Below are positions 1 through 35,366 of a stretch of DNA of 35,366 nucleotides, piece by piece. A model generated the notes under the pieces. That model ran no database searches. It was given only the letters and a program-made list of their open reading frames with translations, and was not told the origin of the DNA. The stretch comes from Nocardioidaceae bacterium (GTDB lineage Bacteria > Actinomycetota > Actinomycetes > Propionibacteriales > Nocardioidaceae): positions 1 through 35,366 of the forward strand of contig JAICXL010000023.1 in the NCBI GenBank assembly GCA_025980475.1, written 5' to 3'. A program made the translations under genes and the position numbers. How positions within the stretch are numbered: the stretch's first letter is position 1; every line of letters begins with the position of its first letter.

Positions 1-1
1 C

Positions 2-164
2 CGGCAGCGCGAGGTGCTGACGCTGCGCTACTTCCTCGACCTCTCCGAGCACGAGATCGCCAGCACGCTCGGCATCAGCCCCGGCTCGGTCAAGAGCCAC
101 GCGTCCCGCGGCGCAGCGGCCCCTGCGCCAGCTGCTCGGCCCGGTCCTGGAGGAGGAACGATGA
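2..164 (+). pseudogene. C-terminal part of a SigE-family ECF sigma factor, frameshifted (5' end outside window)
   Basis: The first reading frame encodes a sigma-70 region 4 helix-turn-helix (RQREVLTLRYFLDLSEHEIA, then STLGISPGSVKSHASRG), the part that contacts the -35 box. The frame then runs into a low-complexity Ala/Pro stretch. Removing one C from the CCCC run at 120-123 restores the expected tail (AALRQLLGPVLEEER and a TGA at 162-164), and that TGA overlaps the next ATG as ATGA, as is usual for sigma/anti-sigma pairs. So there is a +1 frameshift, either a real mutation or a homopolymer error. The N-terminal region 2 lies outside the window. The family assignment rests on region 4 only. 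Confidence 0.75.
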
Positions 165-325
165 GAGACCTGCGCACACTCCTGCACGCTGCCGTCGACG
201 ACGTCGAGCCCGAGCTCGGCCTGCCCGAGATCCAGGCCCGCACCGGCACGCGCGGCCGGCTCCGTTGGGCCTCGGGCAGGAGCCGGCCGGTGCCGGAGGA
301 CACCAAGGAGATCGCGGTGCGCTGA
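161..325 (+). CDS. Short anti-sigma-like protein, probably truncated
   Basis: The ATG at 161 has a strong GGAGGAGG ribosome-binding site just upstream and overlaps the inferred sigma stop by 4 nt (ATGA). The 54-residue product starts MRDLRTLLHAAVDDVEPELG and continues to an IQARTGTRGR segment. That resembles the cytoplasmic N-terminus of the small membrane proteins that follow SigE-type sigma genes in actinobacteria, in which a membrane helix follows. Here the frame stops before any hydrophobic segment. It may be a decayed partner of the damaged sigma gene, or a frameshift further hides the rest; I could not find a convincing membrane segment downstream before the next gene at 394. Confidence 0.45.
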   Translation: MRDLRTLLHAAVDDVEPELGLPEIQARTGTRGRLRWASGRSRPVPEDTKEIAVR

Positions 326-381
326 CCCAGGACGTCTGGCTGGTCCTCAGGCAGGGGGGACCGGTCAGCCGCAGTGAGCCG

Positions 382-387
382 TAGCCT
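382..387 (+). promoter_or_regulatory. -10 box of a probable leaderless promoter
   Basis: TAGCCT fits the TAnnnT -10 consensus and is followed by exactly 6 nt (GCGGCC) before the ATG at 394. There is no ribosome-binding site, so transcription would start at or next to the start codon. The spacing is the same at 9996 and 16763, and the GCGGCC spacer is the same at 16763. Confidence 0.55.
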
Positions 388-393
388 GCGGCC

Positions 394-1437
394 ATGGTGC
401 TGACCGGCCGTGCCCTCAACCGGACGCTCTGGGTGCGCCAGCATCTGGCCGAGCCGGTCCGTGCCGACCCGGTCGACACGGTGCGGCACCTCCTCGGACT
501 GCAGGCGCAGGAGGGGAGGTCGCCGTACCTCTCGCTGCGGGCCCGCATCCGCGACTTCGACCCGGGGTCGCTGTCGGCCGCGATCGTCGAGCGCCGGCTG
601 GTGCGGTTGCTGTCCCTGCGCGGCACGGTGCACGTGCTCACTCCGGAGGACGCGGCCACGCTGCGGCCCTGGGTGCAGCCGATGCTGGACCGGATCAGCC
701 GCAGCAACGCCCTCAGCCGGCCAGCACGCGACATCGCCGGCGACGAGCTGGAGTCGGCGACCCGGGAGGCCCTGGCGGAGGGACCACTGCCGGTCGGCGA
801 GCTCGGCGCCCGGCTGTCCGGGACATTCCCGGGCGTGCCGGAGGGTGCTCTGCGGAATGCCGTCTCTGAGCGGGTGCCGCTGGTGCAGCTGCCGCCGCGG
901 GGGCTGTGGAAGCAGGCCGGCGGTGTCGTCTACGACCTGGCCGACCGCTGGCTCGACCGGCCGTTGTCCGAACCGGACCCGAGGGAGTTGGTGCGTCGTT
1001 ACCTGCGCGCGTCCGGGCCCGCGACGCCCGCAGACATGACGAAGTGGTCGTCGGTGACCGGGCTGGCCGGGGTGTTCAATGCGATGGCCGACGAGCTGGT
1101 CAGCCACGAGGCCGAGGACGGCCGAGTGCTGTGGGACGTGCCCGACGCCCCGCTCGCCGACCCGAGCCTGGGCCTGCCGGTGCGGCTGCTCGGCCCCTAC
1201 GACAACCTCTGGCTCTCCCACGCCGAGCGCAGCCGGATCGCCGACCCCAGGGCGCTGAGGCATTGGATGGGCGCGAACGGAGCCGGTGGGTGCGCCCTGT
1301 TCGTCGACGGCTTCCTCGCGGGCACCTGGCGGCTGGTCGAGGGCCACGTCGAGGTCGACCAGGTCCGGGCGTTCACCAAGGGCGAACGCGCCGCACTGGC
1401 CGATGAGGCCGCTCGGGTGGAAGCGTTCCTGTCATGA
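394..1437 (+). CDS. Winged-helix DNA-binding protein of the AlkZ/YcaQ (HTH_42) family
   Basis: The 347-residue protein fits the HTH_42 superfamily (PF06224), which includes Streptomyces AlkZ and E. coli YcaQ, DNA glycosylases that unhook bulky or crosslinked alkylated bases. The diagnostic QxQ catalytic motif is visible as Q37-A-Q39 in LLGLQAQE, followed by SPYLSLRARI. The rest carries the expected winged-helix elements (for example LSLRGTVHVLTPEDAATLRPW) and a C-terminal beta-rich part (VRLLGPYDNLWLSH, ALFVDGFLAGTWR). There is no signal peptide, so it is cytoplasmic. The next gene starts 10 nt after its stop, so the two are probably co-transcribed. The family is clear; glycosylase activity and substrate are inferred. 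Some relatives have no known activity. Confidence 0.8.
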   Translation: MVLTGRALNRTLWVRQHLAEPVRADPVDTVRHLLGLQAQEGRSPYLSLRARIRDFDPGSLSAAIVERRLVRLLSLRGTVHVLTPEDAATLRPWVQPMLDRISRSNALSRPARDIAGDELESATREALAEGPLPVGELGARLSGTFPGVPEGALRNAVSERVPLVQLPPRGLWKQAGGVVYDLADRWLDRPLSEPDPRELVRRYLRASGPATPADMTKWSSVTGLAGVFNAMADELVSHEAEDGRVLWDVPDAPLADPSLGLPVRLLGPYDNLWLSHAERSRIADPRALRHWMGANGAGGCALFVDGFLAGTWRLVEGHVEVDQVRAFTKGERAALADEAARVEAFLS

Positions 1438-1447
1438 GGGACACAGC

Positions 1448-2431
1448 ATGAGGATGCTCGTGCTCGGCGGCACCGCCTGGCTCGGTGGGGCGGTTGTCCG
1501 CCGCGCCCTCGACGAGGGCTGGCAGGTGACCTGCCTGGCGCGCGGGGAGTCGGGTACGACGCCGCACGGCGCCCGCCTGGTCACCGCCGACCGCACCCAG
1601 CCGGGTGCCTATGACGAGGTTGCCCGGGACTGGGACGCGGTCGTCGACGTGGCCAGACAACCCGGACAGGTCCGCTCGGCAGTCGACGCCCTCGGGAGCC
1701 GCGTCGGACACTGGTCGTTCGTCTCGACCTGCAACGTCTACGCCGACCTCGCGCATCCCCTCACCGAGGAAAGCGCACTCCGTCAGCCGGTCACCGGCGA
1801 CGTGGCGAGTGCCGAGGAGTACGGCGAGGGCAAGGTTGCCTGCGAGCGGGCGGTGGCCGCCCTGCCGCGCCACCTCATCTGGCGGGCCGGCCTCATCGGC
1901 GGCCCGGGCGACCCGTCGGACCGGTTCGGCTACTGGGTCTCCCGGTTAGCCCTGGCCGGATCCGAAGCCGTGCTCGTGCCGGACATCCCCGAGCAACCGG
2001 TGCAGGTGGTCGACGTGCGCGACCTCGCGGTGTGGATCGTGCGAGCAGCGAGTGACGGGATGACAGGAGTCTTCAACGCGGCCGGCGACCAGGCGTCCTT
2101 CGGCTCGGTGGTCGACCTGGCCGCAGCCGTTGCCGGGTTCACCGGAGAGCGTGTCCGCGCCGACCCCCAGTGGCTGCTCGACCACGGCGTGCAGCACTGG
2201 GCGGGACCGCGGTCGCTGCCGTTGTGGCTGCCCGACGACTCGCTCGGCATGATGCAGAAGTCCGTCGATCGGGCCCGGGGCGCAGGCTTCCCGCCCCGAC
2301 CCCTTGCGGAGGCGCTGTCGGACACCCTGGCCGACGAGCGCGCCCGCGGTTTCGACCGCGCCCGCCGCGCCGGGATCACCCGCGCCGACGAGCTGGCCCT
2401 CCTCGCCGACCCGTCACTTTTGGCGCGCTGA
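1448..2431 (+). CDS. NAD(P)-dependent epimerase/dehydratase family protein (extended SDR)
   Basis: A 327-residue Rossmann-fold protein. The N-terminal dinucleotide-binding signature is MRMLVLGGTAWLGGAVVRRA (residues 1-20, G7-G8-x4-G13). A conserved FVSTCNVYAD segment sits where extended SDRs keep the active-site Ser, and a later YGEGKVACE supplies the Tyr-x3-Lys pair. An FNAAGD element follows near the C-terminal third. The start at 1448 has GAGGG 8 nt upstream. The substrate cannot be read from the sequence. The last codons (around 2405-2431) coincide with the first copy of the intergenic repeat, so the C-terminal tail is partly encoded by repeat DNA. Confidence 0.8.
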   Translation: MRMLVLGGTAWLGGAVVRRALDEGWQVTCLARGESGTTPHGARLVTADRTQPGAYDEVARDWDAVVDVARQPGQVRSAVDALGSRVGHWSFVSTCNVYADLAHPLTEESALRQPVTGDVASAEEYGEGKVACERAVAALPRHLIWRAGLIGGPGDPSDRFGYWVSRLALAGSEAVLVPDIPEQPVQVVDVRDLAVWIVRAASDGMTGVFNAAGDQASFGSVVDLAAAVAGFTGERVRADPQWLLDHGVQHWAGPRSLPLWLPDDSLGMMQKSVDRARGAGFPPRPLAEALSDTLADERARGFDRARRAGITRADELALLADPSLLAR

Positions 2432-2653
2432 GACCGCCGAGGCGTCAAAATGGTGCGCCCCGGACCCCGCGAGGCGTCAGTTCTGGCGCGCCAGCACCCG
2501 CCGAGGCGTCAACTTCGGCGCGCGCCTCAGTGGGCAGTTTTTTGAGGTGACCTCTCGGCGCTCAGGCCGCGCCAAAACTGACCTGTCGGCGCTCAGGCCG
2601 CGCCAAAACTGACCTCTCGGCAGGTCGGGGCGCGCCAAAGGTGACGGGTCACC
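2405..2653. repeat. Array of eight copies of a dispersed ~24-bp repeat, in two facing sets
   Basis: Four copies read forward (2405-2428, 2435-2458, 2468-2491, 2499-2523) and four in the reverse orientation (2546-2564 partial, 2569-2595, 2600-2620, 2631-2653). On the reverse-complement strand the best copies read CGCCGACAGGTCAGTTTTGG followed by CGC. Most of the forward copies carry CGCCGAGGCGTCA, a variable TT-rich core and GGCGCGC. The array fills the space between two convergent genes. The same repeat recurs at 12475-12633. The opposed sets could pair as long imperfect hairpins at the ends of both transcripts. I see no open reading frame of its own here. Confidence 0.85.
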
Positions 2654-2659
2654 AGCGCG

Positions 2660-3391
2660 TCACCAGCGCGTCGTGCGCGAGAGCAGCGCGGCTGCGGCAA
2701 CGACGCCGGCGGTCGAGGTGCGCAGCACCGAGGACCCCAGCCGCACCACCGCCGCGGAGGAGAATGCCTCGAGCTCCTCTTCGGTGATGCCGCCCTCGGG
2801 CCCGACGACGACGACGATCGACCCCGCCATGGGCACGTCCAGCCCGGAGACCCGGGCGGAGGCCGTCTCGTGCAGCACCAGGCCGAGGTCCGCGGTGGCC
2901 AGCAGGTCGGCGACGTCGGCCGTGGACGCTACGTCGGCCACCGAGGGGAACCACGCTCGCCGGGACTGCTTGGCCGCCTGCCGGGCAGTGGCGCGCCACC
3001 TCGACAGGGACTTCCCGACGCGGTCGCCGCGCCACACGGCGACGCAGCGGGCCGCCGCCCACGGCACGACCCGGTCGACACCAACCTCGGTCAGCAGCTC
3101 GACGGCCAGCTCGCCGCGCTCGCCCTTGGGGATCGCCTGCACGACGGTGACCGACGGCTGCTCCCGCGGCACCACCGTGACGGCCAGGACGCGCGCGGTC
3201 AGCGACGCCTTCGCGGTCGCCACCACCTCGCAGGTCGCGGCGGCGCCGGCCCCGTCGGTGAGCACGATCCGCTCACCAGGACGCAGCCGACGTACGACGA
3301 CGGCATGGCGGCCCTCGTCGCCGGCGAGGCCGACCTCGTCGCCGGCCGTCAGACCGGCGGCGCCGTCGGCCACGAAGACCGGCAGGCTCAC
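2660..3391 (-). CDS. rsmE: 16S rRNA (uracil1498-N3)-methyltransferase
   Basis: A 243-residue SPOUT-class (trefoil knot) methyltransferase that makes m3U1498 in 16S rRNA using S-adenosylmethionine. The N-terminal PUA-like part carries GDEGRHAVVVRRLRPGERIVL. The knot is seen at the C-terminus: VVVVGPEGGITEEELEAF, then VRLGSSVLRTSTAG, which form the cofactor site. The start is GTG at 3391, 8 nt after the dnaJ stop, so it is the distal gene of hrcA-dnaJ-rsmE. This order is common in Actinobacteria and many Firmicutes. An 11-bp tandem duplication (TCACCAGCGCG, 2649-2659 and 2660-2670) covers the stop codon. Confidence 0.93.
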   Translation of the reverse strand: MSLPVFVADGAAGLTAGDEVGLAGDEGRHAVVVRRLRPGERIVLTDGAGAAATCEVVATAKASLTARVLAVTVVPREQPSVTVVQAIPKGERGELAVELLTEVGVDRVVPWAAARCVAVWRGDRVGKSLSRWRATARQAAKQSRRAWFPSVADVASTADVADLLATADLGLVLHETASARVSGLDVPMAGSIVVVVGPEGGITEEELEAFSSAAVVRLGSSVLRTSTAGVVAAAALLSRTTRW

Positions 3392-3399
3392 TGATCAGC

Positions 3400-4566
3400 T
3401 CACCGGGGTCCGAAGGCGTCGCGGAGCCGGCCGAAGACCGACTTGTGGGTCGGGTGGATCTTGCCGTCCGGCGACTCCTCGTGGCGCAGCGTGGCCAGCT
3501 CGCGCAGCAGCTCCTCCTGTCGGTCGTCGAGACGTGTCGGGGTCTCCACCTCGACGGTCACCACGAGGTCGCCTCGCACCTGGGAGCGCAGGGAAGGCAC
3601 GCCGTACCCCCGCAGCACCTGCTCGGTACCCGACTGGGTGCCCGGCCGGATGTCGAGGTCGACCCAGGGCTGGACGTCGGAGTCGGCCTCGGCGGTGTCG
3701 GCCTCGAGCAGCGGCATCTCGACCGTAGTGCCCAGGGCAGCCGCGGTCATCGGCACCGCGACGGTGCACCGCAGGTTGTTGCCGTCGCGGTTGAAGACCG
3801 GGTGGGGCGCGACCTGGATCTCGACGTAGAGGTCACCGGGAGGACCACCACCGGGGCCCACCTCCCCCTCGCCACCGAGTTGCACCCGGGTGCCGTGGTC
3901 GACGCCGGCCGGGATCTTCACGGTGATCGTGCGACGCGACCGGACCCGGCCGTCGCCGGCGCACTCGCGGCACGGCTCGGGGATGATCTCGCCGTAGCCG
4001 CGGCACGCCGCGCACGGCCGGAGCGTGCGGATCTCACCGAGGAAGGAGCGCTGCACCTGCTGCACCTCGCCCCGCCCGTGGCAGGTCTCGCAGGTGACGG
4101 GGTGGCTGCCCGGCGCCGCGCCGGAGCCCTGGCAGGTGCCGCAGAGCACGGCCGTGTCGACCTTGAGCTCGCGGGTCACACCGAACGCCGCTTCGGCGAG
4201 CTGGACGTCGAGGCGCACCAGCGCGTCCTGGCCACGACGGGTGCGCGGCCGTGGTCCCCGGCCGGCGGCGCCCCCGGCCTGCCCCCCGAAGAAGGCGTCC
4301 ATGATGTCGGTGAAGGAGAACCCGGCGCCCTGGCCGAAGCCGCCGCCCTGGCCGAAGGGGTCGCCGCCGAGGTCGTACATCCGCCGCTTCTCGGGGTCCG
4401 ACAGCACCTCGTAGGCCGCGGTGACCTCCTTGAACCGCTCCTGGGTGTCGGGGTCGGGGTTCACGTCGGGGTGCAGCTGCCGCGCGAGCCGGCGGTAGGC
4501 CTTCTTGATCGTGTCGGGGTCGGCGTCGCGGTCGACGCCGAGGATCTCGTAGGGGTCCTGGGTCAC
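3400..4566 (-). CDS. dnaJ: Chaperone protein DnaJ (hrcA-linked DnaJ2 type)
   Basis: A 388-residue class I Hsp40 that stimulates DnaK ATPase. The J-domain occupies residues 1-70 with HPD at 32-34 ([13 protein letters not shown]). A Gly/Phe-rich linker follows ([18 protein letters not shown]). The zinc-finger region has four CxxCxGxG repeats ([32 protein letters not shown]), then the two C-terminal substrate-binding domains. The GTG start at 4566 lies 26 nt after the hrcA stop, so it is expressed from the CIRCE-controlled promoter. Actinobacteria usually have a second dnaJ in the dnaK operon; this is the hrcA-linked copy. Confidence 0.95.
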
Positions 4567-4592
4567 AAGGTTCTTTCGTTGTCGAGAGACGG

Positions 4593-5621
4593 TCAGGAAC
4601 GGGAGTCGTCGAGGATGGTGGAGACGTAGCGGGCGACCGCACGGACCGCGGCCATCGAGCCGGGGTAGTCCATCCGCGTAGGCCCGACCACGCCCAGCGA
4701 GCCGACCGACTCCTCCCCGGGACCGTAGCCGGTCGCCACCACCGAGGTGCGGGACAGCTCCTCGTAGGGGCCCTCCGCCCCGATACGCACCCTCAGCGTC
4801 GACGGCGAGGTCGCCTCGCCGAGCAGCTTCAGCAGGACGACGTGCTCCTCGAGCGCCTCGAGCATCGGCTTGATCGAGGTCTCGAAGCCCTCGCCGAAGC
4901 GGGCCAGGTTGGAGGTGCCGCCGACCACGACGCGTTCGTCGGAGCGGTGGTTGGACATTGCCTCGACCAGCGAGGCGACGATCAGGGCGGCCGGTGTGCT
5001 CCCGTGGGCTACCTGCTCGGGCAGCGCGGCCAGGGCGGCGACCGCGTCGGTGATCCGCTCCCCCATCGCGGCCCGGTTGAGCCGGCGGCGGAGGTCGGCC
5101 ACGGCCTCGTCGTCGAGCTCTTCGGGCAGCTCGACCAGTCGCTGCTCCACGCGGCCGGTGGACAGGATCAGCACCAGGAGCAGCCGCGTAGGGGTGAGCG
5201 CGACCACCTCGATGTGGCGCACCGTCGAGCGGGCCAGCGTGGGGTACTGCACGATCGCGACCTGCTGGGTCAGCTGTGCGAGCAGCCGGACGCTGCGCCC
5301 GATCACGTCGTCGAGGTCGTTGGCGCCCTCGAGGAACGAAGCGATCGCCCGCCGCTCGGCCGGCGACATCGGCTTCAGCGTGGTCAGGCGGTCGACGAAG
5401 AGCCGGTAGCCCTTGTCGGTCGGGATCCGCCCGGCACTGGTGTGCGGCTGCGCGATTAGGCCGTCCTCCTCGAGCGCCGCCATGTCGTTGCGCACCGTCG
5501 CCGGCGACACCCCGAGGCGGTGCCGCTCGACGAGCGTCTTGCTGCCGACCGGCTCCTGCGTGGCGACGTAGTCCTCGACGATCGCGCGCAGCACGGCGAG
5601 TCGGCGGTCGTCCTGCACCAC
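4593..5621 (-). CDS. hrcA: Heat-inducible transcription repressor HrcA
   Basis: About 342 residues. The N-terminal winged helix is clear ([45 protein letters not shown]), followed by [19 protein letters not shown], the best-conserved stretch of HrcA. The protein binds CIRCE and represses heat-shock genes; folding of HrcA depends on GroEL in well-studied species. A CIRCE palindrome lies 30 nt upstream of the start, so it is autoregulated. Three GTG codons are possible starts (5627, 5621, 5618). I chose 5621 because an AGGAGG sequence sits 5 nt before it, whereas that sequence abuts the GTG at 5627. Confidence 0.93.
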
Positions 5622-5650
5622 GTCCACCTCCTCAGCCTCGGCGACACCTC

Positions 5651-5675
5651 TGGCACTCGACTTTCCTGAGTGCCA
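5651..5675. promoter_or_regulatory. CIRCE operator (HrcA binding site)
   Basis: TGGCACTC, a 9-nt spacer, then GAGTGCCA: a perfect inverted repeat with the CIRCE layout (consensus half site TTAGCACTC, spacer N9). On the minus strand the extended half is TTGGCACTC. It lies between hrcA (minus) and the divergent metallo-beta-lactamase-fold gene (plus), so it could act on both promoters. A TAGGAT sequence just upstream on the minus strand is a candidate hrcA -10 box. Confidence 0.9.
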
Positions 5676-5683
5676 ATCCTACT

Positions 5684-5689
5684 AGGCTG
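5684..5689 (+). promoter_or_regulatory. -10 box of a probable leaderless promoter, next to CIRCE
   Basis: TAGGCT followed by 7 nt and the GTG at 5697, with no ribosome-binding site. The box begins 8 nt after the end of CIRCE, so HrcA bound there would cover the -35 region of this promoter. Confidence 0.5.
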
Positions 5690-5696
5690 GTTCCCC

Positions 5697-6572
5697 GTGG
5701 CGGAGTTCATGGAGGTCGCAGACCGGTGCTGGGTCGCCCGGCACCGGTGGTTCGACGTCAACGTCAGCGTGGTCGCCGGCGCGCGCGGGGTGCTCGTCGT
5801 GGACACGCACGCCTCGGCCGCAGCGGCCCGCGAGGTGGTCGAGGACGTGCGGCGCCTGACGAGCAGCCGGGGACTGGCACCGGTCGTCGCCGTGGTGAAC
5901 ACCCACGAGCACTTCGACCACACCTTCGGCAACGCCACCATGCTGGAGGCGTTCGGCGAGGTGCGCACCATCGCCCACGAAGTGGCCGCCGAGCGGACCG
6001 TGCCGGCGGGTGAGCGCATCAAGCAGGCGTACGACGACGACCGCGACGACCCGCACCGCGACGAGGTGCTGGCGACGCAGGTCGTCGCGGCGACCGAGAC
6101 GTTCTCGTCCGCACGCGCGCTGGACCTGGGCGACCGGCTCGTCGAGCTGGTCCATCCCGGGCGCGGCCACACGGGCGGCGACCTCGTCGCCCGGGTGCCG
6201 GACGCCGACATCCTGCTGGCCGGCGACCTGGTCGAGGAGTCAACCGTCCGCCACGGGGTGCCGGGCTTCGGTGAGGACTGCTGGCCGCTGGACTGGCCGC
6301 TGAGCCTCGACCTCGTGCTCGGCCTGGTCGGCCCGGAGACGGTCGTGGTGCCGGGGCACGGAGCACCGGTCGGGCGCGACTTCGTCTCGGAGCAGCGCTC
6401 GGCGATCGGGATCGTCGCCGAGACGATCCGCGACCTGGCCGCCCGCGGGGTGCCGGTCGACCAGGCCCTGGCGGCCGCCGACTGGCCCTATCCACCCGAG
6501 GACCTCGCTGCGGCCGTGCGCCGCGGCTATGAGCAGCTGCCGCGCTCGTCGAAGCGGCTGCCGCTGCTCTGA
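5697..6572 (+). CDS. Metallo-beta-lactamase-fold hydrolase
   Basis: A 291-residue protein. The zinc-binding HxHxDH motif is H70, H72, D74, H75 (NTHEHFDHTFGN). GHTGGD supplies the next His, GDLVEE the bridging Asp region, and VVPGHGAP the last His. The fold is that of glyoxalase II/SoxH-like hydrolases; the substrate is not readable. A start inside CIRCE (5670) would be possible on open frame alone but is unlikely; the GTG at 5697 fits the leaderless pattern. It is divergent from hrcA and shares the intergenic region with CIRCE. It ends 7 nt from the convergent DUF1707 gene. Confidence 0.8.
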   Translation: MAEFMEVADRCWVARHRWFDVNVSVVAGARGVLVVDTHASAAAAREVVEDVRRLTSSRGLAPVVAVVNTHEHFDHTFGNATMLEAFGEVRTIAHEVAAERTVPAGERIKQAYDDDRDDPHRDEVLATQVVAATETFSSARALDLGDRLVELVHPGRGHTGGDLVARVPDADILLAGDLVEESTVRHGVPGFGEDCWPLDWPLSLDLVLGLVGPETVVVPGHGAPVGRDFVSEQRSAIGIVAETIRDLAARGVPVDQALAAADWPYPPEDLAAAVRRGYEQLPRSSKRLPLL

Positions 6573-6579
6573 CGGCCGC

Positions 6580-6966
6580 TCACCAGCGCCGGCACGCCAC
6601 CCGACGGAGCACGAACCACGCCAGCAGCCCGAAGAGGATCACCGGCAGGTGGGTGAGCGCGGTCAGGCCGATGAGGATCACGACCACCGGCAGCAACGGC
6701 AGCGGCCACCAGCCGTGGGCGCGGCCGGGCCCTGCGATGCGGGGCCGGTGCTCCGCCTGCGGCCGCCCGGCCCCGACACCGGGCAGGTCGGCGAACAGCG
6801 GCCGCAGGTCGGCGTTCGTGCGGGCGGCCCAAGCCGCCTCGCAGCGCTCGTCGTACTCCTCGCGGGTGAGCCTGCCGTCGGCGTAGTGCTCGCCGAGCGC
6901 CCGGGCGGCGGACTCCCGGTCGGCGTCGGAGATCCGGATCCGGTCCGGGTCGTAGCGAGTGTCCAT
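6580..6966 (-). CDS. DUF1707 (SHOCT-like) membrane protein
   Basis: A 128-residue protein. The N-terminal DUF1707 domain is recognisable from IRISDADRESAARALGEHYA, then DGRLTREEYDERCEAAWAAR and TNADLRPLFADLP. The C-terminus has a hydrophobic hairpin (WWPLPLLPVVVILIGLTALT, then LPVILFGLLAWFVL) and a basic end. Function is unknown for the family; such proteins are usual in Actinobacteria. Its ATG overlaps the TGA of the padR gene by 1 nt, so the two are translationally coupled and probably controlled together by the PadR protein. Confidence 0.8.
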   Translation of the reverse strand: MDTRYDPDRIRISDADRESAARALGEHYADGRLTREEYDERCEAAWAARTNADLRPLFADLPGVGAGRPQAEHRPRIAGPGRAHGWWPLPLLPVVVILIGLTALTHLPVILFGLLAWFVLRRVACRRW

Positions 6967-7562
6967 CACGCCTCCTCCTCCTCGGGGCCGTCCGCGAGCA
7001 ACCCGAAGAGCTGCCGGCGCGTGTCGGCCAGGATCTCGGCGGCCCGCTCCAGCTGTCCGGGCGAGCCCGTGGTGACGATCTGCCAGACGGCGCCCATCAG
7101 CTGGCCGATCACCGGCTTGAGGCCCGTGTCGGACGGCTGCTCGTCGTCGAAGGGTGTCCACACCGCGTCGAGCTCCTCCGTGTGGTCGGCGACGTACTCC
7201 TGGCCGACCGCCGTGAGCCGCAGCAGCTTTCGGCCGCCCTCGGCCACGGTCTCGACGAGGCCCTCGTCCTCGAGCTGGGCGATCGTGGGGTAGACCGAGC
7301 CCGGGCTGGGCCGCCAGGCACCGCGGCTGCGCTCGGTGATCCGCTGGATGACCTGGTAGCCGTTGAGCGACTCCTCGCCACGGAGCACGTCCAGGATCCC
7401 GGTGCGCACATCCCCGCGACGGACCCGGGGGCCGCGGACGGGGCCCGGTGAGTGCCCCCAAGCGCCACCGAGGAGCTGCAGAACCCACGGCGGCGGACCG
7501 GCCGGGCCGCCGGCTCCTGGACCGAACACCGGCGGTCCCCACCCTCGTCCACGATGACCCAT
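6966..7562 (-). CDS. PadR-family transcriptional regulator
   Basis: A 198-residue protein. After a Gly/Pro/Trp-rich 50-residue extension comes the PadR winged helix: VRTGILDVLRGEESLNGYQV, IQRITERSRGAWRPSPGSVY, PTIAQLEDEGLVETV. The C-terminal part is a helical dimerisation segment ending in an acidic tail. The ATG at 7562 has GGAG 6 nt upstream. The AT-rich palindrome region at 7582-7610 just upstream is the likely operator. PadR proteins typically repress themselves and a linked membrane protein, which fits the coupled DUF1707 gene; the inducing signal is unknown. Confidence 0.88.
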   Translation of the reverse strand: MGHRGRGWGPPVFGPGAGGPAGPPPWVLQLLGGAWGHSPGPVRGPRVRRGDVRTGILDVLRGEESLNGYQVIQRITERSRGAWRPSPGSVYPTIAQLEDEGLVETVAEGGRKLLRLTAVGQEYVADHTEELDAVWTPFDDEQPSDTGLKPVIGQLMGAVWQIVTTGSPGQLERAAEILADTRRQLFGLLADGPEEEEA

Positions 7563-7581
7563 GGAAATCTCCTCGTCGACT

Positions 7582-7610
7582 CTCGCGATGCATTGACGAT
7601 ATATCGCGAG
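7582..7610. promoter_or_regulatory. Probable PadR operator (nested palindromes)
   Basis: CTCGCGAT (7582-7589) and ATCGCGAG (7603-7610) form an 8-bp inverted repeat 13 nt apart. Inside lies CGATATATCG (7597-7606), a perfect 10-bp palindrome that is strikingly AT-rich for this DNA. It is 20 nt upstream of the padR start and just past the end of the protease gene, so it would overlap the padR promoter. Confidence 0.6.
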
Positions 7611-7616
7611 TGGTCG

Positions 7617-8435
7617 TCAGGCAAGACCCTCCGGGACGGCGTTGACGGCTGCCGCGTGCAGCACGGCCTTGACCTGTGCCGGGTCCAGACCGGGGTGCTT
7701 GGCCCGGACCAGCGCCGCCATGCCCGCCACGCGGGGGGCAGCGAAGCTGTTGCCGGTCGCCACGATCCGGCCGCCGCCGGCCCAGGCCACCTCCACGTCG
7801 ACGCCGCAGCCGGCGAAGTCCACCGGCGGGTGCGGGTTCGCGGCGAGGTCCCACGGGTCGGCGCCCGGACGGGCGGCCACGGAGATCACCGAGGCGAACT
7901 CCGCTGGATAGGTCGGTCCCGGCAGGTTGTTGGCGGCGCACACGAGCACGCTGCCGGCCGAGCGAGCGGCGTCTGCAGCCGCGTGCAGCGGTGCGAACCA
8001 GGCGTCGCTCCGGCTGGAGAGGCTCAGGTTGACCACGTCCATGCCTGCCGCCACCGACCACCGAATCCCCGCCAGCAGCCGGGCACCCGTGCCGCGGGCG
8101 TTAGCCCCGAGGACCCGCACACTGTGGATGCTGGCGTCCGGGGCGATGCTGCGGATGATCGCGGCGCAGGCCGTGCCGTGCCCGACCAGGTCCTCGTGGC
8201 GGCCCGCCACTGCGCGGACACCGTCGGCCGCCTGAGCATCCGGCTCGAAGGCGATGCAGCCGTCGACTCCGCCCACGAGCGGATGGCCGGCGTCCACACC
8301 GGAGTCGACCACGGCGACGCGGACCCCCGCGCCGGTGGACCCGCCCCAGGCCCACTCGCGGACCGGCTCGGGCAGCGGCAGGCCGACGACCTCGGCGAGG
8401 TCGGTGAACGCCGCCGACCAGTCCGCGAGGGTCAC
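7617..8435 (-). CDS. Intracellular subtilisin-like serine protease (S8 family)
   Basis: A 272-residue S8 peptidase. The triad is visible: Asp44 (VAVVDSGVDAGHP), His86 (DLVGHGTACAAII) and Ser230 (VATGNSFAAPRVAG). The oxyanion Asn lies in VCAANNLPGPTYPAEF near residue 170, where the usual Gly-Asn is Asn-Asn. There is no signal peptide, no propeptide and no membrane anchor, so it should act in the cytoplasm. The GTG at 8435 overlaps the stop of the GAF gene as GTGA; a longer open frame upstream lies inside the GAF gene and is Arg-rich shadow. Tight coupling to GAF and to the small peptide suggests a specific processing role. Confidence 0.87.
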   Translation of the reverse strand: MTLADWSAAFTDLAEVVGLPLPEPVREWAWGGSTGAGVRVAVVDSGVDAGHPLVGGVDGCIAFEPDAQAADGVRAVAGRHEDLVGHGTACAAIIRSIAPDASIHSVRVLGANARGTGARLLAGIRWSVAAGMDVVNLSLSSRSDAWFAPLHAAADAARSAGSVLVCAANNLPGPTYPAEFASVISVAARPGADPWDLAANPHPPVDFAGCGVDVEVAWAGGGRIVATGNSFAAPRVAGMAALVRAKHPGLDPAQVKAVLHAAAVNAVPEGLA

Positions 8436-8950
8436 CGGCCCGATCCAGGGCCCGATAAAGGGTCCGATCCGTGCTCCTGGGCCAGACAGACGGCCCCGGC
8501 GACCTGAGCGGCCAGGGCGGTCAGCACCGCCAGCTCGGCAGCGCTGCCGCGCTGGTGGCCGAGTGCGGCCTCGCCCGCGCCCCGGGCCGGGTCGAGGAGC
8601 TCCATCACCCCGAGCACGTCGCCGTCCGGCCCGGGCAGCGGCGCAGCCAGCAGCACCGTGGGGACGTAATCGGTCGACTCGGCGACGTCGCGGGCGAACC
8701 TGGCGTCGGCCTGTACCTCGGCGACGGCGATCGGCTGGCCGGACAGTGCGGCCCAGCCGACGACGCCGCGGCTCACGGGCAGTGTCGTGCCCACGATCGC
8801 ATCGGCGCCGACGCCGTCGGCGACCACGAACTCCAGGCGCTCCCCCTCGTCGTCGAGAAGGGCGACGGAGCACGCCGCGGCGCCGAAGAGCGCCCGGGTC
8901 GAGCCGACCGCCGCCTGCAGGCAGCCCTGCAGCGCCGTCTCCAGGTGCAG
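8432..8950 (-). CDS. GAF-domain protein with a probable CTG start
   Basis: About 172 residues forming a single GAF domain: LETALQGCLQAAV, ALFGAAACSVALLDDEG, LPVSRGVVGWAALSGQPIAV, then ARFARDVAESTDYVPTVLLA and GDVLGVMELLDP. GAF domains bind small ligands or sense redox state. An in-frame TGA lies at 8960-8962 and no ATG, GTG or TTG occurs before the GTG at 8827, which would delete the first helix and strand of the domain. A CTG at 8950 with GAGGG 6 nt upstream, one base past the stop of the peptide gene, is the best start. The alternative is a frameshift joining the peptide to the GAF domain. The 3' end overlaps the protease by 4 nt. Confidence 0.75.
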   Translation of the reverse strand: MHLETALQGCLQAAVGSTRALFGAAACSVALLDDEGERLEFVVADGVGADAIVGTTLPVSRGVVGWAALSGQPIAVAEVQADARFARDVAESTDYVPTVLLAAPLPGPDGDVLGVMELLDPARGAGEAALGHQRGSAAELAVLTALAAQVAGAVCLAQEHGSDPLSGPGSGR

Positions 8951-8951
8951 C

Positions 8952-9122
8952 TCAGTCCCTCAGCCTGAAGTGGGCGTTGACGTCCTCGTCGTCGGTGAGG
9001 ACCGGAGTCATCGAAGCCTGCGGCGCGGCGGCGGCGCCCGGCTCCAGCGGCGTGCCCATGTGAGCCTCGACGTCCTCGTCCATGTGCGGCTCCATCTGCC
9101 GGCTCTGCTCGAACCTCTGCAT
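8952..9122 (-). CDS. 56-residue peptide with a duplicated DEDV(E/N)AH motif
   Basis: Starts MQRFEQSRQMEPHM and carries DEDVEAHM at residues 15-22 and DEDVNAHF at 45-52, separated by a Gly/Pro/Ala-rich linker (GTPLEPGAAAAPQASMTP). The end is RLRD. There are no Cys, no hydrophobic segment and no signal peptide. I do not recognise the family. The gene sits one base before the GAF start and in line with the protease, so the three are a unit. Possible roles are a protease substrate or inhibitor, a precursor of a ribosomally made peptide with two core-like segments, or a small regulator; none is shown. The reality of the gene is supported by the repeat, by position and by the GAF frame closure. Confidence 0.6.
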   Translation of the reverse strand: MQRFEQSRQMEPHMDEDVEAHMGTPLEPGAAAAPQASMTPVLTDDEDVNAHFRLRD

Positions 9123-9138
9123 GACCTGTTCCCTTCGT

Positions 9139-9150
9139 GGGACCGGTCCC
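9139..9150. repeat. Perfect palindrome in the peptide gene leader
   Basis: GGGACCGGTCCC is a 12-bp perfect palindrome. It lies within a larger inverted repeat GTGGGAC (9137-9143) and GTCCCAC (9164-9170), 20 nt apart, just before the peptide start. These could form a hairpin in the 5' leader or be an operator. Confidence 0.4.
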
Positions 9151-9199
9151 GAACCCGGTTGCTGTCCCACGATGGTGCGCCGTCCCCGGCGCTCCTGAC

Positions 9200-9215
9200 T
9201 GTCGGCTCGCCGACA
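9200..9215. promoter_or_regulatory. Crp/Fnr-type palindrome upstream of the peptide-GAF-protease genes
   Basis: TGTCGGC-TC-GCCGACA is a perfect inverted repeat; read as TGTCG-N6-CGACA it has the 5-6-5 layout of Crp-family sites. It lies in the 118-bp gap between the Crp-like gene and the peptide gene, 78 nt before the peptide ATG. It could also be a stem at the end of the crp-like transcript, though no T-run follows. Confidence 0.4.
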
Positions 9216-9240
9216 CAACGGCCAAAGAGCCGGCCGCCGC

Positions 9241-9930
9241 TCAGCGGGCGGCGACGCGCTCCAGGGCAGCGAGGTCGAGCACGGTGACCTTCCCGCGACC
9301 CAGCGCGACCACCCCCTGGGCCTCGAGCCGCTGCAGGATCTGGTTGACCGTGGGGCGGGTGCCGCCGGCCAGCTCGGCGAGCTGTGCCTGCGTGAGCGGC
9401 AGCTCGACCGGCCCGCCACCGGTGCGGTAGATGGCGGCCAGCTCGGCCAGCCGCCGATGGACGCGGACGTCCAGGCCCTCGTAGAGGGCCTCCAGCAGCT
9501 GCGTGGTCAGCGAGTCCACCTGGTTGGCCAGGATCGTGGTCAGCGCCCGCTCCACCCGCGGGCGGCTCGCGCACAGGCTCCGGAAGGCGCTGCCACCGAT
9601 CGCCAGCGTGACGGCCGGTTCGAGGGCCTGGACCGTCGCCGTACGTCGGGTCGACGCCCGCAGCAGGGCCAGCTCGCCGAAGTAGTCCCCTGCACCGAGC
9701 ACCCGCACCATCGTCGTGGCGCCCGACGGAAGCGAGACGCTGACGGCGAGCCGGCCGCTGGCGACGAGGCACAGGCTGTCCGCCCGGTCGCCGTCCCTGC
9801 AGAGGACGTCGCCGCGAGCGAAGGCTCGGGGCCGCGCCAGCCCCAGCAGGTCCCCGCGCTCGCCCGGCGACAGGCTGCGGAGCAGGGGCCAGTCCACCGA
9901 GACCTGCGCTGCCACCGCCCTGCGGTCCAT
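9241..9930 (-). CDS. Crp/Fnr-family transcriptional regulator
   Basis: A 229-residue protein with an N-terminal cyclic-nucleotide-binding domain (FARGDVLCRDGDRADSLCLV, then LGAGDYFGELALLRASTRRT with the FGEL and RxA elements of the phosphate-binding cassette). A long dimerisation helix follows, then a C-terminal Crp-type helix-turn-helix (LPLTQAQLAELAGGTRPTVN, QILQRLEAQGVVAL). There is no Fnr-type N-terminal Cys cluster, so oxygen sensing by an FeS cluster is not supported. The ATG at 9930 has GGAGG 5 nt upstream. It is followed in the same direction by the peptide-GAF-protease genes and is the natural candidate to control them. Confidence 0.88.
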   Translation of the reverse strand: MDRRAVAAQVSVDWPLLRSLSPGERGDLLGLARPRAFARGDVLCRDGDRADSLCLVASGRLAVSVSLPSGATTMVRVLGAGDYFGELALLRASTRRTATVQALEPAVTLAIGGSAFRSLCASRPRVERALTTILANQVDSLTTQLLEALYEGLDVRVHRRLAELAAIYRTGGGPVELPLTQAQLAELAGGTRPTVNQILQRLEAQGVVALGRGKVTVLDLAALERVAAR

Positions 9931-9995
9931 GGGCCCTCCCCCACCAACCTTAGGACTGCCGGGCGTGGCGCGGAGCCGGACGCTGCGGCCGGCCC

Positions 9996-10001
9996 TACCG
10001 T
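9996..10001 (+). promoter_or_regulatory. -10 box of a probable leaderless promoter (DUF3097)
   Basis: TACCGT, then 6 nt (GGGCCG), then the GTG at 10008, with no ribosome-binding site. Same geometry as at 382 and 16763. Confidence 0.45.
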
Positions 10002-10007
10002 GGGCCG

Positions 10008-10868
10008 GTGCCTTCCCCGGAGCCCTCCTTCGACCGCTACGGACCCGACGTGCTGGCCACCGACTGGCGGACCCCGAGACGGGGCCGCGCGACCGAGCTC
10101 GTCGCCGATCTGGGGCTGGTGGTCGAGGAGGTGACCACCGACTGGTGCGGTGAGGTGGTCAAGGTCGAGCGGGACCTCGGCACGGTGACCCTGGAGGACC
10201 GGCGCAACAAGCGGCGCACGTTCCCGCTCGGCCCGGGCTTCCTCCTCGAGGGCCGGCCAGTGGTGCTGGTGGCCCCCGTCCGCGCCGCGCCCAGGCAGCC
10301 GACGCACACCGCCTCGGGCTCGGTGGCCGTCCCGGGGGCCCGGGCGCGGGTCGCCCGCGCCAGCCGCATCTTCGTCGAGGGCCGGCACGACGCGGAGCTG
10401 GTCGAGAAGGTGTGGGGCGCCGACCTGCGGGTCGAGGGCGTGGTCGTGGAGTACCTCGAGGGTGTCGACGACCTGCCGGCGCACCTGCGCACCTTCGGTC
10501 CGGGCCCTGGCCGCCGCGTCGGCGTCCTGGTGGACCACCTGGTGGCCGGCTCCAAGGAGAGCCGCATCGCCCAGTCGGTGGCGCGCTCTCCGGTCGGCCG
10601 CCACGTGCTGGTGGTCGGGCACCCGTTCGTCGACATCTGGCAGGCCGTCAAGCCCGCGCGCCTGGGCAAGCAGACGTGGCCCACCATCCCGCGCACGATC
10701 GAGTGGAAGAAGGGCGTCTGCCAGAGCTTCGGCTGGCCGCACCGCAACCAGGCCGACATCGCCCGAGCCTGGCAGCACATCCTCGCGAAGGTCTCCTCCT
10801 ACGCCGACCTGGAACCCGCCCTGCTCGGTAGGGTGGAGGAGCTCATCGACTTCGTGACGGGGGAGTGA
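10008..10868 (+). CDS. DUF3097 family protein
   Basis: A 286-residue actinobacterial conserved protein of unknown function (PF11296). The N-terminal half holds a small beta domain (WCGEVVKVERDLGTVTLEDR). The second half begins IFVEGRHDAELVEKVWG (residues 121-137) and has VGVLVDHLVAGSKES (171-185), a layout resembling a TOPRIM fold (E124-G-x-x-D128, then D176). A Trp/His-rich segment follows (WPTIPRTIEWKKGVCQSFGW). The gene lies between hrcA/dnaJ and hemW, a frequent place for this family. Its stop is one base before the DUF4870 ATG, so the two are coupled. The TOPRIM idea is my reading, not an established annotation. Confidence 0.82.
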   Translation: MPSPEPSFDRYGPDVLATDWRTPRRGRATELVADLGLVVEEVTTDWCGEVVKVERDLGTVTLEDRRNKRRTFPLGPGFLLEGRPVVLVAPVRAAPRQPTHTASGSVAVPGARARVARASRIFVEGRHDAELVEKVWGADLRVEGVVVEYLEGVDDLPAHLRTFGPGPGRRVGVLVDHLVAGSKESRIAQSVARSPVGRHVLVVGHPFVDIWQAVKPARLGKQTWPTIPRTIEWKKGVCQSFGWPHRNQADIARAWQHILAKVSSYADLEPALLGRVEELIDFVTGE

Positions 10869-10869
10869 C

Positions 10870-11340
10870 ATGTCCGACCTAGAGCCACCGCCACCGACGT
10901 CGTCCTCCGACTTCCCGCCACCGCCCGCCCCGCCCGCCCCGCCCTACGGCGGCCATCCACCGCCACGGCCGTCGCCCTACGGTCCGCCGGGCGGCCCTCG
11001 GCTGTCCGGTGACCAGGAGCGCACCTGGGCCAGTGCGGCCCACTGGGGCGCCCTCGTGGCCAGCGTCGTGGCGCTGGCCTTCCTCGGTCCCCTGGTCGTG
11101 CTGCTCGTCAAGGGCGACGAGTCGGTGTGGGTGCGCCGCCAGGCGGTGGAGTCACTGAACTTCCAGCTGACGGTGCTGGTCTACGGCCTCGTGTCGCTGG
11201 TGCTCTGCCTGGTGCTGATCGGCTTCCTCCTGCTGCTGGTCCTCGGGCTGGCATGGCTGGTGCTGACCATCCTCGGAGCGGTGCGCGCGGCCAACGGCGA
11301 CGACTTCCGCTACCCGCTCACGATCCGGATGGTCAGCTGA
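10870..11340 (+). CDS. DUF4870 membrane protein
   Basis: A 156-residue protein. The first 45 residues are Pro-rich and disordered (FPPPPAPPAPPYGGHPPPRP). The DUF4870 core follows (SGDQERTWASAAHWGALVAS) with three hydrophobic segments (about residues 57-78, 98-120 and 120-140) and the typical VWVRRQAVESLNFQ loop after the first. The C-terminus (NGDDFRYPLTIRMV) is cytoplasmic. Family function is unknown. The ATG follows the DUF3097 stop by one base; the 3' end overlaps the 3' end of convergent hemW by 8 bp. Confidence 0.83.
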   Translation: MSDLEPPPPTSSSDFPPPPAPPAPPYGGHPPPRPSPYGPPGGPRLSGDQERTWASAAHWGALVASVVALAFLGPLVVLLVKGDESVWVRRQAVESLNFQLTVLVYGLVSLVLCLVLIGFLLLLVLGLAWLVLTILGAVRAANGDDFRYPLTIRMVS

Positions 11341-12457
11341 GCAGGTCGCGCACGACGGCGTCGGCGAGCAGCCGGCCCTCGAGGGTCAGCACGATCCGGT
11401 CGCCGTCCGCCGTCACCAGCCCCCGCTCCACGAGTCGGGGGACCCTGTTCCTCCCCGCGACCTCGAGGACGTCCACGGGCAGGCCCTCGACGAGCCGGAT
11501 CTCCAGCAGGACGCGCTCGACGCGCCGGGTCTCCTCGTCGAGCGACTCACTGCCCAGCTCCGGTGAGGAGTCCGCGAGGATGCGCGCGGCGTACGCCCGG
11601 GGATGCTTCACGTTCCACCACCGGCGGCCACCCACGTGGGAGTGGGCACCGGGCCCGATCCCCCACCAGTCCGCGCTGGTCCAGTAGAGCCGGTTGTGCT
11701 GGCACCGGCTGGCCTCGTCGCGGGCCCAGTTGGACACTTCGTACCAGTGCAGGCCCGAGGCCTCCAGGAGGTCGTCAGCGATGAGGTACTTGTCGGCGAG
11801 GTCGTCCTCGTCAGGCATCGGCAGCTCGCCCGAGCGCACCCTGCGGGCCAGCGCGGTGCCCTCCTCCACGATGAGGGAGTACGCCGACACGTGGTCCGGT
11901 CCGCAGGCCAGCGCCGCCTCCAGCGAGGCACGCCAGTCCGCGACGGACTCCCCCGGCGTGCCGTAGATCAGGTCCAGGCTGACCTGCTGGAAACCGGCCT
12001 CGCGCGCCCAGCCGACCGCCTTGGCGACCCGGTCCGGGTCGTGGGTGCGGTCCAGCGTGGCGAGCACGTGCGGCACGGCGGACTGCATCCCGAAGGAGAT
12101 CCGGTTGACGCCGCCGGCTCGCAGCTCGCCCAGAGACTGCGGCGTCACGCTGTCAGGGTTGGCCTCGGTGGTCACCTCCGCACCTTCGGCCAGGCCCAGC
12201 TCCTGGTCGATCGCGGCGAGCATCCGGACCAGGTCCGTGGCCGGCAGCATCGTCGGGGTGCCGCCACCGAAGAAGACGGTGTCGACCCGGCGTGGGCCGA
12301 GGACACCGGCGGCCCGCCGGATCTCGCCGATCGCCTGGTCGGCGTAGGCCGCCTGCGACGCGCCGCCACCGAGCTCGGTTGCGGTGTAGGTGTTGAAGTC
12401 GCAGTAGCCACAGCGCACCCGGCAGAACGGCACGTGCACGTAGCAGCCGAGCGACAT
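11333..12457 (-). CDS. hemW: Radical SAM haem chaperone HemW
   Basis: A 374-residue radical SAM protein once called HemN-like. The 4Fe-4S motif CxxxCxxC is C12, C16, C19 (VHVPFCRVRCGYCDFNTY). The next conserved elements are FFGGGTPTMLPATDL, EANPDSVTPQSL, RISFGMQSAVPHVLATLDRT and SLDLIYGTPGES. In studied bacteria HemW binds haem and inserts it into respiratory enzymes; it is not a coproporphyrinogen oxidase. Its place between lepA and hrcA is the common order, here with extra genes inserted on both sides. The gene overlaps convergent DUF4870 by 8 bp. Confidence 0.92.
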   Translation of the reverse strand: MSLGCYVHVPFCRVRCGYCDFNTYTATELGGGASQAAYADQAIGEIRRAAGVLGPRRVDTVFFGGGTPTMLPATDLVRMLAAIDQELGLAEGAEVTTEANPDSVTPQSLGELRAGGVNRISFGMQSAVPHVLATLDRTHDPDRVAKAVGWAREAGFQQVSLDLIYGTPGESVADWRASLEAALACGPDHVSAYSLIVEEGTALARRVRSGELPMPDEDDLADKYLIADDLLEASGLHWYEVSNWARDEASRCQHNRLYWTSADWWGIGPGAHSHVGGRRWWNVKHPRAYAARILADSSPELGSESLDEETRRVERVLLEIRLVEGLPVDVLEVAGRNRVPRLVERGLVTADGDRIVLTLEGRLLADAVVRDLLS

Positions 12458-12474
12458 GGCCTCATGCTCTCAGT

Positions 12475-12633
12475 TGACCGGGCACCTTTGGCGCCCGTGG
12501 AGCGCCGACGCGTCAGTTCTGGCGGTCAGAGAAGCGGTGACCGGTCCATTCTGGCGCTCCGACCGGAAGCCGACTGCCCCAGAAGTGACCGGTCGACGTC
12601 AGCACACGCACCAGAAGTGACCGGTCGGCGTCA
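12475..12633. repeat. Second array of the dispersed ~24-bp repeat (five copies)
   Basis: Three forward copies (12475-12495, 12503-12524, 12536-12557) and two reverse copies (12577-12601, 12610-12633). The reverse copies share CCAGAAGTGACCGGTCG and CGTCAG. Turned round they read CGCCGACCGGTCACTTCTGG, which matches the copies at 2569-2620 apart from a few bases. The last copy supplies the stop codon of the MFS gene (TGA at 12633-12631). The array fills nearly the whole 173-bp gap between hemW and the MFS gene; no other feature is seen there. Confidence 0.82.
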
Positions 12634-14352
12634 GACCGCGATCCGCCGGGACACGATCGAGTCGGCGGCCATCCGGGCGTCGTCCTGCCCGATCACCGCG
12701 GCCAGGAAGTCGTCGCGCTCGAGCACCTGCAGCACCGCATCGCTCTCGGCGGTGACGGTGGCCGTGCGCGGCACGTCGCGCAGCAGGCCGATCTCGCCGA
12801 AGAAGTCGCCGGCGCCCTCCTGTCGGATGACCCGGTCACCGTGGCTGACCCGCACCGAGCCGGACTCGATGACGTAGAACCGGTCGGACTCCTGGCCCTC
12901 CTGCACGATCACCACGCCGGCCGGCACCTGGAAGCGCTGCAGCTTGCGGGCCAGGCTCTCGACGGTGGTTGGGCCGAGTGGGGCGAACATCGGGATCGCC
13001 TCGAGCAGCGGCACCCCGGCCGGGATGGCGAGGGCACCGTCGAGCCGGCGCGCCCTGGGGATCCAGGGCAGCACCAGCACGGTGATGCCGATGCCGAGGA
13101 TCGCCAGCGCGAGGTCGAAGCCGACGACATCGATCAGGAACGGCATCAGCGCGGCGCCGAGCGCCATGGTGCCGATCAGTGCGCCCTCGAGGGCACCGAA
13201 CACACGGCCAAGCAGCTCGTCGGGCATGATGCGCTGCAGGATCGTGGCGAAGCTGACGTCGACCATCGGATTGCCGAAACCCATCGCGATGATCGCCGCG
13301 AAGACCACGGGCACGCTCGGGAAGGCCCAGACGGCCACGAGCGGGATCGACCACAGGATCACGCCGACGACCAGGTCGCTGGCAAGCTTGCGCTTCTTCG
13401 CCCGGGAAATGGCGAACAGCCCGCCGACGATGGCGCCGACGCCGAAGCCGGAGTCCAGGTAGCCGACTCCCTTGGGCCCGGTGCCCAGGATCTCCACGGC
13501 CATCACGACCGTGTAGACCGCAGAGGCGCCGGCCACCACGGTCTGCACGCAGGTGAGTACGGCCACCATGGTGGCGTCGCGGTCTCGTGCGATGGCCCGG
13601 AACCCCGCGGTCGTCTCGCTGACGAAGCCGGCCTTTGCCGGCTCCTCGCCGTCGCTGCTGGTCTCGCGCGCGCTGCCCTCCTCGTGCTGCACCGCTCGAG
13701 CCCGGATGCTGAGCACGAGCAGGGCCGACCACAGGAACGTGGCCGCGTTGATCATGAACACGGTGGGCACGTCGGTCACCGTGAGCAGGAAGGCGCCGAG
13801 GGCCGGACCGAGGAAGAACGCCAGGCTCTCCAGCGTGCTCGAGGTGCCGTTGGCCGCGGTGAGCTCGTCGGGCGAGTCCGCCAGGCTCGGCATCCAGGCA
13901 GCCTGCGCCGGCCGGAACGCCGAGGAGACCAGGGCACCGGCGCCGGAGAGCACGAAGACCGGCCAGACGGGGGCGTGCAGGTAGAGGCACATGGCCGCGG
14001 CGACGAAGAGCAGCAACCTGACGAGGTCGCAGACGACCATCACGAGCCGACGGGAAACACGGTCCGCGAGCGTAGCCATGAAGGGGGCTGCCACCGCCAT
14101 CATCGCCAGCCGGACGGTGTAGAACAGGCCGACCGCCTTGGTGCCTCCCACGCCGTAGGCGAAGACGGCCGTCGCGGTTCCCGAGGCCCAGTCGCCGATC
14201 ATCGACCCGGTGAGCGCCAGCTGTATCTTGCGCAGCCGTGGGTTGCGGAAGACAGAGGCCAGCGAGGAGCCTGTCTCGCGCACCGCCGAGCGTGCACCGC
14301 TCAGCAGCCCTCCGGTCGGCGCAGGTGCTGCCGGAACGGTCTGTTCGGCCAT
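12631..14352 (-). CDS. MFS transporter fused to a C-terminal cyclic-nucleotide-binding domain
   Basis: A 573-residue protein. Residues 40-430 are a 12-helix major facilitator of the EntS-like exporter type (LTGSMIGDWASGTATAVFAY, DRVSRRLVMVVCDLVRLLLF, then AFRPAQAAWMPSLAD). The last 130 residues are a cNMP-binding fold: VPAGVVIVQEGQESDRFYVI, then GAGDFFGEIGLLRDVPRTAT with FGE and the R-T-A of the phosphate cassette. So transport may be gated by a cyclic nucleotide. I chose the ATG at 14352 because GAGG lies 6 nt upstream; 27 further codons upstream are open. The substrate is unknown. Other actinobacteria have similar fusions, so this is not unique. Confidence 0.85.
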   Translation of the reverse strand: MAEQTVPAAPAPTGGLLSGARSAVRETGSSLASVFRNPRLRKIQLALTGSMIGDWASGTATAVFAYGVGGTKAVGLFYTVRLAMMAVAAPFMATLADRVSRRLVMVVCDLVRLLLFVAAAMCLYLHAPVWPVFVLSGAGALVSSAFRPAQAAWMPSLADSPDELTAANGTSSTLESLAFFLGPALGAFLLTVTDVPTVFMINAATFLWSALLVLSIRARAVQHEEGSARETSSDGEEPAKAGFVSETTAGFRAIARDRDATMVAVLTCVQTVVAGASAVYTVVMAVEILGTGPKGVGYLDSGFGVGAIVGGLFAISRAKKRKLASDLVVGVILWSIPLVAVWAFPSVPVVFAAIIAMGFGNPMVDVSFATILQRIMPDELLGRVFGALEGALIGTMALGAALMPFLIDVVGFDLALAILGIGITVLVLPWIPRARRLDGALAIPAGVPLLEAIPMFAPLGPTTVESLARKLQRFQVPAGVVIVQEGQESDRFYVIESGSVRVSHGDRVIRQEGAGDFFGEIGLLRDVPRTATVTAESDAVLQVLERDDFLAAVIGQDDARMAADSIVSRRIAV

Positions 14353-14368
14353 GTGGTCCTCGCCCCTA

Positions 14369-14389
14369 GATTCGCTCCCCCGACGAATC
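14369..14389. promoter_or_regulatory. Inverted repeat upstream of the MFS-cNMP gene
   Basis: GATTCG and CGAATC separated by 9 nt, 17 nt upstream of the ATG. It could be an operator or a leader hairpin; no matching regulator gene adjoins. Confidence 0.35.
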
Positions 14390-14458
14390 GTGCCCTCTCC
14401 AGCCGGAGGTGCGGAATAGTCATTACGGGCCACACTGCCCGTCAGCGACCGATGGGGC

Positions 14459-16285
14459 TCAGTGGTACATCGTGTCGATCAGGGCCCTGTGGTTGTCCTC
14501 CACGACGTTGCGCTTCACCTTCATCGAGGGGGTCAGCTCGCCCGACTCGACGGTGAGGTCGTGGTCCAGGATCTGCCACTTCTTGATGGTCTCCCACCGG
14601 TTGAGGTGGGTGTTGAGGTCGCGGACGTAGTCGCCCACCATCGACCGCACCTTGCTCGAGGCCACGACGTCGGCGTACGACGCCTCCGCAAGGCCGTTCT
14701 CCTGCGCCCAGGCGGCCATCGCGTCCGCGTCCAGGGTCACCAGCGCGACACAGAAGTTGCGCTCGCTGCCGAAGACCATGAACTGACTGGCGTAGGGGCA
14801 GACTGCCTTGAACTTCGCCTCGATGGCCGACGGCGCGATGTACTTGCCGCCGGAGGTCTTGAAGAGGTCCTTGATCCGCCCCGTGATGGTGAGGAAGCCG
14901 TCCTCGTCGAGGCTGCCCTTGTCACCGGTGTGCAGCCAGCCGTCATCGGTGAGCGCCTGGGCGGTCTCGTCGGGCAGGTTGTGGTAGCCCTCCATGACGT
15001 GCGGTCCCCGGATCAGGATCTCGTCGCCGTCACCGAGCTTGACCTCGGCGCCGGGGAACACCGGCCCGACCGTGCCGAACTTGTAGTGGTCGGGCTTGTT
15101 GACGAACGCCCCGGCAGAGGTCTCGGTGAGGCCGTAGCCCTCGAGGATCAGGATGCCGGCGGCATGGAACCACTCCGCGATGTCCCGGTTGAGTGCGGCC
15201 GCGCCGGAGATGAAGAACCGCACCCGGCCGCCGAAGCGCTCGCGGATCTTGGCGAAGACCAGCCGGTCGAAGAGCTGGTGCTGGATCGTGAGCAGCGGTG
15301 GCACCGCGCGGCCCTCGCGCTTGAGCTGCTCGACCCGGAGCCCGACGGCGAACGCGCGCTTGAAGATCTTCTCCTTCAGCCCGCCCTCGGCCTCCTGCAT
15401 GGTGATGATCCGGGCGTGCGCCTTCTCGAAGATCCGCGGGGCCGCGCCCATGAAGGTGGGCTTCACCACGGCGAGGTTGTCGATGATCTTGTCGACCCGG
15501 CCGTCCACGGCCGTCGGGAAGCCGATCGCCAGCTGGGTGGAGAGCAGCACCTTGCCGAAGGAGTGCGCCATCGGCAACCAGAGGTACTGCAGGTCGTCCT
15601 CCGTGAGGGTGCCCTGGGCGTGGATCACCGCACCCTCGTAGGTCCAGGCCTCGTGGCGCAGCCGCACTCCCTTCGGACGTCCGGTGGTGCCGGAGGTGTA
15701 GATCAGCGTCGCCAGGGACTCGGGCCTGATCGTCGTGGCTATCTCCTCGATGCGCTCCGGCTGGTCGGCGAGCAGCTTCTCCCCCAGCCGCTCCAGGTCG
15801 CCGAGGCCGACGACCCAGTCACCGTCGGCGGCGGCCTCGTCGAAGGCGACCACCTGCTTCAGGTGCGGCAGCTCGGCCTTCTGCCCCCGCAGCTTGTTGA
15901 CCTGCTCCTCGTCCTCGGCGAAGACCACCTTCGACTCGGAGTCGGCCAGGATGTAGGCCACGTCCTCGGCCATCGTGCTCGGGTAGACGGTCGTCGTCGC
16001 GCCGCCCGCGCACATCACTGCGAGGTCGGCCAGGATCCACTCGTAGCGGGTGCTCGCGGCGATGCCGACGCGGTCCTCGGACTCGACGCCGAGGGCGAGC
16101 AGGCCGCCGGCGAGTCGCCGGACCCGGTCCCCGGCCTCGCGCCAGCTCACCGATTGCCAGGTCTCGCCCACCGGGAACCGGAAGGCCTCGCGGTCCGGTG
16201 TCTTCCTCACCCGCTCCAGGAATTGCACGGCGACGTTGGCCGGGCGGTTCTCGATGACGGACATGTCGACCGTGTCGGCGGACAT
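14459..16285 (-). CDS. Long-chain fatty acid-CoA ligase (AMP-binding)
   Basis: A 608-residue ANL-superfamily enzyme that would activate long-chain fatty acids to acyl-CoA with ATP. The P-loop motif is LATLIYTSGTTGRPKGVRLR, then GYGLTETSAG and DDGWLHTGDKGSLDEDGFLT, with the C-terminal hinge and the catalytic Lys near LTPSMKVKRNVV. Length fits the long FadD15-like bacterial group rather than short acyl ligases. The ATG at 16285 has AGGGAG 7 nt upstream; the 24 open codons further up are not needed. It lies 106 nt upstream of the MFS start in the same direction, so it may be co-transcribed with it, though the gap has its own inverted repeat. Confidence 0.88.
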   Translation of the reverse strand: MSADTVDMSVIENRPANVAVQFLERVRKTPDREAFRFPVGETWQSVSWREAGDRVRRLAGGLLALGVESEDRVGIAASTRYEWILADLAVMCAGGATTTVYPSTMAEDVAYILADSESKVVFAEDEEQVNKLRGQKAELPHLKQVVAFDEAAADGDWVVGLGDLERLGEKLLADQPERIEEIATTIRPESLATLIYTSGTTGRPKGVRLRHEAWTYEGAVIHAQGTLTEDDLQYLWLPMAHSFGKVLLSTQLAIGFPTAVDGRVDKIIDNLAVVKPTFMGAAPRIFEKAHARIITMQEAEGGLKEKIFKRAFAVGLRVEQLKREGRAVPPLLTIQHQLFDRLVFAKIRERFGGRVRFFISGAAALNRDIAEWFHAAGILILEGYGLTETSAGAFVNKPDHYKFGTVGPVFPGAEVKLGDGDEILIRGPHVMEGYHNLPDETAQALTDDGWLHTGDKGSLDEDGFLTITGRIKDLFKTSGGKYIAPSAIEAKFKAVCPYASQFMVFGSERNFCVALVTLDADAMAAWAQENGLAEASYADVVASSKVRSMVGDYVRDLNTHLNRWETIKKWQILDHDLTVESGELTPSMKVKRNVVEDNHRALIDTMYH

Positions 16286-16363
16286 CGCAGCGCTCCCTGG
16301 AATCGTGGAACTGACGTGTGAGTAACCTAGATCACTGCCGGTGGCAGCGCCGCACAACCCGGG

Positions 16364-16742
16364 TCACCGAAGCGTGAGTCCGCCCATGTAGGCCTCCGCC
16401 TTCGCCCGCGCCTCGCCCACCAGGTCCTCCACAGCGAGCAGCTCGGGCAGGAGCTCGCGGTGCGTGGTGAGCGCGCGGAACATCATGCTGCCCGACACCT
16501 CGTGGTCCGGGCGGTGCTCGACGACGCCCTCGTCGCCGGCGGCCAGCTCGCCCTCCCCCAGCACCCGCAGGTACGGACCGGGCCGGCCGACGTGGGCGAA
16601 CCGGCGGATCCACCGCTCGTCGTCGTAGCCCGAGAGGCCCATCCAGCTGGCGAAGACCGAGCACGGGATCCCGACCGAAGCCACTTCCAGGAGGACCGTG
16701 CCGATCCTCCAAGTCGGCGCCCCGGCCGTAGGTCGTTTCCAC
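16364..16742 (-). pseudogene. 5'-truncated MOSC-domain protein
   Basis: About 125 residues match the C-terminal half of YiiM-like MOSC proteins: WRIGTVLLEVASVGIPCSVF (with the conserved Cys), WIRRFAHVGRPGPYLRVLGE, then RPDHEVSGSMMFRA and RELLPELLAV. The N-terminal half of the domain is missing: upstream the frame runs into the divergent CBS gene and its promoter, where the translation is His/Arg-rich noise. So this looks like a remnant cut off by rearrangement. A GTG start near 16760 could still express the fragment. Confidence 0.65.
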
Positions 16743-16762
16743 GCCCCGGCGAGCCCCACGCA

Positions 16763-16768
16763 TAGGCT
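16763..16768 (+). promoter_or_regulatory. -10 box of a probable leaderless promoter (CBS gene)
   Basis: TAGGCT, then GCGGCC (6 nt), then the ATG at 16775. No ribosome-binding site. The spacer is identical to that before the gene at 394. Confidence 0.55.
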
Positions 16769-16774
16769 GCGGCC

Positions 16775-17224
16775 ATGCGTGCTGCCGACCTGATGGAGGA
16801 GTACCCCTCGATCGACGTCACCGCCTCGGCGCTCGGCGCCGCCCGGACCATCGGCGCGGAGCACCGGCCGGCCGTGGTCGTGCTCGACGGCGTGCGACCG
16901 GTCGCCGTGCTCCCCTCGTCGCAGGTGATGGCCCTGCTCGTGCCGCCCTACCTCCAGGAGGACCCGTCGCTGGTGCACGTCTACGACGAGAAGGCTGCCG
17001 ATGCGCTCGCCCGTCGGCTCTCGGGGAAGTCGGTCGGTGACCTACTGCCCGAGGAGCGCCGGGAGCTGCCGGTCGTCCGGCCGGAGGCCACCTTGATGGA
17101 GTGCGCCGCGGTGATGGCCCGGCTGCACAGCCCGCTGCTGGTGGTCGCCGGCAAGGACGGCGCCATGCAGGGTGCCGTGGTGGCGTCGACCGTGCTCGAG
17201 CGGCTCGTGGCGCGGGACCCGTGA
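16775..17224 (+). CDS. CBS-pair domain protein
   Basis: A 149-residue protein made only of two CBS motifs (first from MRAADLMEEYPSIDVTASAL to VLPSSQVMALL, second from SVGDLLPEERRELPVVRPEA to GAVVASTVLERL). CBS pairs bind adenine nucleotides and often gate a partner. Its stop is 10 nt before the permease GTG, so the pair probably works together, with the CBS protein sensing nucleotide state for the transporter. The link is inferred from position only. Confidence 0.78.
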   Translation: MRAADLMEEYPSIDVTASALGAARTIGAEHRPAVVVLDGVRPVAVLPSSQVMALLVPPYLQEDPSLVHVYDEKAADALARRLSGKSVGDLLPEERRELPVVRPEATLMECAAVMARLHSPLLVVAGKDGAMQGAVVASTVLERLVARDP

Positions 17225-17234
17225 GCGGCCGGTC

Positions 17235-18518
17235 GTGAGCTGGGCGCACGTCGCGGCGCTGGTGGTGTTCGTCGGCGCCTACGTGCTGATCGCCACCGAG
17301 CGGGTCCATCGCGTCGCGGCAGCCCTCGGCGGCGCTGCCCTGATGCTCGCCCTGGGCCTGACCGACGGGCCGGCGGCGTTCTACTCCGCCGACACCGGCA
17401 TCGACTGGAACGTCATCTTCCTGCTCTTCGGGATGATGGTGATCGTCGGGGTGATCCGACGCACCGGGCTCTTCGAGGCGCTGGCGATCCACGCGGCCAA
17501 GCGGGCCCGCGGCCGGCCGTTCCTCGTGCTCGTGTTGCTCGTGCTGATCACCGCCGTGGCCTCGGCGCTGCTCGACAACGTCACCACGGTGCTGCTGGTC
17601 GCTCCGGTCACCTTCCTGGTCTGCGAGCGGCTGGCCCTGCCGGTGGTCCCCTACCTGATCGCGGAGGTGATGGCCTCCAACATCGGCGGCGCGGCGACGC
17701 TCATCGGCGACCCGCCCAACATCATCATCGGCAGCCGCGCCGGGTTGAGCTTCAACGACTTCCTGGTCAACGTCGCGCCCTTCTGCGTCGTGATGACGAT
17801 CGTGCTGATCGGTCTGTGCCGGGTGCTCTTCCGGCGCGCGTTCGTCTCCGACCCGACGCTGGTGGCCGAGGTGATGGCACTCTCCGAACGGGAGGCGATC
17901 CGTGACTGGCGGCTGCTGTGGCAGAGCCTGGGCGTCCTGGCGCTCGTGCTGCTCGGCTTCGTCCTCCACCCGGTGCTGCACTACGAGCCGTCGGTGGTCG
18001 CCCTCCTCGGCGCCGGCCTGCTGGTGCTGATCTCCACCGTGACCGTCGAGGACGCGCTCGCCGACGTCGAGTGGGAGACACTGGTCTTCTTCATGGGCCT
18101 CTTCGTGATGGTCGGCGCGCTCGTGGAGACCGGCATCATCGGCGGGCTCTCGGACTGGTTCGGCGGGGTGCTCGGCGGCAACACCGAGGTCACCGCGGTG
18201 GTGCTCCTGCTGGTGTCGATGGTGCTGTCCGGGGTGATCGACAACATTCCCTATGTCGCCACGATGGCGCCCGTCGTCGCCGAGCTGGCACGGCACCAGA
18301 GCCCCCACGGGCACGTGCTCTGGTGGGCGCTCGCCCTGGGCGCCGACCTCGGCGGCAACGCGACCGCGGTCGGCGCCAGCGCGAATGTGGTGGTGCTCGG
18401 GATGGCGAAGCGCTACGGCTCACCGATCAGCTTCTGGCACTTCACCAAGTACGGCGTGCTCGTCACGCTCGTGTCCGCGGCACTCGCGGTCCCCTACGTG
18501 CTGGTCCGCTACTTCTGA
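17235..18518 (+). CDS. ArsB/NhaD-type (SLC13-like ion transporter superfamily) permease
   Basis: A 427-residue integral membrane protein with 11-12 hydrophobic segments. Two inverted repeat halves each carry a family signature: LLDNVTTVLLVAPVTFL plus GGAATLIGDPPNIIIGS in the first, and GVIDNIPYVATMAPVV plus DLGGNATAVGASANVVVLGM in the second. The family moves arsenite, Na+/H+ or dicarboxylates; no arsenic resistance genes adjoin, so the substrate is open. I chose the GTG at 17235. The gene follows the CBS-pair gene closely and ends at a hairpin shared with the convergent kinase gene. Confidence 0.85.
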   Translation: MSWAHVAALVVFVGAYVLIATERVHRVAAALGGAALMLALGLTDGPAAFYSADTGIDWNVIFLLFGMMVIVGVIRRTGLFEALAIHAAKRARGRPFLVLVLLVLITAVASALLDNVTTVLLVAPVTFLVCERLALPVVPYLIAEVMASNIGGAATLIGDPPNIIIGSRAGLSFNDFLVNVAPFCVVMTIVLIGLCRVLFRRAFVSDPTLVAEVMALSEREAIRDWRLLWQSLGVLALVLLGFVLHPVLHYEPSVVALLGAGLLVLISTVTVEDALADVEWETLVFFMGLFVMVGALVETGIIGGLSDWFGGVLGGNTEVTAVVLLLVSMVLSGVIDNIPYVATMAPVVAELARHQSPHGHVLWWALALGADLGGNATAVGASANVVVLGMAKRYGSPISFWHFTKYGVLVTLVSAALAVPYVLVRYF

Positions 18519-18523
18519 AGCAA

Positions 18524-18548
18524 GGGCCGCGGCGTGCGTCGCGGTCCC
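18524..18548. terminator. Hairpin between convergent permease and kinase genes
   Basis: GGGCCGCG, an 8-nt loop and CGCGGTCCC pair with one bulged T. It lies 5 nt past the permease stop and 6 nt past the kinase stop on the other strand, so it could serve both. No T-run, as usual in high-GC actinobacteria. Confidence 0.5.
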
Positions 18549-18553
18549 AGGAG

Positions 18554-19453
18554 TCAGTCCTGCACGGCCTTGACGATCGCGATGCAGGCGGTGAGCCACT
18601 CCTCGGTCGCCGGCCTGCGCGCGGGACCCGGGTCGTCCTGGAGCGCCCACATGGCGTTGTGCAGCATCCGGACCACCACCCAGTCGCGGGCGCGGTCCTC
18701 GTCGAGTCCGGCGGCGTCGACCAGCGCATGGAACCGGCGCCGGACGCCTTTGCGGACGCCCTGCCCGCTCGTCCCGAGCTCCTCGAAGCGGTTCCACAGC
18801 ATCGGCGCGGGCTCGTAGTGCGGGTCGCCGCTCATCGGCTTCGGGTCGATCGCCACCCAGGACTGCCGCTCCGCGGCCAGCACGTTGGAGTAGTGCAGGT
18901 CGCCGTGGACCATCGTGCCGGTGCTCGCCGCGTCGGTGACGAAGTCCCGCCCGAGCGACACCGCCTGCTCCACCAGCCGGTGCGGCAGCGGGGCGCTGCG
19001 CGGGAGCGCGGCCAGCTCGCTCCCCCAGCGCTCCGTGTACGACGTCAACGGACGCAGCTGTGGCGGGGCGGGCACGTGGAGCTGCGCGTAGAGACCGGCC
19101 ACCACCTCGCACGCCTCGCCGTCCTCCACGTCGCCCAGGTCCCGGGCGCGCAGCCGCTCGAGCAGCAGCGCGCGGCGGTGCGGGTCGGCCCGGAGCAGCC
19201 GGACGGCGCCACGACCCGCCCAGTGCTGGAGGGCGAGGTGCTCGTGCTCCGACTCGTCGTCGCCGTCGTAGGTCACCTTGAGGACGGCCGGCGTTCCGGC
19301 CGTCGTACCGCCTGATCGCACCGGGACCACCAGGGAGGTGTAGCCGTGCATCGGCAGCCCGTCCACGGCCAGCTCCCACTCGGCGAGCAGCGCATCGGCC
19401 AGCCGCGGCAGCCGGTCGACCCAGTCCGCCCAGCCGGCGTCGCGCCCGGCCAT
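18554..19453 (-). CDS. APH(6)/hydroxyurea-type small-molecule kinase
   Basis: About 299 residues, of the aminoglycoside/hydroxyurea phosphotransferase family (PF04655, the streptomycin 6-kinase family). The catalytic loop is MVHGDLHYSNVLAAERQSWV, the metal-binding Asp follows in AIDPKPMSGDPHYEPAPMLW, the signature of this family. Nucleotide-lobe Lys is in AVLKVTYDGDDESEHEHLAL. Chromosomal copies of this family often have unknown natural substrates, so antibiotic resistance should not be assumed. The ATG at 19453 has GGAG 9 nt upstream; a GTG at 19480 is open but has no such site. Confidence 0.8.
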   Translation of the reverse strand: MAGRDAGWADWVDRLPRLADALLAEWELAVDGLPMHGYTSLVVPVRSGGTTAGTPAVLKVTYDGDDESEHEHLALQHWAGRGAVRLLRADPHRRALLLERLRARDLGDVEDGEACEVVAGLYAQLHVPAPPQLRPLTSYTERWGSELAALPRSAPLPHRLVEQAVSLGRDFVTDAASTGTMVHGDLHYSNVLAAERQSWVAIDPKPMSGDPHYEPAPMLWNRFEELGTSGQGVRKGVRRRFHALVDAAGLDEDRARDWVVVRMLHNAMWALQDDPGPARRPATEEWLTACIAIVKAVQD

Positions 19454-19502
19454 GCCGAGCACTCCGGCGGGCAGCCTCACGCGCGGATCGGACCGGCGGG
19501 GG

Positions 19503-21398
<1,896 letters not shown>

Positions 21399-21468
21399 AG
21401 TCCTGCTCTCGCGTTGTCGTCGGTCGGTTGCCTCGTTCCCGGCAATCCTCCCACGTCGCCGAGCAGGC

Positions 21469-22266
21469 TCAGAACAGCAGGCGCGCGCTGCGCAACCGGT
21501 CGGGCAGGTCGGGCTCCGGGCCGTCGTAGGCCATCTTCGTCTCGTCGCTGCGCCCTGAGAGCAGCCGGGAGAGTGCCACCGCGTCGACGCGGACACTGCC
21601 GCCCTCGCCGGCTCCGTCGCCGATCCGCCAGGCCCCCTCGACCCTGCCGGTGAGTGAGAGGGTGAACGGCGAAGCGGTCCACGCCCGCGACAGGTCGCGC
21701 ACGACCTGGGCCACGATCGGTGCCTCCGCATCACTCGCCGCCATCCCGCAGCCGGTGGCGCGGTCGATGTCGATGCGGTGCATCCAGATGTCGCGGTTGT
21801 AGGTGACGTCGAGCAGGTAGGCCATCGTGTCGCCGGGCCCCGGTGCGCCCACGCTCGCGGGCAGCCGCATGGCCCGCGCCGGCCCCGGAACCGCGGCCCG
21901 CTTTTTCGGTGCCTTCGCGCACAGCCGCTCGATCTCGGCGAGCATCTCCGCCGGGGTGCGCCCGACTCGGTCGGCGATCTGTTGGGCGCTCAGCGAGTCC
22001 GCCGGGACGAGCCTGCGGTCGCGCGTCCGGGCCCGCGCCAGGTGCCGGGCCTGCACGGTCGGGCGCACCGCCTCCTCCGCGGCGCCGGCGAGGTGGGCCA
22101 CCATCTCGCGAACAGTCCAGCCGGGGCACTCGGTGGGCCGGGCCCAGTCGGCGTCGGTCAGCGGACGGAGCATCGCGAGCAGCGCTGAGTACTCCGCCTC
22201 CCCCTGAGCCCTCGCCTCCTCCCGCGTGGGCATCGGGATCGCCGTGGCCGTGGTGTCGGTGATCAT
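21469..22266 (-). CDS. DinB-like/mycothiol-dependent maleylpyruvate isomerase-type protein
   Basis: A 265-residue protein with the four-helix DinB_2/MDMPI N-terminal fold: [20 protein letters not shown], then [14 protein letters not shown], the His motif of metal-binding members, and a C-terminal DMLD..RIDI-like part ([20 protein letters not shown]). The family includes mycothiol-dependent enzymes; mycothiol is the actinobacterial thiol. The reaction is not readable. The ATG at 22266 overlaps the stop of the TetR gene by 4 nt (ATGA), so it is coupled to and probably controlled by that regulator. Confidence 0.78.
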
Positions 22267-22934
22267 CTGCGGACCCTCTTCCTGCTGCCGTCCGGCCGCA
22301 GGTCCGCGGCCTTCTTCCCTGCTCCGAACTCGTGGAGGAACATCGCGACCAGGCGCCCGAGCTCGCCGGCGAACCTGCCCTCGGCCAGCCGGGCGCCGGG
22401 CTCGTTGGAGAGCTGCTGGCTGATCACCCCGGCCGAGAGGACGGTGATCACCCGGCCCATCTCCTCGACGTCGGCGTCGGGCCGGAGGAGACCGCGGAGC
22501 TGCAGGTTGGCGAGCGCGCCGGACAACGCCTCGGTCAGCTGCACGGCAGCCGCATAGGCCTCCGGGGCCGGCTCCCATCCCGGGATCGGTCGCCAGAACA
22601 TCAGCTCGGCCTGGGCCCGGTGGTCCAGCGCCCAGCCCACGAAGGTGGAGAGGTTGTCGAGCAGCAGCCCCGCGGCGTCGGCACCGGCGGAGAGGGCGTC
22701 GTACGACGGCCCCATCAGCGCGCCGACCTCCTGCCACCCGCGCGCGAACAGCTCGTCGCACAGGGCGGCCTTGGACGCGAAGTAGCCGTACAGGCTGGGC
22801 GTGCGGATCCCCATGCGCTTGGCGACCTCGCCGAGCGACAGGCCAGCGGCACCGGTCTCCGCCATCACCTCGAGCGCGGTGGCGACGACCTCGTCGATCG
22901 TCTGCTGCCTGCGCGCCTGTCGCCTGTCACTCAC
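22263..22934 (-). CDS. TetR-family transcriptional regulator
   Basis: A 223-residue regulator. The N-terminal helix-turn-helix is RRQQTIDEVVATALEVMAET, GAAGLSLGEVAKRMGIRTPS, LYGYFASKAALCDELFARGW, a textbook TetR domain. The C-terminal part is of the TetR_C WHG type (ALDHRAQAELMFWRPIPGWE). I chose the GTG at 22934 because it opens the family's N-terminus; the longer frame up to 23165 is noise. Its promoter holds a candidate operator at 22949-22961. It probably controls itself and the coupled DinB-like gene. Confidence 0.87.
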   Translation of the reverse strand: MSDRRQARRQQTIDEVVATALEVMAETGAAGLSLGEVAKRMGIRTPSLYGYFASKAALCDELFARGWQEVGALMGPSYDALSAGADAAGLLLDNLSTFVGWALDHRAQAELMFWRPIPGWEPAPEAYAAAVQLTEALSGALANLQLRGLLRPDADVEEMGRVITVLSAGVISQQLSNEPGARLAEGRFAGELGRLVAMFLHEFGAGKKAADLRPDGSRKRVRR

Positions 22935-22948
22935 ATGAGAAGGATTTC

Positions 22949-22969
22949 CTAATGCTATTAGCCTGTCAA
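22949..22969 (-). promoter_or_regulatory. Promoter and probable operator of the TetR gene
   Basis: On the minus strand TTGACA (22969-22964) is a perfect -35 box. The next bases hold CTAAT-GCT-ATTAG (22949-22961), a perfect AT-rich palindrome in GC-rich DNA, which would lie in the promoter spacer. A further palindrome, CCAGCAG-C-CTGCTGG, is at 22975-22989. The -10 box is not clear. The transcript would start close to the GTG. Confidence 0.55.
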
Positions 22970-23053
22970 GGATTCCAGCAGCCTGCTGGATGCCGGCAGG
23001 CGGAAACCGGACATCGGGAGCGCACCGACGTCCCGGTTTGTGAGGATGGTGAC

Positions 23054-24001
23054 GTGACCAACGCGCCCACGACGACCATCCCCCACGGCCGCACCGCCCA
23101 GCGCCTCGAGTGGAGGTTCCTGCCACCGCACATCCGGTCCGTGGTCGAGCGGCACGTGGGTTCACCAGTCCTCGACGCCGCCTCCCAGCGCAGCGGCTTC
23201 ACCCCCGGCTTCGCCTCGGTGCTGACCTGCGCCGACAGCTCCCACCACTTCGTCAAGGCTGCCTCGGTCAAGGCACAGGCCCCGTTCGCGGCCGCCTACC
23301 GGGAGGAGGCCCGCAAGCTCGCCGCCCTGCCGTCCGGCGCGCCGGCCCCGCGGCTGCTGTGGGTCCATGACGACGACTGGGTGGTGCTCGGCCTGGAGCA
23401 CGTCGAGGCCCGCAACCCGGAGCGGCCCTGGCGGCAGGGCGACCTGGATCGTTGCCTCGACGCGCTGGAGCTGGTGGCCGACCTGCTCACGCCTCCCCCG
23501 GCGAGCCTCCGGCTGGACACGTTCGCCGTCGAGCAGGCAGAGCTGCCCGGCCACTGGTCCCGGGTCGCCGAGCTCTACCCCGGCCAACCGCACCTGGACG
23601 AGGCCGCCGACCTGGCCGCGGGCTTCGCCGAGGTCACCGCCGGGCAGACCCTCGTGCACACGGACGTCCGGGACGACAACGTGCTGGTCTGCACGGACGG
23701 CCGGACGCTCTTCTGTGACTGGAACTGGCCCGTGCTCGGTGCCGGGTGGGTCGACTCCGTCATGGCCCTGATCGGTCCACGGGGAGACGGTCTCGACGTC
23801 GAGCAGGTCCTGGGAAACCGCCGGCTGACCAGGGATGTGCCGACCGACCACGTCGACAGGCTCCTCGCGCTGCTCTGCGGCTTCTTCCTCAAGCAGGCCG
23901 CCGAGCCGGTGCCCGCCACCTCGCCGTGGCTGCGCCACGCCCAGCGCTGGCAGGGCGAGGTCGTCTGGGCGTGGCTGTCCGAGCGCCGCGGCTGGGCGTG
24001 A
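23054..24001 (+). CDS. APH-type phosphotransferase family protein
   Basis: A 315-residue aminoglycoside-phosphotransferase-fold kinase (PF01636). The catalytic loop HTDVRDDNVLV matches HxDxxxxN, and CDWNWPVLGAGWVDSVMAL holds the second metal-binding Asp. The C-terminal part ends WLRHAQRWQGEVVWAWLSER. Substrate unknown; chromosomal members are often not resistance enzymes. The GTG at 23054 has GAGG 9 nt upstream. It is divergent from the TetR gene, so the palindromes between them could influence both. Confidence 0.8.
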   Translation: MTNAPTTTIPHGRTAQRLEWRFLPPHIRSVVERHVGSPVLDAASQRSGFTPGFASVLTCADSSHHFVKAASVKAQAPFAAAYREEARKLAALPSGAPAPRLLWVHDDDWVVLGLEHVEARNPERPWRQGDLDRCLDALELVADLLTPPPASLRLDTFAVEQAELPGHWSRVAELYPGQPHLDEAADLAAGFAEVTAGQTLVHTDVRDDNVLVCTDGRTLFCDWNWPVLGAGWVDSVMALIGPRGDGLDVEQVLGNRRLTRDVPTDHVDRLLALLCGFFLKQAAEPVPATSPWLRHAQRWQGEVVWAWLSERRGWA

Positions 24002-24037
24002 CCCCCTGCGCGCCGGTGGGCCACGTCGCCTTCGGAT

Positions 24038-24067
24038 TTGGGCACGGAGGCAGCGCGCTGATACCTT
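24038..24067 (+). promoter_or_regulatory. Candidate rpsT promoter
   Basis: TTGGGC (24038-24043), an 18-nt spacer and TACCTT (24062-24067) give plausible -35 and -10 boxes. The 5' leader would be about 75 nt before the GTG. Confidence 0.5.
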
Positions 24068-24077
24068 GTTCCTTCGT

Positions 24078-24099
24078 GTCTGGGCACGCCTGCCCGGAC
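24078..24099 (+). promoter_or_regulatory. Hairpin in the rpsT 5' leader
   Basis: GTCTGGGCA, loop CGCC, then TGCCCGGAC pair over 9 bp with one T-G wobble. In E. coli S20 feeds back on its own mRNA; whether this stem has such a role is unknown. Confidence 0.35.
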
Positions 24100-24150
24100 C
24101 AGCTGACCTTTCGGCATCCACCAGTTCCGAGACAGACGAGGCGAGCCCGC

Positions 24151-24411
24151 GTGGCGAACATCAAGTCCCAGATCAAGCGCAACCGGCAGAACGAGCTCGC
24201 GCGCGAGCGCAACAAGTAGGTCAAGTCCGCGCTGAAGACGGCCGTGCGCAAGTTCAACGAGGCCGCCGAGGCCGGTGACGCCGACCAGGCGAAGGGTCTG
24301 GCCGCCCAGGCCAGCAAGGCGCTGGACAAGGCCGCCTCCCGGGGCGTCATCCACAAGAACCAGGCCGCCAACCGCAAGTCCTCGGTGGCCAAGCGGGCCG
24401 CCTCCCTCTGA
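24151..24411 (+). pseudogene. rpsT: 30S ribosomal protein S20 with an in-frame amber codon
   Basis: The sequence VANIKSQIKRNRQNELARER-NK then stop, then [20 protein letters not shown], and a normal ending ([19 protein letters not shown]), is S20 over its full 86-codon length except that codon 23 is TAG (24217-24219). S20 normally has a residue such as Ala or Ser here, between NK and VKS. S20 binds 16S rRNA early in 30S assembly. All other positions look intact and under selection, which suggests a recent mutation, a sequence error, or readthrough. S20 loss is tolerated with slow growth in some enterobacteria. The placement, divergent from holA and next to lepA, is the usual one, so this is the normal copy. 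Confidence 0.85.
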
Positions 24412-24420
24412 TCGGGTCCC

Positions 24421-24473
24421 CCTGATCCGGTCCCCTGACCCGGTCCCCTGACCCGGTCCCCCTGACCCGGTCC
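24421..24473. repeat. Four tandem copies of a 13-bp repeat
   Basis: CCTGAYCCGGTCC at 24421-24433, 24434-24446, 24447-24459 and 24461-24473, with the first unit having T where the others have C. It begins 10 nt past the rpsT stop. Each copy is nearly palindromic (GACCCGGTC). Confidence 0.85.
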
Positions 24474-24489
24474 GGCGCCGGGCGAGCCG

Positions 24490-24517
24490 AAGGCGCTACC
24501 CCACGGGTCGGCGCCTT
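24490..24517 (+). terminator. Terminator-like hairpin after rpsT
   Basis: AAGGCGC and GCGCCTT pair over 7 bp, with an inner CCC/GGG pair in the 14-nt loop, followed by TTT within the stem tail. It lies past the tandem repeats and before the end of convergent holA, and could serve both strands. Confidence 0.55.
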
Positions 24518-24580
24518 TCGCCTCCCCGTGGATCAGCCCCGTCCGGGCGGGCACCCTCGGTCGGCCCGAGGATCGTCGGC

Positions 24581-25567
24581 TCACCGAGCGGCGCGGTGCC
24601 GGACCACGTCGAGGACCATCTTCTCCAGCGCGTAGGACGCGTCGCTGGCCTGTCCCTTGATGTCCGCGTCGGCGCGCGCGACGGTGCGGATCGCCCGGCC
24701 CAGGCCGGCATCCTCCCAGCCGTGGGCCTGGCGCCGCAGCTGGTCGAGCTTCCACGAGGGCACGCCCACTTCCCGCATCAGGTCGGCGTTGCGCATCCCT
24801 CGCGGCGCGCCCTTGAGCCTGGCCAGGCTGCGCAGGCTGCCGGCGACCGCGCTGGTGACCAGCACCGGCGCTGTGCCCCGGTCGAGGGCCCAGCGCAGCT
24901 CCTCGAGCGCCTGGGCGGCGCGCCCGTTGAGGGCGTGGTCGGCGACCGCGAAGGACTTGGCCTCGGCGCGGCCCCCGAAGTAGCGCTTGACCATGTCGGT
25001 GGTGACCGGCTGCCCGCCGAAGTCGTTGGCCAGCTGGCTGGCCGCGGCCGAGAGGCCGCGCAGGTCCTGGCCGACCGCCTGGACGAGGAACTCCGCTGCA
25101 TCGCGGTCGATGCGCACCTGGTGGCTGCGAAGCTCGTCGGCCACGAACGGCGGGAAGTCGCGGCCGCTCAGCGACGCGGACCTGATCTCCGTGACCGCCT
25201 CGAGCTTGCGCAACCTGGCCAGCACGCCGCTGCCCTTCTGGCCGCCGCCGTGCACGAGCACCAGCGCGACGTCCTCGGCGGGCGACGCCGCGTAGTCGAG
25301 CAGACCTGCGACCGACTCCTCGGGGAGGTCCTCCAGATTGCGGACGACGACACAGCGGGTGGAGCTGAAGAGCGACGGGGCCGCCAGCTCGCCGAGGGTC
25401 GCCATGGTCAGCGTCTCGGCGCCGGTCTCACTCAGCTCGGCCTCGAAGTCCCTCTGGCGCACCGCAGCGCGTACCCGCGCGACGGCGCGTTCGCCGAGGA
25501 ACTCCTCCGGACCGGTGACCAGGGTGACCCGGCCCAGCACGTCTTCGGGGCCCGTCGTGCTCGCCAT
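24581..25567 (-). CDS. holA: DNA polymerase III delta subunit
   Basis: A 328-residue clamp-loader subunit that opens the beta clamp. The N-terminal AAA+-like domain begins VTLVTGPEEFLGERAV (no functional Walker A, as expected for delta), followed by SSTRCVVVRNLEDLPEES. Later conserved stretches are FPPFVADELRSHQVRIDRDA, LRGLSAAASQLANDFGGQPV and the collar (SYALEKMVLDVVRHRA). ATG at 25567, 12 nt after the comEC stop, so it is the last gene of comEA-comEC-holA. Confidence 0.92.
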   Translation of the reverse strand: MASTTGPEDVLGRVTLVTGPEEFLGERAVARVRAAVRQRDFEAELSETGAETLTMATLGELAAPSLFSSTRCVVVRNLEDLPEESVAGLLDYAASPAEDVALVLVHGGGQKGSGVLARLRKLEAVTEIRSASLSGRDFPPFVADELRSHQVRIDRDAAEFLVQAVGQDLRGLSAAASQLANDFGGQPVTTDMVKRYFGGRAEAKSFAVADHALNGRAAQALEELRWALDRGTAPVLVTSAVAGSLRSLARLKGAPRGMRNADLMREVGVPSWKLDQLRRQAHGWEDAGLGRAIRTVARADADIKGQASDASYALEKMVLDVVRHRAAR

Positions 25568-25579
25568 GCCGGCAGCCTC

Positions 25580-27895
25580 TCACGGCCCACCGACGACCTG
25601 GTGGCTGACCACCCGGATGCCGCCGGTGGACAACACGGCCACGGCGACCTCACCGTCCTCGTCGGTGCGTCTCACGAGCAGGTGGGCCGACCTGAGCAGG
25701 GCCAGCGTCGAGGGCGCCGGGTGGCCGTAGTCGTTGTCCTTGCCGACCGAGATCAACGCGACCCTGGCACCCACGCTGCGCACCAGACCGGGGTCCTGCT
25801 TGGCGCTGCCATGGTGGGCCACCTTCAGCACGTCGGCGTGCAGGTCCGGGTAGAGGGCTGCGAGGCGCTCCTGGGACGGCACCTCCTCGTCACCCATCAT
25901 CAGGATGCTGATCCCGCGGGTCCGGACCAGCAGCACGATGCTGGCGTCGTTGGGCGGCGAGTCCGACGACGCTGGCGGCGCCTCGGACGGGGCCAGCACC
26001 TGCCAGCTGAGGGCCCCGAGGGTGCGGACCTCGCCGTAGGTCGCCACCGACACCGGCACGCCGCTGCGCCCGGCCAGCTCGCGGACGAGGTGGACTCCGT
26101 CCAGCGGCTCGGCGAAGGGTGACACCTCGATCCGCCCCACCTGGCGGCCGGCAAGGACGGCCGGGAGGCCGTCGACGTGGTCGGCATGGAAGTGGGTGAG
26201 CACGACGAGGGGCACCCGGCGGACGCCAAGTGAGTCCAGGCAGCGCTTCATCGGTGCGGGGTCGGGCCCGGTGTCCACCACCACCGCCCCGCGACCGGTG
26301 TTGAGAACCAGGCCGTCGCCCTGGCCGACGTCGCAGGCGACCAGCACCCAGCCGCGAGGGGGCCAGCCGGGAGTGGGCAGCGGCACCAGCACGACGACGG
26401 CGAGCACCGCGCAGCCAGCCACCGTCACCGTGCGCCGGGCCAGCAGCCAGCCCAGCACCAGGGCACCGAGGACGCAGCCGGCGGTCAGTACGGCGAGCGC
26501 CGCAGGGCTCGTCGGCCAGCCGACCGCCGCCACCGGGAGGTCGGCGGCGTGCTGCGCCACCGCGATGATCCAGCTCGCGCACCAGCCGGCCGGGGCCGCG
26601 ACCAGCCGGCCGACGGCCGGCAGGAAGGTCGCCACGACGCCAGAGAGCAGGCCGAGCACGGTCGCCGGCCCCACCGGGGCTGCGGCGAGCAGGTTCGCGA
26701 GCACGGCCACGAGGCTGACCTGGCCGGAGATCGCGGCCACCAGGGGCGTGCACGCCAGCTGCGCGGCGAGCGGCACCGCCACGGCCTCGGCGAGCCAACG
26801 TGGCAGCCAGCGCACCAGCGCGTCGCGCCAGGCCGGGGCGAGGAAGAGGATGCCGGCCGTGGCGCACGCGGAGAGCGCGAAGCCGACCGACCGCGCCAGC
26901 CGGGGGTCGAACAGCAGGAGCACCAGGACGGCCACCCCGAGCGCGCGGGTGCCGCGTTCTCGACCATTGCTGCCCATCCCGAGCAGCGCCACCGACCCCA
27001 TCGCTGCCGCCCGGACGACGCTGGGCTCCGCACGCGCCAGCAGCACGAAGCCGGCGACCCCCAGCCCACCGATGACGAGCAGGCCACGCGCGCGCACTCC
27101 CGCCCAGCGGGCCACCACCAGCAGGAACCCGACCACCAGGGTCAGGTTGGTGCCGGACACGGCGAGCAGGTGAGTCAGCCCTGTCGTGCGGAAGTCCTGG
27201 GCGAGGTCCTCGGGCATGCCGGTGTCGTCGCCGTCGACCAGCGCGGGGATCAGCGCCCGGGGACCGGTCGACTGCCGCGAGACGGCCGCCCGGATGCCGG
27301 CCCGCACCGCCCCCGCGGCCCGATAGGCCACCGGCGGTCCCTGCAACAGCTCCGGCGGGCCCCGAGTGGCCAGCAGCCCCGCGAGGTCGTCGCCCTCGGC
27401 CTTGTCGAGGCGACCGTGCACCCGCAACCGCGATCCGAGCGCCAGGGTGCGCCACGACGGGTCGGCCACGACCAGCACCGGGGCCCGGACGCGATGGCGC
27501 TCCCCGCGGCCGCTGACAGACAGCACCTGCGCATGGAAGAGGACGTAGCGGGAGAACTGGCCCGCCTTCAGCACCGGGTCGGAGCGCAGCACGACGACCG
27601 CAACCACCGTGGCCCGCTGCGCGGCCAGGGCGGCGACCGGCGACCGCCGGACCGCGGCGCCGTGCAGCTGCACGGAGCCGACGACCGCACCCGCGGCCAG
27701 CAGCCACGCGACGTGCTCGGGCCGCGCCCGACCGCGCCACCAGGCCAGCGCCAGGGCACCGAGAAGGCAGGGCCCGGCGGCGACCTGCCAGCCGACCGGA
27801 ACGACGGAGGCCAGCACCGCGGTCAGCCACGTCACCGCGCCCAGGACCGGTGCCCGAAGGTCGTGGGCGCGGACCGCGCGCTGCTCACCGGTCAC
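25580..27895 (-). CDS. comEC: ComEC/Rec2-type DNA uptake channel with metallo-beta-lactamase domain
   Basis: A 771-residue membrane protein. The first 500 residues carry many hydrophobic segments, an OB-like soluble part (RVRAPVLVVADPSWRTLALG) and the competence core (LTHLLAVSGTNLTLVVGFLL). The last 270 residues are a metallo-beta-lactamase domain with LTHFHADHVDG (HxHxDH) and VLKVAHHGS. ComEC carries single-stranded DNA through the membrane in transformable bacteria; the domain may act as a nuclease. The GTG at 27895 overlaps the comEA stop as GTGA. Presence of comEA/comEC does not show that this organism takes up DNA. Confidence 0.92.
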   Translation of the reverse strand: MTGEQRAVRAHDLRAPVLGAVTWLTAVLASVVPVGWQVAAGPCLLGALALAWWRGRARPEHVAWLLAAGAVVGSVQLHGAAVRRSPVAALAAQRATVVAVVVLRSDPVLKAGQFSRYVLFHAQVLSVSGRGERHRVRAPVLVVADPSWRTLALGSRLRVHGRLDKAEGDDLAGLLATRGPPELLQGPPVAYRAAGAVRAGIRAAVSRQSTGPRALIPALVDGDDTGMPEDLAQDFRTTGLTHLLAVSGTNLTLVVGFLLVVARWAGVRARGLLVIGGLGVAGFVLLARAEPSVVRAAAMGSVALLGMGSNGRERGTRALGVAVLVLLLFDPRLARSVGFALSACATAGILFLAPAWRDALVRWLPRWLAEAVAVPLAAQLACTPLVAAISGQVSLVAVLANLLAAAPVGPATVLGLLSGVVATFLPAVGRLVAAPAGWCASWIIAVAQHAADLPVAAVGWPTSPAALAVLTAGCVLGALVLGWLLARRTVTVAGCAVLAVVVLVPLPTPGWPPRGWVLVACDVGQGDGLVLNTGRGAVVVDTGPDPAPMKRCLDSLGVRRVPLVVLTHFHADHVDGLPAVLAGRQVGRIEVSPFAEPLDGVHLVRELAGRSGVPVSVATYGEVRTLGALSWQVLAPSEAPPASSDSPPNDASIVLLVRTRGISILMMGDEEVPSQERLAALYPDLHADVLKVAHHGSAKQDPGLVRSVGARVALISVGKDNDYGHPAPSTLALLRSAHLLVRRTDEDGEVAVAVLSTGGIRVVSHQVVGGP

Positions 27896-28890
27896 AACGT
27901 TGCGTAGGGCGCTAGGTCGGCCAGGGTCTTCTCCCCGATGCCGTCCACCTCGAGGAGCTCGTCGACCGACGAGAACGCCCCGTGCGCCGTGCGCCAGTCA
28001 AGGATCTTCTGGGCGGTGACCGGCCCGACGCCCGGCAACGCCTCCAGTCTCTCGAGCGTGGCGGTGTTGAGGTTGACCAGCTGGCCGGGCGTGGCCGCCG
28101 CCGTGGCCGCGGACGCCGCGGAAGCAGCGACGCCCGGAGGTGGTGTCACTCCGACGAGGATCTGCTCGCCGTCGACCAGCACTCGGGCCAGGTTGAGCCC
28201 GGCCAGGTCGACCCCGCGGCGCGCACCGCCGGCCTTGCGGATCGCGTCGACCACCCGGGACCCGACCGGCAGAGTCGTCACACCGGGGTGGCGCACCTTG
28301 CCGGCGACGTCGACCACGAGCACCCCGGGCGATGGCGACCCACTGGCGGATCCGGGGGTCGACCCGGTGGCCGCCCCGTCGGCCGACGGCCACCCGGCTC
28401 CGGCCGGCCCGGCGGACGCGGCCGCGACGAGCGGGCTGGCGCTCACCGGTCCGGTCGAGCCAGGGACCGACCCCGAGACCGGCACCACTGCCTCGCCCCC
28501 GCTGCCCGACCGCAGCGCGACCACCGCGGCCGCCGCGAGGCCGAGGGCGGCCAGCACCGCGACCAGCGCGGCCTGCGCCGACCCCATCCGCGCACGACCC
28601 TGGAGGGTCGGCGGCAGCCGGTCGACGAGCCAGCCACGCAACCGGTCACCGATCCCGGCGCGACGGCGACGGGCATGCCGACCGGGTTCGGGGACCCGGG
28701 TGGGGACGACCACCGGCCCGACCGCAGCCGTGTCCTCCTCCGCGCCGTCAGGGCCACCCAGGATCGGGAGGTCGTGCTCCAACGGGTGCACGCCCGCCTG
28801 CGCGAGCTCCTGGCGCAACATCCCGAGTCGGCGCTGTGCCGCCGCGGTGACGTCGCCGCCCGCGGGCCGCCGGAACCTTGACTGCGCCAT
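27892..28890 (-). CDS. comEA: ComEA-type DNA-binding protein
   Basis: A 332-residue protein. After a 100-residue charged cytoplasmic segment comes one membrane helix (about residues 103-126, QAALVAVLAALGLAAAAVVA) and a Ser/Pro/Gly-rich linker. The outside part has an SLBB domain (VLVVDVAGKVRHPGVTTLPV) and a C-terminal tandem helix-hairpin-helix (LNTATLERLEALPGVGPVTA, then VDELLEVDGIGEKTLADLAP) that binds DNA without sequence preference. The long N-terminal extension is unusual against short ComEA of Firmicutes but common in Actinobacteria. Confidence 0.9.
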   Translation of the reverse strand: MAQSRFRRPAGGDVTAAAQRRLGMLRQELAQAGVHPLEHDLPILGGPDGAEEDTAAVGPVVVPTRVPEPGRHARRRRAGIGDRLRGWLVDRLPPTLQGRARMGSAQAALVAVLAALGLAAAAVVALRSGSGGEAVVPVSGSVPGSTGPVSASPLVAAASAGPAGAGWPSADGAATGSTPGSASGSPSPGVLVVDVAGKVRHPGVTTLPVGSRVVDAIRKAGGARRGVDLAGLNLARVLVDGEQILVGVTPPPGVAASAASAATAAATPGQLVNLNTATLERLEALPGVGPVTAQKILDWRTAHGAFSSVDELLEVDGIGEKTLADLAPYATL

Positions 28891-28898
28891 GCCTGGTG

Positions 28899-28904
28899 AC
28901 GCTA
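28899..28904 (-). promoter_or_regulatory. -10 box of a probable leaderless promoter (comEA)
   Basis: TAGCGT on the minus strand, 8 nt before the comEA ATG (28890). The gap to degV is 104 nt; nothing else is seen in it. Confidence 0.4.
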
Positions 28905-28994
28905 GGACGGTCGGGGCCAGCCGGAACCCAGCGCTGCCGGGCTGTGGACAACCGGCAGCGGCACGCCCTTGTGGACGGCAGACCGGCAGCCCGC

Positions 28995-29852
28995 TCAGTC
29001 GCGGCGCGCCACGCTGACCGCGACCATCCCCGGCCCGACGTGCGCGCCCAGGACCGCACCTACCTCACCGACCAGGACCTCGCGGCCCGCCAGCTGATCG
29101 GTCAACCGCCCGGCCAGCAAGGTGGCCAGCTGCGCGGCTCGCTCCGGACTGGCCAGGTGCGCGACGGCCACCTCCACCGGTGACGTGCCGGCCGCCTCCA
29201 CCGCCAGGTCAGCGAGCCTGGCCAGCGCGCGGGTCGCTGTACGCACCTTCTCGAAGGGGCCCACCCGGCCGTCCTCCACCTTCAGCAGCGGCTTGACCGC
29301 GAGCGCAGAGCCCACCAGCGCTGCCGCGGCGCCCACCCGACCACCCCGGCGGAGGTACTCGAGGGTGTCGACGTAGAACAGCGACGTGGTCGCTCGGGCC
29401 CGTCTGGTCGCCGCCGCCGCCACTGCGGCCGCCGAGCTCCCGGCGTCGCGCGCGTCGGCCGCGGCCAGGACGGCGAAGCCGGTGCCGACACCGACCTGCC
29501 TCGAGTCCACCGGGTGCACCGGGACCGACGCCAGCCGGGCCGCCAGCTGCGCGGACTCGAAGGTGCCGCTCAGCTCCGCCGACAGGTGCACCGAGACGAT
29601 CTCGTCGGCCCCGGCTGCCGCCACGGCCCCGTAGACGCGCGCCATCACCTCGGGGTTCGGCCGCGAGGTGCTCACCGGCACCCACCGGCGCAGGGCCTCG
29701 GCCAGCATCTGGGGCGTGGCGCCACCCTCGACTCCCTCGTCGTAGGACGTGGCACCGATCACCACCTGCAGCGGGATGACCGTGATGTCGCGCGACGCGG
29801 CGACCTCGGCCGGGATCGACGCGGTGGAGTCGGTGACGACCGCAACGCTCAT
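28995..29852 (-). CDS. DegV family fatty-acid-binding protein
   Basis: A 285-residue protein. The N-terminus (VAVVTDSTASIPAEVAASRD) and the fatty-acid head-group site (VSTSRPNPEVM and VHLSAELSGTFESAQLAA) identify DegV. In Firmicutes such proteins (FakB) hand fatty acids to the kinase FakA; no kinase gene is adjacent. The ATG at 29852 lies 8 nt after the leuS stop, so it is co-transcribed with leuS. A longer frame upstream lies within leuS and is shadow. Confidence 0.88.
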   Translation of the reverse strand: MSVAVVTDSTASIPAEVAASRDITVIPLQVVIGATSYDEGVEGGATPQMLAEALRRWVPVSTSRPNPEVMARVYGAVAAAGADEIVSVHLSAELSGTFESAQLAARLASVPVHPVDSRQVGVGTGFAVLAAADARDAGSSAAAVAAAATRRARATTSLFYVDTLEYLRRGGRVGAAAALVGSALAVKPLLKVEDGRVGPFEKVRTATRALARLADLAVEAAGTSPVEVAVAHLASPERAAQLATLLAGRLTDQLAGREVLVGEVGAVLGAHVGPGMVAVSVARRD

Positions 29853-29860
29853 CGGACCGG

Positions 29861-32371
29861 TCAGCCGACGACGACGTTGACGAGCCTGGGTGCGCGCACG
29901 ACCACCTTGCGGACCTGCTTGCCGGCCAGCGCGCGCTGCACCGCCTCGTCGCCCATGGCAACCGACTCCAGGTCGGCCTCGGAGATCGTGGGCGAGACGT
30001 CCAGCCGTGCCCGCACCTTGCCCTGCACCTGCACGACCGCGGTCACGCTGTCCTCGACCAGCAACGCGTCGTCGACCGCCGGCCAGCCCGCCTTCGCGAC
30101 GGTCGGCTCGTGGCCCAGCCGCTCCCACATCTCCTCGGCGGTGTAGGGCGCGACCAGCGACAGCAGCACCGCGACCGCCTCGGCAGCCTCACGGACGGCA
30201 GGGTCGGCGGGCCCGCACCCGGAGTCGATGGCCTTCCGGGTGGCGTTCACCAGCTCCATCACTCGGGCCACCATCACGTTGAACCGGTGCCCTTCGACCA
30301 GCCCGGCCGCGTCGTGCACCGTCCGGTGGGTCACCTTGCGCAGCATCGCGTCACCGGGCGACGGGTCAGCGCCGATCGGCGCAGTCACGTCGCCGGCCAG
30401 CCGCCAGGCGCGGTGCAGGAAGCGCAGCGACCCCGCCGGCGACAGGTCGGCCCAGTCGATGTTGTCCTCCGGCGGCCCGGCGAAGACCAGGGTCAGCCGG
30501 ACCGCGTCCACCCCGTAGGCGGCAAGTTGGTCCCCCAGACTGACGCCGTTGCCCAGCGACTTGCTCATCTTCTTGCCCTGGTTGATCACCACGCCCTGGT
30601 TGAGCTGGACGGCGAACGGCTCGACGAAGTCGACCATCCCCATGTCGTGCAGCACCTTGGTGAAGAACCGGGCGTAGAGCAGGTGCAGCACCGCATGCTC
30701 GACACCACCGACATAGATGTCGGCGGGCATCCAGGTCCGCACCTGGTCCGGGTCGAACGGACCGTCGTCCTTGCCCGGTGAGCAGTAGCGCAGGAAGTAC
30801 CACGACGAGTCGACGAAGGTGTCCATCGTGTCGGTGTCCCGCAACGCCGCGCCGCCGCACTTCGGGCAGGCGACGTTCACCCAGTCCTCGGCGGCGGCCA
30901 GCGGTGAGACACCCTTCGGTTTGAGATCGGCACCCTTGAGGTCGGGCAGCTCGACCGGCAGCTGCTCGTCGGGTACGGCGACCTCCCCGCACGTCTCGCA
31001 GTGGACGACGGGGATCGGCGCGCCCCAGAACCGCTGCCGCGACAGCAGCCAGTCGCGCAGCCGGTAATTCACCGCGCCGGCGCCCTTCCCGTCCGCCTCC
31101 AGCCGCTCGACGATCCGGTGGATCGCGGTCGCCTTGTCACTCAGCCCGTCCAGCCTGAACCCGTCGCCGCTGGCGCTGTTGACGTAGCTGCCGTCGCCGG
31201 TGGTGGCGACGTAGGTCTGCTCGGGGTCGTCCACGCCGCCCTCCGCATTCGGCACAGCGACGACCGTGCGCACCGCCAGGCCGAACTCCCTGGCGAAGTC
31301 CAGGTCCCGCTGGTCGTGCGCCGGCACCGCCATGATCGCGCCGGTGCCGTAGTCGGCCAGCACGTAGTCGGCCGCCCACACCGGGACCCGCTCGCCGTTG
31401 ACGGGGTTGGTGGCGGTGACGCCGAGGTCCACGCCCGTCTTGGCCTTGCCGGTGGCCAGCCGGTCGATGTCGGACTCCTTGCGGACCTGCTCCCGATAGG
31501 CCTCGAAAGCCTCCCGCCGCTCCGGGGCGACGACCTCCGCCGCCAGGTCCGCGTCCGCGGCGATCACCATGAAGGTGGCGCCGTACAAGGTGTCCGGGCG
31601 GGTGGTGTAGACCGTGACCGTCCGCCGCTCCCCCGAGGCCAGGTGCAGCTCGAAGTCGACGTGGGCGCCCTCGGAACGCCCGATCCAGTTGCGCTGCAGG
31701 GTCAGCACGCGTTCGGGCCACCTGCCCTCCAACTGAGCCATGTCGTCCAGCAGTCGCTGGGCGTAGTCGGTGATCTTGAAGTACCACTGGGTCAACTCGC
31801 GCCTGGTCACCTCGGCCCCGCAACGCTCGCAACGGCCGTCGACGACCTGCTCGTTGGCCAGCACCGTCTGGTCGTTCGGGCACCAGTTGACCGGGCTGTT
31901 CTTGCGGTAGGCCAGGCCGCGCTCCCGGAACCGCAGGAACAGCCACTGCGTCCAGCGGTAGTACTCCGGGTCCGAGGTGTGCAGCCGCCGAGACCAGTCG
32001 AAGGAGCAGGCGTACCTCCGGAACGACTCGGCCTGGGTCTCGATGTTGGCGTAGGTGTAGGTGGCGGGGTGCTCGTCGTTGCGGATCGCGGCGTTCTCGG
32101 CCGGCAGGCCGAAGGAGTCCCAGCCGATCGGGTTCATCACCTCGTAGCCCCGCTGCCACCAGTAGCGCGCGATGACGTCGTGCAGCGCGGTCACCTCTGC
32201 GTGGCCCATGTGCAGGTCGCCGCTCGGGTAGGTGAACATCGTCAGCGCGTAGCGCTTCTCGCGTGGGCTCGCGTCGTCGGCCCGGAAGGGGTCGAGCTTC
32301 TCCCACACGGGGAGCCACTTGGCCTCGACCGCGTGGACGTCGTAGTGCTCCTGCTCGTCTCGCTCGCTCAT
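29861..32371 (-). CDS. leuS: Leucyl-tRNA synthetase
   Basis: An 836-residue class Ia synthetase that charges tRNA-Leu. HMGH at residues 54-57 ([14 protein letters not shown]) is the HIGH signature and KMSKS at 601-605 the second ATP motif. The CP1 editing domain is present with TTRPDT at 256-261. A zinc-site-like pair is seen at [20 protein letters not shown]. The ATG at 32371 has GAGGAG 8 nt upstream; the open frame runs on through the attenuator and over hypA/hypB and is not coding there. It is preceded by a Leu attenuator, so expression should rise when charged tRNA-Leu is scarce. Confidence 0.95.
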
Positions 32372-32430
32372 CTCTCTCGCTCCTCGTCTCGGCGCCGTGG
32401 TGCTGCCCGCGCCCGCATCTGGGGACATGC

Positions 32431-32454
32431 AAAAGCCCCTCGCGCACGAGGGGC
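32431..32454 (-). terminator. Attenuator terminator of the leuS leader
   Basis: On the minus strand GCCCCTCG, loop TGCG, CGAGGGGC forms a perfect 8-bp stem followed by TTTT (32434-32431). It lies 60 nt upstream of leuS and 21 nt past the leader peptide stop, where an attenuator terminator is expected. Confidence 0.85.
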
Positions 32455-32477
32455 AGCCGCGTCGCTCCGACGCGGCT
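32455..32477 (-). promoter_or_regulatory. Upstream hairpin of the leuS attenuator
   Basis: AGCCGCGTCG, loop GAG, CGACGCGGCT: a perfect 10-bp stem that starts inside the leader stop codon and ends one base before the terminator. A ribosome sitting at the stop codon would block it. The antiterminator pairing is not obvious to me. Confidence 0.75.
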
Positions 32478-32502
32478 AGGTAAGGAGCAGGAACAGCCTC
32501 AT
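32476..32502 (-). CDS. leuS leader peptide
   Basis: Eight codons: ATG AGG CTG TTC CTG CTC CTT then ACC TAG, that is MRLFLLLT, with four Leu in a row of five. No ribosome-binding site is evident; a TATCAT -10 box (about 32514-32509) ends 6 nt before the ATG, so the leader may be translated from a leaderless transcript. The peptide would sense leucyl-tRNA supply by stalling. Classical attenuators at leuS have been predicted for some Streptomyces. Confidence 0.8.
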
Positions 32503-32551
32503 GTGCCGATGATACCGCTCCCGCATCGTTGCCAGCCCGATGAGGCGGTCC

Positions 32552-32557
32552 TAGGGT
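32552..32557 (+). promoter_or_regulatory. Candidate -10 box of the hypA promoter
   Basis: TAGGGT fits TAnnnT and would give a start near 32564, leaving a short leader with GAGGAG before the ATG at 32582. The leuS leader promoter lies back to back with it. Confidence 0.4.
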
Positions 32558-32581
32558 GGAGTGACCAGGGTCGAGGAGTCC

Positions 32582-32911
32582 ATGCACGAGCTGTCGATCG
32601 CCGAGAGCATCGTCGAGGCGGTGCAGGCGCGCACACACGAGGACCAGGTGCGCGTGGTCCGCGTGCGGATCGGAAAGCTGGCCGCCGTCGTGCCCGATGC
32701 GCTCGAGTTCTGCTTCGAGCTCGCCGCCTGCGGCACTCCCCTCGAGGGCGCGCGGCTGGAGATCGCGGAGCGTCCGGGCCGGGCCCACTGCCGCTCCTGC
32801 GACCAGGAGTTCGCCCTCCCGGACCTGGTCCTGCTCTGCAGCTGCGGCAGCGCCGACCTTGAGATCCTGGCGGGACGTGAGCTGCAGGTGGCTTCGGTGG
32901 AGGTGGCCTGA
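32582..32911 (+). CDS. hypA: Hydrogenase nickel incorporation protein HypA
   Basis: A 109-residue [NiFe] hydrogenase maturation factor. The N-terminal MHE (Met1-His2-Glu3) that binds nickel is present in [14 protein letters not shown]. The zinc site is HCRSCDQEF and LLCSCGS. The second pair is Cys-x-Cys rather than the usual Cys-x2-Cys. The ATG at 32582 is chosen over the GTG at 32561 because the family starts with MHE. The hypB ATG overlaps its TGA by 1 nt (TGAGATG reading A of the stop region), so the two are coupled. Confidence 0.9.
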
Positions 32912-32912
32912 G

Positions 32913-33692
32913 ATGTGCAGTACCTGCGGCTGCGGGACCGACGACGCTCGCGTCGAGCACGAGCACGCCCCACCCGACCACGACCATGGACACGACGAGC
33001 ACGAGCGCACGCACACCGTCGAGCTCGAGCAGGCGGTGCTCGCCCGCAACGACCACCTCGCCCAGCACAACCGGGACTGGCTCGCCTCGCAAGACATCGC
33101 GGCGTACAACCTGATGAGCTCTCCCGGCGCCGGGAAGACCCCGCTGCTGGAGCGCACGGTCGCGGCCTGCGCGCGCCAGGTGTCGGTCATCGAGGGAGAC
33201 CAGGAGACAGTCTTCGACGCTGACCGGATCCGGGCCGCGGGCGCGCGGGCCGTGCAGGTGAACACCGGCGCCGGCTGCCACCTCGACGCCGGCATGGTGC
33301 ACCGGGCACTCGACAAGCTGCAGCCCGAGCCGGGCGGCGTGGTGTTCATCGAGAACGTCGGGAACCTGGTCTGCCCGGCGCTCTTCGACCTTGGCGAGCT
33401 CGCCAAGGTGGTGATCATCTCGGTCACCGAGGGGGACGACAAGCCGCTGAAGTACCCGCACATGTTCGCCGCCGCCGACCTGGTCGTCCTCAACAAGACC
33501 GACCTGCTCCCCTACGTCGACTTCGACACCCGGCGCCTCGTGGCGGACGCCCGCCGGCTGAACCCCGGCGTCACGGTGCTGCCGCTCTCAGCACGGACGG
33601 GCGAGGGGCTGGACGCCTGGCTCGGCTGGCTCGGGTCATCGGCCTCCGTCGGTTTTCGGCCAGACGTCCGCACCGCAACACCCTTGACATAG
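32913..33692 (+). CDS. hypB: Hydrogenase nickel incorporation GTPase HypB
   Basis: A 259-residue SIMIBI GTPase. The N-terminal nickel motif CxxCGC (MCSTCGCG) is followed by a His-rich stretch ([19 protein letters not shown]) that can store nickel. The P-loop is SSPGAGKTP with Pro77 where Thr or Ser is usual. The G-domain metal site is GAGCHLDA, then [10 protein letters not shown] and NKTDLLPY (NKxD). It hands nickel on with HypA for the large subunit active site. Start is ATG at 32913, just past the hypA stop. Its last codons overlap the -35 box of the next promoter. Confidence 0.92.
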
Positions 33693-33712
33693 CCCTGGAC
33701 CGGGGTTCTGAT
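33684..33712 (+). promoter_or_regulatory. Candidate promoter of the hydrogenase small subunit
   Basis: TTGACA (33684-33689) is a perfect -35 box that overlaps the end of hypB; 17 nt later TCTGAT (33707-33712) matches the -10 consensus at 4 of 6 bases. The start would be near 33719, with the CRP-like palindrome just downstream. Confidence 0.5.
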
Positions 33713-33725
33713 GATTGGGCTAGTG

Positions 33726-33749
33726 CGTGACGACAGTCACATCTGTGAC
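33726..33749. promoter_or_regulatory. CRP-type operator upstream of the hydrogenase genes
   Basis: CGTGA-CGACAG-TCACA (33726-33741) matches the Crp consensus TGTGA-N6-TCACA at 9 of 10 positions. It overlaps a second perfect inverted repeat, GTCACA-TC-TGTGAC (33736-33749). If the promoter at 33684 is right, the site lies just downstream of the start and would favour repression; a different promoter could make it an activator site. Confidence 0.55.
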
Positions 33750-33820
33750 CTCGGGGGCGGTCCTGGATGCGACCGACATCCTGATGGGGACCGTCGGTGG
33801 CCCCCGGAGAGCGGGCGGCC

Positions 33821-34876
33821 ATGCCGACAGCCGAGGCAGTCCACGCAGAACAGACCCTCATCCACGTGCTGTGGATCAACGCGGGACTCAGCTGCGACGG
33901 TGACTCCGTCGCACTGACCGCGGCCACCCAGCCCAGCGTCGAGGAGATCGCCCTGGGCGCCCTCCCGGGCCTGCCACAGATCGCGGTGCACTGGCCGCTG
34001 ATCGACTTCGAGTGCGGGCCGGAGGGAGGGGCCGATGACTTCCTCGAGTGGTTCCGCAAGGCAGATCGCGGCGAGCTCGAGCCCTTTGTGCTGGTGGTCG
34101 AGGGTTCGATCCCCAACGAGAACCTGCACGACGAGGGCTACTGGTGCGGTTTCGGCAACGACGAGTCCACCGGGCAGCCGATCACCACCAGCGAGTGGCT
34201 GGACCGGTTGGCGCCCAAGGCCACGGCGATCGTCGCTGCCGGTACCTGCGCGACGTACGGCGGTATCCACGCGATGGCCGGCAACCCAACCGGTGCGATG
34301 GGGGTGCCCGACTACCTCGGCTGGGACTGGAAGTCCAAGGCCGGGATCCCGATCGTCTGCGTCCCCGGGTGCCCGATCCAGCCCGACAACTTGTCCGAGA
34401 CGCTGACCTACCTGCTCTACATGGCCACCGACCAGGCGCCGATGATCCCGCTGGACGACGCGCTGCGCCCGACCTGGCTGTTCGGGGCCACCGTGCACGA
34501 GGGCTGCGACCGGGCCGGGTACTACGAGCAAGGGGACTTCGCCACGGAGTACGGCTCACCCAAGTGCATCGTCAAGCTCGGCTGCTGGGGCCCCACGGTC
34601 AAGTGCAACGTCCCCAAGCGGGGATGGATGAACGGGATCGGTGGTTGCCCGAACGTCGGCGGCATCTGCATCGGGTGCACCATGCCGGGCTTCCCGGACA
34701 AGTTCATGCCGTTCATGGACGAGCCACCGGGCGGCAAGCTCTCGACCAACACGGTCGCGATCTACGGCAACACGATGCGGCGGCTGCGTGGCATCACCAC
34801 TCACACCCTGGACCAGGAGCCCAAGTGGCGCCACCAGGGCGAGCAGCTCACCACCGGCGCGAAGCGCACCTGGTGA
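33821..34876 (+). CDS. hhyS: [NiFe] hydrogenase small subunit, group 1h (actinobacterial type)
   Basis: A 351-residue FeS subunit. The N-terminal LIHVLWINAGLSCDGDSVAL carries Asp in place of a usual cluster Cys, as described for the actinobacterial hydrogenase of Ralstonia eutropha, whose proximal cluster has one Asp and three Cys ligands. Further ligand regions are AGTCATYGG, VPGCPIQPDN, CDRAGYYEQGDFA and the Cys-rich LGCWGPTVKCNVPKRGWM with GGCPNVGGICIGCTMPGFP. No Tat signal is seen. The enzyme group oxidises atmospheric H2 and serves persistence. The ATG at 33821 has GGAGAG 9 nt upstream; a GTG at 33797 is open. Confidence 0.9.
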   Translation: MPTAEAVHAEQTLIHVLWINAGLSCDGDSVALTAATQPSVEEIALGALPGLPQIAVHWPLIDFECGPEGGADDFLEWFRKADRGELEPFVLVVEGSIPNENLHDEGYWCGFGNDESTGQPITTSEWLDRLAPKATAIVAAGTCATYGGIHAMAGNPTGAMGVPDYLGWDWKSKAGIPIVCVPGCPIQPDNLSETLTYLLYMATDQAPMIPLDDALRPTWLFGATVHEGCDRAGYYEQGDFATEYGSPKCIVKLGCWGPTVKCNVPKRGWMNGIGGCPNVGGICIGCTMPGFPDKFMPFMDEPPGGKLSTNTVAIYGNTMRRLRGITTHTLDQEPKWRHQGEQLTTGAKRTW

Positions 34877-34892
34877 GGAAGGCGGACCAGCG

Positions 34893-35366
34893 ATGACCTC
34901 GACCATGCCGGACCCCACGAAGTTCACCGAGGACGAGAACGGCCTCACCGAGATGGCGTGGGACCCGATCACCCGCATCGTGGGCAGCCTCGGCATCTAC
35001 ACCAAGATCGACTTCAACCAGAAGGTGGTCGCCGAGTGCAAGAGCACGTCGTCGATCTTCCGCGGCTACTCGATCTTCATGAAGGGCAAGGACCCGCGCG
35101 ACGCCCACTTCATCACCAGCCGCATCTGCGGCATCTGCGGTGACAACCACGCGACCTGTTCCTGCTACTGCCAGAACATGGCCTACGGAGTGAAGCCGCC
35201 GGCGCTGGGCGAGTGGATCGTGAATCTCGGCGAAGCTGCCGAGTACATGTTCGACCACAACATCTTCCAGGAGAATCTGGTCGGCGTGGACTACTGCGAG
35301 AAGATGGTCGCCGAGACCAATCCCGGCGTCCTGGAGCAGGCGAATCGCACCGACGCCCCGCACGCG
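34893..35366 (+). CDS. hhyL: [NiFe] hydrogenase large subunit, group 1h (3' end outside window)
   Basis: The first 158 residues of the catalytic subunit. The L1 motif RICGICGDNH (RxCGxCxxxH) provides two nickel-binding Cys, and MAWDPITRIVGSLGIYTKID is the family N-terminus. The C-terminal L2 motif and processing site lie outside. The ATG at 34893 is 16 nt after the small-subunit stop, with GGAAGGCGGACC before it. The Cys-rich HATCSCYCQN that follows L1 is in line with group 1h sequences. In the same transcript as the small subunit. Confidence 0.92.
   Translation, partial: MTSTMPDPTKFTEDENGLTEMAWDPITRIVGSLGIYTKIDFNQKVVAECKSTSSIFRGYSIFMKGKDPRDAHFITSRICGICGDNHATCSCYCQNMAYGVKPPALGEWIVNLGEAAEYMFDHNIFQENLVGVDYCEKMVAETNPGVLEQANRTDAPHA

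Follow-up and report, generated by a model that had tools for sequence, protein, structure and literature searches.

A candidate peptide-processing cassette of a repeat-motif peptide, an S8 subtilase, a GAF protein and a Crp-type regulator in a Nocardioidaceae bacterium

The window analysed here, a stretch of 35,366 nucleotides from a Nocardioidaceae bacterium, contains a gene cassette that is likely to process a peptide: a small precursor would be cut at its motifs by an S8 subtilase, GAF and Crp proteins would regulate the process, and an MFS transporter with a cNMP-binding domain (MFS-cNMP) would export the product. This reading is based on co-inheritance, gene adjacency, motif conservation, an intact catalytic triad and predicted folds. 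As to its parts, the sequences give good grounds for expecting that the protease cuts the peptide and moderate grounds for placing the cut after the P1 residue of the motif; export of the product is close to an even call, leaning towards doubt. Since related sets occur in several bacterial phyla, the cassette seems to be a genuine system for making peptides that has gone unreported; no description of cassette or motif was found in the part of the open-licence PMC literature covered, and a report elsewhere is possible. The features are as follows.

9241-9930, minus strand: Crp/Fnr-type regulator with cNMP-binding domain and Crp-type HTH (Pfam cNMP_binding and HTH_Crp_2, significant).
9200-9215, no strand: perfect palindrome TGTCGGCGAGCCGACA, lying upstream of the peptide gene and a weak candidate for a Crp operator (from sequence).
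8952-9122, minus strand: 56-aa acidic peptide, degenerate two-motif member of the DVEGH repeat-peptide family (family co-occurrence and leave-window-out profiles).
9060-9080, minus strand: motif copy 1, DEDVEAH (sequence); predicted cleavage after H21.
8970-8990, minus strand: motif copy 2, DEDVNAH (sequence); predicted cleavage after H51, leaving C-terminal FRLRD.
8432-8950, minus strand: GAF-domain protein; its gene probably starts with CTG and overlaps that of the protease by 4 nt (Pfam, alignment, model).
7617-8435, minus strand: putatively intracellular S8 subtilase with triad D44/H86/S230 and oxyanion N170, lacking a prodomain (Pfam Peptidase_S8, alignments, model).
12631-14433, minus strand: MFS transporter carrying a cNMP-binding domain at its C-terminus; no more than a candidate partner (Pfam).

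The Crp, peptide, GAF and S8 genes lie in this order on one strand, as a sequence-only reading of the window had described and as the open reading frames and Pfam matches bear out. The 1-nt and 4-nt joints that it listed are both present: a CTG (8950) stands one base past the peptide stop, and the protease GTG (8435-8433) overlaps the GAF stop TGA (8434-8432) by 4 nt. Between the end of the Crp gene and the peptide start there are 118 nt, and a transcript shared with the peptide is therefore not required. No ATG, GTG or TTG precedes 8827 in the GAF frame; the CTG, with GAGGG just upstream, would keep the GAF domain whole and is the probable start, and the N-terminus that it gives is backed by an alignment of 17 GAF proteins. 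PadR (6966-7562), DUF3097, DUF4870 and MBL were rejected as cassette parts, since in 10 family genomes, searched over the 5-9.5 kb that flank the protease, their queries matched one MBL gene only (in L026). Anti-phage defence was likewise set aside, PADLOC giving only subtilase and cNMP-domain-type matches for five window proteins. The repeat-peptide family in relatives and the MFS gene with its cNMP-binding domain had been overlooked in the sequence-only reading.

The protease scores 92.7 bits against Peptidase family S8 (Pfam PF00082; gathering score 21.8). Its triad, recognised as intact from the start, is invariant together with N170 in S8 alignments of 10 and of 29 proteins, and inspection by eye revealed neither a prodomain nor a hydrophobic N-terminal segment, in agreement with the proposed absence of a signal peptide. 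The structural model (pLDDT 93.6) matches subtilisin BPN'.

Protease and peptide are inherited together. Among 197 sampled genomes of the window's family, the protease occurs in 11 and a [DE][VT]E[GA]H peptide in the identical 11, including three whose peptides were absent from the search profile (G023, G040, G130); the remaining 186 have neither at the thresholds used. In each of the 10 family relatives with the protease, Crp, GAF and S8 stand next to one another, an adjacency conserved though gene order is shuffled. Scattered genes and a non-conserved peptide in related genomes, named beforehand as the outcome that would count against a unit, were thus not what was found.

More distant genomes gave the same picture, in locus counts that are not independent since the loci are related by descent: a motif-bearing repeat peptide was found at 17/40 S8-family loci and 0/40 control subtilase loci; a GAF domain lies within 1 kb and on the same strand as S8 at 33/40 loci (3/40 controls); and a cNMP domain lies within 6 kb at 28/40 (2/40 controls). 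The GAF limit was first set at 300 bp (8/40 vs 2/40); distances had been taken from the matched core of the domain alone, which undercounted, and the limit was then relaxed. The 23 loci without two strict motifs nearby include several short contigs and six with single or variant motifs (by eye). A further 10 genomes of the phylum encode S8; of these, L173, L174, L176, L178 and L179 yielded no motif peptide, L175 has a variant motif only, and L180 and L181 have single motifs. Actinomycetota, Chloroflexota, a Dormibacterota bin and a Spirochaetaceae bin all have strict or variant motifs close to S8 relatives. Clustering of 50 loci returned, as enzyme families present in at least 5, only S8, GAF, cNMP/MFS (a cluster that absorbed some ABC-transporter ORFs) and cyclase/AAA, and no recurrent modifying enzyme. 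Plasmid-borne spread was discarded as an explanation: S8 matches at 1e-30 were found in 2 of 72,556 plasmid records. Of two plasmid records searched for S8, one has S8 and GAF together and neither has a motif peptide. A chance neighbourhood of unrelated genes, to which the degenerate window peptide and the absence of the S8 gene from all other sampled genomes of the genus might point, is scarcely credible against the identical sets of 11 genomes, the adjacency kept despite shuffled order, and the repeat-peptide, GAF and cNMP counts at the control loci.

The window peptide is, by sequence alone, a weak member of its family. The earlier description of a 56-residue acidic peptide with a duplicated motif stood up: the window contains a single DVx[GA]H pair spaced within 45 aa, each of 100 shuffled windows contains none, and the peptide is the top match in the window for leave-window-out profiles (E=0.013 and 0.42). 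Searching with the peptide alone was abandoned, as it returned only the window and spurious-looking matches because the window copy is degenerate; the family surfaced via the protease instead. A 40-position profile (A3) matched 18/376 phylum genomes; beyond the window, the motif lay in a plausible small ORF in two only, and in the remaining matches the frame was long and probably shadow, or the motif absent. None of the repeat-peptide members scanned reached a cut-off of Pfam or NCBIfam, and the window peptide had no NCBIfam match at E<=1, the aroma-sacti model NF045560 included.

Collected repeat peptides carry 2 to 12 motif copies, and strict copies range from 1 (L185) to 12 (L069) with variable spacers. 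In 28 repeat peptides with 103 units, the motif is distinct from the variable spacers (period 14-38, mode 16), the collecting pattern itself fixing five positions, His among them. Of 31 peptides, 17 end within 10 residues of the last motif. Each of these short tails is net basic, and nine of the 17 match the start of an inner unit (6.6% in random pairings). Some members have Q, N or M in place of the motif His, the small G/A being retained and V/T mostly so (exception: two DAEGQ copies in L172). Junction-like variants near relatives of the protease include nine D[TA]EG[QM] copies, six of them DTEGQ, and three copies of DVEGN. Acidic, repetitive sequences with His in nearly every motif (collected with His fixed) would also suit a disordered protein that binds metal or protects against stress and is degraded by the protease once unneeded; the substitutions of His are easier to reconcile with protease subsites than with metal ligands, several precursors stop just past one motif, and we regard that explanation as very improbable.

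The motif is most likely a cleavage site, judged by its fit to subtilisin subsites and its alignment with the PatA site of cyanobactin precursors. Each [DE][DE][VT]E[GA]H copy in the ribosomally made precursor would be a cut site, and the cytosolic, prodomain-free protease would cut after His (P4 V/T, P3 E/Q, P2 G/A, P1 H/Q/N/M/F/Y), each cut being followed by a short basic peptide (e.g. RVLR, LRAPGR, AARSGR) and then, in multi-copy precursors, by an acidic spacer. Cutting the window peptide in this way would yield residues 1-21, 22-51 and 52-56. Two roles had been offered for the peptide, substrate or inhibitor; both the match of the motif to subtilisin subsites and its 2 to 12 copies per collected peptide favour cutting over inhibition. 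As a stoichiometric inhibitor or chaperone, the peptide would sit in the active site as a pseudo-substrate until ligand-bound GAF freed the protease. A protease without prodomain and a small, acidic, co-inherited peptide would suit such a pair, which would need neither 1-12 motif copies with variable spacers nor tails copying inner units; in two genomes, moreover, the peptide has no close protease (G396 and G353, where it stands beside Crp, cyclase-type or MFS-cNMP genes). We consider inhibition improbable.

Under the preferred reading, of a precursor cut by the protease, the GAF protein would be the protease's regulatory partner, perhaps via a cyclic nucleotide, their genes overlapping, and Crp would set expression of the cassette. 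The GAF protein is a significant Pfam match; its model (pLDDT 89.1) has as best PDB match 5w10, the cAMP-bound GAF of Lcd1 (26% identity), which the predicted fold resembles, and the protein may bind a cyclic nucleotide. A Crp homologue (44-54% identical) adjoins the cassette in 10/10 family relatives, in either orientation. The palindrome noted upstream is present and perfect (7-2-7); similar ones occur in only 5/20 other cassettes (two loose definitions, up to 10 kb each), and it was dropped as a conserved Crp operator and kept as weak. Control by cNMP, also proposed from the sequence, is a candidate on two grounds, the neighbouring cNMP genes and the cAMP-bound GAF match.

The GAF sensor and the peptide had been thought to complete the unit, a picture that is incomplete, MFS-cNMP and cyclase genes being often in the neighbourhood. 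MFS-cNMP pumps, where linked, would carry the product out, for a possible extracellular role as signal or antimicrobial. An MFS-cNMP homologue (E<=1e-50) occurs in 11/11 protease-bearing family genomes vs 19/186 others; in G130 a relative of the window MFS is followed directly by a DVEGH peptide gene. The window MFS was downgraded from a firm part, homologues also occurring without the protease: its closest (G071, G119) are in such genomes, and the cassette-linked pumps of G058, G023, G006 and G022 are of another MFS subfamily. The fragments might instead stay inside the cell, in a cyclic-nucleotide circuit, as ligands of the large zinc-ribbon/cyclase/AAA/TPR proteins or of GAF, the protease resetting or activating the circuit. 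Cyclase domains within 6 kb of S8 (7/40 loci vs 0/40 controls), cyclase-type genes adjoining the peptide away from any close S8 in G396, their apparent operon with S8 and GAF in L180 and L181, and the cAMP-bound GAF match speak for such a circuit, which we nevertheless hold to be rather unlikely: cyclase domains lie near a minority of loci only, and in G022, G130 and G353 an MFS-cNMP gene is the immediate neighbour of the peptide gene, which points to transport.

Among known systems, the architecture of the repeat peptides fits the RiPP layout (gene-encoded precursor, separable recognition part and core, adjoining enzyme), with processing predicted. In the cyanobactin precursors PatE, cut by the subtilases PatA/PatG, the cores are repeated. 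They resemble the repeat peptides in this and in the short recognition site before each core, followed by a subtilase cut, here predicted. GAF, Crp and MFS-cNMP genes are not known from cyanobactin clusters. Unlike in those clusters, no further enzyme recurs near the cassette, and the protease scores 20.4 bits with the PatA/PatG model (TIGR03895; cut-off 421.05); unlike cyanobactin precursors, the repeat peptides have by eye no common long leader. A review gives the PatA site as G(L/V)E(A/P)S and places the cut behind it (PMC10885120); this site and D(V/T)E(G/A)H align subsite by subsite and in the same register. The best NCBIfam match of the window protease is the QhpE equivalog (NF049966; 112 bits, below the curated cut-off of 165), and with the type VII secretion mycosin model (TIGR03921) it scores 110.8 bits, under the curated cut-off of 278.75. 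QhpE, the protease of quinohemoprotein amine dehydrogenase maturation, is likewise a small S8 protein, acting in peptide maturation. A review lists qhpE among the qhp operon genes modifying the gamma subunit (PMC8172795).

RiPP-like precursors, too, are encoded close to relatives of the protease. Some 4 kb away from S8, DVQGY follows an NHLP-like leader that scores below threshold; DVQAY precedes a tail rich in Cys at a distance of some 2.5 kb from S8; and EVQAH with a short tail ends the L181 peptide, which passes the aroma-sacti model NF045560 (the L180 peptide is similar). Both loci, from large-genome actinobacteria, resemble aroma-sacti clusters, with radical SAM upstream of the S8, GAF and cyclase genes; the window cassette, unlike these, has no radical SAM or haem-oxygenase-like gene. 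The L181 cyclase has as best NCBIfam match the TOMM kinase/cyclase (TIGR03903, a model named after a peptide system) at 148 bits, far below the cut-off of 705.75, and no such gene is present in the window cassette.

The motif offers a search handle and a sharp cut-site prediction for the peptide family. If the cuts occur, the cassettes would yield new short peptides, possibly signals or antimicrobials, missed by modification-enzyme mining, and, if true, the proposed regulation would link cyclic nucleotides directly to peptide processing. The fullest version, an undescribed cross-phylum system with Crp transcription, a GAF-gated subtilase, MFS-cNMP export and sensing of basic oligopeptides by cyclase/AAA/TPR proteins, we consider unlikely as a whole; such a cyclic-nucleotide-run system would, if true, be a bacterial counterpart of multi-copy pro-pheromones.

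The four same-strand genes described by the sequence-only reading are present as a cassette, in the order Crp/Fnr-type gene, peptide, GAF, S8; they are supported by the ORFs, by Pfam domains and by a 4-nt overlap of the GAF and protease genes.

9241-9930, minus strand: Crp/Fnr-type gene, Pfam domain confirmed
8952-9122, minus strand: 56-residue acidic peptide, ORF
8432-8950, minus strand: GAF-domain protein, Pfam domain confirmed
7617-8435, minus strand: S8 protease, Pfam domain confirmed

The peptide has no Pfam or NCBIfam match at E ≤ 1. No ATG, GTG or TTG start in the GAF frame is able to preserve the whole domain; the CTG one base past the peptide stop suits as start, and the domain starts at this position in an alignment of 17 GAF proteins. 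The catalytic triad of the protease (D44, H86, S230), already read as intact, is invariant, together with N170, in alignments of 10 and of 29 proteins. The N-terminus lies about 40 residues ahead of the catalytic Asp, with neither prodomain nor signal peptide when the sequence was inspected by eye; the model (pLDDT 93.6) has a subtilisin fold, with subtilisin BPN' variants as top PDB matches. The protease falls below the score cut-offs of three named families (QhpE, mycosin, PatA/PatG). The source genome assembly comprises 2.76 Mb in 114 contigs. Elsewhere in the window, 18554-19480 encodes a protein with an APH(6)/hydroxyurea-phosphotransferase-type kinase domain (PF04655).

Among 197 sampled genomes of the window's family, the protease is present in 11 (E ≤ 1e-30), and a profile of eight peptides recovers the peptide (E ≤ 0.001) in the identical 11 genomes and in none of the 186 others. 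Fisher's exact test gives 3e-18 for this co-occurrence, kinship of the genomes being ignored; its positive side is partly circular because 8 of the 11 genomes supplied the profile (the peptides of genomes G023, G040 and G130 are outside it); its negative side (186 genomes) is unbiased. Crp, GAF and S8 homologues are grouped together in 10 of 10 family relatives, and the neighbourhood first seen in the window thus recurs, with the peptide in exactly the S8 genomes. The place of the peptide gene varies: upstream of GAF (window and loci L021, L023); downstream of S8 (L018, L025, L026, L027); divergent from Crp (L022); facing S8 (L019); and about 5 kb (G022) or 12 kb (G130) off, behind a gene for an MFS transporter with a C-terminal cNMP-binding domain (MFS-cNMP). 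That membership is kept despite shuffled order argues for function. In the other sampled genomes of the window's genus the protease was not found. In genome G190 (locus L005, 1-1800), the MBL and DUF3097 genes, which in the window flank the region, are near neighbours separated by only a small ORF, an arrangement that looks like the site without the cassette.

Beyond the family, a scan of named genomes with the S8 alignment gave at least 507 related stretches; the comparison used the best 80 loci, split into a similar set of 40 at 41-67% identity (L120, L121 and, at E 9e-47 or better, L062-L099; L064 appears to be the contig of G022) and a control set of 40 weaker S8 relatives (32-41% identity). 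Profiles for GAF, cNMP and cyclase domains were trained on family genomes only. Within these best 80 loci, two or more copies of the strict motif ([DE][VT][ED][GA]H) within 45 residues occur at 17 of 40 similar loci versus 0 of 40 controls; a GAF domain within 1 kb of S8 on the same strand at 33 versus 3 (in three of the seven misses the protease is <300 bases from a contig end); a cNMP domain within 6 kb at 28 versus 2; a class III cyclase domain within 6 kb at 7 versus 0. Among the paired-motif loci are Nocardioides, Micropruina, Naasia, Jatrophihabitans, an Acidimicrobiia bin and Chloroflexi bins. The strict pair was not found at 23 of the 40 similar loci; single or variant motifs were seen by eye at six more of the 40 (L067, L068, L072, L094, L120, L121). 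On the Miltoncostaea oceani plasmid NZ_CP064357 (L182, 5995-10285), S8, GAF, a hypothetical gene, MBL and MFS stand in a row, the hypothetical gene (88 residues) being without the motif.

In a phylum sample of 376 genomes, S8 is present in 11 including the window. Of the 10 others, L172 and L177 have clear repeat motifs, L180 and L181 have EVQAH or EVEAH as single motifs, and L175 has a variant; a motif peptide was not found in the remaining five, of which L174 is a short contig and L176, L178 and L179 belong to one genus. The peptide profile, searched against the 376 genomes, recovered only the window's among peptides of S8 genomes; with profiles built without it, the window peptide ranks first in the window, at E = 0.013 and 0.42 only. 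A weak match in G442 looks like a shadow frame. Clear DVEGH peptides stand beside Crp, cyclase-type or MFS-cNMP genes in G396 and G353, drafts of 94 and 92% completeness in which no close S8 was found. At L184 (4486-12047), a DVEGH peptide gene comes after a tandem pair of zinc-ribbon/cyclase-type genes, each about 1200 codons long, and a Crp gene lies upstream; a close protease was not found in that genome.

Cyclic-nucleotide genes recur around the cassette. Besides Crp, many loci carry MFS-cNMP, with a homologue in 11 of 11 protease genomes of the family versus 19 of 186 others; the G039 copy is interrupted by stop codons, the G006 match starts 18 bp beyond the end of the S8 match, and in G022 and G130 the gene immediately precedes that of the peptide. 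Cassette-associated copies form two subfamilies, the window copy (12631-14433, minus strand) grouping with that of G130; because its closest homologues come from protease-free genomes, it is a candidate partner only. The GAF model (pLDDT 89.1) has as best structural match 5w10, a cAMP-bound GAF domain, followed by matches that include the GAF domains of PDE2A and a cyanobacterial adenylyl cyclase; the fold thus resembles cyclic-nucleotide-binding GAFs, a resemblance short of proof of binding. The perfect 7-2-7 palindrome at 9200-9215, a candidate Crp operator, is seldom common to other cassettes.

Across 103 units of 28 repeat peptides, the motif core is [DE][DE][DE][VT]E[GA]H, a consensus partly fixed by the collecting pattern; the remainder is variable and the period is 14 to 38 residues (mode 16). 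Subtilisin-type sites have a hydrophobic or beta-branched P4, free P3, small P2 and bulky P1. The motif reads as such a cleavage site. The cyanobactin protease PatA cleaves after G(L/V)E(A/P)S (PMC10885120), a site that aligns with the cassette motif position by position. Variants near other S8 relatives mostly preserve this grammar: nine D[TA]EG[QM], six of them DTEGQ, between GAF and MFS-cNMP (L172); three DVEGN (L068); DTEGM (L094); DTQGF (L175); EVEAH and DVEAH (L177). In 17 of 31 repeat peptides, no more than 10 residues follow the last motif; each of these 17 tails is net basic, and 9 copy the start of an inner unit versus 6.6% in random pairings. The unit is therefore likely to consist of motif, short basic core and acidic spacer. 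Predicted cuts would divide the window peptide, whose tail differs from the start of its inner unit, into residues 1-21, residues 22-51 and FRLRD. At L084, about -1195 to -923 relative to S8, a peptide has IAKIAKIAKI runs between its DTEGH motifs and resembles cationic amphipathic antimicrobial peptides.

RiPP-like peptides near S8 relatives carry variants of the motif. In actinobacteria L180 (genome 7.9 Mb) and L181 (9.9 Mb), the S8 relative, a zinc-ribbon/cyclase/AAA protein and GAF form an apparent operon, with a radical SAM gene upstream and, in L181, also a haem-oxygenase-like gene; in these clusters of aroma-sacti type the cyclase, S8 and GAF genes abut or overlap. The upstream L181 peptide, in which EVQAH and then a short tail form the C-terminus, exceeds the NCBIfam aroma-sacti domain cut-off (74.7 versus 30 bits). 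A peptide resembling it is encoded in L180 (the NCBIfam score was obtained for L181 only), together with a second one of 53 residues with EVEAH mid-sequence. The term 'aroma-sacti' is absent from the open-licence PMC literature searched. In L085 (Ktedonobacterales), a peptide about 4 kb from S8 has a sub-threshold NHLP-type leader and DVQGY ahead of its tail; in L093 (Acidobacteriota), one about 2.5 kb from S8 has DVQAY ahead of a Cys-rich tail. The L093 peptide (near 3395, minus strand) has no NCBIfam match at E ≤ 0.1; its tail, rich in Cys and aromatic residues, is RiPP-like. The peptides of these four loci support, short of proof, a motif at the leader/core junction.

Comparative evidence (co-inheritance and motif grammar) lends good support to one option of the sequence-only reading, that the peptide is cut by the protease. 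The cassette would then operate in the manner of a multi-core precursor served by a dedicated subtilase.
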